Assembly (NCBI GenBank): GCA_947493955.1
Contig: CANLSQ010000001.1
Location: 1,426,001 to 1,490,000, forward strand
From: an uncultured Sphingomonadaceae bacterium
GTDB lineage: Bacteria > Pseudomonadota > Alphaproteobacteria > Sphingomonadales > Sphingomonadaceae
DNA: 64,000 nucleotides
Direction: 5' to 3'
The position numbers and the translations under genes are program-made. Below the pieces are notes generated by a model. That model saw only the letters and a program-made list of their open reading frames with translations, had not been told where the DNA came from and did no database searches. Below, in pieces: positions 1 to 64,000 of this stretch (position 1 is its first letter; every line of letters begins with the position of its first letter).

Positions 1-332
1 TGTTGCAAGGCCTGTGCCTGTGGTTGCACCGTCTGCGCTGTAGCACCTGGCTGCTGAACCGCTGCGTTGTAGGCATCGACCAGAGGTTTCAGTTCTGTCT
101 GTAAAGCCGTTGCACGCGCGTTGGTCGCATCAATATCTGCCTTATAGGTTGTTTTCATCTGCTCCACGGCCGTCCGGTAAGCTTGTGACCGAACAACTGC
201 CGCTTCATAATTCGCGACGCCGATGCTGGTTCTGGACTGCGCAGCCGCCGGCGAGGCGACAACCGCTGGGACAGACAAGGTTGCAACGGCCAATGCCGCC
301 GATTTCAAAAGTGTCTTGGTTGAAAATGTCAT
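1..332 (-). CDS. skp: OmpH/Skp-family periplasmic chaperone, partial (5' end only)
   Basis: Only the first 110 codons are inside the window; the gene runs off the left edge. The product begins with a clear signal peptide (MTFSTKTLLKSAALAV..., ending near SPAAAQ), followed by a segment starting SRTSIGVANYEAAV and a Gln/Ala-rich helical stretch with VEQMKTTYKADIDATNARATA, as expected for the long alpha-helical arms of the OmpH/Skp family. Skp-type proteins bind unfolded outer-membrane proteins in the periplasm and deliver them to the BAM complex. The ATG overlaps the bamA stop by one base (TAATG), so the two genes are translationally coupled. A Gln/Pro/Thr-rich stretch (QQPGATAQTVQPQAQA) near the cut edge looks like a lineage-specific insertion. 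Identity is supported by context and signal peptide more than by a strict motif. Confidence 0.85.
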   Translation of the reverse strand, partial: MTFSTKTLLKSAALAVATLSVPAVVASPAAAQSRTSIGVANYEAAVVRSQAYRTAVEQMKTTYKADIDATNARATALQTELKPLVDAYNAAVQQPGATAQTVQPQAQALQ

Positions 333-3097
333 TAGAATTGTGTTCCTACATTGAAAGTAAATAGCTTAGTATCATCGCCGGGCTCTTTCAGCAAAGCGCG
401 GGCGACATCAATCCTGAATGGACCGAATGGGGAATTCCAGTTGACACCTATGCCAACGGAAACACGGGGACTGGCAGTATCGCCAAAGAAGCTTTCTGTG
501 AATGTGGTGGCGACCGGAAATGGATTACCGTTGGCGTCAGTGGCTTGCGGTGTAATAATTGCGTTGCCATTAGGATCTGTTCTCAAGAAACCCAGAGCAT
601 TATCAACAAAGACCGGATCCTGAATCTGCACGCCATTTGTATCAAGAACAGGTGCACCATTGCTATCAACACGCCCTATTGTTACGCCAGCACCGTTCGC
701 GTCGCGTTCCTGAAGCCTTCCGACAAACTGAGGATTTTGCAAAATCGGCGTAGTGACCTTAAACACCGCACCGGCGTCAACAAAGATCGAAGGCCTCAAA
801 CCTAGCTCACGGGCTCCAGAACCAAGGGGAATTTCTAATTCAGCCCGCGCCAAATAATATGCCCGCCCGCCGATAGCGTCATCCGTGCGTTGATTTTCGT
901 TGATGATGATCTGGTTAAATGGATTGCCATTATCGTCCAGCGCAGGCTGCGTAAAGTTTCGAACAACCCGAGGACCAACCCCGCGAATACCAAAGCCACG
1001 AATTTGCGGTTCACCAAGGAAAAAGCGGTCAGTTAAGCGGATATCATCAATCCCATCAGCCGCACTGCCCCGATTCTCCAGCGGATGAATATACCCGGCC
1101 TCGCCGCTTATCGAGAAAATGAACTGACCAAATGGGCGCCAATATTTCGCCGCATTAAGGCGTCCCCTCAAATATTTGACGCTGCCTCCCAAACCGGCAA
1201 AATCGAGACTGCCGACGATAGTTTGACCGCGCGTTGGGCGAACTCGGTTATCGCGATCATCATAGATCAGAGACGCGCCGATTGAGGAGGTGGTACGTTT
1301 ACCAAGCGCATCGCATAGAAAACGGCCAGCAACCAGAGGATCACAAGTATCATCAGCGCTGTTGCCACGAGTGCCATCACTATTAGAGTCAGTGAAAAAC
1401 AAATCTCTATCCAAGGTCACGTCGTCGAAACTGAGGCCGTAGCGTAGTGAAGCAGATAGATATTCGGTGATCGGCACGCCCGCACGTACCTGGAAACCCG
1501 TTGTCAGCTGCTCAAATGTCGTCTCACGGTCATTGCCGACAAAGTTGAAGCTGTTCAAATCACGGCGAAAGACATCGACGCCAACCGCAATATTACGATC
1601 GAACAAATAGGGTTCTGTGAATCCAAATTCAATAGCTTGAGAGAAACTGGAATAGCTCACACTTGCCCGCAGTTCCTGACCTTTACCGCGGAAGTTGCGT
1701 TGACGGACAGAGGCCTGAAGAATGAAGTTCTCAACACTGGAGAAACCAGCCGACAGCTGCAATTCACCAGTTGCTCGTTCTTCTACATTAGCTTCCAATA
1801 TGATCCGGTCGGGTGCACTGCCCTGCTTTTGTTCGATTTCCAGTTCGTCCTGGAAAAAGCCAAGAGACTTGATCCGGTTGGCCGAGCGCTTGACTTGAAA
1901 ACTGTTAAACGCATCACCTTCATTCAGCCGGAATTCGCGGCGGACCACTTTATCGACGGTCAGCGTATTACCATTAATATCAATGCGCTCTACGTAGACA
2001 CGATCACTCTCGGCAACCTGAAAGTTGATCCCCATGGTCAGGGTGTCTTTATCGCGCGTAAATTCGGGTCGGACGTCGGCAAAAGCGTAGCCAAACAGGC
2101 CAGCTGTCTCAGACAGGTTTTCAACTGTGTCTTCGACTTGCTTCGCGTTGTAAAAATCGCCCTCCTTCATCGGTAGAAGCGGGGTCAACGTTTCTGAAGT
2201 GAAATCTCGAATTTCGCTTTCAACTGTAACGTCGCCAAATTTGTAGCGATCACCCTCTTCCACAACATAAGTTATGATGAAGTCTTTTTTGTCCGGTGTC
2301 AGCTCCGCCACCGCCGAAATCACCCGGAAATCCGCATAGCCTTCGGTCAGGTAGAATTGGCGTAGCTTCTGTTGGTCAAAAGCTAATCGGTCCGGATCAT
2401 AGGTGTCGCTCGAACTGAAAAAACGATAAAAACGGGCTTGTTTTGTTGCCATTTCGCCGCGCAGCTTGCCATCCGAAAACACCTCATTTCCGATGATGTT
2501 GATCTGCTGAACCTTGGATTTCGGTCCTTCATTGACTTCAAAAACAATATCAACACGGTTTTGGTCAAGTTGAACCATTTTTGGCTCAACACTGGCCGCA
2601 AACCGGCCCTTGCGTTTGTAAAGCTCAACGATACGGGCCACGTCGGCGCGCACCTTGGAACGAGTGAAAATCTGTCGCGGTGCCAAGCGGATTTCCGGAC
2701 GGATTTTGTCCTCTTTGATCCGCTTATTGCCTTCCAGCAATATCCGGTTGATCACAGGGTTTTCAACAACTTCGATAACAACCGCACCGGCATTGTTACG
2801 GATGCTGACATCCTTGAACAATTCTGTTTCGAACAGGTCCTTGAGGGCCTGGTCGGCAGCTTCCTGCGTGTAGGTCTGCCCGACCCGCAGCTTCATGTAA
2901 GAAAGGACAGTTCCCGATTCCAGCCGCTGAGAGCCATTTACCACGATAGATCTGATCGTGTTGTCGACAGGCAGGACGGGCTCAACCTCCGGCGCTTCCT
3001 GTGAATAGGCTGGCACCGAAATGCCTGCCAATATGGTACCACTCAACAACATGGGCAGGAGCCGTTTTTTATGCTTCACAGACAAACTCGCTTTCAC
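332..3097 (-). CDS. bamA: Outer membrane protein assembly factor BamA
   Basis: BamA is the central subunit of the BAM complex that inserts beta-barrel proteins into the outer membrane. The 921-residue product has a signal peptide (cleavage near AYSQ), then five POTRA-like repeats (beginning IRSIVVNGSQRLESGTV) and a C-terminal Omp85 barrel ending FTFNVGTQF, with the terminal Phe expected of a barrel protein. Conserved barrel-lid elements such as GEPQIRGFG and YLARAELEIPLG are visible. It is longer than the roughly 800-residue E. coli protein, mainly through extracellular-loop insertions that carry repeated D-x-N-G motifs. The start is GTG with only a weak upstream purine run. It lies 101 nt downstream of rseP and is coupled to skp. 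Confidence 0.97.
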   Translation of the reverse strand: MKASLSVKHKKRLLPMLLSGTILAGISVPAYSQEAPEVEPVLPVDNTIRSIVVNGSQRLESGTVLSYMKLRVGQTYTQEAADQALKDLFETELFKDVSIRNNAGAVVIEVVENPVINRILLEGNKRIKEDKIRPEIRLAPRQIFTRSKVRADVARIVELYKRKGRFAASVEPKMVQLDQNRVDIVFEVNEGPKSKVQQINIIGNEVFSDGKLRGEMATKQARFYRFFSSSDTYDPDRLAFDQQKLRQFYLTEGYADFRVISAVAELTPDKKDFIITYVVEEGDRYKFGDVTVESEIRDFTSETLTPLLPMKEGDFYNAKQVEDTVENLSETAGLFGYAFADVRPEFTRDKDTLTMGINFQVAESDRVYVERIDINGNTLTVDKVVRREFRLNEGDAFNSFQVKRSANRIKSLGFFQDELEIEQKQGSAPDRIILEANVEERATGELQLSAGFSSVENFILQASVRQRNFRGKGQELRASVSYSSFSQAIEFGFTEPYLFDRNIAVGVDVFRRDLNSFNFVGNDRETTFEQLTTGFQVRAGVPITEYLSASLRYGLSFDDVTLDRDLFFTDSNSDGTRGNSADDTCDPLVAGRFLCDALGKRTTSSIGASLIYDDRDNRVRPTRGQTIVGSLDFAGLGGSVKYLRGRLNAAKYWRPFGQFIFSISGEAGYIHPLENRGSAADGIDDIRLTDRFFLGEPQIRGFGIRGVGPRVVRNFTQPALDDNGNPFNQIIINENQRTDDAIGGRAYYLARAELEIPLGSGARELGLRPSIFVDAGAVFKVTTPILQNPQFVGRLQERDANGAGVTIGRVDSNGAPVLDTNGVQIQDPVFVDNALGFLRTDPNGNAIITPQATDANGNPFPVATTFTESFFGDTASPRVSVGIGVNWNSPFGPFRIDVARALLKEPGDDTKLFTFNVGTQF

Positions 3098-3198
3098 GCC
3101 TAAAACTCAAAAATACTAACCAGTGCATAAATGCACCAAGTTTTGCGAAACCCCCTGCCCCAACCGGAGCGATCAATCAATGGTCAATCAACAGGCTG

Positions 3199-4323
3199 TT
3201 AACCAGAGATTGCCCTGAATAATCCAAAAGAGGCTAAATCATTAAACGTCACCACCAACATGAACATTACCACCAGTGCAAAACCCGATCGAAATGCCCA
3301 TTCCTGAACCATAGGATTAGCAGGCTTTCGCCGGACTGCTTCTATGGCATAGAACATCAAATGCCCACCATCGAGCATGGGGATTGGCAGGAGGTTGATG
3401 AACCCTAAGTTAATTGAGATTAACGCTACAAAGAATATGAATGAGCTCAAACCAGCAGCAAATTGTTCACCGGAGACTTGAGCTATTTTCAACGGGCCGC
3501 CTAGATCTTTGACCGAACGCCTGCCACTAATCACCTGCCCAAGCGTTGTGACAATCACATCAACAATTTGACCAGTTTGCTTGGCCGCGACAATCGGCGC
3601 TTCGGTAAAGTTCACTTCCCGCATTTTTCGGGGCGGAAAAGGTAAACCCATCATACCAATTTCATATCGGTTCCCAAATCTGTCTTGCTCGTATCGAACG
3701 CCAACTCGACCAGTCAGATCAACTTTTTGACCATCACGCAAAACTTCAACTTCGACCGTTTCATTTGGACGGATTGCTATCTGCTGCGCCATTTCTTCGA
3801 ATGTCTCAATGTCACGACCAGCAAAGGTTACAAATACGTCACCTTCCTGAATTCCCATTTGTTCAGCTGCGGAATTGGCAGCCGGCACGAAAGCTACGGG
3901 CGACCTGTAAGGTTCTCCAAAAGTCAGGGCGAAGCCCGCTAAAATCAAAATGGCGAAAAGGAAATTAATCGCTGGCCCTGCAAAAACAATCGCAGCCCTT
4001 TGCCATAAGGATTTAGATTGAAAGGTTTGATTGCGTTCTTCCGGAGGCAGCTTCAGCCAATCGTCGCCGGGTGTACTGGCAGGATCCATATCGCCAGCAA
4101 ACTGGACATAGCCGCCAAGTGGCAATGCGCAGATTTTCCATCTGGTGCCGCGCTTGTCATTCCAGCCGACCAGTTCCTTGCCAAAACCGATGGCGAACGT
4201 ATCGGCCTTTACACCGCACCAGCGTCCGACCAGATAGTGCCCCATTTCATGGATAAAGACGAGCACACCAATAGTGAGCAAAAAAGCAAATAAAGTCAGC
4301 AATATGCCTGGATTTTCGGTCAA
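3199..4323 (-). CDS. rseP: RIP metalloprotease RseP (site-2 protease, M50)
   Basis: Inner-membrane intramembrane zinc protease that in relatives cleaves anti-sigma factors and remnant signal peptides. The zinc motif HEMGH is at residues 25-29 within the first membrane helix (VLVFIHEMGHYLVG), and the second metal-ligand motif is in NLLPIPMLDGGHL near residue 320. A single PDZ-like region lies between (PAANSAAEQMGIQEGDVFV). The length of 374 aa is somewhat shorter than E. coli RseP, which has two PDZ domains. The start codon is TTG, overlapping the dxr stop in a TTGA tetranucleotide, so translation is probably coupled to dxr. Confidence 0.95.
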   Translation of the reverse strand: MTENPGILLTLFAFLLTIGVLVFIHEMGHYLVGRWCGVKADTFAIGFGKELVGWNDKRGTRWKICALPLGGYVQFAGDMDPASTPGDDWLKLPPEERNQTFQSKSLWQRAAIVFAGPAINFLFAILILAGFALTFGEPYRSPVAFVPAANSAAEQMGIQEGDVFVTFAGRDIETFEEMAQQIAIRPNETVEVEVLRDGQKVDLTGRVGVRYEQDRFGNRYEIGMMGLPFPPRKMREVNFTEAPIVAAKQTGQIVDVIVTTLGQVISGRRSVKDLGGPLKIAQVSGEQFAAGLSSFIFFVALISINLGFINLLPIPMLDGGHLMFYAIEAVRRKPANPMVQEWAFRSGFALVVMFMLVVTFNDLASFGLFRAISG

Positions 4324-5492
4324 ACTCTAACATCCTCAATCATGGCTGCGGTTCGTTCCCGCGCTTCTCTATCAATCCCAAAAATATCCGCAAGTTCATT
4401 GGGTATAGGCGGGCTATAGCTGTCAATAATGCGCGATACAATCTCAGTGATTTCCAGAAACTGAACATCTTCCTTCAGGAAGGCTGCAACCGCAATTTCG
4501 TTGGCTGCATTCAATATGGCCGGAACCGCACCACCAGCCTCTATCGCGTCACGCGCCAGCTTTATCGCCGGGAAGCGATCATGGTCAGGCGTTTCAAAGT
4601 CCAAGCGAGCGATTTTGGCCAGATCAAGCGGCAAACAGTTAGTTGTCATGCGTTCTGGCCAGGCCAGCGCGCTGGCGATCGGAATGCGCATATCCGGCGA
4701 CCCCAACTGCGCCAATGTGGACCGGTCCTTATACTCCACCATGGAATGAATAACCGATTGTGGATGGACCAATATGTCAATATTCTCCAAACCAACCGGA
4801 AACAGATGATGGGCCTCGATCAGCTCAAGCCCCTTGTTCATCATGGTGGCACTATCGACAGATATCTTGGCACCCATGTCCCAATTGGGATGCGCCACGG
4901 CCTGCTCTGGTGTGACCGACGCCATCTGTTCTCTGGACCATGTTCTGAAGGGTCCGCCGCTGGCCGTCAGCGTAATCTTGCGAACCTGATCAACGCGCCC
5001 GCCCTGTAAGGACTGGAAGATTGCATTATGTTCTGAATCCACCGGTAGCAACGTTGCGCCGGCCGCCCTGGCCTGCGCCATCATCAGCGCGCCGGCGGAA
5101 ACCAGAGCCTCTTTATTAGCCAGCGCGACTGTCTTTCCGCACTTCAAGGCCGCCAGTGTTGGCGGCAAACCGGCACAGCCAACGATTGCAGCCATTGTCC
5201 AGTCAGCACCCAGCGCGGCAGCGTCAACCAGCCGTTCCGGCCCGGCGGCAACTTCGGTTTTTGTGCCGGTTAGCAGGTTTTTGAGGGCTTCATACTGATT
5301 GCTATCAGCGATAACGGCAATCTCAGCGTCAAATTCAATGGCCAGCTTCGCCAGTTCTTCAGCATTACTATTCGCGGTCAGTGCAAGAATGCGATATTTG
5401 TCACGCTCCAGACGAACAAGGTCGAGTGTGGATGTACCCACCGAACCAGTGGCCCCGAATATAGAAACAGTTCTGGGTGATGCGTGGTTCAT
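4320..5492 (-). CDS. dxr: 1-deoxy-D-xylulose 5-phosphate reductoisomerase
   Basis: Second enzyme of the MEP isoprenoid pathway: NADPH-dependent conversion of DXP to 2-C-methylerythritol 4-phosphate. The N-terminal NADPH-binding motif FGATGSVGTSTLDLV, the ALANKEALVSAG segment and the substrate/metal region LLPVDSEHNAIFQ are all present. TASGGPFR and the C-terminal helical domain (NAANEIAVAAFL) follow. The length of 390 aa is normal. The ATG overlaps the cdsA stop (ATGA), and its own stop overlaps the TTG of rseP. Together with uppS in the same cluster it supplies isoprenoid precursors for undecaprenyl phosphate. Confidence 0.97.
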   Translation of the reverse strand: MNHASPRTVSIFGATGSVGTSTLDLVRLERDKYRILALTANSNAEELAKLAIEFDAEIAVIADSNQYEALKNLLTGTKTEVAAGPERLVDAAALGADWTMAAIVGCAGLPPTLAALKCGKTVALANKEALVSAGALMMAQARAAGATLLPVDSEHNAIFQSLQGGRVDQVRKITLTASGGPFRTWSREQMASVTPEQAVAHPNWDMGAKISVDSATMMNKGLELIEAHHLFPVGLENIDILVHPQSVIHSMVEYKDRSTLAQLGSPDMRIPIASALAWPERMTTNCLPLDLAKIARLDFETPDHDRFPAIKLARDAIEAGGAVPAILNAANEIAVAAFLKEDVQFLEITEIVSRIIDSYSPPIPNELADIFGIDREARERTAAMIEDVRV

Positions 5493-6295
5493 TGGCCGCC
5501 AAATAATATGATGATCGCAACAACAGGTGCGACCGGAATCAGGCCATCCAGCCTGTCCATGACTCCGCCGTGGCCGGGGAATATAGTGCCGCTATCTTTG
5601 ACCCCTGCCTGCCGTTTCATCTGGCTTTCAAACAAGTCACCCATTTGAGCGAGCACAGCCAGCGGAATGCTCAGCAGGACCAGACGGAACGGCAGTTGAA
5701 AGTAAACGTGCAGGACAAAACTGAACAAAGCTGTCACAATCACGCCCCCGATCAATCCCGCCCAGGTTTTGTTTGGGCTATATGTTGGTGCCAGCTTTGG
5801 TCCGCCGATCGCGCGGCCGGAAAAATAGGCACCAATATCCGTCGCCCAGACTAATGCCAGCGTCCAAAACAGAATGAGCAACCCGTTATCAGTTCCTCGC
5901 AGATACAAGACAGATAGTGCTGGTAATCCAGCATAAATTATCCCTAGAGATAATTTTATCGAGCGGTCAAAAACCGCGATGAACATCGCCGCGCCGAGTA
6001 ATAGTCCCAATGCAAGAAACGACGGTCCGGCAGCCAGATATGACATGATCGCAAGTGGGACTGACAGGGCATAAAGGGCAAGGCGCTTATTCTCCAGTCG
6101 CCCTGTCAGTTCAGCCCATTCAGACATTATGCCCAGTGACATTAATATCACCAAAAACCACAAAGCGTGCCTGCCAATTTCATGGTTACCCACTACAAGC
6201 GTAACGACCGTTACTGCCACCAGTGCAACGCCGACAATGATCCGGGTCAACAGGTCATTCGGCGGCTTTTTTACAGGACTGGCGGGATCGTTCAT
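5489..6295 (-). CDS. cdsA: Phosphatidate cytidylyltransferase
   Basis: Makes CDP-diacylglycerol from CTP and phosphatidic acid, the branch-point precursor of all phospholipids; it feeds the pssA/psd pair found at 13.3-14.9 kb. The product is polytopic with about seven hydrophobic segments and ends with the CDS family signature ESQMKRQAGVKDSG followed by FPGHGGVMDRLDG. The length of 268 aa is normal. The ATG lies 3 nt after the uppS stop, and the stop overlaps the dxr start by 4 nt. Confidence 0.96.
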   Translation of the reverse strand: MNDPASPVKKPPNDLLTRIIVGVALVAVTVVTLVVGNHEIGRHALWFLVILMSLGIMSEWAELTGRLENKRLALYALSVPLAIMSYLAAGPSFLALGLLLGAAMFIAVFDRSIKLSLGIIYAGLPALSVLYLRGTDNGLLILFWTLALVWATDIGAYFSGRAIGGPKLAPTYSPNKTWAGLIGGVIVTALFSFVLHVYFQLPFRLVLLSIPLAVLAQMGDLFESQMKRQAGVKDSGTIFPGHGGVMDRLDGLIPVAPVVAIIILFGGQ

Positions 6296-6298
6296 GAC

Positions 6299-7066
6299 TC
6301 AACGTCCGCCGAAACGGCGTTCCCGGTCCCCAAATGATTTCAAAGCGCGCTGCAGCTCCCTTTTATCAAAGTCTGGCCATAGGGCATCGGTAAAATAGAG
6401 CTCGGAATAAGCCGCCTGCCAAAGCAGGAAATTGGAAAGGCGCAATTCACCAGATGTACGGATCAAAAGATCAAGCGGTGGCAGTCCGGCTGTATCCAGG
6501 GCTCCAGACATATGGCTAATGTTAATCTGATCTGGCTCTACATCACCCCGCTTCACAGCCTCAGCAATATTCTGCACCGCCCTAAGCATTTCGTCCTGTG
6601 CACCGTAGTTCAAAGCAATGGCGAGCGTCATCTTGTCGTTGTCAGCCGTCCGCTCCAGCGCATTGTCAATCAATTGCACAATATCACTGTCGAGTGCCTT
6701 GTAGTTTCCAATGACCTTCAGGCGAATGCCGTTTTCGTCAAATTCATCAATGTCCGACTGAATATATTGGCGGAGCAAACCCATCAAATCAGTGATTTCA
6801 TCAGCTGGCCTGCTCCAGTTTTCTGAAGAGAAAGCATAGAGGGTCAGCGCCTCGATACCCATTTCTCCTGCAACCCGAACAATGCTGCGAACAGTCTCGA
6901 CACCCTTTTTATGGCCCATTGCCCGGGGCAAATGTTTCTTTTTTGCCCAGCGACCATTGCCGTCCATAATGATCGCGACGTGACGCGCGCCATAGGTCAG
7001 GTCAGCTACGTGTGATCCCTGCGCATCTGGATCGATCGATCCTTTCTTGGATGGCGCCAGCCTCAC
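6299..7066 (-). CDS. uppS: Isoprenyl transferase (undecaprenyl diphosphate synthase)
   Basis: Cis-prenyltransferase that makes the C55 lipid carrier for peptidoglycan and polysaccharides. The catalytic Asp is D35 in HVAIIMDGNGRWAKK. Also present are the YAFSSENWSRP segment and the substrate-binding LLIRTSGELRLSNFLLWQ with YSELYFTDALWPDF. The length is 255 aa. The start is GTG, overlapping the frr stop as GTGA, and the first 25 residues are a lineage-specific extension before the conserved core. Confidence 0.97.
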   Translation of the reverse strand: MRLAPSKKGSIDPDAQGSHVADLTYGARHVAIIMDGNGRWAKKKHLPRAMGHKKGVETVRSIVRVAGEMGIEALTLYAFSSENWSRPADEITDLMGLLRQYIQSDIDEFDENGIRLKVIGNYKALDSDIVQLIDNALERTADNDKMTLAIALNYGAQDEMLRAVQNIAEAVKRGDVEPDQINISHMSGALDTAGLPPLDLLIRTSGELRLSNFLLWQAAYSELYFTDALWPDFDKRELQRALKSFGDRERRFGGR

Positions 7067-7620
7067 TGTGTGAGGATTTCCTGTTCTTTGGCAGATGACA
7101 GCTTGTCTGCTTCTTCGATCATCTGGTCGGTCAGTTTTTGAACCTCTGTCTCCAACCGTTTCTTGTCATCTTCACCGATTTCCTTCTTATTCTCATCGGC
7201 CTTGATGTCATCCATGCCGTCGCGCCGGACATTGCGGATTGCAATCCGTGCTTTTTCAGCAAACTGACCAGTCATCTTGGCCAGTTCCTTACGGCGCTCT
7301 TCGGTCAGGTCGGGAATGGGCAGCCGGATATTTGGGCCATCAACCATAGGATTAAGACCCAACCCTGCGGACCGTACGGCTTTTTCTACCGGCTGAATAT
7401 TGCCCTTGTCCCAGACTTGAATAGACAGCATGCGGGGCTCTGGCACGGACACTGTTGCCACCTGGTTGAGCGGCATCTTTGCGCCATATACTTCGACCGT
7501 GATGCTATCGAGCAACGCCGTATTGGCACGCCCTGTCCGCAATCCGCTCAGATCGTGTTTCAAAGCCTCAAGAGAAGCATTCATCCGCTTTTCAAGGCTG
7601 CCTTTATCATATTGTGCCAT
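7063..7620 (-). CDS. frr: Ribosome recycling factor
   Basis: With EF-G, RRF splits the post-termination ribosome. The 185-aa product has the standard family length and motifs: LRTGRANTALLDSITVEVYG, NQVATVSVPEPRMLSIQVWD, and PIPDLTEERRKELAKM in the hinge region, with a C-terminal long helix. The ATG is 19 nt downstream of pyrH, and the stop overlaps the GTG of uppS. The order pyrH-frr-uppS-cdsA is a classic conserved bacterial cluster. Confidence 0.98.
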   Translation of the reverse strand: MAQYDKGSLEKRMNASLEALKHDLSGLRTGRANTALLDSITVEVYGAKMPLNQVATVSVPEPRMLSIQVWDKGNIQPVEKAVRSAGLGLNPMVDGPNIRLPIPDLTEERRKELAKMTGQFAEKARIAIRNVRRDGMDDIKADENKKEIGEDDKKRLETEVQKLTDQMIEEADKLSSAKEQEILTQ

Positions 7621-7639
7621 CGCTCAATTCTCCCAATAT

Positions 7640-8362
7640 CTATTCTGTTGCACCGACGATGGTCGCCGTACCGCCACCGCCAAGGACGGTCGCCAGATTG
7701 CCTTGCTCACGGATGGTAAAAACAACAATCGGAATATTATTTTCACGGCACAGCGCGACAGCGCTGGCATCCATCACCTTTAAATTGTCAGTCAGCACCT
7801 GATCGAAGCTCAGCGCATCATAGCGCGTCGCATCCGGATTGGTTTTCGGATCAGCGTCATAGACACCGTCCACGCTAGTCCCTTTAAACAGAGCTTCACA
7901 GCCCATTTCCGCCGCGCGCAAGGCCGCGGCCGTATCGGTCGTAAAATACGGGTTACCGGTGCCGGCCGCGAATATCACGATTCGCCCTTTTTCAAGATGC
8001 CGGACGGCTTTGCGGCGAATATAGGGCTCGCAAACGCTTGCCATTGGAATGGCTGACAAAACCCGTGTGTCACACCCCATTTGTTCGAGCGCATTTTGCA
8101 CGGCAAGCGCGTTCATTACTGTGGCCAGCATGCCCATATAGTCCGCGCTGGTCCTATCGAAACCTTTAGCCGCTGCCGCCAATCCGCGGAATATGTTCCC
8201 GCCGCCGACGACCAGACATAACTCATAACCCGCTTCTTTCGCAGACTTCACTTCGGCCGCGATCCGATTCACGGTTTCCGGATCGATCCCGAATTCTCCG
8301 GACCCCATCAACGCCTCGCCAGAAAGTTTCAGCAAAATGCGTTTAAACGCTGGTCTTTTCAT
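7640..8362 (-). CDS. pyrH: Uridylate kinase (UMP kinase)
   Basis: Phosphorylates UMP to UDP; hexameric amino-acid-kinase-fold enzyme. Visible motifs are [13 protein letters not shown] (N-terminal nucleotide loop), [25 protein letters not shown], and [17 protein letters not shown], all diagnostic of bacterial UMPK. The length of 240 aa is normal. It is separated from tsf by 127 nt that contain a strong hairpin, so it may be expressed both by read-through from rpsB-tsf and from its own promoter. Confidence 0.98.
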
Positions 8363-8407
8363 GCAAACTCCATCCCGCTAACTGTCATGTATCAGCACCA
8401 AATACGA

Positions 8408-8441
8408 CAATGGCGCAGACCATAGATAGTCCGCGCCATTG
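8408..8441 (-). terminator. Hairpin between tsf and pyrH
   Basis: A 9-bp perfect stem, CAATGGCGC (8408-8416) with GCGCCATTG (8433-8441), and an inner 3-bp GAC/GTC stem separated by one mismatch. In the direction of transcription it lies after the tsf stop and before pyrH. No U-tract follows, so it may be a weak terminator, a 3'-end stabiliser or an RNase processing site. A separate 14-bp palindrome (ACGCAAATTTGCGT, 8475-8488) lies right after the tsf stop. Confidence 0.45.
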
Positions 8442-8489
8442 CGCCAAGTGTTAATGCGCCCAACTGTTATTTGGACGCAAATTTGCGTA

Positions 8490-9413
8490 TTAGCTGCCGA
8501 GAGTGGCGGCCACTTCCGCTGCAAAATCTTCTTCTTTCTTCTCGATGCCTTCGCCAAGCTGGAAGCGGACATATTCAGTCAGCTTGATTTCAGCGCCAGC
8601 ATCCTTGCCTGCCTGCTCGACAACCTGAGCGATTGGTGTCTTGTTATCCATGACGAAAATCTGGCTCAGCAATGCATTTTCCTTGGCAAATTTTGCCATC
8701 GCACCATCAACCATTTTCTCAACGATATTGGCTGGCTTGCCGGACTCGGCTGCTTTCTCAGCAGCAATAGCGCGCTCGCGCTCCAGCATGTCCTGATCCA
8801 GACCATCAGCGTTCAGCGCCAATGGGAAGGCCGCAGCGATATGCATGGCGATCTGCTTGCCCAATGGCTCCAGAACGTCTGCGCCCGCGGTGCTTTCCAA
8901 AGCAACCAGCACGCCGATTTTACCCATTGTAGGCGTCACGGCATTATGGACATAAGGCACAACGGTTCCGCTGCTGACTGCAACAGTTTTCATCCGGCGG
9001 ATCGCCTGGTTTTCGCCGATGGTCGCGATATTGTTGGTCAGGGTGTCCTGAACCGTACCGCCAGTAGGATAGTCTGCCGCTGCCAGAGCTTCGACGTCAT
9101 CGCTGCCCAGGCCCAGAGCGACATCGGTCACGCCGGTCACAAAGGATTGGAATTGCTCGTTCTTGGCAACAAAGTCGGTTTCACTGTTCACTTCAACAGC
9201 AACGCCTTTGGTACCGGATACAGCCACGCCGACAAGACCTTCAGCCGCGGTACGGCTAGATTTCTTCTGAGCGGCAGCAAGGCCCTTGGTGCGCAGCAAA
9301 TCAACCGCTGCTTCCACGTCGCCATTTGTTTCGTTCAATGCTTTTTTGCAATCCATCATGCCAGCGCCGGTGCGCTCGCGCAGTTCTTTCACTGCTGCTG
9401 CGGTAATAGCCAT
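8490..9413 (-). CDS. tsf: Elongation factor Ts
   Basis: Guanine-nucleotide exchange factor for EF-Tu. The product starts [26 protein letters not shown], the standard EF-Ts N-terminus, and contains the [10 protein letters not shown] motif that contacts EF-Tu. The length is 307 aa. An upstream in-frame start (9494) exists, but 9413 is chosen because it matches the family N-terminus and is preceded by a good GAGGAA ribosome site. It is cotranscribed with rpsB, 125 nt upstream. Confidence 0.98.
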
Positions 9414-9467
9414 TTTTTTGTTCCTCAATTTTCGTGTGTGAGAATGATATGTTCTTAATAAAATGAA

Positions 9468-9489
9468 GGGGCAGCACCGATGCCGCCCC
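9468..9489 (-). terminator. Attenuator/terminator-like hairpin between rpsB and tsf
   Basis: On the minus strand GGGGCGGCA pairs with TGCTGCCCC-type sequence around a TCGG tetraloop: nine pairs including one G-U, followed by TTCATTTTATT. The position is in the rpsB-tsf spacer, where partial termination is known in other bacteria. The U-tract is interrupted, so read-through is expected. Confidence 0.55.
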
Positions 9490-9538
9490 GCCATTTTTCT
9501 ATGCGGTCAATATATGACCACACCAAGACGCTTCAAGC

Positions 9539-10576
9539 TTAAGCCTTTTCGTCGGCTTTCTTGTCGTCGTCCTTTTTAGCGGCGGCTTTTTTAGCCGGCG
9601 CCTTTTTGGCCGGAGCCTTTTTCGCAGCCGCTTTCTTGGCTGGCGCTTTTTTGGCAGCTGACTTTTTGGCCGGTGCCTTTGTCTCTTCAGCAGGCTTTTC
9701 TTCTGCTGGTTTTTCTTCCGCGGCAGGAGCCTCTTCAGCTGCAGGAGCTTCAGCGGGAGCCGCTTCGACAATCTCTGCAACCGCAGCCGCTTCACCAGCA
9801 GCCATTGCACTTGCATTGGCTTCGCTGGACACAATCGCTTCTACCGGTGGAGCAACTTCTGCACCCAGGTCTTTGCCTGATGCAACAGCCGCTTCCTGAC
9901 CGCCCTTGGTTGCAGCTGCAGCCACGGACTCACAGTAAAGACGAATGGCGCGTGCCGCATCATCATTGCCGGGAACCGGGAATGCGATGTTGCTCGGGTC
10001 GACGTTGGAATCCAAGATCGCAACAACCGGAATGCCCAGAACATTGGCTTCCTTGATGGCGAGCTCTTCCTTGTTCGCGTCGATTACGAACATTACGTCG
10101 GGAATACCGCCCATATCACGGATACCGCCCAAAGACAGTTCCAGCTTGTCGCGCTCACGCGTCATCTGCAGAGCTTCTTTCTTGGTGAAGCCAGCCATGT
10201 CACCGGAAAGCTGCTCTTCAAGCGTCTTCATCCGGCGAATCGAGTTGGAAATGGTTTTCCAGTTGGTCAGCATGCCGCCGAGCCAGCGATGGTTGACGAA
10301 ATGCTGGCCGCTCATCCGCGCTGCTTCTGCGATAGGCTCTTGCGCTTGGCGCTTGGTACCAACGAAAAGAACCTTGCCGCCGGAAGACACTGCATTGGCA
10401 ATGAAATCAAGCGCGCGAGCGAACAAGGGCACGCTCTGTGAAAGGTCAAGAATATGGACGCCGTTGCGGGCACCGAAGATATAAGGTTTCATCTTCGGGT
10501 TCCAGCGGTGGGTCTGGTGGCCGAAATGCGATCCGGCTTCAATCAATTGCTGTAGGGTGACGACAGGGGCCGCCAT
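9539..10576 (-). CDS. rpsB: 30S ribosomal protein S2 with long C-terminal tail
   Basis: S2 core at residues 1 to about 230: [23 protein letters not shown] at the N-terminus, then [25 protein letters not shown] and [19 protein letters not shown]. After the core come roughly 110 extra residues: an Ala/Glu-rich acidic stretch (about 265-299), then seven perfect five-residue repeats of the form A-x-A-K-K (301-335), ending [10 protein letters not shown]. The normal family length is 230-260 aa; here it is 345. The ATG at 10576 is chosen over an upstream in-frame start at 10669 because it begins [11 protein letters not shown] and has an AAGGAG ribosome site. First gene of the rpsB-tsf unit. Confidence 0.97.
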
Positions 10577-10764
10577 AGTACTTCTCCTTATCCGGTTATG
10601 CCTCTGGAAAGCTGAGAACCTCAAACGACCTGAAAGGCCGGTATCAGCACCGGTATGAGCGCTTTCCATGTGGAATGAGCGTGCCGTTAGAGCGATGCGC
10701 GGGGAAATGCAAGCCTAAACTTCGGAAACGCGGCAAGACAGGACTGATTGGCCTGCCTTCATCG

Positions 10765-12471
10765 TTAAGCATTCCTGATTAACTGCCCGGGCCTTGCGCC
10801 AGTTGACTGGTCAAATCTACGGATCACTTCCCCTGAAACAATGGTGGCGTCATAACCGGTGGCGCGCTGATGAAGGCGCTGACCACCCGCCGGCAGATCA
10901 CGTACGATTTCAGGCAGGTGCAGTTTCAGGCCGTCCAGATTGATAACATTGATATCAGCCTTGCCCCCCGGCTTCAGCAAGCCACGCTCCGGCAGCCCGA
11001 CCGCTTTGGCCGCTTTGTGCGACAGCATATGTACCGCCTCGGCAAGGTCAAAACGCAGATCTCCCGGATTTTGAACAAATTGCGTCAGCAAAAAGGTTGA
11101 ATAGCTGGCATCGCAGATTGCGCCATAATGCGCGCCGCCATCGCCAAGGCCTGGGATACAATGCGGATGACTGAGCATTTCATGCGCACTATCGAGCGTC
11201 GCATCTTCGTAGTTGCCCAGCGCAGCAAGAAACAAGCCTTTGCCTTCGGTTTCGAGCAGCCGGTCATAGGCAATTTCCTGTGGCGAGCAACCTTTCGCCT
11301 TCGCCTGCCCAGCCATGCTCATTTCCTTTGGCGGGGCATAATCTGGCGGATCGTCCAGCGGGAACAGCCAGTTCCAGTCCCGGGCGAGCTCGTTAAACGG
11401 GTGGCCTTTTTCAAAGTCTTCAGTGATCAGGGCTTCCCGCAACTCCGGATCGCGCATAGCAGCGACCTGTTCCTCTACAGACAAGTGGGCAATTTTGGAC
11501 CAACTCGGGCAAAGCACGAACGGATGCACCGTCAGTTCCAGGCCCGCAATCAGGCCGATAGGGCGCGGCATGATCTGCGCAGTGGCCTTGCCGCCGCTGG
11601 CATTGGTCTGGTCTATCATGTCGAGCACCTTGCGCCAGCGCGGCGGGCCGTCATTCCCTGAGGCCAGAGTGAAAGTAGCGGGGCGGCCGCTTGCCTCGAC
11701 CACCCGCTCAATCACTTTATACTCTTTGTCCCAACCGACAAAGGCATCGAGGACGACCTGAAACGTGCCGGTCCCGGCATCGGCCATCCCACTGCAAATC
11801 GCTTCCAGTTCCTGAACATCTGCTTCGAATGTCGGGATGCTGCCGCCATCTGCCGTTTTGTGAATCGACAATCGCGACGTGGCAAAACCCAGCGCGCCTG
11901 CTTCAATTGCTTCCTTAGACAGCTTGCGCATCAGCGCCAGATCATCATCATTGGCCGGTTCTCGAGAAGCGCCGCGCTCGCCCATGGCATATACCCGGAG
12001 CGGAGAATGCGGCAGATAAGCGGCGACATCAATATCGCGTTTGCCCTTCGCCACAGTATCCAGATATTCCGGAAATGTTTCCCAGTTCCATGGCAAGCCA
12101 TCCGCCATCACGACACCGGGTATATCCTCCACCCCTTCCATGACATTGATCAGCAGATCATGGTCGTCTTTTCGGCAAGGAGCGAACCCGACACCGCAAT
12201 TACCCATTACTGCGGTTGTTACGCCGTGCGAGGATGAAGGACTTAATTCTTCCGCCCAGATGCACTGCCCGTCATAATGGGTATGCACGTCAATAAAGCC
12301 CGGCGTCACAATCCGGTCAGTGGCATCAATTTCTTCGCGGCCGCGGCCGTTGACCTCTCCAATGGCAGAGATTTTACCATCGGAAACAGCAATGTCACCT
12401 TCGATAAGCGCGCCGCCACTGCCATCGGCAATAGTGCCGCCCCGGATCACCAGATCATGTTCCATAGTCAT
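10765..12471 (-). CDS. N-acyl-D-amino-acid deacylase family amidohydrolase
   Basis: Member of the D-aminoacylase/amidohydrolase-3 group, zinc hydrolases that remove N-acyl groups from D-amino acids or open related cyclic amides. Visible motifs are the metal-binding DVHTHYDG near residue 66, a GNCGVGFAPC segment like the cysteine-containing loop of D-aminoacylases, and a C-terminal GDGGAHYG segment with the second-shell metal region. The length of 568 aa is at the long end. The start at 12471 has a GAGAGA ribosome site and lies 5 nt after the stop of the MAPEG gene. The exact substrate cannot be read from sequence. Confidence 0.85.
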   Translation of the reverse strand: MTMEHDLVIRGGTIADGSGGALIEGDIAVSDGKISAIGEVNGRGREEIDATDRIVTPGFIDVHTHYDGQCIWAEELSPSSSHGVTTAVMGNCGVGFAPCRKDDHDLLINVMEGVEDIPGVVMADGLPWNWETFPEYLDTVAKGKRDIDVAAYLPHSPLRVYAMGERGASREPANDDDLALMRKLSKEAIEAGALGFATSRLSIHKTADGGSIPTFEADVQELEAICSGMADAGTGTFQVVLDAFVGWDKEYKVIERVVEASGRPATFTLASGNDGPPRWRKVLDMIDQTNASGGKATAQIMPRPIGLIAGLELTVHPFVLCPSWSKIAHLSVEEQVAAMRDPELREALITEDFEKGHPFNELARDWNWLFPLDDPPDYAPPKEMSMAGQAKAKGCSPQEIAYDRLLETEGKGLFLAALGNYEDATLDSAHEMLSHPHCIPGLGDGGAHYGAICDASYSTFLLTQFVQNPGDLRFDLAEAVHMLSHKAAKAVGLPERGLLKPGGKADINVINLDGLKLHLPEIVRDLPAGGQRLHQRATGYDATIVSGEVIRRFDQSTGARPGQLIRNA

Positions 12472-12476
12472 CTCTC

Positions 12477-12881
12477 TCAACCTTTGATTACTTGCATCAG
12501 ACCGCCAATAAGAGAGCCCAGTACAAAAATGTATATGGGCGGCATGCTGAGGTAAATCCACAGCAACCGCTTTTCCGATGCCTTATGATAGCCCAAAGCA
12601 TAGCCCACGCGCATGACGGGCCAGACTAGTCCAATCCCGGCAGCCCAGACCGGGTTGACCGCGTAAGCGAAGAGCCACAACCCGGGCAGAAACAGAACCA
12701 GATGCTCAAGTGTATTATGATGGGCACGAACATAACGTTCATATTCCGGAGGGCCGCTATGCGATGGCGCTTCAATTTTGAATCTGCCCCGGGCCAAACC
12801 GGCCATCAGCAGAGTGAAATAGTAAGCCAACAGTGCTAGCGCACTGACGATTACAACATAAATATGAGGGTCTACCGACAT
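12477..12881 (-). CDS. MAPEG-family membrane protein
   Basis: A 134-aa protein with four hydrophobic helices and the MAPEG-type signature: polar loop SGPPEYERYVRAHHNTLEHLVLFLP between helices 1 and 2, then ALGYHKASEKRLLW. Eukaryotic MAPEG members are glutathione-dependent or leukotriene-metabolising enzymes; the bacterial ones are mostly uncharacterised. It is expressed just upstream of the D-aminoacylase-like gene (stop to start 5 nt), probably one transcript. An AGAGAGTG purine run precedes the ATG. Confidence 0.8.
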   Translation of the reverse strand: MSVDPHIYVVIVSALALLAYYFTLLMAGLARGRFKIEAPSHSGPPEYERYVRAHHNTLEHLVLFLPGLWLFAYAVNPVWAAGIGLVWPVMRVGYALGYHKASEKRLLWIYLSMPPIYIFVLGSLIGGLMQVIKG

Positions 12882-13105
12882 TCACTCTCTTTCTTTCGAT
12901 AGTCCGATCATAGAGGGGGTGAAACGGAAGACCATTATGTAATTGGATAAGGTCGGCCCTTTGAAAACAGACCAAGCCTGACCATTGCACAACTTGACAG
13001 GGCGTGAGCTGCCCCGGCTCCGAGATTTCCGCATTAGCAGCAGGATGTAACCTTTTCGCCGCTTGATGCGTATTTCAGGCATGTTTCAGATAATATTTGA
13101 CAAGA

Positions 13106-13142
13106 GAACATATTTAGAACATTAAAGGTTCATAGAAAGAAC
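13106..13142 (+). promoter_or_regulatory. LexA-type operator array (four half-sites, 11-bp spacing)
   Basis: GAAC at 13106-13109, GAAC at 13117-13120, GTTC at 13128-13131 and GAAC at 13139-13142, each separated by exactly 7 nt. The first pair is the direct repeat GAAC-N7-GAAC, which reads GTTC-N7-GTTC on the other strand, the established alphaproteobacterial SOS box. A perfect TTGACA (13097-13102) lies just upstream, so the array would cover the promoter and leader of the small gene at 13158. The same box type occurs in front of recA in this window. Confidence 0.72.
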
Positions 13143-13157
13143 ATACGGGATTTTGAC

Positions 13158-13400
13158 ATGCTGACATTCGCTATTGCCACCTTTTTTGCCCTCGCCCTGA
13201 TTGGCGCAGTTCTGACCATCGGGATGATGTTTCATACTTATCAGGACAAGATAATGGCGGTGATAGTTGCGGAACTTGGCGAGAAGAACGTCAGTGCACC
13301 TGCTATATCGCAGCGCAATCGTAGCTCAGCGGACAAGGCTTACCGGACTAGCCCGCACCGCCGGACTGTTCGGACAGTTCCTTTGCGCGCTGCCGCTTGA
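13158..13400 (+). CDS. Small single-span membrane protein, putative SOS-regulated
   Basis: An 80-codon gene not matched to any family I recognise. Residues about 3-26 form a hydrophobic helix (FAIATFFALALIGAVLTIG), followed by HTYQDKIMAVIVAELGEKN and a basic Ser/Arg-rich tail. The ATG has a CGGGA ribosome site 7 nt upstream. It follows the LexA-type array at 13106-13142 and a TTGACA box. The 3' end overlaps the convergent pssA gene by 53 bp, and the last 25 residues may simply reflect that overlap. A short membrane protein under LexA control resembles in architecture the SOS division inhibitors SidA of Caulobacter or YneA of Bacillus, but no sequence similarity is claimed. Confidence 0.55.
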   Translation: MLTFAIATFFALALIGAVLTIGMMFHTYQDKIMAVIVAELGEKNVSAPAISQRNRSSADKAYRTSPHRRTVRTVPLRAAA

Positions 13401-14142
13401 CCTTTGCGTAGCTACGGATGCTGAACGGAATCAGAATGATATAGCCGATACTGATCACACTTAATGTTATCCACGGATTGTTGATAAGCGCGACACCGAG
13501 AAGAGCGAAGCCTGCAAGAGCCTCCAGACGGATGTTCTTGCGTAATCGGAGTGAGGACCAACTATAGGTGGCTGTGTTGGAAATCATGAGGAAGGCGATG
13601 AGCACAATCCATGGCCCAACCACAAAATAGTGACGGAATAGTTCCTGATCAGTAATCACCCAGAGATACAAGGGCAGCATGGCAAGACCGGCAGCAACTG
13701 GAGCGGGAATACCCGTTAAAAACCCAGCCGACTTGTGCGGCTGATCTTCGTCATCAATATGAGCGTTAAACCGGGCTAGCCGCAAGGCGCAACCCACGGC
13801 CATAGTCAGGGATATCACCCAGCCAAATTGCGGCATATGCTGCAGTGACCAAAAAAACATGACAAGCGCCGGCGTAACGCCAAAAGCGATTACGTCAGAA
13901 AGCGAATCGAGTTCCGCACCAAAACGGCTTTGCGCATTCAACAACCGGGCGATGCGCCCGTCCAGTCCGTCCAATATGCCGGCCAGGACAACGGCGCCGG
14001 CAGCCAGTACCCAATTTTCCAGAAATGCAAAGCGCACACCGCTGAGACCGACGCAAAGCGCCAATGCCGTCACCGCGTTCGGTGTAAAGGCTCTCAGCGA
14101 TATACCCCGTTCCGGTCGTTTGGTGTGCTCATTATCTGCCAT
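13348..14142 (-). CDS. pssA: CDP-diacylglycerol-serine O-phosphatidyltransferase
   Basis: Transfers phosphatidate from CDP-diacylglycerol to serine. The CDP-alcohol phosphotransferase signature D-G-x2-A-R-x8-G-x3-D-x3-D is present as DGLDGRIARLLN...GAELDSLSD. The 264-aa product has about eight hydrophobic segments and a basic C-terminus. It follows psd by 35 nt, so the two steps serine to phosphatidylserine to phosphatidylethanolamine are one transcription unit. The 3' end overlaps the convergent small gene at 13158-13400. Confidence 0.95.
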   Translation of the reverse strand: MADNEHTKRPERGISLRAFTPNAVTALALCVGLSGVRFAFLENWVLAAGAVVLAGILDGLDGRIARLLNAQSRFGAELDSLSDVIAFGVTPALVMFFWSLQHMPQFGWVISLTMAVGCALRLARFNAHIDDEDQPHKSAGFLTGIPAPVAAGLAMLPLYLWVITDQELFRHYFVVGPWIVLIAFLMISNTATYSWSSLRLRKNIRLEALAGFALLGVALINNPWITLSVISIGYIILIPFSIRSYAKVKRQRAKELSEQSGGAG

Positions 14143-14177
14143 TAACTAGAGCGGGTCCTGAACAGTTGCCTTGGTCG

Positions 14178-14912
14178 TCATTGACCAATGCCTTCAATTT
14201 CTTTCACTTGCCCGATTTCAGCAATAATCGTTTCTCCGGCAATGGTCCGCTGTCCCAAAACCACATTGGGTATTGTACCCTTCGGCAGGTAAACATCGAC
14301 GCGGCTGCCAAAACGAATCAGGCCAATACGCTGCCCGACCGCGACAAAATCGCCCTCTTTCACAAAGGACATGATCCGCCGTGCGACCAGTCCGGCAATC
14401 TGGGTAAAGCCAACCTTCAGACCATCATTGCGTTCGACCATGAAATGCTGGCGTTCGTTTTCGTCACTGGCTTTATCAAGATCAGCGTTTAGGAACTTGC
14501 CTGATATATAGGCCTGTCGTTTCACGGTACCTTCAATGGGTGTGCGGTTGATATGCACATCAAAGACGCTCATGAAAATTGAGACGCGGATCAGTTCCTC
14601 GTCGCCCAGGCCGCCCTCGCCCTGCAGTTCCAGCGGTGGCACGACCGGCATGATCAAATTGACCAACCCGTCCGCGGGCGCAACAATATATTTGTCGTCC
14701 AGAGGCGTGACCCGTTTCGGATCACGGAAAAAGGCCAGCACCCAGATGGTAACGCCAGCCATGGGCCATGCCAGTGTTTCCCATGCGAAAAAAGCAAAGA
14801 CTGCAGTAATGGCCGCCGAGATGACAGCAAATTTGCGGCCTTCGGGGTGGACCGGTGGAAAAGACCATTTGGCTTCGCCAAGGCCTTTGTTTGAATATTT
14901 TTCTATCGCCAT
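14178..14912 (-). CDS. psd: Phosphatidylserine decarboxylase proenzyme (short type)
   Basis: Decarboxylates phosphatidylserine to phosphatidylethanolamine. It is made as a proenzyme that self-cleaves at a Gly-Ser bond to create the pyruvoyl group; the expected site is the GS in [13 protein letters not shown] near the C-terminus. An N-terminal hydrophobic pair ([28 protein letters not shown]) anchors it in the membrane, followed by the [16 protein letters not shown] motif. The length of 244 aa fits the short alphaproteobacterial class. An AAGGAA ribosome site precedes the ATG. It leads the psd-pssA unit and is divergent from icd. Confidence 0.95.
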
Positions 14913-15093
14913 GCATGTTCCTTAGAAGCAGTGTCATGCTCTGACAATACTCCTGCAGCAGTTTTGCAGGATCAATGACGAGAGTTTTGAACAGATGGTT
15001 GAACATATTGCGATCTTTGCTAAGAGATCGTCATCTTAGATTCCTCCCACCGAATGCTTCGATAAACATTGCTTGCAGGAAAGAATAATTTCT

Positions 15094-16314
15094 ATGTCTA
15101 AAATTAAGGTCAAAAACCCGGTCGTCGAACTTGATGGCGATGAGATGACACGGATCATCTGGCAATGGATTCGCGAAAAGCTAATCGAACCTTATCTGGA
15201 CATTGACCTGCATTATTATGATCTCGCCATTCAGGTGCGCGATGATACCAATGACAAAATCACGGTTGATGCCGCCAATGCAATCAACAAACATGGTGTT
15301 GGCGTAAAATGTGCAACCATCACGCCAGACGAAGCACGGGTTGAAGAATTCGACCTCAAGCGGATGTGGAAATCACCAAATGGCACCATCCGTAATATTC
15401 TTGGCGGTGTTGTTTTCCGTGAGCCAATCGTAATTGATAATGTGCCCCGGCTCGTACCGGGCTGGACTGACCCAATCGTGGTTGGCCGTCACGCTTTTGG
15501 TGACCAATATCGCGCAACAGACTTTAAAGTCCCTGGCCCGGGTAAGCTCCGTCTGGTTTTTGACGGTGACGATGGCACAAAGATCGATGAGGAAGTGTTC
15601 CAGTTCCCATCTCCTGGCGTTGCCATGGCTATGTATAATCTGGATGATTCAATCCGCGACTTTGCCCGTGCTTCGATGAATTATGGCCTTAATCGCAACT
15701 GGCCTGTCTATCTCTCCACCAAGAACACGATCATGAAAGCCTATGACGGACGCTTCAAAGACCTGTTCGAGGAAGTGTTCGAAACCGAGTTTAAGGATAA
15801 GTTTGAAAAAGCGAACATCCTCTACGAACATCGCCTGATCGACGACATGGTCGCCGCCGCAATGAAATGGAGCGGCAAATTTGTCTGGGCCTGTAAAAAC
15901 TATGACGGTGACGTTCAGTCCGACACGGTTGCACAGGGCTTTGGTTCACTTGGTCTGATGACGTCAGTGTTGATGACGCCGACCGGGAACACAGTGGAAG
16001 CAGAAGCGGCCCATGGCACGGTTACGCGGCATTATCGGCAGCATCAGGAAGGCAAAGCGACCTCTACCAATCCTATTGCTTCCATCTTTGCATGGACTCG
16101 CGGCCTGATTTATCGCGGCAAGTTCGATGATACGCCAGAAGTCACGCGCTTTGCTGAAACGCTCGAGAAAGTCTGTATCCAGACCGTGGAAAGCGGCAGC
16201 ATGACGAAGGATCTCGCGATCCTCATCGGTCCGGATCAAAGCTGGATGACAACCGAACAATTCTTTGAAGCGGTTCGCTCCAATCTCGAAACGGAAATGC
16301 AAAACTGGAAATAA
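15094..16314 (+). CDS. icd: NADP-dependent isocitrate dehydrogenase
   Basis: TCA-cycle enzyme converting isocitrate to 2-oxoglutarate. It is the eukaryote-like homodimeric class: [77 protein letters not shown], and [12 protein letters not shown] with the NADP-binding loop. The product is 406 aa. The ATG at 15094 (MSKIKVKNP) is preferred over an in-frame TTG at 15073 because AGGAAAG lies between them. The stop abuts the stop of the next gene on the opposite strand with no spacer. Confidence 0.97.
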
Positions 16315-17526
16315 TCAGGCTTTCGGCGACTGGATAGCCTCTCGCCCCAGCCCCATTCCGATGACGGTACCGGGAATCCGCCGCAATACTGGCACACGGT
16401 TCAATATCCGTAACGGCAGAAACGGTTTTTCAATAGCTTCATTGCGCGCAAGTAATGGGGCAATGAATCGGTCTTGTGCAAGTTTTTGAACGGCCTGCAT
16501 ACGTTTGACCGGTTTTATACGGCGTCGATAGATCTGCTCCAATAACATATCAGGATTCTTTCCCTGAGCCATGGGTGCGGCAAGAACATTTGCGGCCGTG
16601 ACGGCGTCTTGGACAGCAACATTAATTCCGACACCGCCAATAGGCGACATAGCATGCGCTGCATCGCCAATGACCAGCAAGCCAGGTCTATGCCACCTCA
16701 GCAGCCTATCTAGAGAAACTTCCAGTGTCTTGACCTGCGCCCAGTCTTCTATCTGATCAAATGCGTTGGCTAGATCGGGTACCAAGGTCTTAAGGCTGGC
16801 TCGGAATTTCTCGATACCTTCTTGACGTACCGCATCAGCCTTTCCTTTTTCGAACACATAGGCGCATTGAAGATATTCACCGCGATCAATCATTACCATG
16901 AATCGTCCCGCGCTGATGGTTCCGGCCAGATCGCCGGCATAGTTATGCGGTTTGTCGACCCGGAACCAAAATACATCCATCGGTGCTCCAATATTCTCTA
17001 TTGGAAACTCCGCTTTTTCGCGCAGAACAGAGCGTCGCCCATCAGCCGCAATTACCAGTTTCGACCGCAGAATTTCGCCCGAAGAGGTCAGCACGCCGCT
17101 TACCCGGTCTTCACTGTCATAGTCTAGGTCGGTGGCTTCGGTTTTCATGCGAAGTTCAAATCCCGGATAAACGGAAGCCTGAGTCGCAATAAAGTTGAGC
17201 AAGTCCCATTGTGGCATCATCGCGATGTACGGCGCGGCAACCGGAAGGTGCTGCATATCAGCGATCCGCATGATCCTCCCAGCAACCCGAACAGAAAAAC
17301 TGTCCAGTCTGCTGTGCGGTATTTTCAACAGTTCATCGAGCAGTCCCAATTGGTGGAACAGTTCAAGTGTTGAAGGGTGCACCGTGTCACCACGAAAATC
17401 TCTCAGAAAATCAGCGTGCTTTTCTAGAACAGTCACTTTCAAACCGGCCCTGGCGAACAGCAACCCTGTCATCATACCCGCCGGACCGCCGCCAACGATC
17501 AATATGTCACTGCTTATGTCATCCAT
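16315..17526 (-). CDS. FAD-dependent monooxygenase (UbiH/PHBH-like)
   Basis: A 403-aa class A flavoprotein monooxygenase. N-terminal Rossmann motif ILIVGGGPAGMMTGLLFARAG, middle segment RFRGDTVHPSTLELF-like (here RDFRGDTVHPSTLELF), and the second FAD motif VIGDAAHAMSPIGGVGINVAVQDA near residue 285. Such proteins hydroxylate aromatic rings (for example ubiquinone precursors or phenolic compounds). The protein lacks features that would fix its substrate, and the neighbours give no pathway. Convergent with icd, divergent from the antiporter gene 60 bp away. Confidence 0.85.
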   Translation of the reverse strand: MDDISSDILIVGGGPAGMMTGLLFARAGLKVTVLEKHADFLRDFRGDTVHPSTLELFHQLGLLDELLKIPHSRLDSFSVRVAGRIMRIADMQHLPVAAPYIAMMPQWDLLNFIATQASVYPGFELRMKTEATDLDYDSEDRVSGVLTSSGEILRSKLVIAADGRRSVLREKAEFPIENIGAPMDVFWFRVDKPHNYAGDLAGTISAGRFMVMIDRGEYLQCAYVFEKGKADAVRQEGIEKFRASLKTLVPDLANAFDQIEDWAQVKTLEVSLDRLLRWHRPGLLVIGDAAHAMSPIGGVGINVAVQDAVTAANVLAAPMAQGKNPDMLLEQIYRRRIKPVKRMQAVQKLAQDRFIAPLLARNEAIEKPFLPLRILNRVPVLRRIPGTVIGMGLGREAIQSPKA

Positions 17527-17586
17527 GATGGTGCTTGCTCAATTGATAGTGCTGACAAATACCATCTTTCGCGTATAGATGACGCC

Positions 17587-19395
17587 ATGTCCACTCCACT
17601 CGACAATCCCGCATTTATCGACGCTATAGTCATATTGGGAGCGGCGGGGCTTGTCATTCCCGCCTTCGCGCGTTTCAGGATCACACCGATTATCGGTTTC
17701 ATTCTGGTCGGGATTCTGCTTGGCCCTTCGGGACTCGGCGCTCTGTCAGGCCAATATGACTGGCTCAAGTTTGTCACGATTAATGATCGGGAGGCGATAG
17801 AACCCTTTGCCGAGTTCGGGATAATCCTGCTGCTATTTTCCATCGGCCTGGAACTTTCATTCAAACGGCTGTGGTCGATGCGGCAACTCGTATTCGGTGT
17901 GGGCGCTGCAGAGTTGACCATCTCCGGTTTCATCATTGGTTTTGTTCTTTATCTGATAGGACAGAATCCCGCCGGTGCACTCGGCCTTGGCCTAGCCTTG
18001 GCGTTGTCATCTACGGCTCTTGTGTTGCCGATGTCCGGCACAAAAACCCCCGTGGGTCGCGCCGCGCTAGCCATGCTCCTGTTCGAAGACGTTGCCATCG
18101 TGCCGATCATCTTTCTGCTCGGCGCCCTCGCACCTTCCTATGCCAGCGGATCGTCTTGGGAAGAGTTGATAAACACGCTTATTATTGGCGGAGCAGTGAT
18201 AATTGGGATGCTGGTGCTTGGACGACTATTATTGCCGCGCATTTTTGCTCAAGCGGCACGAACAAAAAGCCCTGAGCTGTTTTTATCCGTCAGTCTGTTG
18301 GTTATCATCCTCGCCAGCCTTGCAACAGCCGCGACCGGTCTCTCGCCTATCGTAGGCGCACTTTTGGCCGGACTGCTTATCGCCGAGACCGAATATCACG
18401 GCGAAGTTGAAGTTATCACTGCTCCCTTTAAGGGGCTCGCACTCGGTGTATTTCTAATCACTGTCGGCATGCAGATCGATATTCGCGTCATTCTGGAAAA
18501 CTGGGCCAGCCTGATCACAGCTGTTGTCGGGGTGGTACTGGTAAAGGCAATTGTAACCGGCGGCTTGCTGCGGTTTGCTGGTGCACGGCCGGGTACAGCC
18601 ACGGAGGCTGGCGTATTGATGTCCAGCCCCTCAGAAACCACCTTGATTGTTCTGGCAGCCGCCACCCAAGCGCAGCTTATCCAGCCACAAACGGCCGCTT
18701 TCTGGCAGATTGTCACGGCAATCGGCCTTACGATCACACCCCTATTGGCCAGGTTTGGCCATGATATGGCCAGGCGGATTGAGTTGCGGGGTGAAAATAT
18801 CGAAGCCACCGATGATCAGGTGATCGATGCCGAAAAAACAATCATCATCGGTTTTGGCAGGGTCGGACGGCTGATCGCGGACATGATGCAGGCACATGAC
18901 CAGAACTATCTGGCGATAGAGTCGAATATTGATGTGGTGGCGGACGCCCGGCGGGACGGTTATCCGATTATCTTTGGGAATGTAGCGCGCAATGAAATGC
19001 TGGATCGGCTGCGACTTGGGCACGCTAAGGCGCTCGTATTGACGATGGACGAACCGGTTCTCTCCGTCCAGGTTGTGAAGAAGGTTCGCGCATGGGTTCC
19101 CAATTTGCCAATTATTGTACGCGCCCGGGATACAGAGCACGCGGCCGAGCTTTATCAGGCCGGTGCCACCAATGCGGTACCTGAGGCACTGGAAGGGTCT
19201 CTGCAGTTATCAGAGGCGATACTGGTGGAAAACGGCGTCGCCATGGGCCCTGTCATTGCGTCCATCCATGAGAAACGGGATCAGATTCGGCACCAGATCC
19301 AAAAAGACGGTGATCTAGAAGTTGGACCAAAGCTCAAATCATCGGCTTTGGACGATAGCGCCGTTCCTGCGACAAAACTCAGTCCGCAAGAATAG
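17587..19395 (+). CDS. CPA2-family cation:proton antiporter with RCK/TrkA-N domain (Kef-type)
   Basis: A 602-aa protein with about 12-13 membrane helices (residues 10-395) of the Na+/H+ exchanger fold: [58 protein letters not shown] cytosolic RCK-N domain starts around residue 418 ([17 protein letters not shown], a G-x-G-x-x-G NAD-binding motif). Kef-type systems exchange K+ for H+ and are gated by glutathione or nucleotides in some bacteria. The 3' end overlaps alaS tail to tail by 17 bp. Confidence 0.9.
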
Positions 19396-22027
19396 CCTTT
19401 ATTGCAGCAATAGCATCATCGGCTTTGGTGCCATCCGGTCCGCCGCCTTGCGCCATGTCAGGGCGACCACCACCACCTTTTCCGCCGACAGCTGCGACAG
19501 CAGACTGAACCAGATCAACTGCATTATGAGAGCCGGTCAGATCATCCGTTACGCCGACAGCCACTGTGGCGCGGCCATCGTTGACCGCGATTAGGGCGCT
19601 GATACCGCTGCCCATTTTCTTTTTTTCTTCATCAATCAGGCCGCGAAGCTCTTTCGGATTTAGGCCAGTTATCACCTGGCCGCTAAACGAAACATCGCCA
19701 ATGACTTCCACTTCGTTCTTTGCGGAGCCGCCACCATCTCCGGCCAGTGCCAAAGCCTTTTTCGTTTCCGTCAACTCGCGATCGAGCTTCTTACGCTCTT
19801 CCACCAACGCGGACACCCGCTCGGCTGCCTCCTCGGGAGAGGCTTTCAAGGTAGCGGCAATGGATTTCAGCTTGCTGTCCCGTTCGCCTAACCACAATCG
19901 GGCTGCTTCGCCGGTCAATGCCTCGATGCGACGAACACCGCTCGATACTGCCGATTCAGAGACGATTACCATCAAACCGATATCTCCCAGCGCATTGACA
20001 TGGGTTCCGCCGCAAAGCTCAACCGAATAGTCGGTATCATCTTCCACGCCCATGGAAAGAACGCGCACTTCATCGCCATATTTCTCACCAAACAAGGCCA
20101 GCGCACCAGCGGCAACCGCATCGTCCGGACTCATCAAGCGGGTCACTACCGTGCTATTGCCCCTCACCTGCGCATTTACATCAGCTTCAACCGCCTTGAT
20201 TTCAGCGTCTGTCAAAGCAGCCGGATGAGAAAAGTCAAATCGCAGACGGTCTGGCGCCACCAAACTGCCCTTTTGTGTCACATGATCGCCCAGATGGTGT
20301 CGCAGCGCCTTATGCAGCAAGTGGGTCGCGCTATGATTGGCGCGCAGTTCGGTCCGGCGTTCCGAATCGACCACCAGATGGACGGTATCACCGACGGCAA
20401 CCGCTCCGTCATCTATTTTCATTTGGTGTGCGTGAAGGCGGCCAAGCGGTTTGCTTGTATCGGCAACACTGGCCGAGAACCCGTCCTGCCCAGACACCAT
20501 ACCGCTGTCACCCATCTGACCACCGCTTTCACCATAGAACGGTGTCTGATTCGTCAGCATTATGACTTCATCACCGGTGCTGGCAGACTGAATTTCTTCG
20601 CCGTCCTTGACTAGCGCAATAACAACACCATCACCGGATTCCGCGCTATAGCCCGTGAATTCCGTGCTGCCTTCGCGCTCAGCGATGTTGAACCACACGG
20701 TCTCCGATGCCTGATCTCCAGATCCCTTCCAGGCGGCGCGAGCAGCGGCCTTTTGTTCTGCCATGGCAGCATCGAAACCATCGCGGTCGACACCCAGCGA
20801 TTTGGCCCGCAAAGCGTCTTCGGTCAGATCATAGGGGAAACCATATGTGTCGTAGAGTTTGAAAGCGGTAGTGCCGGGCAAGACATCGCCGTCGTTCATA
20901 TCGGCAATCTCCGCATCCAGCAGCTTGAGCCCCTTGTCGAGCGTCCGGCGGAAATTGGTTTCCTCCCGCAGCAAGGTTTCCTCGATAAGCGGTTTCGCGC
21001 GGATCAGTTCCGGGAACGCATTGCCCATTTCGCTGGTCAGAGCCCCAACCATCCGATGCATCAGCGGGTCCTGGGCGCCCAGCAAATGGGCGTGGCGCAT
21101 GGCGCGTCGCATGATCCGCCGCAGCACATAGCCGCGACCTTCATTGGCTGGCAGAACGCCATCGGCCACCAGAAAGGATGAAGCGCGCAAATGATCGGCG
21201 ATAACGCGGTGACTGGCCTGATTGTCCCCTGTCGTTTCGGTGCCGGTTAAAGAGCCGGATTGCGCGATCAGTGCCTTGAACAGGTCAATTTCGTAATTGT
21301 CATGCGTGCCCTGCATCACGGCCGCGACACGCTCCAGCCCCATGCCGGTATCAATTGATGGCTTTGGCAAATCGATACGATCGCCGCCGGCATGTTGTTC
21401 ATATTGCATGAACACCAGATTCCAGATTTCCACAAAGCGATCGCCGTCCTCATCCGGGCTACCGGGAGGGCCACCCAAAATATGATCGCCATGATCGTAA
21501 AATATCTCGCTGCAAGGACCGCAGGGACCAGTGTCACCCATGGACCAGAAGTTATCATTGGTCGCGATCCGGATGATCCGTTCTTCCGGTAGTCCTGATA
21601 TTTTACGCCACAAATCAAAGGCTTCGTCATCAGTATGATAGACGGTCACCGTCAGTCGATCGGCGGAAATTTCCCATGTCTTGGTAATTAATTCCCAAGC
21701 GTTGTGGATCGCCTGCTCCTTGAAATAATCGCCAAAGGAGAAGTTACCGAGCATTTCAAAAAACGTATGGTGCCGGGCAGTGTAGCCGACATTATCAAGG
21801 TCATTATGCTTGCCGCCGGCACGAACGCATTTCTGGCTTGATGTCGCCGTCGGGAATTTGCTCTTCTCAGCGCCCGTGAAGATATTCTTGAACGGCACCA
21901 TGCCGGCGTTGATGAACATCAACGTCGGGTCATTGTGCGGAATCAGCGGAGACGAAGGAACAACTTCGTGTCCCTGCGCCGCAAAATATTCCAGAAAAGA
22001 GCGTCTTATGTCGTTGGTGGTAATCAT
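19379..22027 (-). CDS. alaS: Alanyl-tRNA synthetase
   Basis: Full-length class II synthetase of 882 aa. Motifs: N-terminal [50 protein letters not shown]; the editing domain with [16 protein letters not shown] and the zinc-binding CGGTHV; and a C-terminal C-Ala domain ending with a Gly-rich [16 protein letters not shown] segment. The start has [11 protein letters not shown]. It lies downstream of the GST gene (73 nt) and recA on the same strand, an arrangement (recA-alaS) shared by many alphaproteobacteria. Confidence 0.98.
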
Positions 22028-22100
22028 GAAATCGACTTAGGCGAGGCCCGTCCGGTTTACAATCCCGTCAATTGATCAATCAGCAAATTCTGATGCACGA

Positions 22101-22727
22101 TCATGCATAGGCATAAGGACCGCCTTTTTCGAGCGCAGTCTTATACTGCGGCCGTTCATGAATGCGTTTGAGCCATGCCTGCAAATTCGGGAAACGATCA
22201 TCCAGACCAGCGCGTGCCTGGCTCGCCTCTAGCGGAAAGCTCATCATCACATCGGCGGCTGTAAGTTCGCTACCCGCAAAATAAGGGCGAGATGCGAGTT
22301 CGGTCTCAAGCCATGATAGCAGGTCCTCTACCATACCCATTATCGGTTTCTTTGCCGGCCAGCCCAGAAATCCTAAGCGGTTAATAACAAGTGTGCCGAA
22401 TAGCGGCGGCATCATCGATCCTTCGGCAAAGTGGAGATATTGGGTGTAAAGTTGCGCCCCGGTCCTGTCCTCCGGCGCCCCCAATGTGCCACCCGCTTTC
22501 CTGACAAGATATTCGACAATAGCGGCCGTCTCGATAATCACCTGACCATCATCTTCGATCATCGGTGATTTGCCCAGCGGATGGATTGCTTTCAAACTGT
22601 CCGGTGCGCGTTGTGTCTTCGGGTGCCGTTCATAGCGCTTGATTTCATAGGGAAGCGCCAATTCTTCCAGCAACCAGAGGATGCGTTGGGACCGGCTGTT
22701 TTCGAGATGATGGACAATGATGGTCAT
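22101..22727 (-). CDS. Glutathione S-transferase family protein
   Basis: A 208-aa two-domain GST. The N-terminal thioredoxin-like domain starts MTIIVHHLENSRSQRILWLLEEL, with Ser11 or Ser13 as candidate glutathione-activating residue, then the cis-Pro region GKSPMIEDDG and VIIETAAIVEYLV. The C-terminal helical domain contains FAGSELTAADVMMSFPLE. The start at 22727 is chosen over an in-frame upstream codon at 22784 because it begins at the GST fold and has AGGGGA upstream. The substrate is unknown. Confidence 0.88.
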   Translation of the reverse strand: MTIIVHHLENSRSQRILWLLEELALPYEIKRYERHPKTQRAPDSLKAIHPLGKSPMIEDDGQVIIETAAIVEYLVRKAGGTLGAPEDRTGAQLYTQYLHFAEGSMMPPLFGTLVINRLGFLGWPAKKPIMGMVEDLLSWLETELASRPYFAGSELTAADVMMSFPLEASQARAGLDDRFPNLQAWLKRIHERPQYKTALEKGGPYAYA

Positions 22728-22879
22728 GAATTCCCCTTTTGAAGTGATCGCAAATTTACCAGCTCGATGCTCTACTGCACCCAAAGTTCACACAAATCAC
22801 ACCAGGAAGACCGCAAAAAACGTGAACCCGTCAGGTTTTTCCAACTTTTGACAGGAAATTGTTGGATAGCAAATGAAAA

Positions 22880-22916
22880 GGGCCGTCCTGACTATCGGGG
22901 GACAGAAGGACGGCCC
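22880..22916 (-). terminator. Rho-independent terminator downstream of recA
   Basis: Ten-bp perfect stem GGGCCGTCCT (22880-22889) with AGGACGGCCC (22907-22916) and a 17-nt loop. Read on the minus strand it is followed by TTTTCATTT. It lies about 95 nt after the recA stop. Confidence 0.75.
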
Positions 22917-22925
22917 GGATGCCAA

Positions 22926-23001
22926 GGTCCGTCTCGGGGAAAACGGACCGGCAAAACTTGAATTTTGGAGAGAAGGATAGGGGCGGATCTAGCCCGCCCC
23001 T
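22926..23001 (-). other. Two further hairpins between the recA stop and its terminator
   Basis: Stem GGTCCGT (22926-22932) with ACGGACC (22943-22949), and stem AGGGGCGG (22979-22986) with CCGCCCCT (22994-23001). With the terminator at 22880 this makes three perfect hairpins in 122 nt of the recA 3' untranslated region. They could stabilise the transcript or yield a small 3'-derived RNA; neither has been shown. Confidence 0.45.
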
Positions 23002-23010
23002 GCACCTATT

Positions 23011-24102
23011 TTATTCGGCATCAGCTTCAGCGTCGCTATCGGCCCCGACAGGCCCAGTCATCATCTCATCGGCAATTTCTTCTTCATTGCCGCGAATTTG
23101 ATTTTCCAGCTTGGCCATCATTTCCGGATTCTCAAGCAGGAAGCGTTTCGAATTTTCGCGCCCCTGCCCAATACGAACGGAATCATAGGAGAACCATGCC
23201 CCGGATTTTTCGACCACACCGGCTTTGACGCCAAGATCGATAATCTCGCCGACTTTGGAAATGCCCTGCCCGTACATGATGTCAAATTCCACTTGCTTGA
23301 ACGGTGGTGCGACCTTGTTCTTGACCACTTTCACACGGGTCGAGTTACCGACAATATCATCCCGTTCCTTGATCTGCCCGGTGCGGCGAATGTCGAGACG
23401 AACCGACGCATAGAATTTCAGTGCATTACCACCCGATGTGGTTTCGGGGTTGCCGTACATCACGCCAATTTTCATGCGCACCTGGTTGATGAAGATCACC
23501 ATGCATTTGGAACGGCTGATCGAACCGGTCAACTTACGCAGTGCCTGACTCATCAAACGCGCCTGAAGGCCAACATGGGCATCACCCATTTCACCCTCAA
23601 TCTCAGCGCGTGGAACCAATGCAGCAACCGAATCGACAACCAGAACATCGATCGCGTTTGAGCGAACCAACGTATCGGTAATCTCAAGCGCCTGCTCCCC
23701 TGTGTCGGGCTGGGATATGATGAGTTCGTCAATGTCCACACCAAGTGCATTGGCATAAACAGGATCCAAGGCATGTTCGGCATCGACAAAGGCTGCCGTG
23801 CCGCCTGCTTTTTGCGCTTCGGCGATGACATGCAACGCCAATGTGGTTTTACCGGAACTTTCCGGACCATAAATTTCGATTACACGACCCTTTGGCAATC
23901 CCCCGATGCCAAGTGCGATATCCAGCCCCAAGGAACCGGTAGAGATCGACTCGACCTCCATCGCCTTGCGGGAACCCAGCTTCATGGCCGAGCCTTTACC
24001 AAAAGCGCGATCAATCTGCGCCAACGCGGCGTCAAGCGCCTTTTGTCTGTCTGATGAGTTCAATTGATTATCCGATTCTACGACTTTTAAATTGCCGGCC
24101 AT
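23011..24102 (-). CDS. recA: Recombinase RecA
   Basis: DNA strand-exchange ATPase and activator of LexA self-cleavage. The 363-aa product has the Walker A motif GPESSGKT at 79-86, loop L1/L2 regions ([25 protein letters not shown], then [33 protein letters not shown] read in sections) and an acidic C-terminus ([11 protein letters not shown]). The start at 24102 ([10 protein letters not shown]) is chosen over 24144; GGGGACAGG lies upstream. The promoter carries a LexA box (24178-24192) and an AT-rich element. It is transcribed separately from cckA, with a strong terminator after it. Confidence 0.99.
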
Positions 24103-24177
24103 TTGCCTGTCCCCTTCGCTAAATGCTTGTACACTATCAATCAATGATGGATATGATGTACCGCATTTGTTCTACTA

Positions 24178-24192
24178 GAACAAGAGTGGAAC
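24178..24192 (-). promoter_or_regulatory. LexA (SOS) box of recA
   Basis: On the minus strand GTTC-CACTCTT-GTTC, an exact match to the alphaproteobacterial GTTC-N7-GTTC consensus, located 76 nt upstream of the recA start. The second GTTC is within TTGTTC, a plausible -35 box, with TACATC 17 nt further as a weak -10. A third half-site in inverted orientation (24169-24172) creates a GTTC-N5-GAAC palindrome beside it. Confidence 0.85.
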
Positions 24193-24254
24193 ATAATTTT
24201 TTTAAAATCACATAAAATACAATTTATTTAAGTACTTATGTGTAATATTAAATG
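24193..24254. promoter_or_regulatory. AT-rich element directly upstream of the recA promoter
   Basis: Eight G/C among 62 bases (13%), far below the surrounding genes. It lies immediately upstream of the recA -35/LexA box in the direction of recA transcription and abuts the stop codon of cckA. Position and composition suit an UP element contacted by the RNA polymerase alpha subunit. No terminator with a T-run was found for cckA here. Confidence 0.5.
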
Positions 24255-26693
24255 CTATTTAGCATGTTCGGCCAAAACTTCTCCTACGGCCTCGGCGATT
24301 TGGGCAACGGAAAATGGCTTGGGCAGGAATGCAACATTGTCGAGATCAATGGACTTGCGCAATTGCTCCTCGGCATAGCCCGACATAAACAGGATTGGCA
24401 TATCGGGATATTGCGCGCGCACTTCTTTGGCCATGGCCGGTCCATCCATGTTTGGCATGACCACATCCGATACGATCATATCGAAAATCTCCTCGCCCTC
24501 GCCCAACGCTTCGATATGTTGCAGTCCTTCTTCGCCATCACTGGCCGTAACAACTGTATAGCCTTGCCGGGTCAACGCCCGTTCAGCGACAGCACGGACC
24601 ATGTCCTCATCCTCAACCAGCAGGATGTGACCGCTGCCCCATAGCTCTTTCTTCGCCACGGCCTTCAGCGGCTCTGATGACGGCAATGTTTCCTGATCGG
24701 AAACCTGATGTACGGGGAAGTAGATAGAGAAAGTGGCACCTTCGCCGGGTTTGGAATCGGCAAAGATATAACCGCCTGACTGTTTGACGATTCCGTATAC
24801 CGTGGACAGGCCAAGCCCGGTGCCCTTACCGACTTCCTTGGTTGTAAAAAACGGTTCAAAAATCTTGCCGATCACCGCTGGAGGAATACCGTTGCCCGTA
24901 TCCGTGACAAATAGCGCTGTATAGTCTCCAACCGGAAGAATATCCCGTTTCATGGCCCGCACGTCGGACGGAGCGATCATTTGTGTCGTGATCGATATCT
25001 TGCCGCCATTAGCACCGCTGGCATTGATGGCGTCGCGCGCATTAACACCCAGATTGATGATCACCTGTTCCAACTGCCCCGGATCGGCGCGAACCAGGCC
25101 AAGATTGCGACCATGCTTCACCTCCAGTTCGATGCTGTCATCAAGCAGGCGCTTGAGCAGATTGGATACGTCAGCAACCACATCGGGCAACTGCAGAATT
25201 TGAGGCCGCAATGTCTGCTGCCGCGAAAAGGCGAGCAATTGCCGCGTCAAACCAGCGGCGCGATTGCTGTTATTCTTGACCTGCTGAATATCATCATAGT
25301 CACTGTCACCAGGCGCATGCCGGAGTAACATCAGATCACAATGACCAATAATCGCGGTCAGGATATTATTGAAGTCATGCGCCACACCGCCAGCCAACTG
25401 GCCGACTGCCTGCATCTTGGTCGCCTGCGCCACCTGACTTTTCAATTTGGTCTCTTCGCTATTATCCTTGATCGATAGCAGGACCGCTGCATCACCAAGC
25501 CCGCGAATCCCGGCCATGCCCAAAGCGACCGGATCATCTCCACCATTGCGCAGCCGGACCGCAAGATCGCCGGACATGGAAGGACCGCTGGCATAGCGCC
25601 GGACCGCGTCTGCCACCGCCGACTTGTCATCCCGGATCATCAGATCCCCCGGATAGAGCGGTTTCTCTCCCTCCTGGACACCAGCCACTCTGCCAAAGGC
25701 ATTGTTGAAAAACAAAAAACGCCCATCACGGTCGGTCAGAGCCAATCCTAGCGGGAGCAAGGACAGCATCGATTCGACTTGCTCCAGTGCCTGACCGCGC
25801 TCGATTGCGCCGCCGTCATCGTCAATGAGCAGTATCAGCGCCGGACCTTTTTCCTGTTCGCGGTCCAGCGGGATATGGAACAGGCGAACCGGTGTACCAT
25901 GTCGGCCATCACGTTCGAAAAAGATCGTACCCTTGTCATCAGACCGCAGGAAATTGATAAAGTTGCGGCCGGATATATTGGCTTCTTCACGGCCTGTGGC
26001 TCTTAAAGCAAAACCCTGGTTGGAAGCCCTGATCCGGCCCTCGCCGCCAATAACGGTCGCCAGCACGCCCGCTCCGGACAGCGCCCGGCCTGTCGCACCC
26101 CCGACCATGCGGATCGTGTCGTCCAGTACGTCGTTGCGGCGCTGCGGCTTGAATTGCCACAGCAGATATTCATCGCCCTGCCCCGCACGCACAACCTTCG
26201 CATTATATTCCGCCACCCCGCGCTTCAGCCCTTCGGCATAGCCGCGGCCATCTCGCCACGCATTCCGGCCAGCGGTGGTCAGCAACTCATTCCCGCCATC
26301 CTGTAGCGGCAACTCCGGCGGAATCGCCGGACCGTTAAACCATTTCGTGAAAAGTTCATTGGCGCAAACCAGGCGCCCGGCGCGATCTGTAATGGCCAGA
26401 CCAATTTCGGATTGATCGGCAACCAGCCGAGTGACCGCCCAATCGGCAATTGATGCTGTTTCTTCATCTGCTGCCGCATTTTTCGGACGCAGGAAATAGA
26501 CCACTGCACCGGTCGTTATTGCCAGTGCCAGGAAAGCCAAAAGCAGTGCCGTGTTCTGAACCTGCCAGTATAACAGCCCGAGCGACACCGAAATCGCGGC
26601 CACCAAAATCACGATACGCATCCGTACATCATTGGCCGTCTTGCGCGTGCTGGGGTTCAACAAACCGATATTATCGCGGGCTTCACTTGCCAT
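24255..26693 (-). CDS. cckA: Cell-cycle hybrid histidine kinase CckA
   Basis: Membrane hybrid kinase that in Caulobacter feeds phosphate through ChpT to CtrA and CpdR. The 812-aa product has two membrane helices (27-44, 48-68), PAS-like domains (about 90-200, 205-290, 305-410), a HisKA domain with phospho-acceptor H439 in GGVAHDFNNIL, an ATPase domain (N-box NLGVNARDAI, TDTGNGIP, GKGTGLGLS) and a receiver domain from about 688 with D743 in VSDVVMPNMDG. This domain order and the HDFNN box are characteristic of CckA. ATG at 26693 is used; a TTG immediately before it is possible. The start overlaps the DUF2062 gene by 11 nt. Confidence 0.93.
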   Translation of the reverse strand: MASEARDNIGLLNPSTRKTANDVRMRIVILVAAISVSLGLLYWQVQNTALLLAFLALAITTGAVVYFLRPKNAAADEETASIADWAVTRLVADQSEIGLAITDRAGRLVCANELFTKWFNGPAIPPELPLQDGGNELLTTAGRNAWRDGRGYAEGLKRGVAEYNAKVVRAGQGDEYLLWQFKPQRRNDVLDDTIRMVGGATGRALSGAGVLATVIGGEGRIRASNQGFALRATGREEANISGRNFINFLRSDDKGTIFFERDGRHGTPVRLFHIPLDREQEKGPALILLIDDDGGAIERGQALEQVESMLSLLPLGLALTDRDGRFLFFNNAFGRVAGVQEGEKPLYPGDLMIRDDKSAVADAVRRYASGPSMSGDLAVRLRNGGDDPVALGMAGIRGLGDAAVLLSIKDNSEETKLKSQVAQATKMQAVGQLAGGVAHDFNNILTAIIGHCDLMLLRHAPGDSDYDDIQQVKNNSNRAAGLTRQLLAFSRQQTLRPQILQLPDVVADVSNLLKRLLDDSIELEVKHGRNLGLVRADPGQLEQVIINLGVNARDAINASGANGGKISITTQMIAPSDVRAMKRDILPVGDYTALFVTDTGNGIPPAVIGKIFEPFFTTKEVGKGTGLGLSTVYGIVKQSGGYIFADSKPGEGATFSIYFPVHQVSDQETLPSSEPLKAVAKKELWGSGHILLVEDEDMVRAVAERALTRQGYTVVTASDGEEGLQHIEALGEGEEIFDMIVSDVVMPNMDGPAMAKEVRAQYPDMPILFMSGYAEEQLRKSIDLDNVAFLPKPFSVAQIAEAVGEVLAEHAK

Positions 26694-27291
26694 CAAAATC
26701 TCTATCCAGGCCGAGCTTCTCTATCCGCCTCTTCCACTTTCGGGCCGTCCACCATCGCCAGCCAAAAGAGCTGATCACATAACCAATCCCGCCAAATATG
26801 ATCCCCAGCAAGACAAAGCCAAAAAAGGTCACGCCGACTTCCCGAATAATCCATGTTGTCCATTCAACCAGACCATTGACCTGGCCATCCCCTGATATGC
26901 CGCTGGCAATACCATCCATGCGTAGGACAAATCGGCCCAACTGGTTCGCAATTGCCAACCAGAACGGATAGGTAAAGGGATTGGTGATGAATGTCGTCAC
27001 GGCCGCGATTGGAACGTTTGCCCGGATCGGCAAAGCCAGGAACAATGCCACGAATGTCTGGCCGCCCAGTGGAACCACAAATCCAGTAAGCAGACCCAAC
27101 GCAACTCCGCGCGGTACCGACCGCCGCGTAAAACGCCACAGATCAGATCGCAGAAACCGATGGGCAATCGGCTTGAGATAGCGGTTATTGGCCATCCCGG
27201 CGCGGGTCGGCATTTTTTCTGCAAACCAGCGGTAAAACCGCTTGATCGTGCGCGCGCCCCAATCTTTGTCTGGTGAATTCGGATCAGCCAT
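26683..27291 (-). CDS. DUF2062-domain membrane protein
   Basis: A 202-aa protein with a basic N-terminus ([19 protein letters not shown]), then [22 protein letters not shown], the usual DUF2062 opening motif, and about three membrane helices ([53 protein letters not shown]). The function of DUF2062 proteins is not established. The start at 27291 overlaps the smpB stop by 8 nt (ATGGCTGA), and the 3' end overlaps cckA, so the gene is embedded in the dapA-smpB-DUF2062-cckA unit. Confidence 0.85.
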
Positions 27292-27766
27292 GTTCGCGTA
27301 ACAACCGCCCCTGTTGACGTTTCCAGTCGCGGTCCTTTTCAGTCGCCCGCTTATCGGGGGCCTTTTTACCTTTGGCCAATGCCAGCTCAATCTTGGCGCG
27401 GCCCTTGCCATTGAAATAGATGGACAAGGGCACAATCGTCATGCCCTTGCGCATTACGGCGCCGTAAAATTTGTTGATTTGCCGACGGTTAAGCAGCAAC
27501 TTACGCGGACGCTTCGGTTCGTGATTATGGCGGTTGCCATGGCTCCATTCGGGGATATTGGCGTTGATTAGCCAAACCTCGTCATCTTTCACCTCGGCAT
27601 AGCTTTCGGCAATAGTCCCAGAGCCGAACCGCAAGGACTTGACCTCTGTTCCTGTCAGCATGATGCCCGCTTCAAACTTCTCATCGAGATGATAGTCATA
27701 GCGCGCACGCCGGTTCTCGGCGACGACCTTTTGTTTGTCAAATTCAAGAGGACGCGGTTTCGCCAT
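27284..27766 (-). CDS. smpB: SsrA-binding protein SmpB
   Basis: Partner of tmRNA in trans-translation. The 160-aa protein shows the family core: [24 protein letters not shown] read in parts, [19 protein letters not shown]-like [31 protein letters not shown], and the basic C-terminal tail [22 protein letters not shown] (read in segments) that becomes helical in the ribosome. The ATG overlaps the dapA stop by one base (TGATG). No tmRNA gene is visible in this window. Confidence 0.97.
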
Positions 27767-28641
27767 CAGATCAAACCGGCTCCCTCCAGCGCGGCATCCA
27801 CGGCTTTGCGGGCTGCATCGGAAGGCGGCGTCATCGGCAAGCGCAAATCAACCGGAAAATCGTCGACGACCCGGGACATGGCATATTTCACGGGTCCAGG
27901 CGACGCATCGGCGAACATAGCTTTGTGAAGCGGATAGAGCTTGTCATTCAACTCACGCGCTTTTTCATAGTCGCCCGCAGCGCAAGCCGCTTGAAATTCG
28001 GCGCACAGTTTTGGCGCAACATTGGCTGTCACAGAAATGCATCCGGCACCACCAGATGCGTTAAATGCGAGAGAGAGTTCATCCACGCCGGACAACAGGC
28101 AGAAATCATCATCACAGGCAAGCCGGTGATCGGTAACCCGGTCAATTTCACCGCTGGCATCCTTTATTGCAATCACACTTGGCAGTTTGGACAATGCCGC
28201 CACCGTTTCCGGCAATATATCCGTCACGGTGCGCGCAGGCACATTATATAGCACCAGCGGCAAGTCATTTTTCGTCGTCAGCGTCTCAAAATGAGCGTAA
28301 ATGCCTTCTTGGTTGGGCCGATTATAATAAGGCGCCACAACCAGACCGGCTGCTGCGCCGCATTTTTTGGAAAAATTCAAATGGAGCAAGGCGTTGGTGG
28401 TGTCATTGGAACCGCAACCGGCAATGACAGGCACCCGTCCGGCGGCTTGCTCAATGCACACTTCGATAACGCGATGATGCTCGGCATTGGACAAAGTCGA
28501 GGACTCACCGGTGGTCCCACACGGGACCAGACCGCTGCTACCTTGCTCTATTTGCCAGTCTACCAAGGCCCGAAATTCACCTTCCGCAAACGATCCGTCG
28601 CGAAAGGGAGTCACCAGGGCCGGAATTGAGCCGGAAAACAT
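27766..28641 (-). CDS. dapA: 4-hydroxy-tetrahydrodipicolinate synthase
   Basis: Condenses pyruvate with aspartate semialdehyde in lysine and diaminopimelate synthesis. Family motifs: [40 protein letters not shown], the catalytic Tyr132 in LYNVPARTV and the Schiff-base Lys160 in VIAIKDASG. The length of 291 aa is standard. First gene of the leftward dapA-smpB-DUF2062-cckA run, divergent from the lytic transglycosylase gene (103-bp spacer). Confidence 0.97.
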
Positions 28642-28744
28642 GGAAATACTCCTTTAAATTTGGCTAAGAAATTGCCAAGGCTTACTCAAGCTTAACAATG
28701 ATATAGTTCTTCGTTCAGCGCCTGATAAGGAGCCTACCCCCAAA

Positions 28745-30721
28745 ATGTCCAGTATGGTATCAAGAATTATTCTCGCAAGCCTGCTTTTAACACCAGTAAC
28801 ATGCATGGCTGCAGAGCAAAGCGGCGGTGCGACACTGTCCGACCCCACTGGTGGAAATGCCGTACTCGGCCTGCAACGCTGGCGTGTTTTGACGCAATCC
28901 GACAATTATTCTTTTGAAGATTATGCCGGTTTTCTTGTCACTTATCCTGACTGGCCAGACGGCGCGCGTATGCAGCGCAATGCAGAGCAGGCCATTGATA
29001 TCAACAATTTCTCCGCTGGCCGGGTGATTGCCTTTTTTGACCGCTTCGCACCGCTGACCAATGCCGGGGCGGCAAAATATGCCGTTGCCCTGCAATCCAG
29101 GGGAGAAACGCTGAAAGCCAATGCGATGGCGCAGCAGGCCTGGCGTGGCGGTACATTGACCGACGAAGATGAAGCAGCCCTGCTCAGCCGGTTTAGCTCC
29201 GCCCTCACAGTGGATGATCATGATGCCAGGATGGATGCGCTTTTATGGGCACGGGCAACACAGGATGCAGCCCGACAGCTCGGTTTTGCATCATCCGGGC
29301 GCCGCGCGGTTTTTGCCGCCCGCCTGGCGCAGCTGACCAACGCACCGGATGCCAATGCGAAAGCCGGAACCGTCAATAGTCTGGGCCAGTATGATGCCGG
29401 CTATATAGCCGACCGAGCGCGCTATTTGCGTAACAAAGGACAGAGTTACAATGCGCGTCAGCTTATGGCCAATCGGCCGGTATTGAGAATTCGGCCCACC
29501 AGCGATTCCCAGATCGCGACCTGGTATGATGCGAATCTGATCAACGCCCGCGCAGCATTTAACGACCGGCAATGGACAGTCGCTTATAACATCGCATCGA
29601 AAGTCGACGATGCCTATGCCGGGCCAACGGATATTGCAGCGCAGAGCAGCCGGATCCGTGACAAATATTCCGACCTCACCTGGCTGGCCGGCAATGCCGC
29701 CCTCTGGGGTCAACGTAATCCGTCCAAGGCGGTCGCGATGTTTGACCGTTATGCGCGTTCCTATAACAGTCCCAACATCCGCTCAAAAGGCTATTATTGG
29801 GCTGGTCGTGCAGCCGCCGAAGCAGGACAAACCGCTGAGGCAAAAAGCTTTTTTGAGAAGGCCGCGGCCTTCCCCGATCATTTTTACGGTCAGCTGTCGC
29901 TGGAACGTTTGGGCCGATCCCTTCCCACATTTAACCGGAAACCGGCCATCGAGATCACTAACGAAGACCGGCGCACCTATGACCAGAGTCCTCTGGTCAT
30001 TGCCACAAAGGCCTCCACACGGACTGGGCCATGGAAAGAACAAATTCGTTTCCACCGCGCCTTGGCCTATGAGGCCGACAGTCCAAAAGACTATTTGTTG
30101 ATCAGTGACTTATCAAAGCGTATCGGTGCCCGTGATCTTGGCGTGATCAAGGGAATTAGCGCGCTTGGCGCAGGCGTCGGCCCCATTGATGAAACCTCTT
30201 TCCCGACCATGCCGGTTCCTTCCGGTCATCAGAGCAGATGGACGATCATTCACGCGGTCACGCGGCAAGAAAGCCAGTTTGCACAAGGCGCGATCAGCCA
30301 TGCCGGTGCGCGCGGTCTGATGCAGCTGATGCCCGGCACTGCGCGAGAACAATCCGGCAAAATAGGATTGTCCTATAATCTGTCCGGCCTGACCGGCGAC
30401 CCCCAATATAACATCCGGCTGGGAAGCAGTTATTTTCAGCGGATGTTGAGCTATTATGGCGGCAGCTATCCACTGGCCGCTGCGGCTTATAATGCAGGGC
30501 CCGGCAATGTGAACAAATGGCTGCGGCGCAATGGCGACCCGCGGCAAGGCGGTATCGACTGGCTGAAATGGATTGAAGACATCCCGATTTCCGAAACCCG
30601 CAATTACGTCAAACGCGTGCTGGAAAATGCAGTCGTCTACGACACAATGAATCCGCGTGGTCCGACGATCAAAAGCGATACACCGCTGACCCGCTATATC
30701 GGGAAAAATTATAAAGGTTGA
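28745..30721 (+). CDS. Soluble lytic murein transglycosylase (SLT family)
   Basis: Periplasmic enzyme that cleaves the MurNAc-GlcNAc bond of peptidoglycan with 1,6-anhydro product. The 658-aa product has a signal peptide (cleavage near CMA-AE), a long alpha-superhelical region (about 60-480) like the U and L domains of Slt70, and a C-terminal SLT domain. The catalytic Glu is in VTRQESQF, followed by SHAGARGLMQLMPGTA and AAAAYNAGPGNVNKWL. AAGGAG precedes the ATG at about 13 nt. Confidence 0.93.
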   Translation: MSSMVSRIILASLLLTPVTCMAAEQSGGATLSDPTGGNAVLGLQRWRVLTQSDNYSFEDYAGFLVTYPDWPDGARMQRNAEQAIDINNFSAGRVIAFFDRFAPLTNAGAAKYAVALQSRGETLKANAMAQQAWRGGTLTDEDEAALLSRFSSALTVDDHDARMDALLWARATQDAARQLGFASSGRRAVFAARLAQLTNAPDANAKAGTVNSLGQYDAGYIADRARYLRNKGQSYNARQLMANRPVLRIRPTSDSQIATWYDANLINARAAFNDRQWTVAYNIASKVDDAYAGPTDIAAQSSRIRDKYSDLTWLAGNAALWGQRNPSKAVAMFDRYARSYNSPNIRSKGYYWAGRAAAEAGQTAEAKSFFEKAAAFPDHFYGQLSLERLGRSLPTFNRKPAIEITNEDRRTYDQSPLVIATKASTRTGPWKEQIRFHRALAYEADSPKDYLLISDLSKRIGARDLGVIKGISALGAGVGPIDETSFPTMPVPSGHQSRWTIIHAVTRQESQFAQGAISHAGARGLMQLMPGTAREQSGKIGLSYNLSGLTGDPQYNIRLGSSYFQRMLSYYGGSYPLAAAAYNAGPGNVNKWLRRNGDPRQGGIDWLKWIEDIPISETRNYVKRVLENAVVYDTMNPRGPTIKSDTPLTRYIGKNYKG

Positions 30722-30753
30722 TGGGAAGGTCCGCTTTATTGCGGAAGTAGACA

Positions 30754-31899
30754 CTAAAGAGACATCGCTTCAGCCAATGTTTCATGAAACCATCTGATCG
30801 GTTCCTCTGCACCCGGTCCTTCGGCCAACGCACCGATTTCAAACGCAGGCGATTCCAGTCCGCGTTGGTTGCGCTCACAAATCCAAACGTCTTCGGTCTG
30901 AAAATCCCCGGTTTCAAGCGGATGCTGCTTCCAGTTGTCGGATGAGATTATGTCACTGTCACCATTGTAACCGGGAATAAATTTGCGTTCGTCCCGTGAT
31001 TGTCCTGTGCCAGCCCAATGGCGGACATGAAGGAGAGAACGTGAAGGAGAAACGGGTTCAAGCCATGACAGGCTAAAACTATAGGGCGTCGCGGTAATCA
31101 GTATGTTTGGGAAAAGGAAATAGACACCGCCAAATTCAATATTTTCAGCTGATTTCACCGGTTTTGACCACCAATCAGCAAATTCCTTACGTATTTTGGC
31201 GGGTAGCGAGTGGCGGACGCCTTCTTCATCCATCGCATACCAGATCATGTGGTCGCCATGTCGCTCCCAGATATTTTCATCAGGCGTTGGTCCACCAAGC
31301 GTATTCTCATGCAGATAGGCCAGATGATAGCCGTCAATCGCGTTCTCGACGAACACCTTCCAGTTGCACTTCATGTCGTAGGTAAGCGATTTGCTTTCCC
31401 GCAGATCGCTTGCACTCAAATCATGAGGCCAGGCTTTATCGGCGATAGGTGCGATCCAGCTTTCAAAATCTGCCTGGGGATCGGGGTGAACAAAAATCAT
31501 ATCCTGAAACACACCAACTGATGCAGGCTTTAATCCCATCTTTGAGCGATCCATATCGGGAAAGCATGATGACATGTTCGGTGCTCCACGGAGTTGGCCG
31601 TTCAGACTGTAGGTCCAGCGATGATATGGACAGATCATGGCTTTACCGATATTCCCTTCGCCTCCTTCCACCAATAGTGTCCCGCGGTGACGGCAGATAT
31701 TGTGATATCCCGCCAAGGAACCATCGGCCAGCCGGAGTACCAGAAGCGGATAATCTCCGCACATAAGCGCTCGAAAATCACCTTCTTTTGGCAGATGACT
31801 TCCCAGTGCCGCAAAGGACCAGCTGTTGGAAAAAATTTTCGATTTCTCGCGCTTCTGCCAACTCGTTTCGACATAGGCTTTGCGAGGTAGTAATGTCAT
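30754..31899 (-). CDS. Rieske non-heme iron oxygenase, alpha-subunit type
   Basis: A 381-aa ring-hydroxylating-type oxygenase. The N-terminal Rieske domain has CRHRG and CPYHRW (C-x-H...C-x2-H, near residues 70-95) and a C-terminal catalytic domain with NAIDGYHLAYLHE (Asp plus two His iron ligands). The family includes aromatic dioxygenases, choline/carnitine monooxygenases and sterol-modifying oxygenases. No reductase or ferredoxin gene is adjacent. It overlaps the tetR stop by 4 nt (ATGA), so it is cotranscribed with its likely regulator. The substrate is not determinable; the divergent desaturase and lipoprotein genes suggest a lipid-like or steroid-like compound. Confidence 0.9.
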   Translation of the reverse strand: MTLLPRKAYVETSWQKREKSKIFSNSWSFAALGSHLPKEGDFRALMCGDYPLLVLRLADGSLAGYHNICRHRGTLLVEGGEGNIGKAMICPYHRWTYSLNGQLRGAPNMSSCFPDMDRSKMGLKPASVGVFQDMIFVHPDPQADFESWIAPIADKAWPHDLSASDLRESKSLTYDMKCNWKVFVENAIDGYHLAYLHENTLGGPTPDENIWERHGDHMIWYAMDEEGVRHSLPAKIRKEFADWWSKPVKSAENIEFGGVYFLFPNILITATPYSFSLSWLEPVSPSRSLLHVRHWAGTGQSRDERKFIPGYNGDSDIISSDNWKQHPLETGDFQTEDVWICERNQRGLESPAFEIGALAEGPGAEEPIRWFHETLAEAMSL

Positions 31900-32489
31900 C
31901 GGCTCATTCCCTTTTCAAGATTGTCTACCAAAGCCAGGGCGGCGGCCCTGGATGCACCGCGCAGACGGGACATATCGCCGATCAGGGCAAAGCTATCGAC
32001 GTTGAAATAGATGCCCAGGATTCCAGCAGCACAGGCTTCCACCCTGTCTGATGCCGCTTTTTGGAAATCCTGTCTTATGATGCCTGCAATCACGTCAAGA
32101 GATTGATCCATCCAGTCTCGCAGTCGCTTGGCAAGTTGCTTGTCCTGCGCTCCTCCGGCAATCAGCGCCTCCGTTATCAGAACCTGTTGGGAGTCGCTGT
32201 AACGGGAATCGAACAGATATTCGATCAGCGCTTTGGTTTTGTTCTTTTCGGGAAGGGCCTTGGTCAGTGCCGCCCATTGATTATCGGAGCGTGCGAAAAA
32301 CCGCTCAATCAAGGCCAGCACAAGATCATCCCGATTGCCGACATTGTGGCGGATTAACGCCCGTGCCAGGTTCGCTTCTTCGGCAATCCTTTCCAGGGTT
32401 GCACCTTCTATTCCATAACGGGCCACACAGCGCTCAAAAGCCTGCAGAATTTGTTCGCGGCGTTCTTCTTTCAGTGCAGGACGCGGCAT
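31896..32489 (-). CDS. TetR-family transcriptional regulator
   Basis: A 197-aa repressor: helix-turn-helix in residues about 12-58 (REQILQAFERCVARYGIEG, TLERIAEEANLARALIRHNVGNRDDL) and an all-helical ligand domain. The tetR-Rieske pair is transcribed leftward, and the desaturase-DUF2141 genes rightward from the same 93-bp gap. Two palindromes of the same design in that gap are its probable operators. It would then repress both its own operon and the divergent one. Confidence 0.92.
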   Translation of the reverse strand: MPRPALKEERREQILQAFERCVARYGIEGATLERIAEEANLARALIRHNVGNRDDLVLALIERFFARSDNQWAALTKALPEKNKTKALIEYLFDSRYSDSQQVLITEALIAGGAQDKQLAKRLRDWMDQSLDVIAGIIRQDFQKAASDRVEACAAGILGIYFNVDSFALIGDMSRLRGASRAAALALVDNLEKGMSR

Positions 32490-32498
32490 GGAATCTCC

Positions 32499-32526
32499 AT
32501 TAAATTATCAACATTGACAATTTAAT
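32499..32526. promoter_or_regulatory. Palindromic operator 1 (probable TetR site)
   Basis: ATTAAATTATCA (32499-32510), spacer ACAT, TGACAATTTAAT (32515-32526); 11 of 12 positions are symmetric. It lies 10-37 nt upstream of the tetR start codon. The half-site core TTATCA-N4-TGAYAA is shared with operator 2. Confidence 0.75.
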
Positions 32527-32540
32527 GTAACTCTATATTC

Positions 32541-32566
32541 CAATATTATCAAGTCTGATAATTTAT
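32541..32566. promoter_or_regulatory. Palindromic operator 2 (probable TetR site)
   Basis: CAATATTATCA (32541-32551), spacer AGTC, TGATAATTTAT (32556-32566), with a perfect ATTATCA/TGATAAT core. The centre-to-centre distance to operator 1 is about 41 bp, close to four helical turns. It sits just upstream of the ribosome site of the desaturase-like gene. Confidence 0.72.
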
Positions 32567-32582
32567 GATTCGGAGTAAAAAT

Positions 32583-33479
32583 TTGGATTTCCTGTTTGAG
32601 AGCATCGACCCCTCTTGGGTTGAATATTGGGATGCCATGATCAACGACTGGTTTTTCGTCGGTGCGTTGATCTTCCTCGCGCTGGAATTCGTTCGCTATC
32701 GTATGAAAGGACGTCTCAGCTGGGATATCATCGGCGACACGATTACCAACTACATCACACTTGCCATGTTCATTGGCATCAATTTTCTGGTGCTAGGCGG
32801 GCTTTACTATGTCTTTGTTTACGGATCGCAGGATTTTGCGCTGTTCGATATTGATACCAATCTGGCCACGATCGCTATCTGCATCGTCGTCGCCGATCTA
32901 CTATACTATTGGGAACATCGCTGCATGCACCGGTTCAACTTTGCCTGGGCGACACATAGCGTTCATCATAGCTCACCGCATTTCAACATTTCCGTGGCCT
33001 ATCGCTTTGGTCCGATGGATGGGCTTTGGCCGATGTTCGGGACCGTGATCATGGTTGTGCTCGGGTTCCATCCGATTGTCGTCGCTTTTGCCGAGATCAT
33101 GGTGCAGCTGTATCAAACAGCCTTGCATACGGAGACGATCAAGAAACTACCGCGCCCGGTTGAACTGATCTTCAATACACCTTCCCATCACCGCGTCCAT
33201 CATGGCTCAAACCCTGAATATCTGGACACCAACTATGGGGGAATATTCATTGTCTGGGATAGGATGTTTGGCACCTTTGCCGAAGAGAAGGCGCCTGTCG
33301 TTTACGGTCTTGTCAAGCCGATCAACAGCAACAATCCATTGATCGCCTTTTTTCACGGCATTTATCGCGTCGCCGAAAATGTCATCACAGCAAAGGGATC
33401 GCGCAACAAGCTCGGCTATTTCTTCGGTCCACCGGAATTTGAACCGGATAAAATCGCACAAGACCGATCATCGCACTAA
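32583..33479 (+). CDS. Sterol desaturase / fatty acid hydroxylase superfamily protein
   Basis: Integral-membrane di-iron oxygenase of about 298 aa. His-box motifs: HRCMH (in YYWEHRCMHRFNF), HSVHHSS, and HHRVHHGSNPEYLDTNYGG near the C-terminus. Four to five hydrophobic segments precede and separate the boxes. Start: TTG at 32583 has a GGAG 7 nt upstream (32572-32575), whereas the in-frame ATG at 32565 has no ribosome site and falls inside operator 2, so TTG is preferred. The product may hydroxylate or desaturate a lipid or polyisoprenoid. It is the first gene of the rightward unit. Confidence 0.88.
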   Translation: MDFLFESIDPSWVEYWDAMINDWFFVGALIFLALEFVRYRMKGRLSWDIIGDTITNYITLAMFIGINFLVLGGLYYVFVYGSQDFALFDIDTNLATIAICIVVADLLYYWEHRCMHRFNFAWATHSVHHSSPHFNISVAYRFGPMDGLWPMFGTVIMVVLGFHPIVVAFAEIMVQLYQTALHTETIKKLPRPVELIFNTPSHHRVHHGSNPEYLDTNYGGIFIVWDRMFGTFAEEKAPVVYGLVKPINSNNPLIAFFHGIYRVAENVITAKGSRNKLGYFFGPPEFEPDKIAQDRSSH

Positions 33480-33503
33480 CAAATCTGAAAAACGGATATT
33501 TCC

Positions 33504-34085
33504 ATGCCAACGAATAAACAACGTATCGCTGCCGTTGCTGCAACCGCAGCCATCGTCCTTGGTGGAGGTTGGCTTGCCAGTCTGATATCGCCTGCCAACG
33601 CCAGCGGTACAGATGCTATTGCGGCGGAAAACACTGGGCCAGTCTGCTCTCAGACCAGGCAACAAGAACCATCGGAAAAACCGATTCAGGTTTCACAGCA
33701 AGAAGAGCAAGTGCAGGCACCTTCTGGCAGGACAATGCAAGTGTCGATCAACGGCATTCGCAATAGTCACGGCAAAATCTACATCGCGTTATTTGATAGT
33801 GCGGAGGCGTTCAATAGTTATGATTATGATCGCGCTGTCGGGTTTAAGGAACCCCCGGCCAAGGAGGGCTCCTTGACCGTCGATTTCCCGGATCTTGCCG
33901 AAAAGCCTTATGCCATTTCGGTATTCCATGATGAAAATGGCAATCAGAATTTTGACCTATCAGGTGGATATCCCTCGGAAGGCTACGGCACTTCGCACGC
34001 AAAAAGCGCCTATGATGAACCAAAATTTCATCAAGCCAGCCTTAAGCCAGGTTCAATAGGTATCAGGCTGCACTATTTGCGTTAG
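33504..34085 (+). CDS. DUF2141-domain secreted protein
   Basis: A 193-aa protein with an N-terminal signal or anchor (AAVAATAAIVLGGGWLASLI), a low-complexity Glu/Gln linker (about 45-72), and a DUF2141 domain from about residue 76: MQVSINGIRNSHGKIYIALFDS, AVGFKEPPAKEG, YAISVFHDENGNQNFD and GYGTSHAKSAYDEPKF. The domain's role is unknown. It is 24 nt after the desaturase stop and probably cotranscribed, exported to the periplasm. A CGGA purine run precedes the ATG. Confidence 0.82.
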   Translation: MPTNKQRIAAVAATAAIVLGGGWLASLISPANASGTDAIAAENTGPVCSQTRQQEPSEKPIQVSQQEEQVQAPSGRTMQVSINGIRNSHGKIYIALFDSAEAFNSYDYDRAVGFKEPPAKEGSLTVDFPDLAEKPYAISVFHDENGNQNFDLSGGYPSEGYGTSHAKSAYDEPKFHQASLKPGSIGIRLHYLR

Positions 34086-34089
34086 AAGT

Positions 34090-34119
34090 GATGTCCGTTT
34101 CTGCACCCAAACGGACATC
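34090..34119 (+). terminator. Strong hairpin after the DUF2141 gene
   Basis: Eleven-bp perfect stem GATGTCCGTTT (34090-34100) with AAACGGACATC (34109-34119), loop of 8 nt. It starts 4 nt after the DUF2141 stop. No T-run follows, so it may act with Rho or as a 3'-end stabiliser. Confidence 0.5.
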
Positions 34120-34211
34120 GGCAGTCCAAGAACTGCGTTCAACCGCATTTACGATCCCAACATCCATTAACCCCATTGCCCCCGCCGCATCCCTCGCCTA
34201 AATCTTTCAAC

Positions 34212-34988
34212 ATGAGTATTTTTACTGGCAATCATTTCTTTCTGCCCGTCATTGCAATTGCTGCATTGGCGGCCACCACTCCATTGGCAGGGTGCAAACG
34301 AATACCCGATGCTGATGCCAACCGTCCGGAAACCGCGCTGGCCTATCCGCCGGCGTCTCGGCCGGTATCCGAACTTGCTGGCAATCAATGGTCGACCGAA
34401 ACCGCACGCGACAAGGTTGGTGAAGCGGAAGAAATCATGAAGGCTGCGGGAATCGAACCCGGCATGACAGTTGCTGATATTGGTGCCGGTGAAGGCTATT
34501 ATACTGTCCGCTTGGCTGAAAGAGTCGGTGCCGAGGGACGGGTATTGGCACAGGATATCGACAAGGACGCAATAAAACGGCTTGCCGATCGAGTCGCTCG
34601 CGATGCGCTGGACAATGTCTCCATAAAGCTGGGTGCGCCAGATGATCCGCGCCTCCCCGAAGACAGCTTTGACCGTATTTTTCTGGTCCATATGTACCAT
34701 GAGGTGCGGGAACCTTACGCTTTTCTATCACGCCTGCGTCCTTCCATCCGCCGGGATATAAATGGTGGCAACTATGATGGCGGCGAAGTGATTGTTGTCG
34801 ATGTCGATCGCCCCTTTGTCCAGCATGGTATTCGGCCCAAACAGCTATTCTGCGAATTTGAAGCGGTTGGTTATCAGCTGATCGGCTTTATGGAGCGACC
34901 GGAACTTGGCGGCTATTTCGCACGCTTTCGCCCGGTGGGCAAAGCGCTGCTGCCGGGCAAGATCAAGGCTTGCGAGTTAGAAAAGTAA
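34212..34988 (+). CDS. SAM-dependent methyltransferase with lipoprotein signal
   Basis: A 258-aa protein with a lipoprotein signal peptide (helix 8-24, lipobox LAGC with Cys28), followed by a class I methyltransferase fold: motif I VADIGAGEGYYTVRL at 88-102, acidic end of beta2 AQDIDKDAI, and FDRIFLVHMYHEVREP near 155. Similar exported methyltransferase-like proteins occur in sphingomonads. S-adenosylmethionine is normally cytosolic, so function outside the inner membrane is puzzling. The ATG at 34212 is chosen over a TTG at 34176 because it begins the signal peptide. It may or may not be cotranscribed with the DUF2141 gene (126-nt gap with hairpin). Confidence 0.82.
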   Translation: MSIFTGNHFFLPVIAIAALAATTPLAGCKRIPDADANRPETALAYPPASRPVSELAGNQWSTETARDKVGEAEEIMKAAGIEPGMTVADIGAGEGYYTVRLAERVGAEGRVLAQDIDKDAIKRLADRVARDALDNVSIKLGAPDDPRLPEDSFDRIFLVHMYHEVREPYAFLSRLRPSIRRDINGGNYDGGEVIVVDVDRPFVQHGIRPKQLFCEFEAVGYQLIGFMERPELGGYFARFRPVGKALLPGKIKACELEK

Positions 34989-35073
34989 AAAGCTTCGTAT
35001 ATGTATTTGAGCCCGCAAGCCCTGCACCCGGGCATTATGCGTGTTCAATTATATATATACTACAGGCGCTTAA

Positions 35074-36879
35074 CTAGCTTTCATCACCCATTTTCAGAGC
35101 AGCAATAAACGCCTCTTGCGGGATACTGACATTGCCATATTCACGCATTTTGGCCTTACCCTTTTTCTGCTTGTCGAGCAGCTTCTTCTTTCGGCTGATA
35201 TCACCGCCATAGCATTTGGCGGTCACATCCTTACGCATCGCTGCGATTGTCTCGCGGGCTATGACCTTGCCGCCAATCGCCGCCTGCACCGGGATCTTGA
35301 AAAGATGGCGCGGGATCAAATCCTTAAGCCGCTCGCACATATGACGTCCGCGTGATTCGGCAGCTTCACGGTGGACGATCATACTGAGCGCATCAACCGG
35401 ATCGCCGTTGACGAGAATGTTCATCTTGACCAAATCGCCCGTCCGCAGACCAACCTGATGATAGTCAAAGCTCGCATAGCCGCGCGAGATACTCTTCAAC
35501 CGGTCATAGAAATCGAACACGACCTCATTGAGCGGCAACTCATATACGACCTGCGCGCGGTCTCCGACATAGGTCAGATTCTTCTGCACGCCCCGCCGGT
35601 CCTGACAGAGTTTCAAAATACCGCCGAGATATTCGTCCGGGCAATAAATGGTCGCCTCAATCCACGGTTCTTCGATATGGGAAATTTTCACGACATCCGG
35701 CATATCGGCGGGATTGTGGAGAAATTGCTCTGACCCGTCATTCATAACCATCCGGTAAACCACAGACGGCGCAGTGGTAATCAGATCGAGATCATATTCG
35801 CGGGTCAGGCGTTCCTGAATAATTTCCAGATGCAAAAGGCCAAGGAAACCGCAACGGAACCCCTGTCCCAGCGCGGCACTGGTTTCCATTTCAAAGGTAA
35901 AGCTGGCGTCATTAAGCCGCAGTTTGCTGATGCTTTCACGCAGCTTTTCAAAATCCGCGGCATCGACCGGGAAGAGGCCACAGAACACGACGGATTGCAC
36001 TTCTTTGAAGCCCGGCAATGCTTCTTCCGCTCCGCCTTTAACGGTAGTAATCGTGTCACCAACTGCTGTCTGGGATACTTCCTTGATCTGCGCTGTGATA
36101 AAACCGATCTCACCCGCAGCCAATTCCGGCAATTGCTCAATCTTCGGCCGCATACAACCAACCCGGTCAACCAGATGCTCGGTGCCCTGCGCCATGAACT
36201 TGATCCGCTGTCCCTTAGTCAGCACACCGTCAATCACACGGACAAGAATGACAACGCCCAGATAAGGGTCATACCAGCTATCGACCAGCATGGCCTTCAG
36301 CGGCGCATCGCGGTCGCCGCCCGGTGCCGGTATTTTCTCGACAACTTGTTCCAATATGTCTTCGATACCAATGCCGGACTTGGCGGATGCCAGCACCGCT
36401 TCGGAAGCATCAAGACCGATAATCTCTTCAATCTCGGTACGGACCCGCTCCGGCTCCGCTGCAGGCAGATCGACTTTGTTCAGCACTGGAACAATCTCGT
36501 GATCATGTTCGATCGACTGGTACACGTTGGCGAGCGTCTGCGCTTCAACGCCCTGTGCCGCATCAACCACCAGCAACGCGCCTTCGCAGGCGGCCAGGCT
36601 GCGCGACACTTCATAGGCAAAATCGACGTGGCCCGGTGTGTCCATAAGGTTCAGCTCATAAGCTTCGCCATTTTTAGCAGTGTAGTTGAGCCGCACCGTC
36701 TGTGCCTTGATGGTGATACCGCGTTCCCGTTCGATATCCATATTGTCGAGCACCTGCTCGCTCATCTCGCGCTCGGTCAAACCGCCAGTATATTGGATCA
36801 GGCGATCCGCTAGAGTGGATTTGCCATGGTCAATATGCGCGATGATCGAGAAATTACGAATATGGGAACGTTCAGTCAT
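35074..36879 (-). CDS. lepA: Elongation factor 4 (LepA)
   Basis: Ribosome-associated GTPase of 601 aa. G1 [15 protein letters not shown]2/G3 [12 protein letters not shown] and [13 protein letters not shown]4 NKVDLPAA, then domains II-III and the LepA-specific C-terminal domain with [16 protein letters not shown] and [14 protein letters not shown]. The start at 36879 ([10 protein letters not shown]) matches the family; an in-frame upstream codon at 36930 would add 17 unsupported residues. Convergent with the lipoprotein methyltransferase gene, 85 nt apart. Confidence 0.98.
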
Positions 36880-36933
36880 GTCCGCGCCGATAGCAGGGGT
36901 TTTCGCCGCTGTCAGCAGGGAAACGCGCAAAAT

Positions 36934-36969
36934 GCACGCCGCCTGAACATAGTCGTTCGGACGGCGCGC
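36934..36969 (-). terminator. Terminator-like hairpin after the beta-barrel gene
   Basis: On the minus strand GCGCGCCGTCCGAAC pairs with GTTCAGGCGGCGTGC over a 6-nt loop; 15 pairs with one mismatch and two G-U, followed by ATTTTG. It lies 36 nt after the stop of the outer-membrane protein gene and upstream of lepA. Confidence 0.6.
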
Positions 36970-37004
36970 ATATTTCTACATTATCGGAGAAATATCACCC
37001 GAAA

Positions 37005-37790
37005 CTAGTTACCGCCGCCAAGAGGAATGCGGAAGCCGACATTGAACAATGATTGCTCACTCTTCACGCCCAAAGTCGCGGGCAACAGATTGACATCATA
37101 GTCGCCGCGATCCGTGGCACGATAAGTATATTGACCGAAAAGCTCAAAGGACGGGCTCAGTCTGTAAGTCACACCAGCTATACCCTGATAGGCGAACCGG
37201 GTCTTCTTATCATCAACCACATCGATTCCCGATGGCGCATATTCGACATCCTGTCTGGTAAAGCCAACGCCCGCGCCCACATAAGGCACGAGACTTTCAC
37301 TGATCTTGAAATCATAGAGAGCATTGGCAAACAGACCATAGTTTTTGATCTGGCCGTCATCGGTGCTCAATACCGCACCTACGGTCGGATTGGCCGCATT
37401 GGCGGCACCACGGGTCAGTATCGCGGAATCCAAGCCGTCAATCACGGTTCCACCAACGGCTAAATCCCGATGCAAATCAACATTGGCCTTGTTGTAAAAG
37501 CCTTGCAGTTCCACCCGGAAGCCATTGTCAAAACGATAGCCAGCCAACAGATTTAGATCGAGACCGTTATTGAGCTCTGTCGTCCAATCGAGATCAGTAC
37601 CCGATGGAATAGCGTCAAAGTCGGCTGTAGCCGCTACATCGCCTTCAAATTCTCCGCGATTTTTTGAATCACTTGGTAAATTCAGTCCTGCCGATGCACC
37701 TACATAAGGCTCTCCGGCATGTGCGGCACCGCTGAACGCAAGAGACGTTCCTGCGGCAAGGACTGCAAATAGTTTATACGAACTACGCAT
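37005..37790 (-). CDS. Outer-membrane beta-barrel protein (OmpA/OmpW-like porin fold)
   Basis: A 261-aa protein with a signal peptide (cleavage after AAHA, near residue 25), then GEPYVGASAGLNLP and alternating aromatic beta strands (AGYRFDNGFRVELQGFYNK, ALYDFKISESLVPYVGAGVGF, ELFGQYTYRAT), with a C-terminal SLFNVGFRIPLGG strand. It is predicted as an 8-strand barrel of the PF13505 type. The start at 37790 has GGAGTTG upstream and begins the signal peptide. Its function is not evident; it is single-gene with a hairpin on each side. Confidence 0.83.
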   Translation of the reverse strand: MRSSYKLFAVLAAGTSLAFSGAAHAGEPYVGASAGLNLPSDSKNRGEFEGDVAATADFDAIPSGTDLDWTTELNNGLDLNLLAGYRFDNGFRVELQGFYNKANVDLHRDLAVGGTVIDGLDSAILTRGAANAANPTVGAVLSTDDGQIKNYGLFANALYDFKISESLVPYVGAGVGFTRQDVEYAPSGIDVVDDKKTRFAYQGIAGVTYRLSPSFELFGQYTYRATDRGDYDVNLLPATLGVKSEQSLFNVGFRIPLGGGN

Positions 37791-37871
37791 ATTCAACTCC
37801 AAACCCCTGTTCGGTGTTGCCCCGCTCGCGTGAATTGGGCATGCGCCTGATTATTTCAAGAAGATGGCAAC

Positions 37872-37895
37872 TCGGCCCATCGCAAAATGGGCCGA
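37872..37895. terminator. Perfect 9-bp hairpin in the PBP1a / beta-barrel gap
   Basis: TCGGCCCAT (37872-37880) with ATGGGCCGA (37887-37895), loop CGCAAA. It lies 82 nt after the PBP1a stop on the minus strand. A TTTT run follows on the plus strand instead, so it may be a bidirectional but asymmetric terminator. Confidence 0.5.
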
Positions 37896-37976
37896 TTTTG
37901 GGTGATTCTATCACCGTTCGTCGTAAATTGTGGCACCGGTGCATCACCAGCGCTGCGGGTTCGCGGACTGCCGCTG

Positions 37977-40511
37977 CTAGTAGATTCCGCCCTCATCTTG
38001 AAGGAAGTCAGCATCATTTTGTGCTGGCCGGTTGCGGTTGTTGGCATCACGTTCGCGTGCTGCAAGTTTCGCGGCTCTTATTTGTGCCTTTTGGGCTTCC
38101 AGACGTGCCAGCAGTTCTTCCTTGCGGATGGATCGCCTTGGTTCGGTTTCCGGTTTGAACACGTCCCAAATCACAGCCGACCTGGGGTCATCGGACGGCC
38201 AGCCGCCAAAGACCCGCTTGCCACTCTTTCGGTCCACCCGGACCATACGGATACCGCGCGGCGCAACAAACGGCGTTTTTGGCATTCCAGCCATGGCTTT
38301 TTGAGCAAATTCCTTGAAAATCGGTGCGGCCAAAGTACCGCCCTGGGCATAGCCGCCCATATTAGCAGGCTGGTCAAAGCCCATATAGACACCAGCGACC
38401 ATATCTGGGGAGCCACCGACAAACCACACGTTGGTCGGACCACTTGCTGTTCCGGTCTTGCCAAACAGCGGACGGTTCAGGCTTTTCAGATTCTGCGCGG
38501 TACCGCGGGTTATCACACCTTCAAGAATATTGACCATCTGATAAGCCGTCATTGGATCCATAAGCTGTTTCCCGGCCGGACGCGGACGCGGCATTGCCTC
38601 GCCGTCCCAATCATCCCGATTACAATCTTCACAAATCCTTTTATCGGCGCGGAAAATGACTTTGCCCTGTCGGTCCTGCACGAAGTCAATGACAGTCGGC
38701 TGCAACTCCCGTCCATGATTTACCAGCATGGAATAGGCATTGGTCAGTTTTTCAACGGTCGTATCACCGGCGCCAAGCGCAAAAGCCAGGTAGGGTTTAT
38801 AATCGCCTATACCCATTGTCTTGATGGTCTTTACCACGTTGTCCATTCCCGCATCATTTGCGGCGCGTACGGTCATCAGGTTACGGGATTGCTCCACTCC
38901 CCAACGCAGCGTTTGCTCTCCTGCCCCGCGAGAGCCGCCGAAATTGCGGAAACATTTGCGGCCGAGCGCCGCCGATTGATAAACACAAAAGGGACTGTCG
39001 ACAATGATGGTCGCTGGCGTCATGCCTTGGTCCAGCGCGGTGGCATAAACAAACGGCTTGATTGTGGAACCCGGTTGGCGCTCTGCCTGCGTTGCGCGGT
39101 TAAACGAACTCATTCGGTCATCAAACCCGCCCTGCATTGCCCATATCCGGCCGTTGCGAGGGTTTTGCACTACCATTCCGCCCGAAACCTTGGGAACATT
39201 GCGCAGCACATAGCTGCTGCCTCCGGCCGGGCTTACCGCGATAATATCACCTTCGGCCAGCTTACTCGGCGCGTTCCCGATGCGCCCGGTTGTGCCATCG
39301 GTAAATCCGATTTCAGCACCATTGCCCGAACGGTTCAAAGCAACCGCGATGCGCCAGTCAGCGTGGTCGGTATTGATGAAAGTTGAGGCCAGGCGCTGCG
39401 CCCACTGATCATCCATCTCGATCTTGTTAATCGGTCCGCTCCAGCTTTTGCCGCGACTATAACGCAGCAAGCCATTGCGTAGAGCAACCTTGGTATAATC
39501 TTGCAACTCAGGGTTCAGCGAAGTGCGAACCCACAGGCCTCCGGAATAGACACTATAAGGCCCGGCTTCTTCATTCTCGCCAAATTGCTCAATCAACTGG
39601 CGCCGGACTTCCTCGATAAAATAGCCACCCACACGCTGAAAGCGCGCACCGCGGGACCGGATCGCACCCAAAGGTTGGGCAACTGCCAGATCATGCTGCT
39701 CCTGCGTGATCCAGTCATTGTCCAGCATCCGACCCAATGCCCAGTCGCGCCGATTGATCGCGCGCTGTTCGTTATTTTCAGGCCGATAGTTGGACGGCCC
39801 TTTCGGCAGGATCGCCAGATACGCCATTTCATGCAGTGCCAGCTCATCTACGTCCTTGCCAAAATAAGCCTGGGCAGCGGCCTGCACACCATAAGCGTTC
39901 CGGCCAAGGAATATCTGGTTGAGATAGAGCTCCAAGATCTCTTGCTTGGTCAGAACCTCTTCAATCCGGTAAGCCAGCAAAGCCTCCCGTACCTTGCGGC
40001 GATAGGAAACTTCATTGGTCAAAAGCAGGTTCTTGGCAACTTGTTGTGTGATCGTGGATGCACCGACCGGCCGTCCGCTGCTTGAGATATTGGTCACAAT
40101 CGCTGTTGCAATGCCGGGATAATCGAGACCGCCATGTTCAAAAAATGTCCGGTCCTCTGCGGCCAGATAAGCGCGTATCAATAGCGCAGGATATTCGGCA
40201 TATTCCAACTGTACCCGGCGTTCACGGGCATAGCTGTGAACCGGCTCGCCATCATAAGCGCGCACCATTGTGGGCAATGGCGGCTCATATTGCTGAAGGG
40301 TCTTCGCATCAGGCAGGTCGCGAGCGAAAATAACCCAGATCAGCAACCAGCCCAGCAAGCATAATGCGACAAAGGCCAGAAACAGCCGAAACCAACGATT
40401 TTCCCACAGTTTTTCAACACGATTGAGAAAACCGCCAGTATTGCGTTCCAGCTTGTAGGCAAGACTTTCGGGCGCGCTAGTGCCTTGATTATCGGGTGTA
40501 TTTTCGACCAT
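37977..40511 (-). CDS. mrcA: Penicillin-binding protein 1A (bifunctional)
   Basis: Class A PBP of 844 aa, polymerising and cross-linking peptidoglycan. One N-terminal membrane helix (FRLFLAFVALCLLGWLLIWV), a GT51 transglycosylase domain (AAEDRTFFEHGGLD, GASTITQQVAKNLLL, RKVREALLAYRIE, YLNQIFLGRNAYGV), an OB-like insertion, and a transpeptidase domain with SxxK in RQPGSTIKPF, SxN in EQSRN and KTG in FGKTGTASG. A basic and Glu-rich C-terminal tail follows. It lies 100 nt downstream of the amidase gene; both act on the cell wall and are probably cotranscribed. Confidence 0.96.
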   Translation of the reverse strand: MVENTPDNQGTSAPESLAYKLERNTGGFLNRVEKLWENRWFRLFLAFVALCLLGWLLIWVIFARDLPDAKTLQQYEPPLPTMVRAYDGEPVHSYARERRVQLEYAEYPALLIRAYLAAEDRTFFEHGGLDYPGIATAIVTNISSSGRPVGASTITQQVAKNLLLTNEVSYRRKVREALLAYRIEEVLTKQEILELYLNQIFLGRNAYGVQAAAQAYFGKDVDELALHEMAYLAILPKGPSNYRPENNEQRAINRRDWALGRMLDNDWITQEQHDLAVAQPLGAIRSRGARFQRVGGYFIEEVRRQLIEQFGENEEAGPYSVYSGGLWVRTSLNPELQDYTKVALRNGLLRYSRGKSWSGPINKIEMDDQWAQRLASTFINTDHADWRIAVALNRSGNGAEIGFTDGTTGRIGNAPSKLAEGDIIAVSPAGGSSYVLRNVPKVSGGMVVQNPRNGRIWAMQGGFDDRMSSFNRATQAERQPGSTIKPFVYATALDQGMTPATIIVDSPFCVYQSAALGRKCFRNFGGSRGAGEQTLRWGVEQSRNLMTVRAANDAGMDNVVKTIKTMGIGDYKPYLAFALGAGDTTVEKLTNAYSMLVNHGRELQPTVIDFVQDRQGKVIFRADKRICEDCNRDDWDGEAMPRPRPAGKQLMDPMTAYQMVNILEGVITRGTAQNLKSLNRPLFGKTGTASGPTNVWFVGGSPDMVAGVYMGFDQPANMGGYAQGGTLAAPIFKEFAQKAMAGMPKTPFVAPRGIRMVRVDRKSGKRVFGGWPSDDPRSAVIWDVFKPETEPRRSIRKEELLARLEAQKAQIRAAKLAARERDANNRNRPAQNDADFLQDEGGIY

Positions 40512-40611
40512 ATACTGCGCTATCTAGCAGTATCAGGAGCATTTTCCAGAGAATATCGACGAAAAACTTTACCGACACATGATGTTACAAAAGTCAGTGT
40601 TACGATATCCG

Positions 40612-41886
40612 CTATTTGGACCCCGCACCAGAGCTTTGCGATCCGCGCTGTGCCAGTTTCCGCGCGAAATGTGCTTCGATTGCGTTGGCGATACCAATGG
40701 CAACCTTCGACTGGCCGGCACGGGAACTCAGCAGTTCGACATCCTCTTTGTTGGTCAGATAGCCACTTTCAAACAAAACCGACGGTGTGTCAGGCGCTTT
40801 CAATACCACCAGAGACGCGAAGCGATGTGGATTGGCGCGGAACTTTATCATCCGCTGCCCTTCGCGGATCAGCAGCTTTGCAAAATCGGCGGATACATTC
40901 ATCGTTTCGCGCTGTGTCAGGTCGATCAATATCGATGATACGTCGCGATTGGATCCGCCAAGATTGACGCCATTGATGATATTCGACCGATTTTCACGTG
41001 CGGCCAATTTGGCCGCTTCCCGGTCCGATGCCACTTCGGAAAGGGTATATACGGTAGCGCCAGCGGCTGATTCATTGCCTGCAGCATCAGCATGGATAGA
41101 GATGAACAGATCCGCATCCAGCCTGCGGGCGATGCCGTAGCGCTCCTCGAGCACAAGATATTTGTCACTGTCGCGTGTCATCGCCACACGCACCCGGCCA
41201 CTGGCAACCAGCTGATCGCGAACAGCACGTGAAATGGCGAGAGTGATGTTCTTTTCGCGCTGACTGCCATGCGGAGAAATCGCCCCCGGATCATGGCCGC
41301 CATGGCCCGCATCGATAACAACCAGCGGCCGGCTTGGGTCATCAGGACCACTGATTTTCGGGAGATCCACAGTGTCTTGCGGTTTTCCGAGGGGCACCTT
41401 CACGCTGTAGGTTTTCTTCGGGGGTTCGGCCCGGAATTTAACCGGCGGAAAGAAGGTCTTACGCCCCTTCTTGATCGCAGCACCGCCAACTGATTGCATG
41501 CTAAGTTTCAGGCTTTTTCCATCGGCGGAAAAACCGCCTCCCGTAATGACTGCAGGACGATCGAGATCGAAAACGATCCGCGCTGTATTGGGGTCATACT
41601 GCCCCTGACGCACGGATTTTACCATGCCTTCAGCGTGGCCGCCACGCCCGGCTTTGCCGCCTTTAATGTCTACGGCAATGCGATCGGGACCAACTAGAGA
41701 GAATGTCGACGCACCCTCCACCAGACCGTCGAAAGAAACAGTTATCTGACCATCGCTGCTATCAATACGGCTTACAGAGCCCGCGTCTGCAGGGTTCAGG
41801 GCCAATAGCGAGGATGCTAAAATTGCTGCGAATGGCATGGCCGCCTTATGCAATGTGCCAGCCATGTCGGTCCAGTTAAAATTCAT
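40612..41886 (-). CDS. N-acetylmuramoyl-L-alanine amidase with AMIN domain
   Basis: Zinc amidase of the AmiC type that separates daughter cells. The product of about 424 aa has a signal sequence (AAMPFAAILASSLLALNPADA), an N-terminal AMIN domain (DGQITVSFDGLVEGA...DRIAVDIKG) and a catalytic Amidase_3 domain: VVIDAGHGGHDPGA, SQREKNITLAISRAV, DADLFISIHADA, and VLFESGYLTNKED. The start at 41886 (MNFNWTDM) is uncertain; ATG 41865 would give a tighter signal peptide. Divergent from rne with a 533-bp gap. Confidence 0.93.
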   Translation of the reverse strand: MNFNWTDMAGTLHKAAMPFAAILASSLLALNPADAGSVSRIDSSDGQITVSFDGLVEGASTFSLVGPDRIAVDIKGGKAGRGGHAEGMVKSVRQGQYDPNTARIVFDLDRPAVITGGGFSADGKSLKLSMQSVGGAAIKKGRKTFFPPVKFRAEPPKKTYSVKVPLGKPQDTVDLPKISGPDDPSRPLVVIDAGHGGHDPGAISPHGSQREKNITLAISRAVRDQLVASGRVRVAMTRDSDKYLVLEERYGIARRLDADLFISIHADAAGNESAAGATVYTLSEVASDREAAKLAARENRSNIINGVNLGGSNRDVSSILIDLTQRETMNVSADFAKLLIREGQRMIKFRANPHRFASLVVLKAPDTPSVLFESGYLTNKEDVELLSSRAGQSKVAIGIANAIEAHFARKLAQRGSQSSGAGSK

Positions 41887-42419
41887 ATCGGCGGCATCAT
41901 CCTCGGTTTCCCACCACAAAACGCGGTAAAAACCCTATTAAGGATAAGCCTATAAGCGCCGGTAAAATGACTTGGTTAACAGCATTTTTACTATATTTAC
42001 GATGAACTTAGCCCCTATTCGCAACGATAGTATGCCGGTGGTCCGATACGGTGATAGTTTGTGTTGCCGATTTGCTATTGCGGTGCTAGCACCCCATCTG
42101 TGTCGTCAGAAATTTTTAAAAACGGCACGAGCTAAGCTGGATGTTTATCCAGCATATACAGGTTGAAGCGACATGAGGCATGACATCTCCGGCTCCGAAA
42201 CTCTTCCACAGGGAAGCGTTTCTATGGACGGAAAGACCCTGGCTAACGGCCCGGGCCATGCATTTGTCGCAGACACATTTTTTTCAGAGATATTTGAAAT
42301 TAACCGGATGACGCCGCCCGCTCCCCCTATTTCGGCAGCGCGCAAGAAGACGTCGTCCCTTTTATATTGCATGGTCCCGCCGGGAGCATTCCCGCCGCAT
42401 CATGCCAGGAGTATATTGA
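41887..42419 (+). promoter_or_regulatory. Long amidase/rne intergenic region, probable structured rne leader
   Basis: 533 nt with no convincing gene. It holds the divergent promoters: TGACTT (41968-41973) with TATATT (41992-41997), 18-nt spacer, is a weak candidate for rne. A perfect hairpin GCTGGAT-GTTT-ATCCAGC lies at 42136-42153. rne mRNAs in several bacteria carry long 5' leaders through which RNase E controls its own level; a leader of 400 nt here would suit that. Whether it does so is inference. Confidence 0.45.
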
Positions 42420-45137
42420 ATGACAACGCGCATGTTAATCGACGCGCGCCACCAGGAAGAAACCCGGGTGGCGGTCGTAAAAGGGAACAAAATTGAAGAG
42501 TTCGATTTTGAATCTTCCGAACATAAACAGCTAAAAGGCAATATTTATCTAGCAAAAGTGACGCGAGTCGAACCGTCGCTACAGGCCGCTTTTGTGGACT
42601 ATGGCGGAAATCGTCACGGGTTTTTGGCCTTTAGCGAAATCCATCCCGACTATTACCAGATTCCAAAAGAAGACCGCGAACGCCTACTCGCCGAGGAAGC
42701 GGAGCATGCCGCCGAAGAAGCGGCCCTGCGCGCGCAAGAGGAAGAGGAAGAAGATGCGCCCGCGGACATGGTGCGCAGCGAAGCGACCGAAGAGCTCGAT
42801 ACCGCACTGGTCGAAGTCGAGAAAGACGAAAGCGTCGATACAATTGATGTCACCGAAGGCGAAGTGCCAGCCGAAGATACCAATGGCGATGACAGTGACG
42901 ACGACGAACATGGCGACGAAGATGGCAGCGATGAGGAAGACGGTGAAGCTGAAGACGAAGCCGACGATGATACCGATGCATCGGCAGACAGCGACAAAGA
43001 AACCGAAGCCAAAGGTCGTAACAGACGCGGTAAAGGCCGCAACCGCGGACGTGGTGGTCGTGGCGGCAAAAACGTAGCCAAAGCCAGCGATCAGGCGCGC
43101 CAGAAGCGCATGGCACTGCGCAAGCGTTACAAAATTCAAGATGTTATCCAGCGCCGCCAGGTTGTTTTGGTGCAAGTCGTTAAGGAAGAGCGCGGCAATA
43201 AAGGCGCGGCTCTCACCACCTATCTGAGTCTGGCCGGCCGCTATTGTGTACTGATGCCCAATACGTCTCATGGCGGCGGTATCAGCCGGAAAATCAACAA
43301 TGCCGGTGATCGCAAGCGGTTAAAATCGATCATCGCCGATCTTAACCTACCCAACACAATGGGCTGCATCGTTCGCACTGCAGGCCTGTCGCGGACCAAA
43401 CCGGAAATCAAACGCGACTTCGATTATCTTGCCCGGCTGTGGGATGAGGTTCGGGAGAATACATTGGGTGCAGTCGCTCCCAAGTTGATCCACAGCGACA
43501 GTGATCTCATCAAGCGCGCCATCCGTGACATCTATAATCGCGAAATTGAAGAAGTGCTCGTCGAGGGCGCAGATGGCTATACAGCGGCCAAAAACTTCAT
43601 GAAATTGCTAATGCCCAGCCACAGCCGCCGCGTAAAAAGCTATGCCGACCCGGTATCGCTGTTTCAGCGCTATGGTGTCGAAGATCAGCTTTCGGCCATG
43701 TATCAGCCCGAGGTTCAGCTGAAGTCCGGCGGTTATCTGGTGATCAACCCGACCGAAGCTTTGGTGTCCATCGACATCAACTCTGGTCGTTCCACGCGGG
43801 AACATGGCATTGAAGCGACAGCGGTCAAAACCAACCTGGAAGCCGCCGCGGAAATTGCGCGCCAATTACGACTGCGTGATATGGCTGGACTAGTGGTTAT
43901 CGATTTCATCGATATGGATCGTCACGGCAATATCCGCAAGGTCGAGCGCGCGATGCGCGACGCGTTGAAAAATGATCGCGCGCGCATTCAGGTGGGCCGG
44001 ATTTCCAGCTTTGGATTGCTGGAGATGAGTCGCCAACGTCTGCGTACCGGCGTATTGGAAGCCTCAACCAAAGTTTGCCCGCATTGTGAAGGTACAGGAC
44101 TTGTTCGTACGGCGTCCTCTTCTGCCCTGTCTGCTCTACGCCTGATCGAAGAAGAAGCGGCCAAAGGCAAAGCCAAACAGATTACGCTGACGGCCAGCCA
44201 GGAAGCCACAATCTATGTGCTGAACAGCAAGCGGCACGAGATTGATGAAATTGAAAAACGTTACGGCGTTTCAGTAGAGATCACACCTGATGGAGAAACT
44301 GAAGGCGCGCGGATGGAAGTCAAAGGCTCTGGCGGCCCTCCCAAAAATGTTCCGAAATTCGAACCGATTGTCGATGAAGATGATGACGATATTGTCGACG
44401 CCGCTGAACTGGATGAAGAGGCAGAAGAACGTCCCCGCAAGCGGCGGCGGCGGCGCGGACGTCGAGGACGCGGCGGAGATCGTAACAACGAAAGCAAGGT
44501 CGAAACAGGTGACGGCAACCAAGCCGCCGATAAACAGCCCGACGAAGACAGTAAAACGGAAACCGCTGAGCAAGGCAGCGATGATGGCGAAAAGCCAAAA
44601 TCGCGACGCTCCAGAGGTGGACGCAACCGGAAGTCGGATGATGAAAAAGCAGCAGAGACTGGTTCCGATGACAATGCTGAGGTAGCGGAAAAACCGAAGC
44701 GGACCAGCCGCTCACGCAAGAAAGCGGAAACGACCGTTGATGAAACGGACAGTGCACCAGCCGCCGATGACGGTGTAGCGAAAGACGACGAAGAGAAACC
44801 AAAGCGTCGCCGCGCACCACGCAAAACCAAAGCTGCTGAAAAATCAGATGCTGCGGCGGAACCGACCGGTGACGCGAAGGCGGAAAAACCGGCGGCCAAA
44901 AAGACGACCCGCTCGAGGGCCAAAAAGGCTGATGCGGACGGCGTGGAGGCGGCTGAGAAACCGGCCAAGAAGGCCCCCGCCAAAAAGACAGCAGCGAAGA
45001 AGTCGGCTGCAAAAAAAGTTGATGAGAGCGCTGTAAAGGAAAGTAAGAGCACTACAAAAACCGATGATACGGCCGATAAAGCCGACCAGAAGGCGGAATC
45101 GCCGCGCGGCGGATGGTGGCAACGGACCTTTGGTTGA
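42420..45137 (+). CDS. rne: Ribonuclease E
   Basis: Degradosome endoribonuclease of 905 aa. The S1 domain is split by an insert (about 85-237): acidic to 195, then RG-rich (GRNRRGKGRNRGRGGRGG, 199-216). The catalytic core has the metal-binding Asp motif SIDINSGRSTREHGIEA, VVIDFIDMDRHGNI and the zinc-link CPHCEGTG. The C-terminal half is disordered, with alternating acidic and Arg/Lys blocks, Ala-Lys pentads ([15 protein letters not shown]), and ends GGWWQRTFG; a GWW C-terminus binds polynucleotide phosphorylase in Caulobacter RNase E. AGGAG is 8 nt before the ATG. Confidence 0.97.
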   Translation: MTTRMLIDARHQEETRVAVVKGNKIEEFDFESSEHKQLKGNIYLAKVTRVEPSLQAAFVDYGGNRHGFLAFSEIHPDYYQIPKEDRERLLAEEAEHAAEEAALRAQEEEEEDAPADMVRSEATEELDTALVEVEKDESVDTIDVTEGEVPAEDTNGDDSDDDEHGDEDGSDEEDGEAEDEADDDTDASADSDKETEAKGRNRRGKGRNRGRGGRGGKNVAKASDQARQKRMALRKRYKIQDVIQRRQVVLVQVVKEERGNKGAALTTYLSLAGRYCVLMPNTSHGGGISRKINNAGDRKRLKSIIADLNLPNTMGCIVRTAGLSRTKPEIKRDFDYLARLWDEVRENTLGAVAPKLIHSDSDLIKRAIRDIYNREIEEVLVEGADGYTAAKNFMKLLMPSHSRRVKSYADPVSLFQRYGVEDQLSAMYQPEVQLKSGGYLVINPTEALVSIDINSGRSTREHGIEATAVKTNLEAAAEIARQLRLRDMAGLVVIDFIDMDRHGNIRKVERAMRDALKNDRARIQVGRISSFGLLEMSRQRLRTGVLEASTKVCPHCEGTGLVRTASSSALSALRLIEEEAAKGKAKQITLTASQEATIYVLNSKRHEIDEIEKRYGVSVEITPDGETEGARMEVKGSGGPPKNVPKFEPIVDEDDDDIVDAAELDEEAEERPRKRRRRRGRRGRGGDRNNESKVETGDGNQAADKQPDEDSKTETAEQGSDDGEKPKSRRSRGGRNRKSDDEKAAETGSDDNAEVAEKPKRTSRSRKKAETTVDETDSAPAADDGVAKDDEEKPKRRRAPRKTKAAEKSDAAAEPTGDAKAEKPAAKKTTRSRAKKADADGVEAAEKPAKKAPAKKTAAKKSAAKKVDESAVKESKSTTKTDDTADKADQKAESPRGGWWQRTFG

Positions 45138-45160
45138 TTGTTGGCGATTAATTGCTTGAA

Positions 45161-45190
45161 TATGGGCCTCTGCGTATACAGAGGCCCATA
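45161..45190 (+). terminator. Hairpin terminator after rne
   Basis: Twelve-bp perfect stem TATGGGCCTCTG (45161-45172) with CAGAGGCCCATA (45179-45190), loop CGTATA, 24 nt after the rne stop. Followed by ACCCT, not a T-run. Confidence 0.65.
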
Positions 45191-45336
45191 ACCCTATCCC
45201 GACCGTTTTACCAATTGACGAACAATTTCCGGTTTGTAGAGGAATAGATAGATTTCATCGCAGGTTCACTCTGTTTGTGGTATTGGACAAGCGAATTTGC
45301 CAGAACTTCATCCAGAGGACGTCCCGAAGGAAATCT

Positions 45337-46740
45337 ATGTCATCGCCGAATGATACCAAGCGCCAACCGTTTGCTCACCTTTCTCTCTCCCGCATCGGAC
45401 AACTGATCACCGCGTTTCTCGCGATGGTCGCGATCACCGTTCAACCGGTAGCCGCACAATCCATTCTTCGCGATGCCGAGACTGAAGCGCTGTTCAGCGA
45501 TATGGTATCCCCTCTGGTCGCAGTGTCCGAACTGGATGCAAAAGATGTCGAAGTCATCCTGATCAACAGTAGCCAGATCAACGCCTTTGTCGCGGGCGGA
45601 CAGCGCATGTTTTTCTACTCTGGAACTATCGAGGCCGCTGACAGTGCGGTCGAAATCCAGGGGATCATGGCGCACGAACTCGGTCATATTACCGGCGGTC
45701 ATATCATCCGCTTTGATGAAGGTATCAAGACTGCAACCGGCATTACCATTCTCAGCCTGATCCTGGGTGCCGCCGCCATTGCCGCAGGTGCTGGCGATGC
45801 AGGCGCCGGGATATTGGCCGCAGGTCAGCAGGCGGCAACCGGCAAGTTCCTGGCTTTTAGCCGTGTGCAGGAGCGGGCAGCAGACTCCGCTGGCGCACGC
45901 TATCTTTCCGCCGCCGGGATTACTGGCCGGGGTTCGATTGATTTCTTCAAAAAACTGCAAAATTATGAGTTCCGCCTCGGCATTCCGCAAGAAGATAGCT
46001 ATGGCCGCACCCACCCGCTCTCCGGCGAACGTGTGACGCTGCTCCGAGACGTCTACCAGGCCGACCCGGCATGGGACACGCCACCAGATCCGGAAATCGA
46101 AGAACGTTTTCAGCGTGTTAAGGCAAAATTGCTTGGTTTCACCAATGAACCGACGACCACGTTGCGCAAATTCCCGGAAAGCGACCAGAGTATCCCTGCC
46201 CGTTATGCGCGCGCCTATGCCTGGCATAAAAGCGCTTATCCCGACCGCGCTTTGCTTGAGGTCAGTAATCTCCTCAAAGATGCGCCGAATGATCCCTATT
46301 TTCTGGAACTGCACGGCCAGATCCTGCTGGAATCCGGTAGACCGCAAGAGGCTATCGCCTCACTTCGAAAGGCCGTACGTCTGACCAATAACCAGCCTCT
46401 GATCGCCAGCCTGTTCGGCCATGCACTGATTGCAACGGAGGATGAAACGCATTTTGAAGAGGCAGAGCGGGTCCTGAAGGCCGCCGTGGTTAAGGACAAC
46501 CGTAATCCTTTCGCCTGGTATCAACTAGGCGTTGTCTATTCCCAACAAGGCGATACCGCGCGCGCGCAATTGGCGACCGCAGAAAGTGCCCTGCTGCAGC
46601 GCAATTACGGCAGTGCGATCCGCAGCTCGCAAATCGCTATGGCAGGAATCAAGGAAAACACACCGGAATGGATCCGCGCGCAGGACATATCTCTGATCGC
46701 GAAAAATGAATTTGAACGGTCAGACCGGCGTCGTCGCTAA
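45337..46740 (+). CDS. M48 family metalloprotease with TPR repeats (BepA/YfgC-like)
   Basis: A 467-aa exported protein. Signal segment LITAFLAMVAITVQPVAAQ, then the M48 peptidase domain with zinc motif HELGH at 113-117 and a third ligand region ERAADSAGARYL; C-terminal TPR-like repeats (RPQEAIASLRKAVRLTNNQ, RVLKAAVVKDNRNPFAWYQLG). BepA in E. coli degrades or matures stalled LptD and BAM substrates in the periplasm. The start at 45337 has AAGGAA five nt upstream and is preferred over 45277. Confidence 0.9.
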   Translation: MSSPNDTKRQPFAHLSLSRIGQLITAFLAMVAITVQPVAAQSILRDAETEALFSDMVSPLVAVSELDAKDVEVILINSSQINAFVAGGQRMFFYSGTIEAADSAVEIQGIMAHELGHITGGHIIRFDEGIKTATGITILSLILGAAAIAAGAGDAGAGILAAGQQAATGKFLAFSRVQERAADSAGARYLSAAGITGRGSIDFFKKLQNYEFRLGIPQEDSYGRTHPLSGERVTLLRDVYQADPAWDTPPDPEIEERFQRVKAKLLGFTNEPTTTLRKFPESDQSIPARYARAYAWHKSAYPDRALLEVSNLLKDAPNDPYFLELHGQILLESGRPQEAIASLRKAVRLTNNQPLIASLFGHALIATEDETHFEEAERVLKAAVVKDNRNPFAWYQLGVVYSQQGDTARAQLATAESALLQRNYGSAIRSSQIAMAGIKENTPEWIRAQDISLIAKNEFERSDRRRR

Positions 46741-46804
46741 GCTGGTTTGCAAGCAACGCTGACAGGCAAAATCAAAACTCCCCTGTAACAATTGTGGACA
46801 AAGG

Positions 46805-46832
46805 GACGAAGCTTCGACAAGGAGGCTTCGTC
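46805..46832 (+). promoter_or_regulatory. Hairpin holding the Shine-Dalgarno sequence of the DsbA-type gene
   Basis: Perfect 8-bp stem GACGAAGC (46805-46812) with GCTTCGTC (46825-46832); the 12-nt loop contains AAGGAG (46819-46824), the best ribosome site for the TTG at 46835. The stem is followed by TTTT, so it could also terminate the preceding transcript. Confidence 0.55.
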
Positions 46833-46834
46833 TT

Positions 46835-47632
46835 TTGGAATGGAAGAACGTGGAAAATACAAATAGAAAGTGGATGATTATGGCAGGTGGCGGTTTGGCC
46901 ATAGCAGCGGCTGCAGCCGTCTGGTTCATGCAAACAGGCGGAACGTCCGCCAGCGACGAAACTGCGCGGGCCGCACTGGCAGCGGGCATTGACGGCAAAC
47001 AACAGGCGGCCATCGAGGCAATTGTGCGCGACTATATTCTCAAAAATCCGGAAATCATTCCCGAAGCTGTTGAGATATTGCAGACCAGACAAAAGACTGC
47101 TGCAATTGATGAAATACGCTCCGATATCGAAGCGCCTTTTGCGGGAGCGGCTTTTGCGGGAAACCCCAATGGTGATGTTATCATTGTCGAATATTCCGAC
47201 TTTGCCTGCCCCTATTGCAAACAGACGACGGCCGATATTGACCGGCTGTTGAAAGAAGACAAGAATATCAAGGTTGTGTTTCGCGAACTGCCTATCCTCA
47301 GCGAAGCGAGTAATGACGCAGCCCTGATGGCATTGGCGGCCGCCAAGCAAGGGAAATATTACGCCTTCCACAAAACCATGTTCGCTACGGGACGCCCTAC
47401 CCCATCAACAATCGAAAGCGCGGCCAAGGAAGTCGGCCTGGATATGGCCGCAGCCCGCAAGTTTATTGCGACGCCAGAGGCTCAGCGGGAGTTACAGAAC
47501 AACATCGAGGTCGCCCGGAAGCTTCAGTTTACCGGAACACCGGCCTTTGTGGTGGGCAATCAGACCGAAGTCGGCGCGGTCGGCTATGATGGTATCAAGG
47601 ATATGATCGCCAAGGCACGCGGGTCTAAATAG
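46835..47632 (+). CDS. DsbA-family thiol:disulfide oxidoreductase
   Basis: A 265-aa protein with an N-terminal anchor or signal (WMIMAGGGLAIAAAAAVWFM), a helical linker (AIEAIVRDYILKNPEIIPEAVEIL) typical of Com1/ScsC-like DsbA proteins, and a DSBA domain with active site CPYC in YSDFACPYCKQT and the cis-Pro loop TGTPAFVVGNQ. It acts in the periplasm in disulfide formation or isomerisation. Start: TTG at 46835 with AAGGAGG 9 nt upstream; an in-frame GTG at 46850 is the alternative. It lies 94 nt after the M48 gene. Confidence 0.88.
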   Translation: MEWKNVENTNRKWMIMAGGGLAIAAAAAVWFMQTGGTSASDETARAALAAGIDGKQQAAIEAIVRDYILKNPEIIPEAVEILQTRQKTAAIDEIRSDIEAPFAGAAFAGNPNGDVIIVEYSDFACPYCKQTTADIDRLLKEDKNIKVVFRELPILSEASNDAALMALAAAKQGKYYAFHKTMFATGRPTPSTIESAAKEVGLDMAAARKFIATPEAQRELQNNIEVARKLQFTGTPAFVVGNQTEVGAVGYDGIKDMIAKARGSK

Positions 47633-47906
47633 TCCGGGGTTTGACGCCTGGTTGAGGGTGAGCGTGTCGGGTAAATCGCGGGGTGAGAGCCGGTCGCGCC
47701 CGGTATCAGCCATTCTCGACGCTTTCCCACAAACCACGCTTTGTGATAAAAACTGGCCAGCTCTTTCTCAGTTTTGAATATCATCCCTGCACGCTATTCT
47801 TGCACTTGCGACTATGAGAATTGTGTGAACTTTGAGCGGCAGCCGACTGGATAAATATCGCTAAAAGGACACAGTAAACATTGTAAACTTCGCCGCCATT
47901 GGCTTT
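47633..47906. other. Convergent intergenic region, nothing recognised
   Basis: 274 nt between the DsbA-type and rlmE stops. Only a short stem CACAAA-CCACGC-TTTGTG was seen; no gene or clear terminator. Confidence 0.5.
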
Positions 47907-48581
47907 TCAGGCGGTTTCCGACCGTCCCTTGAAACCTTGAGCCACCACATACCATTCGGATGAACCCTTGCGGCTTGCAGGCGGTTTGGCATGTTTGACA
48001 GTCTTGAAATGCTTTTTGAGCATGGCCAGCAATTCATTGTCAGTCCCGCCGGCCAGGACCTTTGCGACAAAGGCGCCGCCTTCCTGCAGGTTTTCAATCG
48101 CAAAATAGGCGCCGGCCTCCACTAGACCCATTGTGCGCAGATGGTCTGTCTGCTGATGCCCGACAGTGTTGGCAGCCATATCAGAAAGGACGAGATCAGG
48201 CGCACAGCCCAGCGCATCCATCAATTTGTCCGGCGCGCTGTCATCCATAAAATCCATTTCAAAGATGGTGACGCCTTCGATTGCATCGACCGGCAACAGA
48301 TCTATGCCAACAATCTTTGCCTGCGGAACGAACTTGCGGATGACCTGGGCCCAGCCACCCGGCGCAATTCCAAGATCGACGACGGCCTTGGCTTTCCGAA
48401 CAAATTTGAAACGCTCGTCCAGTTCCAATATCTTGTAAGCCGCACGCGAACGATAGCCATCCGCTTTGGCCTGTTTGACATAGGGATCGTTGAGCTGTCG
48501 TTCCAACCAGCGCGTCGAACCGATTTTCCGGCCTTTTGCGGTTTTCACCCGCTGTCGTTGTCCAGACCTGCCCCGGCTCAT
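47907..48581 (-). CDS. rlmE: 23S rRNA 2'-O-ribose methyltransferase (FtsJ/RrmJ)
   Basis: Methylates U2552 (E. coli numbering) of 23S rRNA in the A loop. The 224-aa product has GYRSRAAYKILELDERF, SAM motif AVVDLGIAPGGWAQV, the catalytic Asp in DLVLSDMAANTVGHQQTDH, and the Lys/Glu pair in GGAFVAKVLAGG and SSEWYVVAQGF, matching the K-D-K-E tetrad. The basic N-terminus (GRSGQRQRVKTAKGRK) contacts RNA. It starts 16 nt after the Ppx/GppA stop on the same strand, an arrangement common in alphaproteobacteria. Confidence 0.95.
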   Translation of the reverse strand: MSRGRSGQRQRVKTAKGRKIGSTRWLERQLNDPYVKQAKADGYRSRAAYKILELDERFKFVRKAKAVVDLGIAPGGWAQVIRKFVPQAKIVGIDLLPVDAIEGVTIFEMDFMDDSAPDKLMDALGCAPDLVLSDMAANTVGHQQTDHLRTMGLVEAGAYFAIENLQEGGAFVAKVLAGGTDNELLAMLKKHFKTVKHAKPPASRKGSSEWYVVAQGFKGRSETA

Positions 48582-48597
48582 GGCGATTTCCTCTTCA

Positions 48598-49707
48598 TTA
48601 TCGCCGCACTCTTTCGTTCGAGGACATCAAGGAACGCAAGATACCTTCCCTGATCCCGCGATCAGCTACACCAACCCGGCTTGCAGGCCAGATGTCCAGA
48701 ATGGAATCGAGAATGGCACAGCCGCCAACCACAAGATCTGCACGCTCTTTGCCGATACAGGGTATCGCCGCCCGTTCCTCCGGAGAACATGCTGCCAGCA
48801 TTGCACTGATGTCGCGCATTGATTCGGCCGGAACAATCAAACCATCAATGACCTTTCGGTCATAATGCGGCAGTTTGAGATGCAGGCTGGCCAGCGTGGT
48901 CACGGTGCCGCTGGTGCCCAGCAAGCGAAAATCACTATTGTTAGAAGATGGCAAGCGACTGGCGAATTCTGCAAAACTGTCTGTGACCCGTGCGCGCATA
49001 TTGGCATAGGCCTGTTCGCGCGCCTTCGCATCATTGCCATCGTATTTCTCGCTCTCGGTCAGCGAGACCACACCCCAGGGCGCGCTGAGCCAATCGATGA
49101 TCTCAGGCGCCGCTCCGGATGTATCAACGAGCACCAGTTCTGTCGATCCGCCGCCAATATCGAATATCAGGGCTGGCCCCTCGCCCGGCTCCAGCAAAAT
49201 CTGGCACCCAAGTACGGCAAGACGCGCTTCTTCTTCGGCGGTAATGATATCAAGCGCAATACCGGTTTCATTCCGCACACGGTCGATAAACTTGTCACCA
49301 TTGCTCGCCCGTCGGCATGCTTCTGTCGCCACGGAACGCGCCAGTGTTACATTGCGACGTTTCAGTTTGTCGGCACAGATGGAAAGAGCCGCAACAGCCC
49401 GGTCCATCGCGCGGTTGCTAATCCGCCCTGTCTCGACCAAGCCTTCACCTAGCCGCACGACGCGGGAAAAGGCATCGGTCACGATAAAACCATCAGCAGA
49501 AGGTTTTGCGACCAGTAGCCTGCAGTTGTTCGTACCTAGATCAATCGCCGCATAAGACCGCAATTTGGGCCAGCGAGCACCATTATTTCGATAGGGAGGC
49601 GCATTTCGACTCCCGTTTTTATGTGTCGCCGCATGTTTCGGGCGGGCCGTCTTTGCCGGTTTTCCGCCGTCCTGTCGTTGCGGCGATGGGGATGATTCAT
49701 CCACCAT
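48598..49707 (-). CDS. Ppx/GppA-family phosphatase (exopolyphosphatase-like)
   Basis: A 369-aa ASKHA-fold phosphatase acting on polyphosphate or pppGpp. Motifs: YAAIDLGTNNCRLLVA (phosphate 1), VARSVATEACRRASNG, IFDIGGGSTELVLV (phosphate 2), LLGTSGTVTTLAS and DRGIREGIL. The first 55 residues are basic and disordered. Length is shorter than E. coli Ppx (513 aa), as in the short GppA-like class. The reading frame stays open upstream to 50118 across the opposite-strand tRNA-Gln; ATG at 49707 (MVDESSPSP) is taken as the start. Confidence 0.9.
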   Translation of the reverse strand: MVDESSPSPQRQDGGKPAKTARPKHAATHKNGSRNAPPYRNNGARWPKLRSYAAIDLGTNNCRLLVAKPSADGFIVTDAFSRVVRLGEGLVETGRISNRAMDRAVAALSICADKLKRRNVTLARSVATEACRRASNGDKFIDRVRNETGIALDIITAEEEARLAVLGCQILLEPGEGPALIFDIGGGSTELVLVDTSGAAPEIIDWLSAPWGVVSLTESEKYDGNDAKAREQAYANMRARVTDSFAEFASRLPSSNNSDFRLLGTSGTVTTLASLHLKLPHYDRKVIDGLIVPAESMRDISAMLAACSPEERAAIPCIGKERADLVVGGCAILDSILDIWPASRVGVADRGIREGILRSLMSSNERVRR

Positions 49708-49836
49708 AACCGTTACTCTTATATTTCTCCGGATCGGGTAATACCGCCGGTACTTGACTGTAGAGATAACCCCGGGGCGTTCGATGTGCAAGAGTTTAGC
49801 GCTAAACGCCCCACCATCTCGCGGTTTTGAAAAACC

Positions 49837-49865
49837 TTGACCAGCTTGCATGCCGGGCCTATTGC
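49837..49865 (+). promoter_or_regulatory. Probable promoter of tRNA-Gln
   Basis: TTGACC (49837-49842), 17-nt spacer, TATTGC (49860-49865), then a GC-rich stretch up to the tRNA 5' end at 49878, as expected for a stringently controlled tRNA promoter. Confidence 0.6.
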
Positions 49866-49877
49866 GCGCCCCGGTAC

Positions 49878-49951
49878 TCCCCTGTCGTCTAATGGTAAGA
49901 CTACGGACTCTGACTCCGTCAATTGAGGTTCGAATCCTCACGGGGGATCCA
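49878..49951 (+). tRNA. tRNA-Gln (anticodon CTG)
   Basis: Full cloverleaf: acceptor TCCCCTG/CGGGGGA (one G-U), D-stem GTC/GAC, anticodon stem ACGGA/TCCGT with loop CTCTGAC (anticodon CTG at 49910-49912), T-arm TGAGG-TTCGAAT-CCTCA, and an encoded CCA end. 74 nt including CCA. Confidence 0.95.
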
Positions 49952-50223
49952 AAACAAGCAATGTCTTGAGGAATATCTATATTCGAACGAGAGTCGGTTG
50001 TTTGATTTGCAAACGCCTTTAAGGACAGCCCAATCGCAGTTTTGACGCCTGGCGGTATGTCGGTGGCACATGATTCCGTAGAGGCAGTTGTACTTCCGGT
50101 AGCCCCGATCACCTGCATACTGATATGCTGCTAGCACCAAAAACTTCCTTCAATTTTTCGGAATTCTGCACTACACGGCTGGCACATGAAATATGCCATC
50201 TAAATCAGGAAAGAGGAGACAAT

Positions 50224-50751
50224 ATGCTCAAGTTCAAAACCCTAACAGGGGTGATTGCTTTGTCGGCTCTCGCAGCAGCCTGTTCCGGTGGAGGATCAGA
50301 ATCCACTCCGCCAGCAGACACAACCGAATCAAAAGCATCAGAGCCAGCGTCAGAAGTAACTGAAACGACTGCTGCGCCTGCTGATTCTGGAACACCCGCT
50401 GCCGACGACATAGCAACGCTTGATGGTGTTGAATATGCCAGCCTGACCGGCGACGCAGAGGCCGGGAAAAAGGTATTTACCAAGTGCCGCACTTGCCATG
50501 TCACCGACCCAGGGGTGAACCGCATTGGTCCATCAATGGCAGGAATTATGGGCAATCAGGCAGGTGCAGTTGAAGGATTTAACTACACTGATGCCAATAA
50601 GAATAGCGGTATTACCTGGACCGAGGAAAAAATGTTCCAGTATCTGGAAAAACCGCAACGCGTGATTCCAAAGACAAAAATGGTCTTTGCTGGCCTGCCG
50701 GATGCACAACAGCGGGCGGACGTAATCGCCTATCTGAAAGACCCGAGCTAA
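50224..50751 (+). CDS. Lipoprotein class I cytochrome c
   Basis: A 175-aa c-type cytochrome. Lipoprotein signal with Cys20 in LSALAAACSGGG, a Thr/Pro/Ala/Glu-rich linker (about 21-68), and a cytochrome c domain with heme motif CRTCH at 88-92, NRIGPSMAGIMGNQAG, and the axial Met153 in PKTKMVFAG. It would be tethered to a membrane and carry electrons in the periplasm, like the membrane-anchored cytochromes c of other alphaproteobacteria. ATG at 50224 has GAGGAG upstream and starts the signal peptide; an in-frame upstream codon (50125) is rejected. Confidence 0.92.
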   Translation: MLKFKTLTGVIALSALAAACSGGGSESTPPADTTESKASEPASEVTETTAAPADSGTPAADDIATLDGVEYASLTGDAEAGKKVFTKCRTCHVTDPGVNRIGPSMAGIMGNQAGAVEGFNYTDANKNSGITWTEEKMFQYLEKPQRVIPKTKMVFAGLPDAQQRADVIAYLKDPS

Positions 50752-50779
50752 TTGTCTGCCCGTTGTATGTCTGGAAATG

Positions 50780-50800
50780 GGTCAGGATTTTTTCCTGACC
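50780..50800 (+). terminator. Hairpin after the cytochrome c gene
   Basis: Perfect 8-bp stem GGTCAGGA (50780-50787) with TCCTGACC (50793-50800), loop TTTTT, 29 nt after the stop. The downstream sequence is pyrimidine-rich (TCATCTCTTAC) but has no continuous T-run. Confidence 0.6.
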
Positions 50801-50904
50801 TCATCTCTTACATCTCTTTGGGCGAGCTCACACCGACGCCAGACGTCAATGCGTGCAACCGCTCTGCCTTTTGGCAAGAAACGGCATGTGGTTGAGAAAA
50901 GTTT

Positions 50905-50978
50905 TGGAGGCCCGAGCCGGAATCGAACCGGCGTACACGGATTTGCAATCCGCTGCGTCACCACTCCGCCATCGGGCC
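50905..50978 (-). tRNA. tRNA-Cys (anticodon GCA)
   Basis: On the minus strand: acceptor GGCCCGA/TCGGGCC, anticodon arm with loop TTGCAAA (GCA), T-arm GCCGG-TTCGATT-CCGGC, discriminator T and an encoded CCA. 74 nt. Confidence 0.95.
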
Positions 50979-50989
50979 GGAGAGGGGGC

Positions 50990-51019
50990 GCAATTGCTTC
51001 GCTTTGCCGGCAATGTCAA
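50990..51019 (-). promoter_or_regulatory. Probable promoter of tRNA-Cys
   Basis: On the minus strand TTGACA (51019-51014), 18-nt spacer, AATTGC (50995-50990), then a GC-rich stretch to the tRNA 5' end at 50978. The -10 and following bases (ATTGCGC) match those of the tRNA-Gln promoter. Confidence 0.55.
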
Positions 51020-51216
51020 CCCTAACTTATCCCGGTGTGCGTTTCATGATGTTACGCAAAAGTTGCTATCATTGGAAAAACGCCGAAATCCGTCTTGGCT
51101 GCGTCGGCAAGTGCGGCTAGAAGCTAACAGAATATTTCCATACTGTATTGCGTTAATAATACAGAGATGGCATGGTTCGTTTTTGAAATATACTAATACA
51201 CATCAAGGGTGGTAAA

Positions 51217-51870
51217 GTGGGTCACGAGAACTTCAAGGAAATGCGCAAAGCGATGGTTGTCAGCCAGCTGCGGACAACCGATGTCAGCGACCCTCGTGTC
51301 ATTGCCGCGATGAGCCATGTTGCACGGGAAGATTTTGTGCCTGCCGCATCACGCAGTGTCGCCTATTCCGACCGTGGTGTTACCATTGGCCACGGGCGCG
51401 CATTGAACGCGCCACTCGCCACGGGGCGCCTGCTGAATACGGCCGAATTGAAAAAGGGCGACAGTGTTCTGCTGATAGGGGCTGCGACAGGTTACACCGC
51501 TGCGGTAGTCGCACAACTTGCGGGTTCGGTCGTCGCCGTAGAGCAGTCATCAAAGCTTGCGACTAAGGCGAAAAACAACCTGAGCGAACTCGACAATGTC
51601 CAGGTTGAAAAAGCGAGCCATAGTGATGGTTTTGCTGAAAGCGCACCTTATTCTGTGATCATTATTGACGGCACCGTTGATGCCATATCGAACGCGCTGG
51701 TCGAACAACTGCAACCGGAAGGCCGGCTAGTGGGAGCGATCATGGATAACGGCGTCGCGCGTCTTGTCATCGGGCACAAGGCAGGTGGCACTATTGGGTA
51801 TCAATATTTCGCAGATTGCGGTGGCGTCGCCCTGCCCGGCTTTGAACAAGCCAAGAGTTTCAGCTTCTAA
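51217..51870 (+). CDS. Protein-L-isoaspartate methyltransferase-like protein (active-site motif altered)
   Basis: A 217-aa PIMT-fold protein: MRKAMVVSQLRTTDVSDPRVIAAM read in parts, VAREDFVP, and a SAM site VLLIGAATGYTAAV (84-97). Genuine PIMTs have GQTISQP after the IG-x-G; here the segment at 58-66 is GHGRALNAP, without the Ser/Thr and Gln needed for isoaspartyl repair, and SAM motif I is GAATG instead of GTGSG. The start is GTG with AAGGGTGG upstream. The stop lies 43 nt before the TolC-type gene, which suggests a role connected with export or envelope rather than repair. Confidence 0.8.
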   Translation: MGHENFKEMRKAMVVSQLRTTDVSDPRVIAAMSHVAREDFVPAASRSVAYSDRGVTIGHGRALNAPLATGRLLNTAELKKGDSVLLIGAATGYTAAVVAQLAGSVVAVEQSSKLATKAKNNLSELDNVQVEKASHSDGFAESAPYSVIIIDGTVDAISNALVEQLQPEGRLVGAIMDNGVARLVIGHKAGGTIGYQYFADCGGVALPGFEQAKSFSF

Positions 51871-51913
51871 GATGCGGGTATTCTTGCAAAACTTCCCAGG
51901 GAGACGTTTTTCA

Positions 51914-53377
51914 ATGTGTAAGCGCCATCTGTTGCTTAGCGCCGTCGCCGTTGCGACGTTCTCTACTCCTGCCCATGCTGACACTCTGCGTGAAGCTTTT
52001 GTCGCAGCCTATAAAACAAACCCGACATTATCGGGAGCGCAAGCGGGGCAACGCGCGGAAGATGAGAATGTTGCTATCGCCAAAGCCGATGGGCGGCCGA
52101 ATTCAGGGTCCCGCTTCACTTTTCAGGAAAATTTTCTTCGAAACTCGAACAGTTTTAATGCACCTCTTCGGCAAGCAAGCGCAGGGGGTGAATTCAATGT
52201 ACCGATCTATTCCGGAGGCAGGGTAAAAAATGCTGTGCGTGCTGCTAAAACGCGGGTTGTCGCCGGTCAATTTAGCCTGCGAGGTACCGAGGCCAGCCTG
52301 TTCAGCAACGTGGTCGCAGCCTATATGGATGTGATGCGGGATGAGGCCGTTGTGCGGCTCAATCGCGCCAATGTCGGTGTTCTAGCCGTCAACCTGGAAG
52401 CGACCAGTGACCGTTTTGAAATCGGTGATCTCACGCGTACCGATGTGGCCCAATCCGAATCGCGCCTGGAAGTTGCCAAGGGAGAATTGGAATCTGCACG
52501 CGCAAACCTGATCACGAGCAAAGAAAATTATATTGCCTTAGTAGGACAGGTCCCTGGTGAGCTGCAATCACCACCACCACTTCCCAATCTACCAGAATCA
52601 CCCGATGAAGCCGTAGATATTGCTTTACAACACAATCCCGACCTGCTTGCAGCCAAAGAACGAAGCGCAGCATCTGAAATCGATATCAAAACTGCAAAAG
52701 GCGCGGTCAAACCTACAGTCGAGGCCTATGCTCAGGGTAGCTATGTCAATTTCCTTAACACGCTCGGCGGCAATGTTCCGGGCGTGAACTTTGTTCAAGA
52801 GCAATCGAACGCAGAAGCTGGTGTGCGCATGACTGTTCCAATCTATCAGGGTGGACGGCCAGCGGCGCAGGTGCGACAGGCACAGGCGCGATCGGGTCAG
52901 GCTTATGAACAGCTTATAGAGACAGAACGCAACATCATCGCGCAAACACGCGCCGCTTATTCCAGCTGGCGCGCATCCGAGCGAGTTATCCAGTCGTCGG
53001 AGCGAGCCGTGGCAGCCAGCGCGCTCTCCTTGGAAGGCGTCAGAGCTGAAAATAGCGTAGGCAACAGAACGATCCTCGACATTTTGAACGCGGAACAGGA
53101 ATTGCTCAACGCACAGGTGCAATTGGTAACAGCGCGGCGCAACAGCTATGTGGCAGGCTTTACGTTGCTGGCTGCCATGGGCCGTGCGGAAGCTCGTGAT
53201 CTGGGCCTTGAAGGCGGCCCACTCTATGACCCGCAAGTCAACTATGACCGAGTTAAAAACCAGTTCTACGATTTTCAATCGGACCCAAATCCTGAACCCC
53301 AGGCGACCCGGACTGTAGATACACCTGCACAAACGGCTGACATAGAGCCCTTGCCGGAGTCGAGAGAAAGCGAATAA
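51914..53377 (+). CDS. TolC-family outer membrane efflux/secretion protein
   Basis: A 487-aa outer-membrane channel for type I secretion and tripartite efflux. Signal peptide (HLLLSAVAVATFSTPAHA), then two OEP repeats: DTLREAFVAAYKTNPTLSGAQAGQRA, FNVPIYSGGRVKNAVRAAK, RFEIGDLTRTDVAQSE; and ALQHNPDLLAAKERSAASEID, MTVPIYQGGRPAAQVRQAQ, VGNRTILDILNAEQELL (each read in segments of the family consensus). ATG at 51914 (MCKRHLLLS) has AGGGAG upstream; in-frame starts at 51764 and 51872 are rejected. A C-terminal extension after the barrel/helix domains is Pro/Thr-rich. Confidence 0.92.
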   Translation: MCKRHLLLSAVAVATFSTPAHADTLREAFVAAYKTNPTLSGAQAGQRAEDENVAIAKADGRPNSGSRFTFQENFLRNSNSFNAPLRQASAGGEFNVPIYSGGRVKNAVRAAKTRVVAGQFSLRGTEASLFSNVVAAYMDVMRDEAVVRLNRANVGVLAVNLEATSDRFEIGDLTRTDVAQSESRLEVAKGELESARANLITSKENYIALVGQVPGELQSPPPLPNLPESPDEAVDIALQHNPDLLAAKERSAASEIDIKTAKGAVKPTVEAYAQGSYVNFLNTLGGNVPGVNFVQEQSNAEAGVRMTVPIYQGGRPAAQVRQAQARSGQAYEQLIETERNIIAQTRAAYSSWRASERVIQSSERAVAASALSLEGVRAENSVGNRTILDILNAEQELLNAQVQLVTARRNSYVAGFTLLAAMGRAEARDLGLEGGPLYDPQVNYDRVKNQFYDFQSDPNPEPQATRTVDTPAQTADIEPLPESRESE

Positions 53378-53474
53378 GACCGGGCGGCTAACGGTTGCCG
53401 ATCTAGAGGTTAATGCGCTAAAGAGATTGGACAACTAGCGGCTTTAACATTTTTTGAGTTTGGGGCTTTTGCAA

Positions 53475-54044
53475 ATGGCAGAACAAAATAAAGAATCGTC
53501 CATGGAAGAAATTCTGTCGTCGATTAAGCGAATCATTGCCGAGGACAAGGCGATTGACACAGACCGCTCTGCCGAAAAAAATGAAGATACTGAGCAAGGC
53601 GAAGATGCTGCATCGCACTTGAAGCCTGTTCCCAACAACGTAACACCTATAGCACCGCTGCCAAAAAATATTGCGACCAAAAGCAGTAAAACCAAGAAAC
53701 CTACTGTGCAGACAACCGGTGATGATGACAGCGTTCTCGAACTAACCAATGAGGTGAAGGACACCGGACCATCCTCGGCTCAAGGTGTTTTCGGAGATCG
53801 CCGCAAGGAAGAACGGTTGATTAATGATCAGAAGCTCGATTCTATGCGTCAGTCCTTGTCAGCGTTGGTCGCTATGGAGGGATCCAGCACCCCGGCTCCA
53901 ACAAACCCCAGTCATGGCACCTCTCTGGAAGACCTCACCCGAGACCTGATGAGACCAATGCTAAAAGAGTGGCTGGATGAGAATTTACCAAAGCTGGTCG
54001 AGGAAATGGTTGCTCGTGAAATTCAAAGGCTGAATGACAAGTAA
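53475..54044 (+). CDS. DUF2497 / PopZ-like polar organizing protein
   Basis: A 189-aa protein with the two PopZ hallmarks: an N-terminal short helix SSMEEILSSIKRIIAED (9-24) and a C-terminal helical domain SLEDLTRDLMRPMLKEWLDENL (about 154-175) ending VAREIQRLNDK, joined by a Pro/Asp/Glu/Lys-rich disordered middle. PopZ forms a polar matrix that tethers ParB-parS in Caulobacter. A DUF2497 gene next to valS is a common arrangement in alphaproteobacteria; here two genes separate them. The ATG at 53475 is preferred over 53454. Confidence 0.8.
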   Translation: MAEQNKESSMEEILSSIKRIIAEDKAIDTDRSAEKNEDTEQGEDAASHLKPVPNNVTPIAPLPKNIATKSSKTKKPTVQTTGDDDSVLELTNEVKDTGPSSAQGVFGDRRKEERLINDQKLDSMRQSLSALVAMEGSSTPAPTNPSHGTSLEDLTRDLMRPMLKEWLDENLPKLVEEMVAREIQRLNDK

Positions 54045-54091
54045 TTTCAATCCCAATTGCTATAGCGCGCAGGCCTGCTAAACCGGCGTTT

Positions 54092-56185
54092 ATGAACAAT
54101 CTATCCAAAGCATCATGTATCGCCTTGTTGATCACAGGCGCGCTTCTGTCCACCCCCGTGGCTCTCGCTCGATCAATGACAGCAGAAGACCTCGCCACGC
54201 TGAAACGCGTTGGTTCTGTGACTGTTTCGCCCGATGAGAAATGGGCCGCTTTTGGCGTAACTGAAACTGATCCGGAAAGCTATGAACGCTCAAAGGGGCT
54301 TTACCTGCTTGACCTCACCAAGCCAGATGCAGTTCCCTTGCGTATTGCCGACAAAGCGAGCGCAAGTGAACACAGCCCTTCCTTTTCTACTGATGGAGGT
54401 TTGCTCTACTACCTTTCCGATGCCAGTGGAATAGAACAGCTTTGGAAGGCTGCGATAACTTCTGATGGACAGGAGGGCGAACCGGTGCAGGCTAGCAACC
54501 TCCAAGCCGATATCGCTGGCTTCAAACTATCCCCTAAGGGCGACAAGGTTGCGGTCTGGGGAGATATCGCCAAAGATTGCCCGACATTTGGTTGTGGTAA
54601 AGCTGAAGGTGGTGATGGTAATAGAGCCCTGCCCGGTCCTGGTACAGGCCGTGAATATGGAAATCTGTTCGTGCGCCACTGGTCGAGTTGGGAAAAGCCC
54701 GGCAACTACAGCCGGATTTTTGCCTTTGATTTGCAAGATGGCAAGCTCACCGGCAAGGGAACTGCACTAGATGGCGAGCTTATAGGCGATAGTCCGTCAA
54801 AACCCTTTGGCGGCGGAGAAGAAATTTCCTGGTCTCCAAGTGGAAGGGGCTTGGCCTTCACACTGCGCAAAGCAGATCGCAATGAACCCAAATCAACCGA
54901 TCTCGACATTTACGGCGTCGCCCTTTCCAGCGGCGAACCGAAACTCATGCCAGGAAACGGAGACGCAACAGATACCTTGCCTGCTTTCTCTCCGGATGAC
55001 CAATGGCGGGCCTGGGCGGCAATGGAACGCCCGGGTTACGAAAGTGATCGCAAGGTCATCAAACTGCTCGGCAAAGGTGAAGAGGAACCCAGGATACTAA
55101 CCGGCGACTGGGATCGCTCTGTCAGTTCGATCACATGGACACCGGACAGCAAGGCGCTGATTGTGACGGCTCAGGAAATTCTCGACTATGCAGCCTTTCG
55201 AGTGGACATTGCCGATGGCAAGGTCACTCGTCTGACCGGAAGTGGCAGTGTCGGAAATATCACGCCGTTAAAAGACGGATCGATGATTTTCACCAGAAAA
55301 AGCCTGCAAGCACCGGATGATATCTATCGCCGGGATGCTGATGGAAAGGTTACGCAGCTTACCAATATTAATGGCGAGAGGCTGGCGGAGATTAGCAAAG
55401 TTGCTGTGGAACGCTTTAGCTTCAAAGGCGCTGGAGGCCATCAGGTCTGGGGTCAGATCATCAAGCCGAAAGGCACCAAGGAAAAGCTACCGATGGCGTT
55501 TTTGGTGCATGGCGGGCCGCAGGGCAGCTTTGGCGATAGCTGGTCTTATCGCTGGAATCCCAAGGTCATGGCCGCCCAAGGCTATGCTGTGGTGACAATC
55601 GATTTCCACGGGTCATCGGGCTATGGTCAGGAGTTCATGGACAGCATCAATCAGGACTGGGGCGGAAAGCCGCTTGAGGACCTGCGTTTGGGTTACGAAG
55701 CGGCACTGAAAGTTGACAAACAGATAGACGGGACACGATCCTGCGCACTGGGTGCCAGCTATGGCGGCTATATGATGAACTGGATTTCTGGCCAATGGCC
55801 GGATCGGTTTGACTGCATCATCAACCATGCCGGCATATTTGATCTGCGCAGCTTTGCCTTTTCCACCGAAGAATTGTGGTTCGATCAATGGGATCATGGC
55901 GGCCCCTGGTGGGAACGTGCTGATCCGGAAAAATGGAATCCGATCCAGCATATCGACAAATGGAAGACACCGACCTTGTTCATCCATGGCGAGAAGGATT
56001 TCCGTATTCCCTATACGCAGTCAATAATGCCGTTCACCTATGCACAGGAACGAAACATCCCATCCAAGCTTTTGATTTTCCCGGACGAAAATCACTGGGT
56101 ACTCAAAGGCAAGAATAGCATCCAATGGCACAATGCGGTGTTCGACTGGATGGGCCGCTGGACCAAGGAAGGCCAAAGCGAATGA
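54092..56185 (+). CDS. S9-family serine peptidase (prolyl oligopeptidase fold), exported
   Basis: A 697-aa protein with a signal peptide (ALLITGALLSTPVALA), an N-terminal beta-propeller with WD40-like repeats (VSPDEKWAAFGV, FSTDGGLLYYLSDASG, WSPSGRGLAFTL) and a C-terminal alpha/beta-hydrolase domain. Catalytic Ser in GASYGGYMMNW, Asp in HGEKDFRIP, His in DENHWV. This is the dipeptidyl-/acylaminoacyl-peptidase class. The stop overlaps the ATG of the crotonase gene by 4 nt (ATGA). Confidence 0.9.
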   Translation: MNNLSKASCIALLITGALLSTPVALARSMTAEDLATLKRVGSVTVSPDEKWAAFGVTETDPESYERSKGLYLLDLTKPDAVPLRIADKASASEHSPSFSTDGGLLYYLSDASGIEQLWKAAITSDGQEGEPVQASNLQADIAGFKLSPKGDKVAVWGDIAKDCPTFGCGKAEGGDGNRALPGPGTGREYGNLFVRHWSSWEKPGNYSRIFAFDLQDGKLTGKGTALDGELIGDSPSKPFGGGEEISWSPSGRGLAFTLRKADRNEPKSTDLDIYGVALSSGEPKLMPGNGDATDTLPAFSPDDQWRAWAAMERPGYESDRKVIKLLGKGEEEPRILTGDWDRSVSSITWTPDSKALIVTAQEILDYAAFRVDIADGKVTRLTGSGSVGNITPLKDGSMIFTRKSLQAPDDIYRRDADGKVTQLTNINGERLAEISKVAVERFSFKGAGGHQVWGQIIKPKGTKEKLPMAFLVHGGPQGSFGDSWSYRWNPKVMAAQGYAVVTIDFHGSSGYGQEFMDSINQDWGGKPLEDLRLGYEAALKVDKQIDGTRSCALGASYGGYMMNWISGQWPDRFDCIINHAGIFDLRSFAFSTEELWFDQWDHGGPWWERADPEKWNPIQHIDKWKTPTLFIHGEKDFRIPYTQSIMPFTYAQERNIPSKLLIFPDENHWVLKGKNSIQWHNAVFDWMGRWTKEGQSE

Positions 56186-56850
56186 GCTTTTTTCCCACCG
56201 AAATTGACGGCGACACCGTAATCGTCACCCTCACCAACGCGCCGCGCAATACGTTGTCGACTGAGTTGCTCAACGAGGGCACGGAAGTATTCCGGAAGTT
56301 GTCACAGGACAAACCCAAAGGTGGCGTGGTGCTAACGGGAGCGGGCGAACATTTTACCTGCGGCATGGACACCAAAATTGCAGCATCCCTCGATGAGACT
56401 GGGCAAAAGCAAGCAATTGCTGCGATCAACGCTTATGCCGCATCGCTCCATCGCCTGCCCTGCGCATTTGTATGCGCGGTCAATGGTAACGCCATTGGCG
56501 CTGGCGGGATCATGATGTTGTGCGCTGACTGGATTTATGCCGCCTCTGGCCACTATAAAATCGGACTGCCCGAGGCCAAGGCCGGACTGCCCTTCCCGCC
56601 CGTGCCGCAAGCGATATTGGATCATTGGCTGGAACCCTCATGGCGGCGGCGCTTGGCACTGTCGAGCATGTTGCTGAAACCCAATGAGGCCATTGGTGCT
56701 GGCATGGTCGAAGCGACCCTGATGCCCGGGGATTTAATCGAAAAGTCAGTGGCAAAGGCGCAGGAGCTAAACGCACAACCGGGATTTGCAGCCTGCAAGC
56801 GGCAATTACGCGCCAAAGCCAATGCCGAAATTGATGCAATTTTGGCTTAG
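56182..56850 (+). CDS. Enoyl-CoA hydratase/isomerase-family protein (isomerase-like active site)
   Basis: A 222-aa crotonase-fold protein, short for the family. The oxyanion-hole motif HFTCGMD (57-63) and VNGNAIGAGGIMMLCADW (100-117) are present. The first catalytic Glu of true hydratases (in the GGGCE motif) is Ile110 here, while the second Glu is kept as Glu131 in IGLPEAKAGL. A single Glu at that position is the pattern of delta3-delta2 enoyl-CoA isomerases. ATG at 56182 overlaps the S9 peptidase stop, so the two are coupled; upstream in-frame starts lie inside the peptidase gene. Confidence 0.85.
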   Translation: MSFFPTEIDGDTVIVTLTNAPRNTLSTELLNEGTEVFRKLSQDKPKGGVVLTGAGEHFTCGMDTKIAASLDETGQKQAIAAINAYAASLHRLPCAFVCAVNGNAIGAGGIMMLCADWIYAASGHYKIGLPEAKAGLPFPPVPQAILDHWLEPSWRRRLALSSMLLKPNEAIGAGMVEATLMPGDLIEKSVAKAQELNAQPGFAACKRQLRAKANAEIDAILA

Positions 56851-56877
56851 AGCGACGCCCCCTCTCCCATTCCCTCG

Positions 56878-56953
56878 TCATCCTGAACTTGTTTCAGGAT
56901 CTATTGAGAGGGAGCGCCTTGTTGCACGAGATCCTGAAACAAGTTCAGGATGA
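56878..56953. repeat. Nested palindromic repeat element
   Basis: Two 24-nt arms in perfect inverted orientation (56878-56901 and 56930-56953) around a 28-nt loop. Each arm is itself an imperfect palindrome, core TCCTGAACTTGTTTCAGGA. I recall this element as widespread in Sphingomonadales genomes, REP-like in form. It sits between the crotonase gene and valS and could form a long hairpin in RNA from either strand. Confidence 0.85.
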
Positions 56954-57011
56954 AGATATTACGCGCATAACGGGTGTTGAATAACCTGACGGTCGCTGGC
57001 AAAGGCAGCGC

Positions 57012-59744
57012 ATGACATTAGATAAAAATTTCGACCCGGCGGCCATTGAAGCGCGCTGGTATGCACATTGGGAAAAATCCGGCCAGTTTCGCCCTGAACG
57101 CGGCGATGCGGAGCCATTTACGATCGTCAATCCGCCGCCCAATGTCACCGGAAGCCTGCATATTGGCCACGCGCTCGATAACACGTTGCAGGATATCATC
57201 ATCCGTCACGAACGGCTGAAGGGCAAGGATGCGCTTTGGGTGGTCGGCATGGACCATGCCGGCATTGCGACCCAAATGGTTGTCGAGCGGCAGATGGAAG
57301 AACGTCAGGACAAGCGCACCAACTATACGCGCGAAGAATTTGTCGAAAAAGTCTGGGAATGGAAAGAGGAATCCGGCGGTGCGATCACCGGACAGCTCCG
57401 CCGTTTGGGCTGTTCAATGGACTGGTCGAACGAGCGGTTCACCATGGACGACGGCATGAACGAAGCCGTGCTCAAGGTGTTCGTTGATCTCTATAATGAT
57501 GGCTTGATCTATCGCGACAAGCGGCTGGTCAATTGGGACCCGGCGTTGAAAACCGCGATTTCCGATCTGGAAGTCGAAACTACGGATATGAAAGGCAATT
57601 TCTGGCATTTCAAATATCCGCTGGCTGATGGCGTAAAACTCGACAATGGACAGGACTATATTGAGGTCGCGACCACGCGGCCCGAAACGATGCTGGCCGA
57701 TATGGCCGTCGCCGTGCACCCCAGCGATGAGCGCTATAAAAGCGTCATCGGCAAAGAGATCGAGCAGCCGATTACAGGACGCCGCTTCAAGGTTGTTGAA
57801 GACGAACATGCCGACCCAGAACTGGGTAGCGGCGCGGTGAAGATCACACCGGGCCATGACTTCAACGATTTCGAAGTCGGGAAGCGCGCCGGTTTTGCGG
57901 CCAGCGAGATGCTCAACATGCTTGATGGCGAAGCCAATGTTTGCCAATCGGCCGACGGTCTGGTGCCGGACGAATTTATCGGCCTTCACCGGTTCAAGAA
58001 AGACGGCATCGATGGCGCGCGCGAACTGGTGGTGCAGCGGATGAAGGAACTCGGCTTCCTGATCCCGCATGTTTCTAAAAACAAGGACGGTGAGACGCAA
58101 GAGCATGATGCCGAGCCGCGCACCATTGCAACGCCTTTTGGCGATCGCGGCGGTGTGGTGATTGAGCCTTGGCTGACCGATCAATGGTATGTCGATGCCG
58201 AGACATTGGCGCAGCCAGCGATCAAGGCCGTCCGCGATGGCAGTATCGAGATTGTCCCGAAAACCTGGGAGAAAACCTGGTTCAACTGGATGGAAAATAT
58301 CCAGCCTTGGTGTGTGTCGCGCCAGCTTTGGTGGGGGCACCGGATACCAGCCTGGTTTGATGAAGCCGGTAAAATCTATGTCGCTGAGGATGAGGCAACC
58401 GCGCAAGCACAAGCCGGCGAAGGTGTCGCGCTGACCCGCGATCCCGACGTTCTCGACACATGGTTCTCCTCTGCCCTCTGGCCTTTCGGAACGCTCGGAT
58501 GGCCCGAAGAAACCGAAGACCTGAAGCGCCATTACCCGAATGATCTGCTGATCTCCGGCTTTGACATACTGTTCTTTTGGGATGCGCGAATGGCGATGCA
58601 GGGCATACAGTTTATGAAGGACGTACCTTGGAGGCGGCTCTATCTGCATGGGCTGGTGCGCGCCGAAGACGGCTCGAAAATGTCCAAGTCCAAGGGCAAT
58701 GTTGTCGATCCGCTCGGCTTGATTGACCAATATGGTGCAGACGCCTTGCGTTTCTTCATGGCGGCAATGGAAAGCCAGGGCCGCGATATCAAAATGGATG
58801 ACAAACGGGTCGAAGGCTATCGCAACTTTGCGACCAAGCTCTGGAACGCCTCGCGCTTTTGTGAAGTGAATGGCATTGGCGCGAGCAAAACGCTCCGCGC
58901 GCCACAGGCCAAGCTGCCGGTCAACCGCTGGATCATTTCCGAGGCGACCGAAACGCTGGCCACCCTCGACAAAGCGTTGGGTGACCTCCGCTTTGATGCA
59001 GCCGCCAACACCATTTATCACTTCACCTGGGACCGGTTCTGCGACTGGTACCTGGAGCTAATCAAACCACTGCTGCAAGGTGATGATGCGGCTGCGGCAG
59101 ATGAAACGCGGGCGGTTGCCGGTTGGGTGCTCGACCAGATCATTGTGATGCTGCACCCGTTCATGCCGTTTATCACAGAGGAACTGTGGCACAGCATGGC
59201 TTTCGAAACCGGTGGTCGGAACTATGATCTGATTGTCGCGAAATGGCCGGAACCGAAAGCGGAAATCGATGCCGATGCCAAGGCAGAAGTCGACTGGCTC
59301 ATCCGCCTGATCTCGGCAACCCGTACAGCAAAGGTCGAACTCAATATCGCGCCGGGCACGAAGATGACTGCCCATGTTCGTGATGGCGATGATGCCCTGC
59401 AGCAGCGGATTGAGCGGCAGGCATCTGCTCTGGATCGGGTTGGTCGTTTGGAGAGTTTCTCCTTTGATCCAGCACCTGAGGGCGCAACCGCACAGATTGT
59501 TATCGATGGTGCTACCTATGTCCTACCGCTGGCCGGTGCGATTGACATTGATGCCGAAAAAGCACGTCTCGGCAAAGCGCTGGAAGGCGTGTCCAAAGAA
59601 GCCAAGTCTCTCGAAGGCAGGTTAGGCAACGCCAATTTTGTTGAGAAAGCTAAACCGGAAGCGGTCGAAAAAGCCCGTGCCGATCTCGCCGACAAAAGCG
59701 CGGAAGCGGAACGGCTGCGGGCGGCGCTTGCACGTTTGGGTTAG
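57012..59744 (+). CDS. valS: Valyl-tRNA synthetase
   Basis: Class I synthetase of 910 aa. N-terminal [17 protein letters not shown] with HIGH at 50-53, a CP1 editing domain ([18 protein letters not shown]), [16 protein letters not shown] (KMSKS), an anticodon-binding helical domain, and a C-terminal coiled-coil arm (residues about 845-910). The ATG at 57012 fits the family N-terminus. A repeat element lies immediately upstream and a decayed copy immediately downstream. Confidence 0.98.
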
Positions 59745-59763
59745 CCGCTAACCGCCAGATCCG

Positions 59764-59787
59764 TCATCTTGAACTTGATTTAGCATG
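59764..59787 (+). repeat. Degenerate copy of the palindromic repeat arm
   Basis: 19 of 24 positions match the arm at 56878-56901 (TCATCTTGAACTTG start). The second arm is not recognisable. It lies 20 nt after the valS stop, so valS is bracketed by an intact and a decayed copy. Confidence 0.6.
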
Positions 59788-59815
59788 GTCAAGACGGTCT
59801 GGTTTTGGCCTTGCC

Positions 59816-60253
59816 CTAATTCGTATCGCCGCGCCGCATTTTCTCAGCCGCTTTTCGCATTTCCGCCGCACCTTCGCGCATCTCGGCGGCACCGCGGTGA
59901 AACTCGGGCGCTTGTGCCAGCAGTTCATCTGCCGTCATGTTGCCTTGGTTCCACTTGTTCCGTTTGGCGGCTTCAGCCTCACGAAAGGCCGCATCACTTT
60001 CCAGCCGGTCGGCATAGGCTTCCATCTTGTCGGCGCCGCGCAGCATTTTGTCCGCGCCTTTTTCCATTCCGATCGCGCCCTTTGCCATACCGGCGGAAAC
60101 CTTGGCTTCGATCTTCTTAGCCAGATTTTCGCTCCATTTTTTGTCGAACTTATGCTTGCCATCATGCGCCTTGCTAGCCGCAAACGGGATCACGGACGTC
60201 ATGGCAATCAGTGCCAGTCCTGCAATTACTCCCGTGAATTTTGCATTTGTCAT
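59816..60253 (-). CDS. Exported heptad-repeat protein of unknown function
   Basis: A 145-aa protein not matched to a known family. Signal peptide (GVIAGLALIAMTSVIPFAASKAHD region), a Lys-rich stretch, then two runs of about seven-residue repeats with Met and Gly-Ala at fixed spacing: GMAKGAIGMEKGADKMLRGA (residues 55-74) and RGAAEMREGAAEMRKAAEKM (120-139). These should form amphipathic helices, possibly a coiled coil. Start at 60253 (GGAGAA upstream) is preferred over 60286. Isolated between valS (convergent) and the HerA-type gene, same strand as the latter. Confidence 0.75.
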   Translation of the reverse strand: MTNAKFTGVIAGLALIAMTSVIPFAASKAHDGKHKFDKKWSENLAKKIEAKVSAGMAKGAIGMEKGADKMLRGADKMEAYADRLESDAAFREAEAAKRNKWNQGNMTADELLAQAPEFHRGAAEMREGAAEMRKAAEKMRRGDTN

Positions 60254-60383
60254 TTCTGTTCTCCATCCAAACTGACCGGGCATCATGTCCGGCCCATTGA
60301 CTACAGATGTAATCGAATGGATCGAACGCGCTATTGGTCTTCGACCAACAACCTATGAACAAAGATAAAAGTTGGCCTGGGGA

Positions 60384-62099
60384 TTAACGCCCCTGACTTC
60401 TCCAGCGCTTGATAACCCGTTGGATAATCTCTTCCTCGCCGCCGTTTTCGCGCCACAGTTCGCTGAACATCGGATCTTCCGACGCAGGACGGCGTTCTTC
60501 GACCAGCGTATCAAGCGATACGCGAATGGGAATCGCGACACCCTCACCGCAGCAAATAACCTCCCGGTTTCTCAGTGCAGGAATGGAGTCGAGAAAACCG
60601 CGTGCACCCTCTGGCATGGCGGCTTTCACGAAGGCTTGGTCACGATCGTTGTTCAGACGCATGGACAATATGGTGCCGCATTGCGACAATACGCCCTCTG
60701 CCAGATCCGACGGACGCTGCGTAATCAGGCCCAGCGAGACGCCATATTTACGGCCCTCCTTTGCAATCCGGCTCAAAATATCGCGGACACTGCTGTCGCC
60801 GCCGACATCATCATTGGGGATGTAACGGTGGGCTTCCTCGCAGACCAGCAGGATCGGACGCTGGGGTTCATTTTTTGCCCAGATGGAATAGTCGAAAACC
60901 AGACGGCTCAAGACAGCGACCACAGTCGGTGTAATCTCCGAAGGTACGGCTGATACATCGATAATCGAAATCGGTTTGCCGTCGGAAGGCAGGCGGAAAA
61001 TTTTCGACAGGAAGTCTGCCATCGTATCGCCAACCAGCATGCCGGAGAACATGAAGCTGTAGCGTGGATCGGCCTTGATCTCGTCAATCTTGGTCTTCAG
61101 CCGCATGTAAGGCGCCGAATTGGTGGACTTGTCCAGTTTACCCATTTCATTTTGGATGATCGTCGTCAGATCAGACAACAGGTAAGGTACCGGGCTATCC
61201 ACGGTCAGCTTAGCCACACCCTGCGCGGCCTGGCTCTTGGCCTTCGCGGCCAGCAGACATTTTGCGAGAATGTCACAATCCATCTGTTTGGCATCACCAG
61301 TGGATTGCACAAATACTTCGCAATGCTCGCGAAAGTTCATCAGCCAATAGGGCAGATTCAGATTGTTCACATCGAACAGGCGTCCGTTACTTTTAAAGGC
61401 TGCTGAATATTCACCGTGGGGGTCGATCATCAATATGTGACCCTCTGGCGCGATGTCGCAAATCTTGTGCAGGATCAGCGCGGCCGATGTCGATTTACCG
61501 GTACCGGTCGATCCCAGAAGCGCGAAATGCTTGCCGAGCATGGCATCGACATATAGCGCACCGCGAATGTCGTCGGTGGGATATACCGTACCGATTTCAA
61601 CATTGGCGCGGCCATCGGATGCGTAAACCTGTTTCAGATCAGCGGTCGTAACCGCGTAGATCAGCGAACCGGGAACCGGATAACGGGTCACACCACGGCG
61701 GAAATTATAAATATGACCGGTGAGCCGTTCTTCATCGCCCTCGCCCAGAAAGTCAATTTCGGCAATGATCAGGCCGGCCTGACCTTCGTAAAGTTTCTGC
61801 GTGCGGATGTTGGCGAGCAACCATGTCTGTCCGACACGGATTTTAACCTGACTACCGACCTGCCCAGCCATTTTTACGGTTGCGTCGGGATGTTCAGTCA
61901 AACTGCCCAGAACCGCTGCATCCATGACGATGCGAGAGCCTGATCCGGCAATTTCAATGACTTCACCAATCTTGTGCCCTTCAGACCGCTTCGGCGTCGC
62001 TGTTGGCTCAGATGTGGCCACCGGTTCGGCCGCTACGTCATCATCATCGGAAGGAAGCGGGCGAGCGGCTGGAAAACTATGAGAACCCATATCAGACAT
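60384..62099 (-). CDS. HerA-type hexameric ATPase (DUF87)
   Basis: A 571-aa FtsK/HerA-superfamily ATPase. The N-terminal HAS-barrel region (about 43-150, IGEVIEIAGSGSRIVM) precedes a Walker A GSTGTGKS at 196-203, MIDPHGEYSAAF, Walker B in ILLVCEEAHRYIP, and an arginine-finger region ILSRIAKEGRKYGVSLGLITQRPSDL. Bacterial and archaeal HerA proteins drive DNA-end resection with NurA, or act in defence with partners such as Sir2 or DUF4297. No NurA or nuclease gene is adjacent. The first 40 residues are disordered (DDDDVAAEPVATSEPTATP). Start codon choice (62099 or 62090) is uncertain, no good ribosome site. Confidence 0.9.
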   Translation of the reverse strand: MSDMGSHSFPAARPLPSDDDDVAAEPVATSEPTATPKRSEGHKIGEVIEIAGSGSRIVMDAAVLGSLTEHPDATVKMAGQVGSQVKIRVGQTWLLANIRTQKLYEGQAGLIIAEIDFLGEGDEERLTGHIYNFRRGVTRYPVPGSLIYAVTTADLKQVYASDGRANVEIGTVYPTDDIRGALYVDAMLGKHFALLGSTGTGKSTSAALILHKICDIAPEGHILMIDPHGEYSAAFKSNGRLFDVNNLNLPYWLMNFREHCEVFVQSTGDAKQMDCDILAKCLLAAKAKSQAAQGVAKLTVDSPVPYLLSDLTTIIQNEMGKLDKSTNSAPYMRLKTKIDEIKADPRYSFMFSGMLVGDTMADFLSKIFRLPSDGKPISIIDVSAVPSEITPTVVAVLSRLVFDYSIWAKNEPQRPILLVCEEAHRYIPNDDVGGDSSVRDILSRIAKEGRKYGVSLGLITQRPSDLAEGVLSQCGTILSMRLNNDRDQAFVKAAMPEGARGFLDSIPALRNREVICCGEGVAIPIRVSLDTLVEERRPASEDPMFSELWRENGGEEEIIQRVIKRWRSQGR

Positions 62100-62209
62100 G
62101 AAGGCACAATCCTGTATTGTTTATCTACCGGCAGGATTAAGCCATCATGGTTAAGGAAGATTTACCGGCGTTTCAAAAAGGTAAACTGTTGGCGAACTAT
62201 GCCTTTGCG

Positions 62210-62983
62210 TCAGATTTTCCGGAACAGATAGCCTGCGGCCCAGCCCAGAATGACGGAAATCAGAACCGCCAAAAGGCCGTAGATAAAACCGTTTTCCTGT
62301 GACAGGTTAGTGATGAACCGTCCCAACCCGATTTTTTCGATGGTAATGTCTTTGATTTCAGCCGCTTCAACGCGGCCATCAATGATCAGGAACGTCTCGG
62401 CAGAATATTTACCAACGGGCACACTGGCAGGTAAATTGATGCGTGCCTGATAAAGGACGGAATCAGTAATTTCGACGCTGTTGGGCAGATTCTTGTACAA
62501 TCTGCCGCGCGTGTTCAAATCCACCAGACCATCGGTAAACCGGTCCAGTTCCTTGCTGTCGATGGCGCTGGCGGGTGACAATTGCAGATGATCGAGACCA
62601 AGTTCATAAATATCGGCCGTCTTGTCATCGACAATCTCTTCCACCGGCCGCGAGGAAGCAACGGCATAATAACCGGGGGCGGAGCGAAATTCGCTGCTTG
62701 CAGCGTTGATCCAGATTCCCGCTACCTGCTGCTTTTCGCGCAGTACAATAGATTCTGTCGGGCCTTTGAGCACGACGACAATATCGGCCTGATCACGGTT
62801 GGGCGTGCCGGGTGGATAAGTGATCGCACCAAATAACAGCAGCTGCGCGCCGTTAAAATCACCCTGGATACTGATCTTGTCCTGCGACACATCAGGCACC
62901 AGAACCGGCGTGTTCGCCGCGGTCAGAAACAGGGCACCAAGAGCGCATGATATCGTCGCGAATTTTGATCTCAGCCCGGTCAT
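62210..62983 (-). CDS. TIGR02186-family membrane protein
   Basis: A 257-aa exported protein with an N-terminal signal (ISCALGALFLTAANTPV), a beta-rich periplasmic region (DKISIQGDFNGAQLLLFGAI, IVVVLKGPTESIVLREK) and one C-terminal membrane helix (GFIYGLLAVLISVILGWAAGYLF). This alphaproteobacterial family is typically found next to TauE/SafE-type permeases, as here: its ATG overlaps the permease stop by 4 nt (ATGA). A larger open frame reaching 63406 lies over the permease gene and is not used. Confidence 0.85.
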   Translation of the reverse strand: MTGLRSKFATISCALGALFLTAANTPVLVPDVSQDKISIQGDFNGAQLLLFGAITYPPGTPNRDQADIVVVLKGPTESIVLREKQQVAGIWINAASSEFRSAPGYYAVASSRPVEEIVDDKTADIYELGLDHLQLSPASAIDSKELDRFTDGLVDLNTRGRLYKNLPNSVEITDSVLYQARINLPASVPVGKYSAETFLIIDGRVEAAEIKDITIEKIGLGRFITNLSQENGFIYGLLAVLISVILGWAAGYLFRKI

Positions 62984-63894
62984 AACAACTGCACCGTGTA
63001 AATCTCGTCCGGCTGGAAACCAAGCCCCAACGCCATGCGAATGGCAACCAACAACACCATGACAGCCAAGGCCAGCCGCAGATATTCCGGCCGCATCCGC
63101 TGCGCAAATTTCGCGCCAAGCTGCGCGCCGGTGACACTGCCGATCAGCAGCAGACTGGCCAGAACGATGTCTACTGCTCTCGTTGTCATGCTGTGCATCA
63201 TGGTTGAGGCAATGGTGACAAACAATATCTGAAAAAGCGAAGTGCCAACCACGACCTGCGCGCCCATGCCGAGCAGATACAGCATCGCCGGAACCATTAT
63301 AAATCCGCCGCCAACACCAAGTAGCATTGTCAATATCCCGGTCATCAGGCCGAGCACGAAAGGCGCGATGGGCGAGATATAGAGCCCGGAACGATAGAAG
63401 CGCCATCGCATCGGCAGGTTCGCGACCAACGGATGATGCCGCCTTTTGCGCGCTGGTAACGGCTTGCCGGAGCGAACCGCCTTGACGCTGCCCCAGGATT
63501 CTTTGGCCATCATTGCGCCGATACTGCCGAGCATCAGGACATATAGTACGGAAATTACGGTATCAATCTGACCCCAGCGCTGTAGAATCTGGAACAGGCC
63601 AGTGCCTATCAAGGTACCAACAATCCCGCCAACCACCAAGATTGCTCCCATCCGAAAATCAACGCCCTTCCGGCGCATGTGGGCCGCAACCCCGGAAATA
63701 CTGGCACCCGTAACCTGTGTTGATGCCGATGCGGCAGCGACGGTTGGCGGAATGCCATAGAAGATCAAAAGCGGCGTGGTGAGGAAACCACCACCAACAC
63801 CAAACATGCCGGACAGGATACCCACCAGGCCGCCGAGCAACACGATAACAAACGCATCGACCGACAAATTGGCTATTGGGAGGTAAATATCCAT
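62980..63894 (-). CDS. Sulfite/organosulfonate-type TSUP permease (TauE/SafE family)
   Basis: A 304-aa polytopic protein with about eight membrane helices in two repeats, each opening with the TSUP motif: GILSGMFGVGGGFLTTPLLI (residues about 25-44) and GILTMLLGVGGGFIMVPAML. Members export or import sulfite, sulfoacetate, or other sulfur and anionic substrates. Here it is paired and translationally coupled with a TIGR02186 protein, a recurrent alphaproteobacterial couple. The ATG at 63894 has only a weak ribosome site. Confidence 0.88.
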   Translation of the reverse strand: MDIYLPIANLSVDAFVIVLLGGLVGILSGMFGVGGGFLTTPLLIFYGIPPTVAAASASTQVTGASISGVAAHMRRKGVDFRMGAILVVGGIVGTLIGTGLFQILQRWGQIDTVISVLYVLMLGSIGAMMAKESWGSVKAVRSGKPLPARKRRHHPLVANLPMRWRFYRSGLYISPIAPFVLGLMTGILTMLLGVGGGFIMVPAMLYLLGMGAQVVVGTSLFQILFVTIASTMMHSMTTRAVDIVLASLLLIGSVTGAQLGAKFAQRMRPEYLRLALAVMVLLVAIRMALGLGFQPDEIYTVQLL

Positions 63895-63935
63895 ATTTCC
63901 AAGGACTAATCCCTTTTCGTTACAGGATAAAGGGA

Positions 63936-63956
63936 CTTGACCTAACTATGGTCAAG
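63936..63956. promoter_or_regulatory. Palindrome upstream of the TSUP gene (possible operator)
   Basis: CTTGACC (63936-63942), 7-nt spacer, GGTCAAG (63950-63956): a perfect 7-bp inverted repeat 42-62 nt upstream of the TSUP start. On the minus strand it contains TTGACC, a possible -35 box, with a poor -10 (TTTATC). Confidence 0.45.
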
Positions 63957-64000
63957 AATCTTTGAGAAACCCGAAACACAAGATCATCAAAACCCCGTTG

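Follow-up and report, generated by a model that had tools for sequence, protein, structure and literature searches.

The SulA family (PF03846) scores over its cut-off in none of 119 genomes of Sphingomonadaceae, with one match below the cut-off (G303), which fits the proposal of the initial annotation that sphingomonads do not use SulA. Among the matches listed in the open-access literature, titles and beginnings of abstracts name no SOS division inhibitor gene for sphingomonads. The locus described here contains a small gene that is a concrete candidate and, by analogy with known systems, probably encodes an undescribed factor that holds back division once DNA has been damaged.

The window, i.e., the whole stretch of DNA that was analysed, is 64 kb long. 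The initial annotation described four LexA half-sites at 11-bp spacing, a TTGACA at 13097 and an 80-codon ORF at 13158. All of these elements are indeed found at those positions: the sequence reads GAAC at 13106, 13117 and 13139 and GTTC at 13128, in 11-bp steps. The features of the locus are as follows.

9539-10669, minus strand: rpsB (ribosomal protein S2), given as the longest ORF, the left border of the slot; PF00318 at G000:C1:1435902-1436546
13097-13102, plus strand: -35-like element TTGACA, read from the sequence and retained in relatives
13106-13120, plus strand: LexA (SOS) box GAACATATTTAGAAC, made of half-sites 1 and 2, within the -35/-10 spacer
13120-13125, plus strand: possible -10 element CATTAA, overlapping half-site 2, a tentative sequence reading
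13128-13131, plus strand: half-site 3, GTTC, inverted; kept by 25 of the 30 relatives once the shifted locus is read in register
13139-13142, plus strand: half-site 4, GAAC; in all 30 relatives with the gene
13158-13400, plus strand: gene of an 80-aa single-span membrane protein with an ATG start, supported by ORF reading, orthologues and Ka/Ks
13348-14142, minus strand: pssA (CDP-alcohol phosphatidyltransferase; PF01066, PF08009), convergent to the small gene
14178-14912, minus strand: psd (phosphatidylserine decarboxylase; PF02666), syntenic context

The candidate -10 element lies 17 bases 3' of TTGACA, and GGGA at 13147-13150, 7 bases 5' of the ATG, makes a weak ribosome site. GTTC-N7-GTTC is described as the LexA/SOS operator of alphaproteobacteria (PMC7987155); in the window, the box at 13106-13120 is placed between TTGACA and the ORF, as is expected of an operator of this regulon. 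The GAACN7GAAC pair by itself is unremarkable: the window contains three such pairs vs 1.9 expected, and the whole genome contains 85 vs 80 for the reversed control. Since the pair is not unusual by count, the evidence must rest on conservation. We also built a positional weight matrix (PWM) from one site per genus, using 71 other genera. Among the 85 matches in its own genome the window box ranks 11th, the recA box 18th and the lexA box 20th; some of the sites ranked higher have no known SOS gene alongside.

The same type of box stands 5' of lexA, recA, uvrA and mmcB. The genome has one LexA match, with GAACGAATACGGAAC just 5' of lexA. In the window, recA occupies 23257-24192 on the minus strand (PF00154 match at 23257-24042); its SOS box is at 24178-24192 and is adjoined by an extra GAAC half-site. 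The boxes of uvrA and mmcB are near the survey consensus. Boxes were also found beside genes read as imuA and radA from translation alone; in Pfam, the candidate imuA has no family, and AAA/zinc-ribbon is among the eight families of the candidate radA. A published transcriptome of Sphingopyxis includes lexA, recA, radA and imuAB among the induced SOS genes (PMC6472365). Three further boxes of high score were recorded. The top PWM score of the 85 belongs to a box at about position 168439 of locus L045 (G000:C3:167100-169700), where a 182-codon ORF with hydrophobic stretches begins 107 bp from the box and an opposite-strand ORF of 323 codons spans it. The other two boxes are 5' of a 250-aa protein with a weak, below-cut-off match to DUF4261 (L032, G000:C1:915389) and 5' of a radical-SAM protein (L033, G000:C1:1206622).

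Conservation was examined within the genus and then across the family. A tblastn search found the ORF in 30 of the 60 genomes searched, all 30 from the same genus, so that 30 of its 32 genomes, own genome counted, contain it. The two congeners without a match (G004 and G022) are 67% and 73% complete. A plasmid collection was searched as well and gave no match. The box at 13106-13120 is present in all 30 relatives with the gene. TTGACA and half-sites 1, 2 and 4 are kept in the 11/22-bp register in 30 of 30 gene-bearing congeners, while half-site 3 is lost in five (L013, L014, L018, L021, L027). Counted at a fixed distance from the ATG, the four half-sites occur in 29, 29, 24 and 29 of the 30 genomes, L024 being shifted by one base. 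A conserved element, TGTAACC-TTTTC...GCGTATTT, lies at 13046-13075 of the window, about 85-112 bp 5' of the start codon, and is seen at the same place in most of the nearest relatives (L001-L012).

The coding sequence appears to be under purifying selection. Ka/Ks is 0-0.28 in six close pairs (codons 1-46, outside the pssA overlap), and the means for two wider groups are 0.17 and 0.25 (finite in 35 of 36 and 52 of 66 pairs, respectively). Judging from the sequences, the gene is real and looks translated, and it is very probable that a protein is made from it.

Of the 298 family genomes searched with a profile of the genus protein, only 25 gave a match, and 19 of these belong to other genera. 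Given this reach, protein similarity alone was dropped as a test of the spread in favour of synteny with pssA. Among the 19 finds outside the genus, an exact box is present up to 400 bp 5' of the gene in 17 and a box with one mismatch in two (L087 and L097); all of them except L086 are at the 3' terminus of pssA, which makes 18. A strict TTGACA-N4 box pattern, which led to genus g27, missed the own genome, where the spacing is N3. PF08009, the C-terminal domain of PssA, has a match in 207 of the 219 genomes of the family that were searched, from 94 of 96 genera. We surveyed 84 of the 207 PF08009 loci, representing 74 genera: 30 first loci and 54 more, one per genus, from the places listed. The survey left out the own genus, took pssA ends from the PF08009 coordinates and ignored protein similarity.

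An exact GAACN7GAAC directed towards pssA and no more than 1 kb 3' of it was found in 79 of the 84 loci, which represent 71 of the 74 genera. The control patterns GTTCN7GTTC and CAAGN7CAAG were each found in two genera, and the control spacers N4, N5, N6, N8, N9 and N10 in 8, 10, 6, 2, 5 and 5 genera. The five loci without an exact box are L100, L103, L117, L137 and L157, and the last three of them have boxes with one mismatch. In 76 of 84 loci (69 of 74 genera), the box is followed by an ORF of 45-140 codons whose N-terminus is hydrophobic. This makes 76 of the 79 boxed loci vs 173 of 2169 random positions (8%). The eight loci without a qualifying ORF are the five without an exact box and L105, L145 and L148. 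TTGACN ends 3-6 bases 5' of the first GAAC in 57 of the 76 loci, and TTGAC was not found within 30 bases in 13. At this distance, bound LexA would cover the -35/-10 spacer.

The proposal that LexA controls a conserved single-span membrane protein thus gains strong comparative support, with the box 5' of all 30 orthologues in congeners and, by synteny, in 71 of 74 genera. By this comparison, LexA control of the small gene is very likely. The initial annotation also suggested cooperative binding of LexA to the four half-sites; LexA may bind in this way, but half-site 3 is lost in five of 30 congeners, and 10 of the 84 survey loci carry a pair of exact boxes within 40 bp.

In nearly every sampled genus of Sphingomonadaceae, the gene occupies one conserved slot of the chromosome, where the 3' end of pssA lies and where rpsB is often found as well. 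In 59 of the 84 loci, a motif like the start of rpsB was seen on the left-hand side of pssA. The likely start of rpsB in the window is 10576, as indicated by MAAPVVT; in many other genera rpsB is divergent and stands directly before the small gene. Beyond the family, the slot is hardly ever filled. Of 30 genomes from other families of the order, 20 have PF08009, and one of these 20 loci has a box near pssA; there, at about position 593 of the reverse-complemented locus L195, an SOS box is accompanied by a 52-aa single-TM ORF. In 30 class-level rpsB loci (138 genomes with rpsB), no box followed by a TM ORF was found within flanks of up to 1.5 kb, and a box-like match without a TM ORF was seen in two. 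Caulobacter sidA is presumably near rpsB, by locus numbers, but positional homology with it found no support in these 30 loci and flanks. A broad profile (A2) gave six matches in 240 class genomes, two of them from this family and four weak ones with no box, and hence no clear relative in the class beyond Sphingomonadaceae.

The window protein has a transmembrane segment at about residues 1-25, a helix extending to about residue 44, a basic tail predicted to be disordered and the C-terminus RAAA. AlphaFold2, run with 16 sequences, predicts one helix (residues 2-44) and nothing structured beyond it, with a mean pLDDT of 67.9. The survey proteins from 76 loci are mostly 70-98 aa long (range 52-117). 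One N-terminal TM segment was predicted in all 32 proteins tested, so they share the short single-TM form of inhibitors of the SidA/YneA/SosA kind. In all 32, the net charge is not positive before the TM segment and is +1 to +11 after it. According to the positive-inside rule, the positively charged flank is on the cytoplasmic side; by this charge pattern, the basic tail is probably in the cytoplasm. Pfam gave no family for the window protein. Ten diverse members likewise have no Pfam match and none above the NCBIfam cut-off, two of them having weak sub-threshold NCBIfam matches.

The small gene and pssA overlap in antisense, which is unusual. In the window, the final 53 bases of the small gene also belong to pssA; of the 76 survey loci, 71 show an overlap between this gene and the 3' end of pssA. 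The C-terminus is Ala-Ala in 63 of 76 survey proteins, 41 of which end in AAA; the tmRNA tag of the own genome, ANDNEALAVAA, also ends in AA. In most loci, the AAA-stop lies opposite the PssA codons for [VI][KR]RQR or a variant. Selection on these conserved codons could therefore maintain AAA, and the ending may be a by-product of the overlap. Among the 12 proteins judged not to be opposite the PssA motif, five end in AA, including those of the non-overlapping loci g45 and g122. As a background, 83 TM ORFs with an ATG start were taken from random positions, and 12 of them also end in AA. This background lowered our confidence in a C-terminal Ala-Ala degron from even to slightly below even, and the antisense lock on pssA together with these random ORFs weakens AAA as proof of a degron. 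In genus g58 (L099, L104 and L113; genomes of about 2 Mb), boxes are found near pssA and the three proteins are without an AA end; L099 and L104 have no pssA overlap.

From the gene, its box, its slot, the charge pattern and the frequent Ala-Ala end, all seen in the comparison, we infer a course of events with LexA binding, damage induction, a divisome target and a degron. In an undamaged cell, LexA would sit on GAACN7GAAC between -35 and -10 and keep the promoter shut. After DNA damage, RecA-driven cleavage of LexA would open the promoter, and the N-terminal helix would insert the protein in the inner membrane. There it would most likely delay septation via the membrane proteins of the divisome (FtsW/FtsI/FtsN), a step modelled on SidA and DidA, and perhaps it is afterwards removed by ClpXP-type proteolysis through its C-terminal Ala-Ala. 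We give this whole account, a LexA-repressed gene of a small inner-membrane protein that most likely delays septation, a probability of about 0.6. The part of it that makes the protein a division inhibitor, argued by analogy, has somewhat better than an even chance.

Several other readings have to be weighed against it. TisB/DinQ-type peptides are about 27-30 aa long and toxic at the membrane; TisB has a LexA box and one hydrophobic helix. The product of the small gene could act in the same way, as an SOS-induced membrane-active peptide whose effect is a lower proton-motive force or a slower metabolism, with the divisome left untouched. Its fast sequence divergence and the LexA box with a single hydrophobic helix, as reported for DinQ (PMC3567139), agree with this, but the proteins in question mostly have 70-98 aa (52-117) and a long basic tail, whereas those peptides are shorter; such a role is unlikely. 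An origin by chance, with a spurious ORF next to a random array of motifs, might be suggested by the genome-wide count of GAACN7GAAC, which hardly exceeds that of its reversed control (85 and 80), but it is refuted by the comparative data, i.e., the conservation seen across 30 congeners and in 71 of 74 genera, together with the Ka/Ks values, and is next to impossible.

The neighbourhood of pssA invites the remaining explanations. An envelope or lipid effector that works in the membrane during SOS, on PssA, on Psd or on the synthesis of phospholipids, would account for the constant proximity of pssA, and psd is in the window too. The genes are, however, convergent, with no co-transcription, and 59 of 84 loci also have the rpsB-like start nearby, so the slot may be a mere ancestral position; we consider such an effector improbable. 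The antisense overlap in 71 of 76 loci would suit a locus that works chiefly through its RNA: a convergent transcript, induced in the SOS response, would lower pssA expression and thereby phosphatidylserine/PE synthesis, the protein being less important. Against this stand the Ka/Ks of 0-0.28 in six close pairs, the hydrophobic N-terminus in 69 of 74 genera and the protein retained in the non-overlapping g45 and g122 loci, and a mainly RNA function is very improbable. Both activities could also be combined in a two-way SOS locus, where the protein halts septation and the convergent transcript into pssA curbs phosphatidylserine/PE synthesis, and where the shared base pairs would code twice, for a ClpXP-type Ala-Ala degron on one strand and, on the opposite one, for the basic KVKRQR tail of PssA. 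This is quite unlikely; if true, it would mean that most of the family has kept such a locus even as the protein sequence drifted almost beyond recognition.

A LexA-controlled delay of septation stays our preferred reading. The candidate can be traced by operator and synteny in 71 of 74 genera, where the protein profile reached 25 of 298 genomes; an SOS effector is thus recognisable by its fixed operator and slot despite fast protein divergence.

The protein resembles a known kind of system in its presumed working, which does not imply homology to any member. SulA of E. coli, a soluble FtsZ inhibitor, shares the proposed role of an SOS brake on division, whereas the sphingomonad protein spans the membrane and has no Pfam match. 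TisB and DinQ are likewise LexA-controlled single-TM peptides but are much shorter and under antisense RNA control. YneA of Bacillus has an extracellular LysM part, and SosA of Staphylococcus has a single span. Both are small, membrane-bound, SOS-induced division inhibitors; they belong to Gram-positive families, unlike the sphingomonad protein with its basic and probably cytoplasmic tail. DidA of Caulobacter crescentus has 71 aa and one TM helix, is damage-induced and binds FtsN (PMC4211646). It is thus close to the sphingomonad protein in size and in having one TM segment, but it is SOS-independent (DriD), whereas the sphingomonad gene has a LexA box. SidA of C. crescentus is a LexA-controlled small inner-membrane protein that blocks division through FtsW (PMC4211646). 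Compared by description, SidA is 29 aa long, while the sphingomonad protein mostly has 70-98 aa, its tail is basic and it usually ends in AA; the two have in common LexA-type control, a small inner-membrane product and an alphaproteobacterial host.
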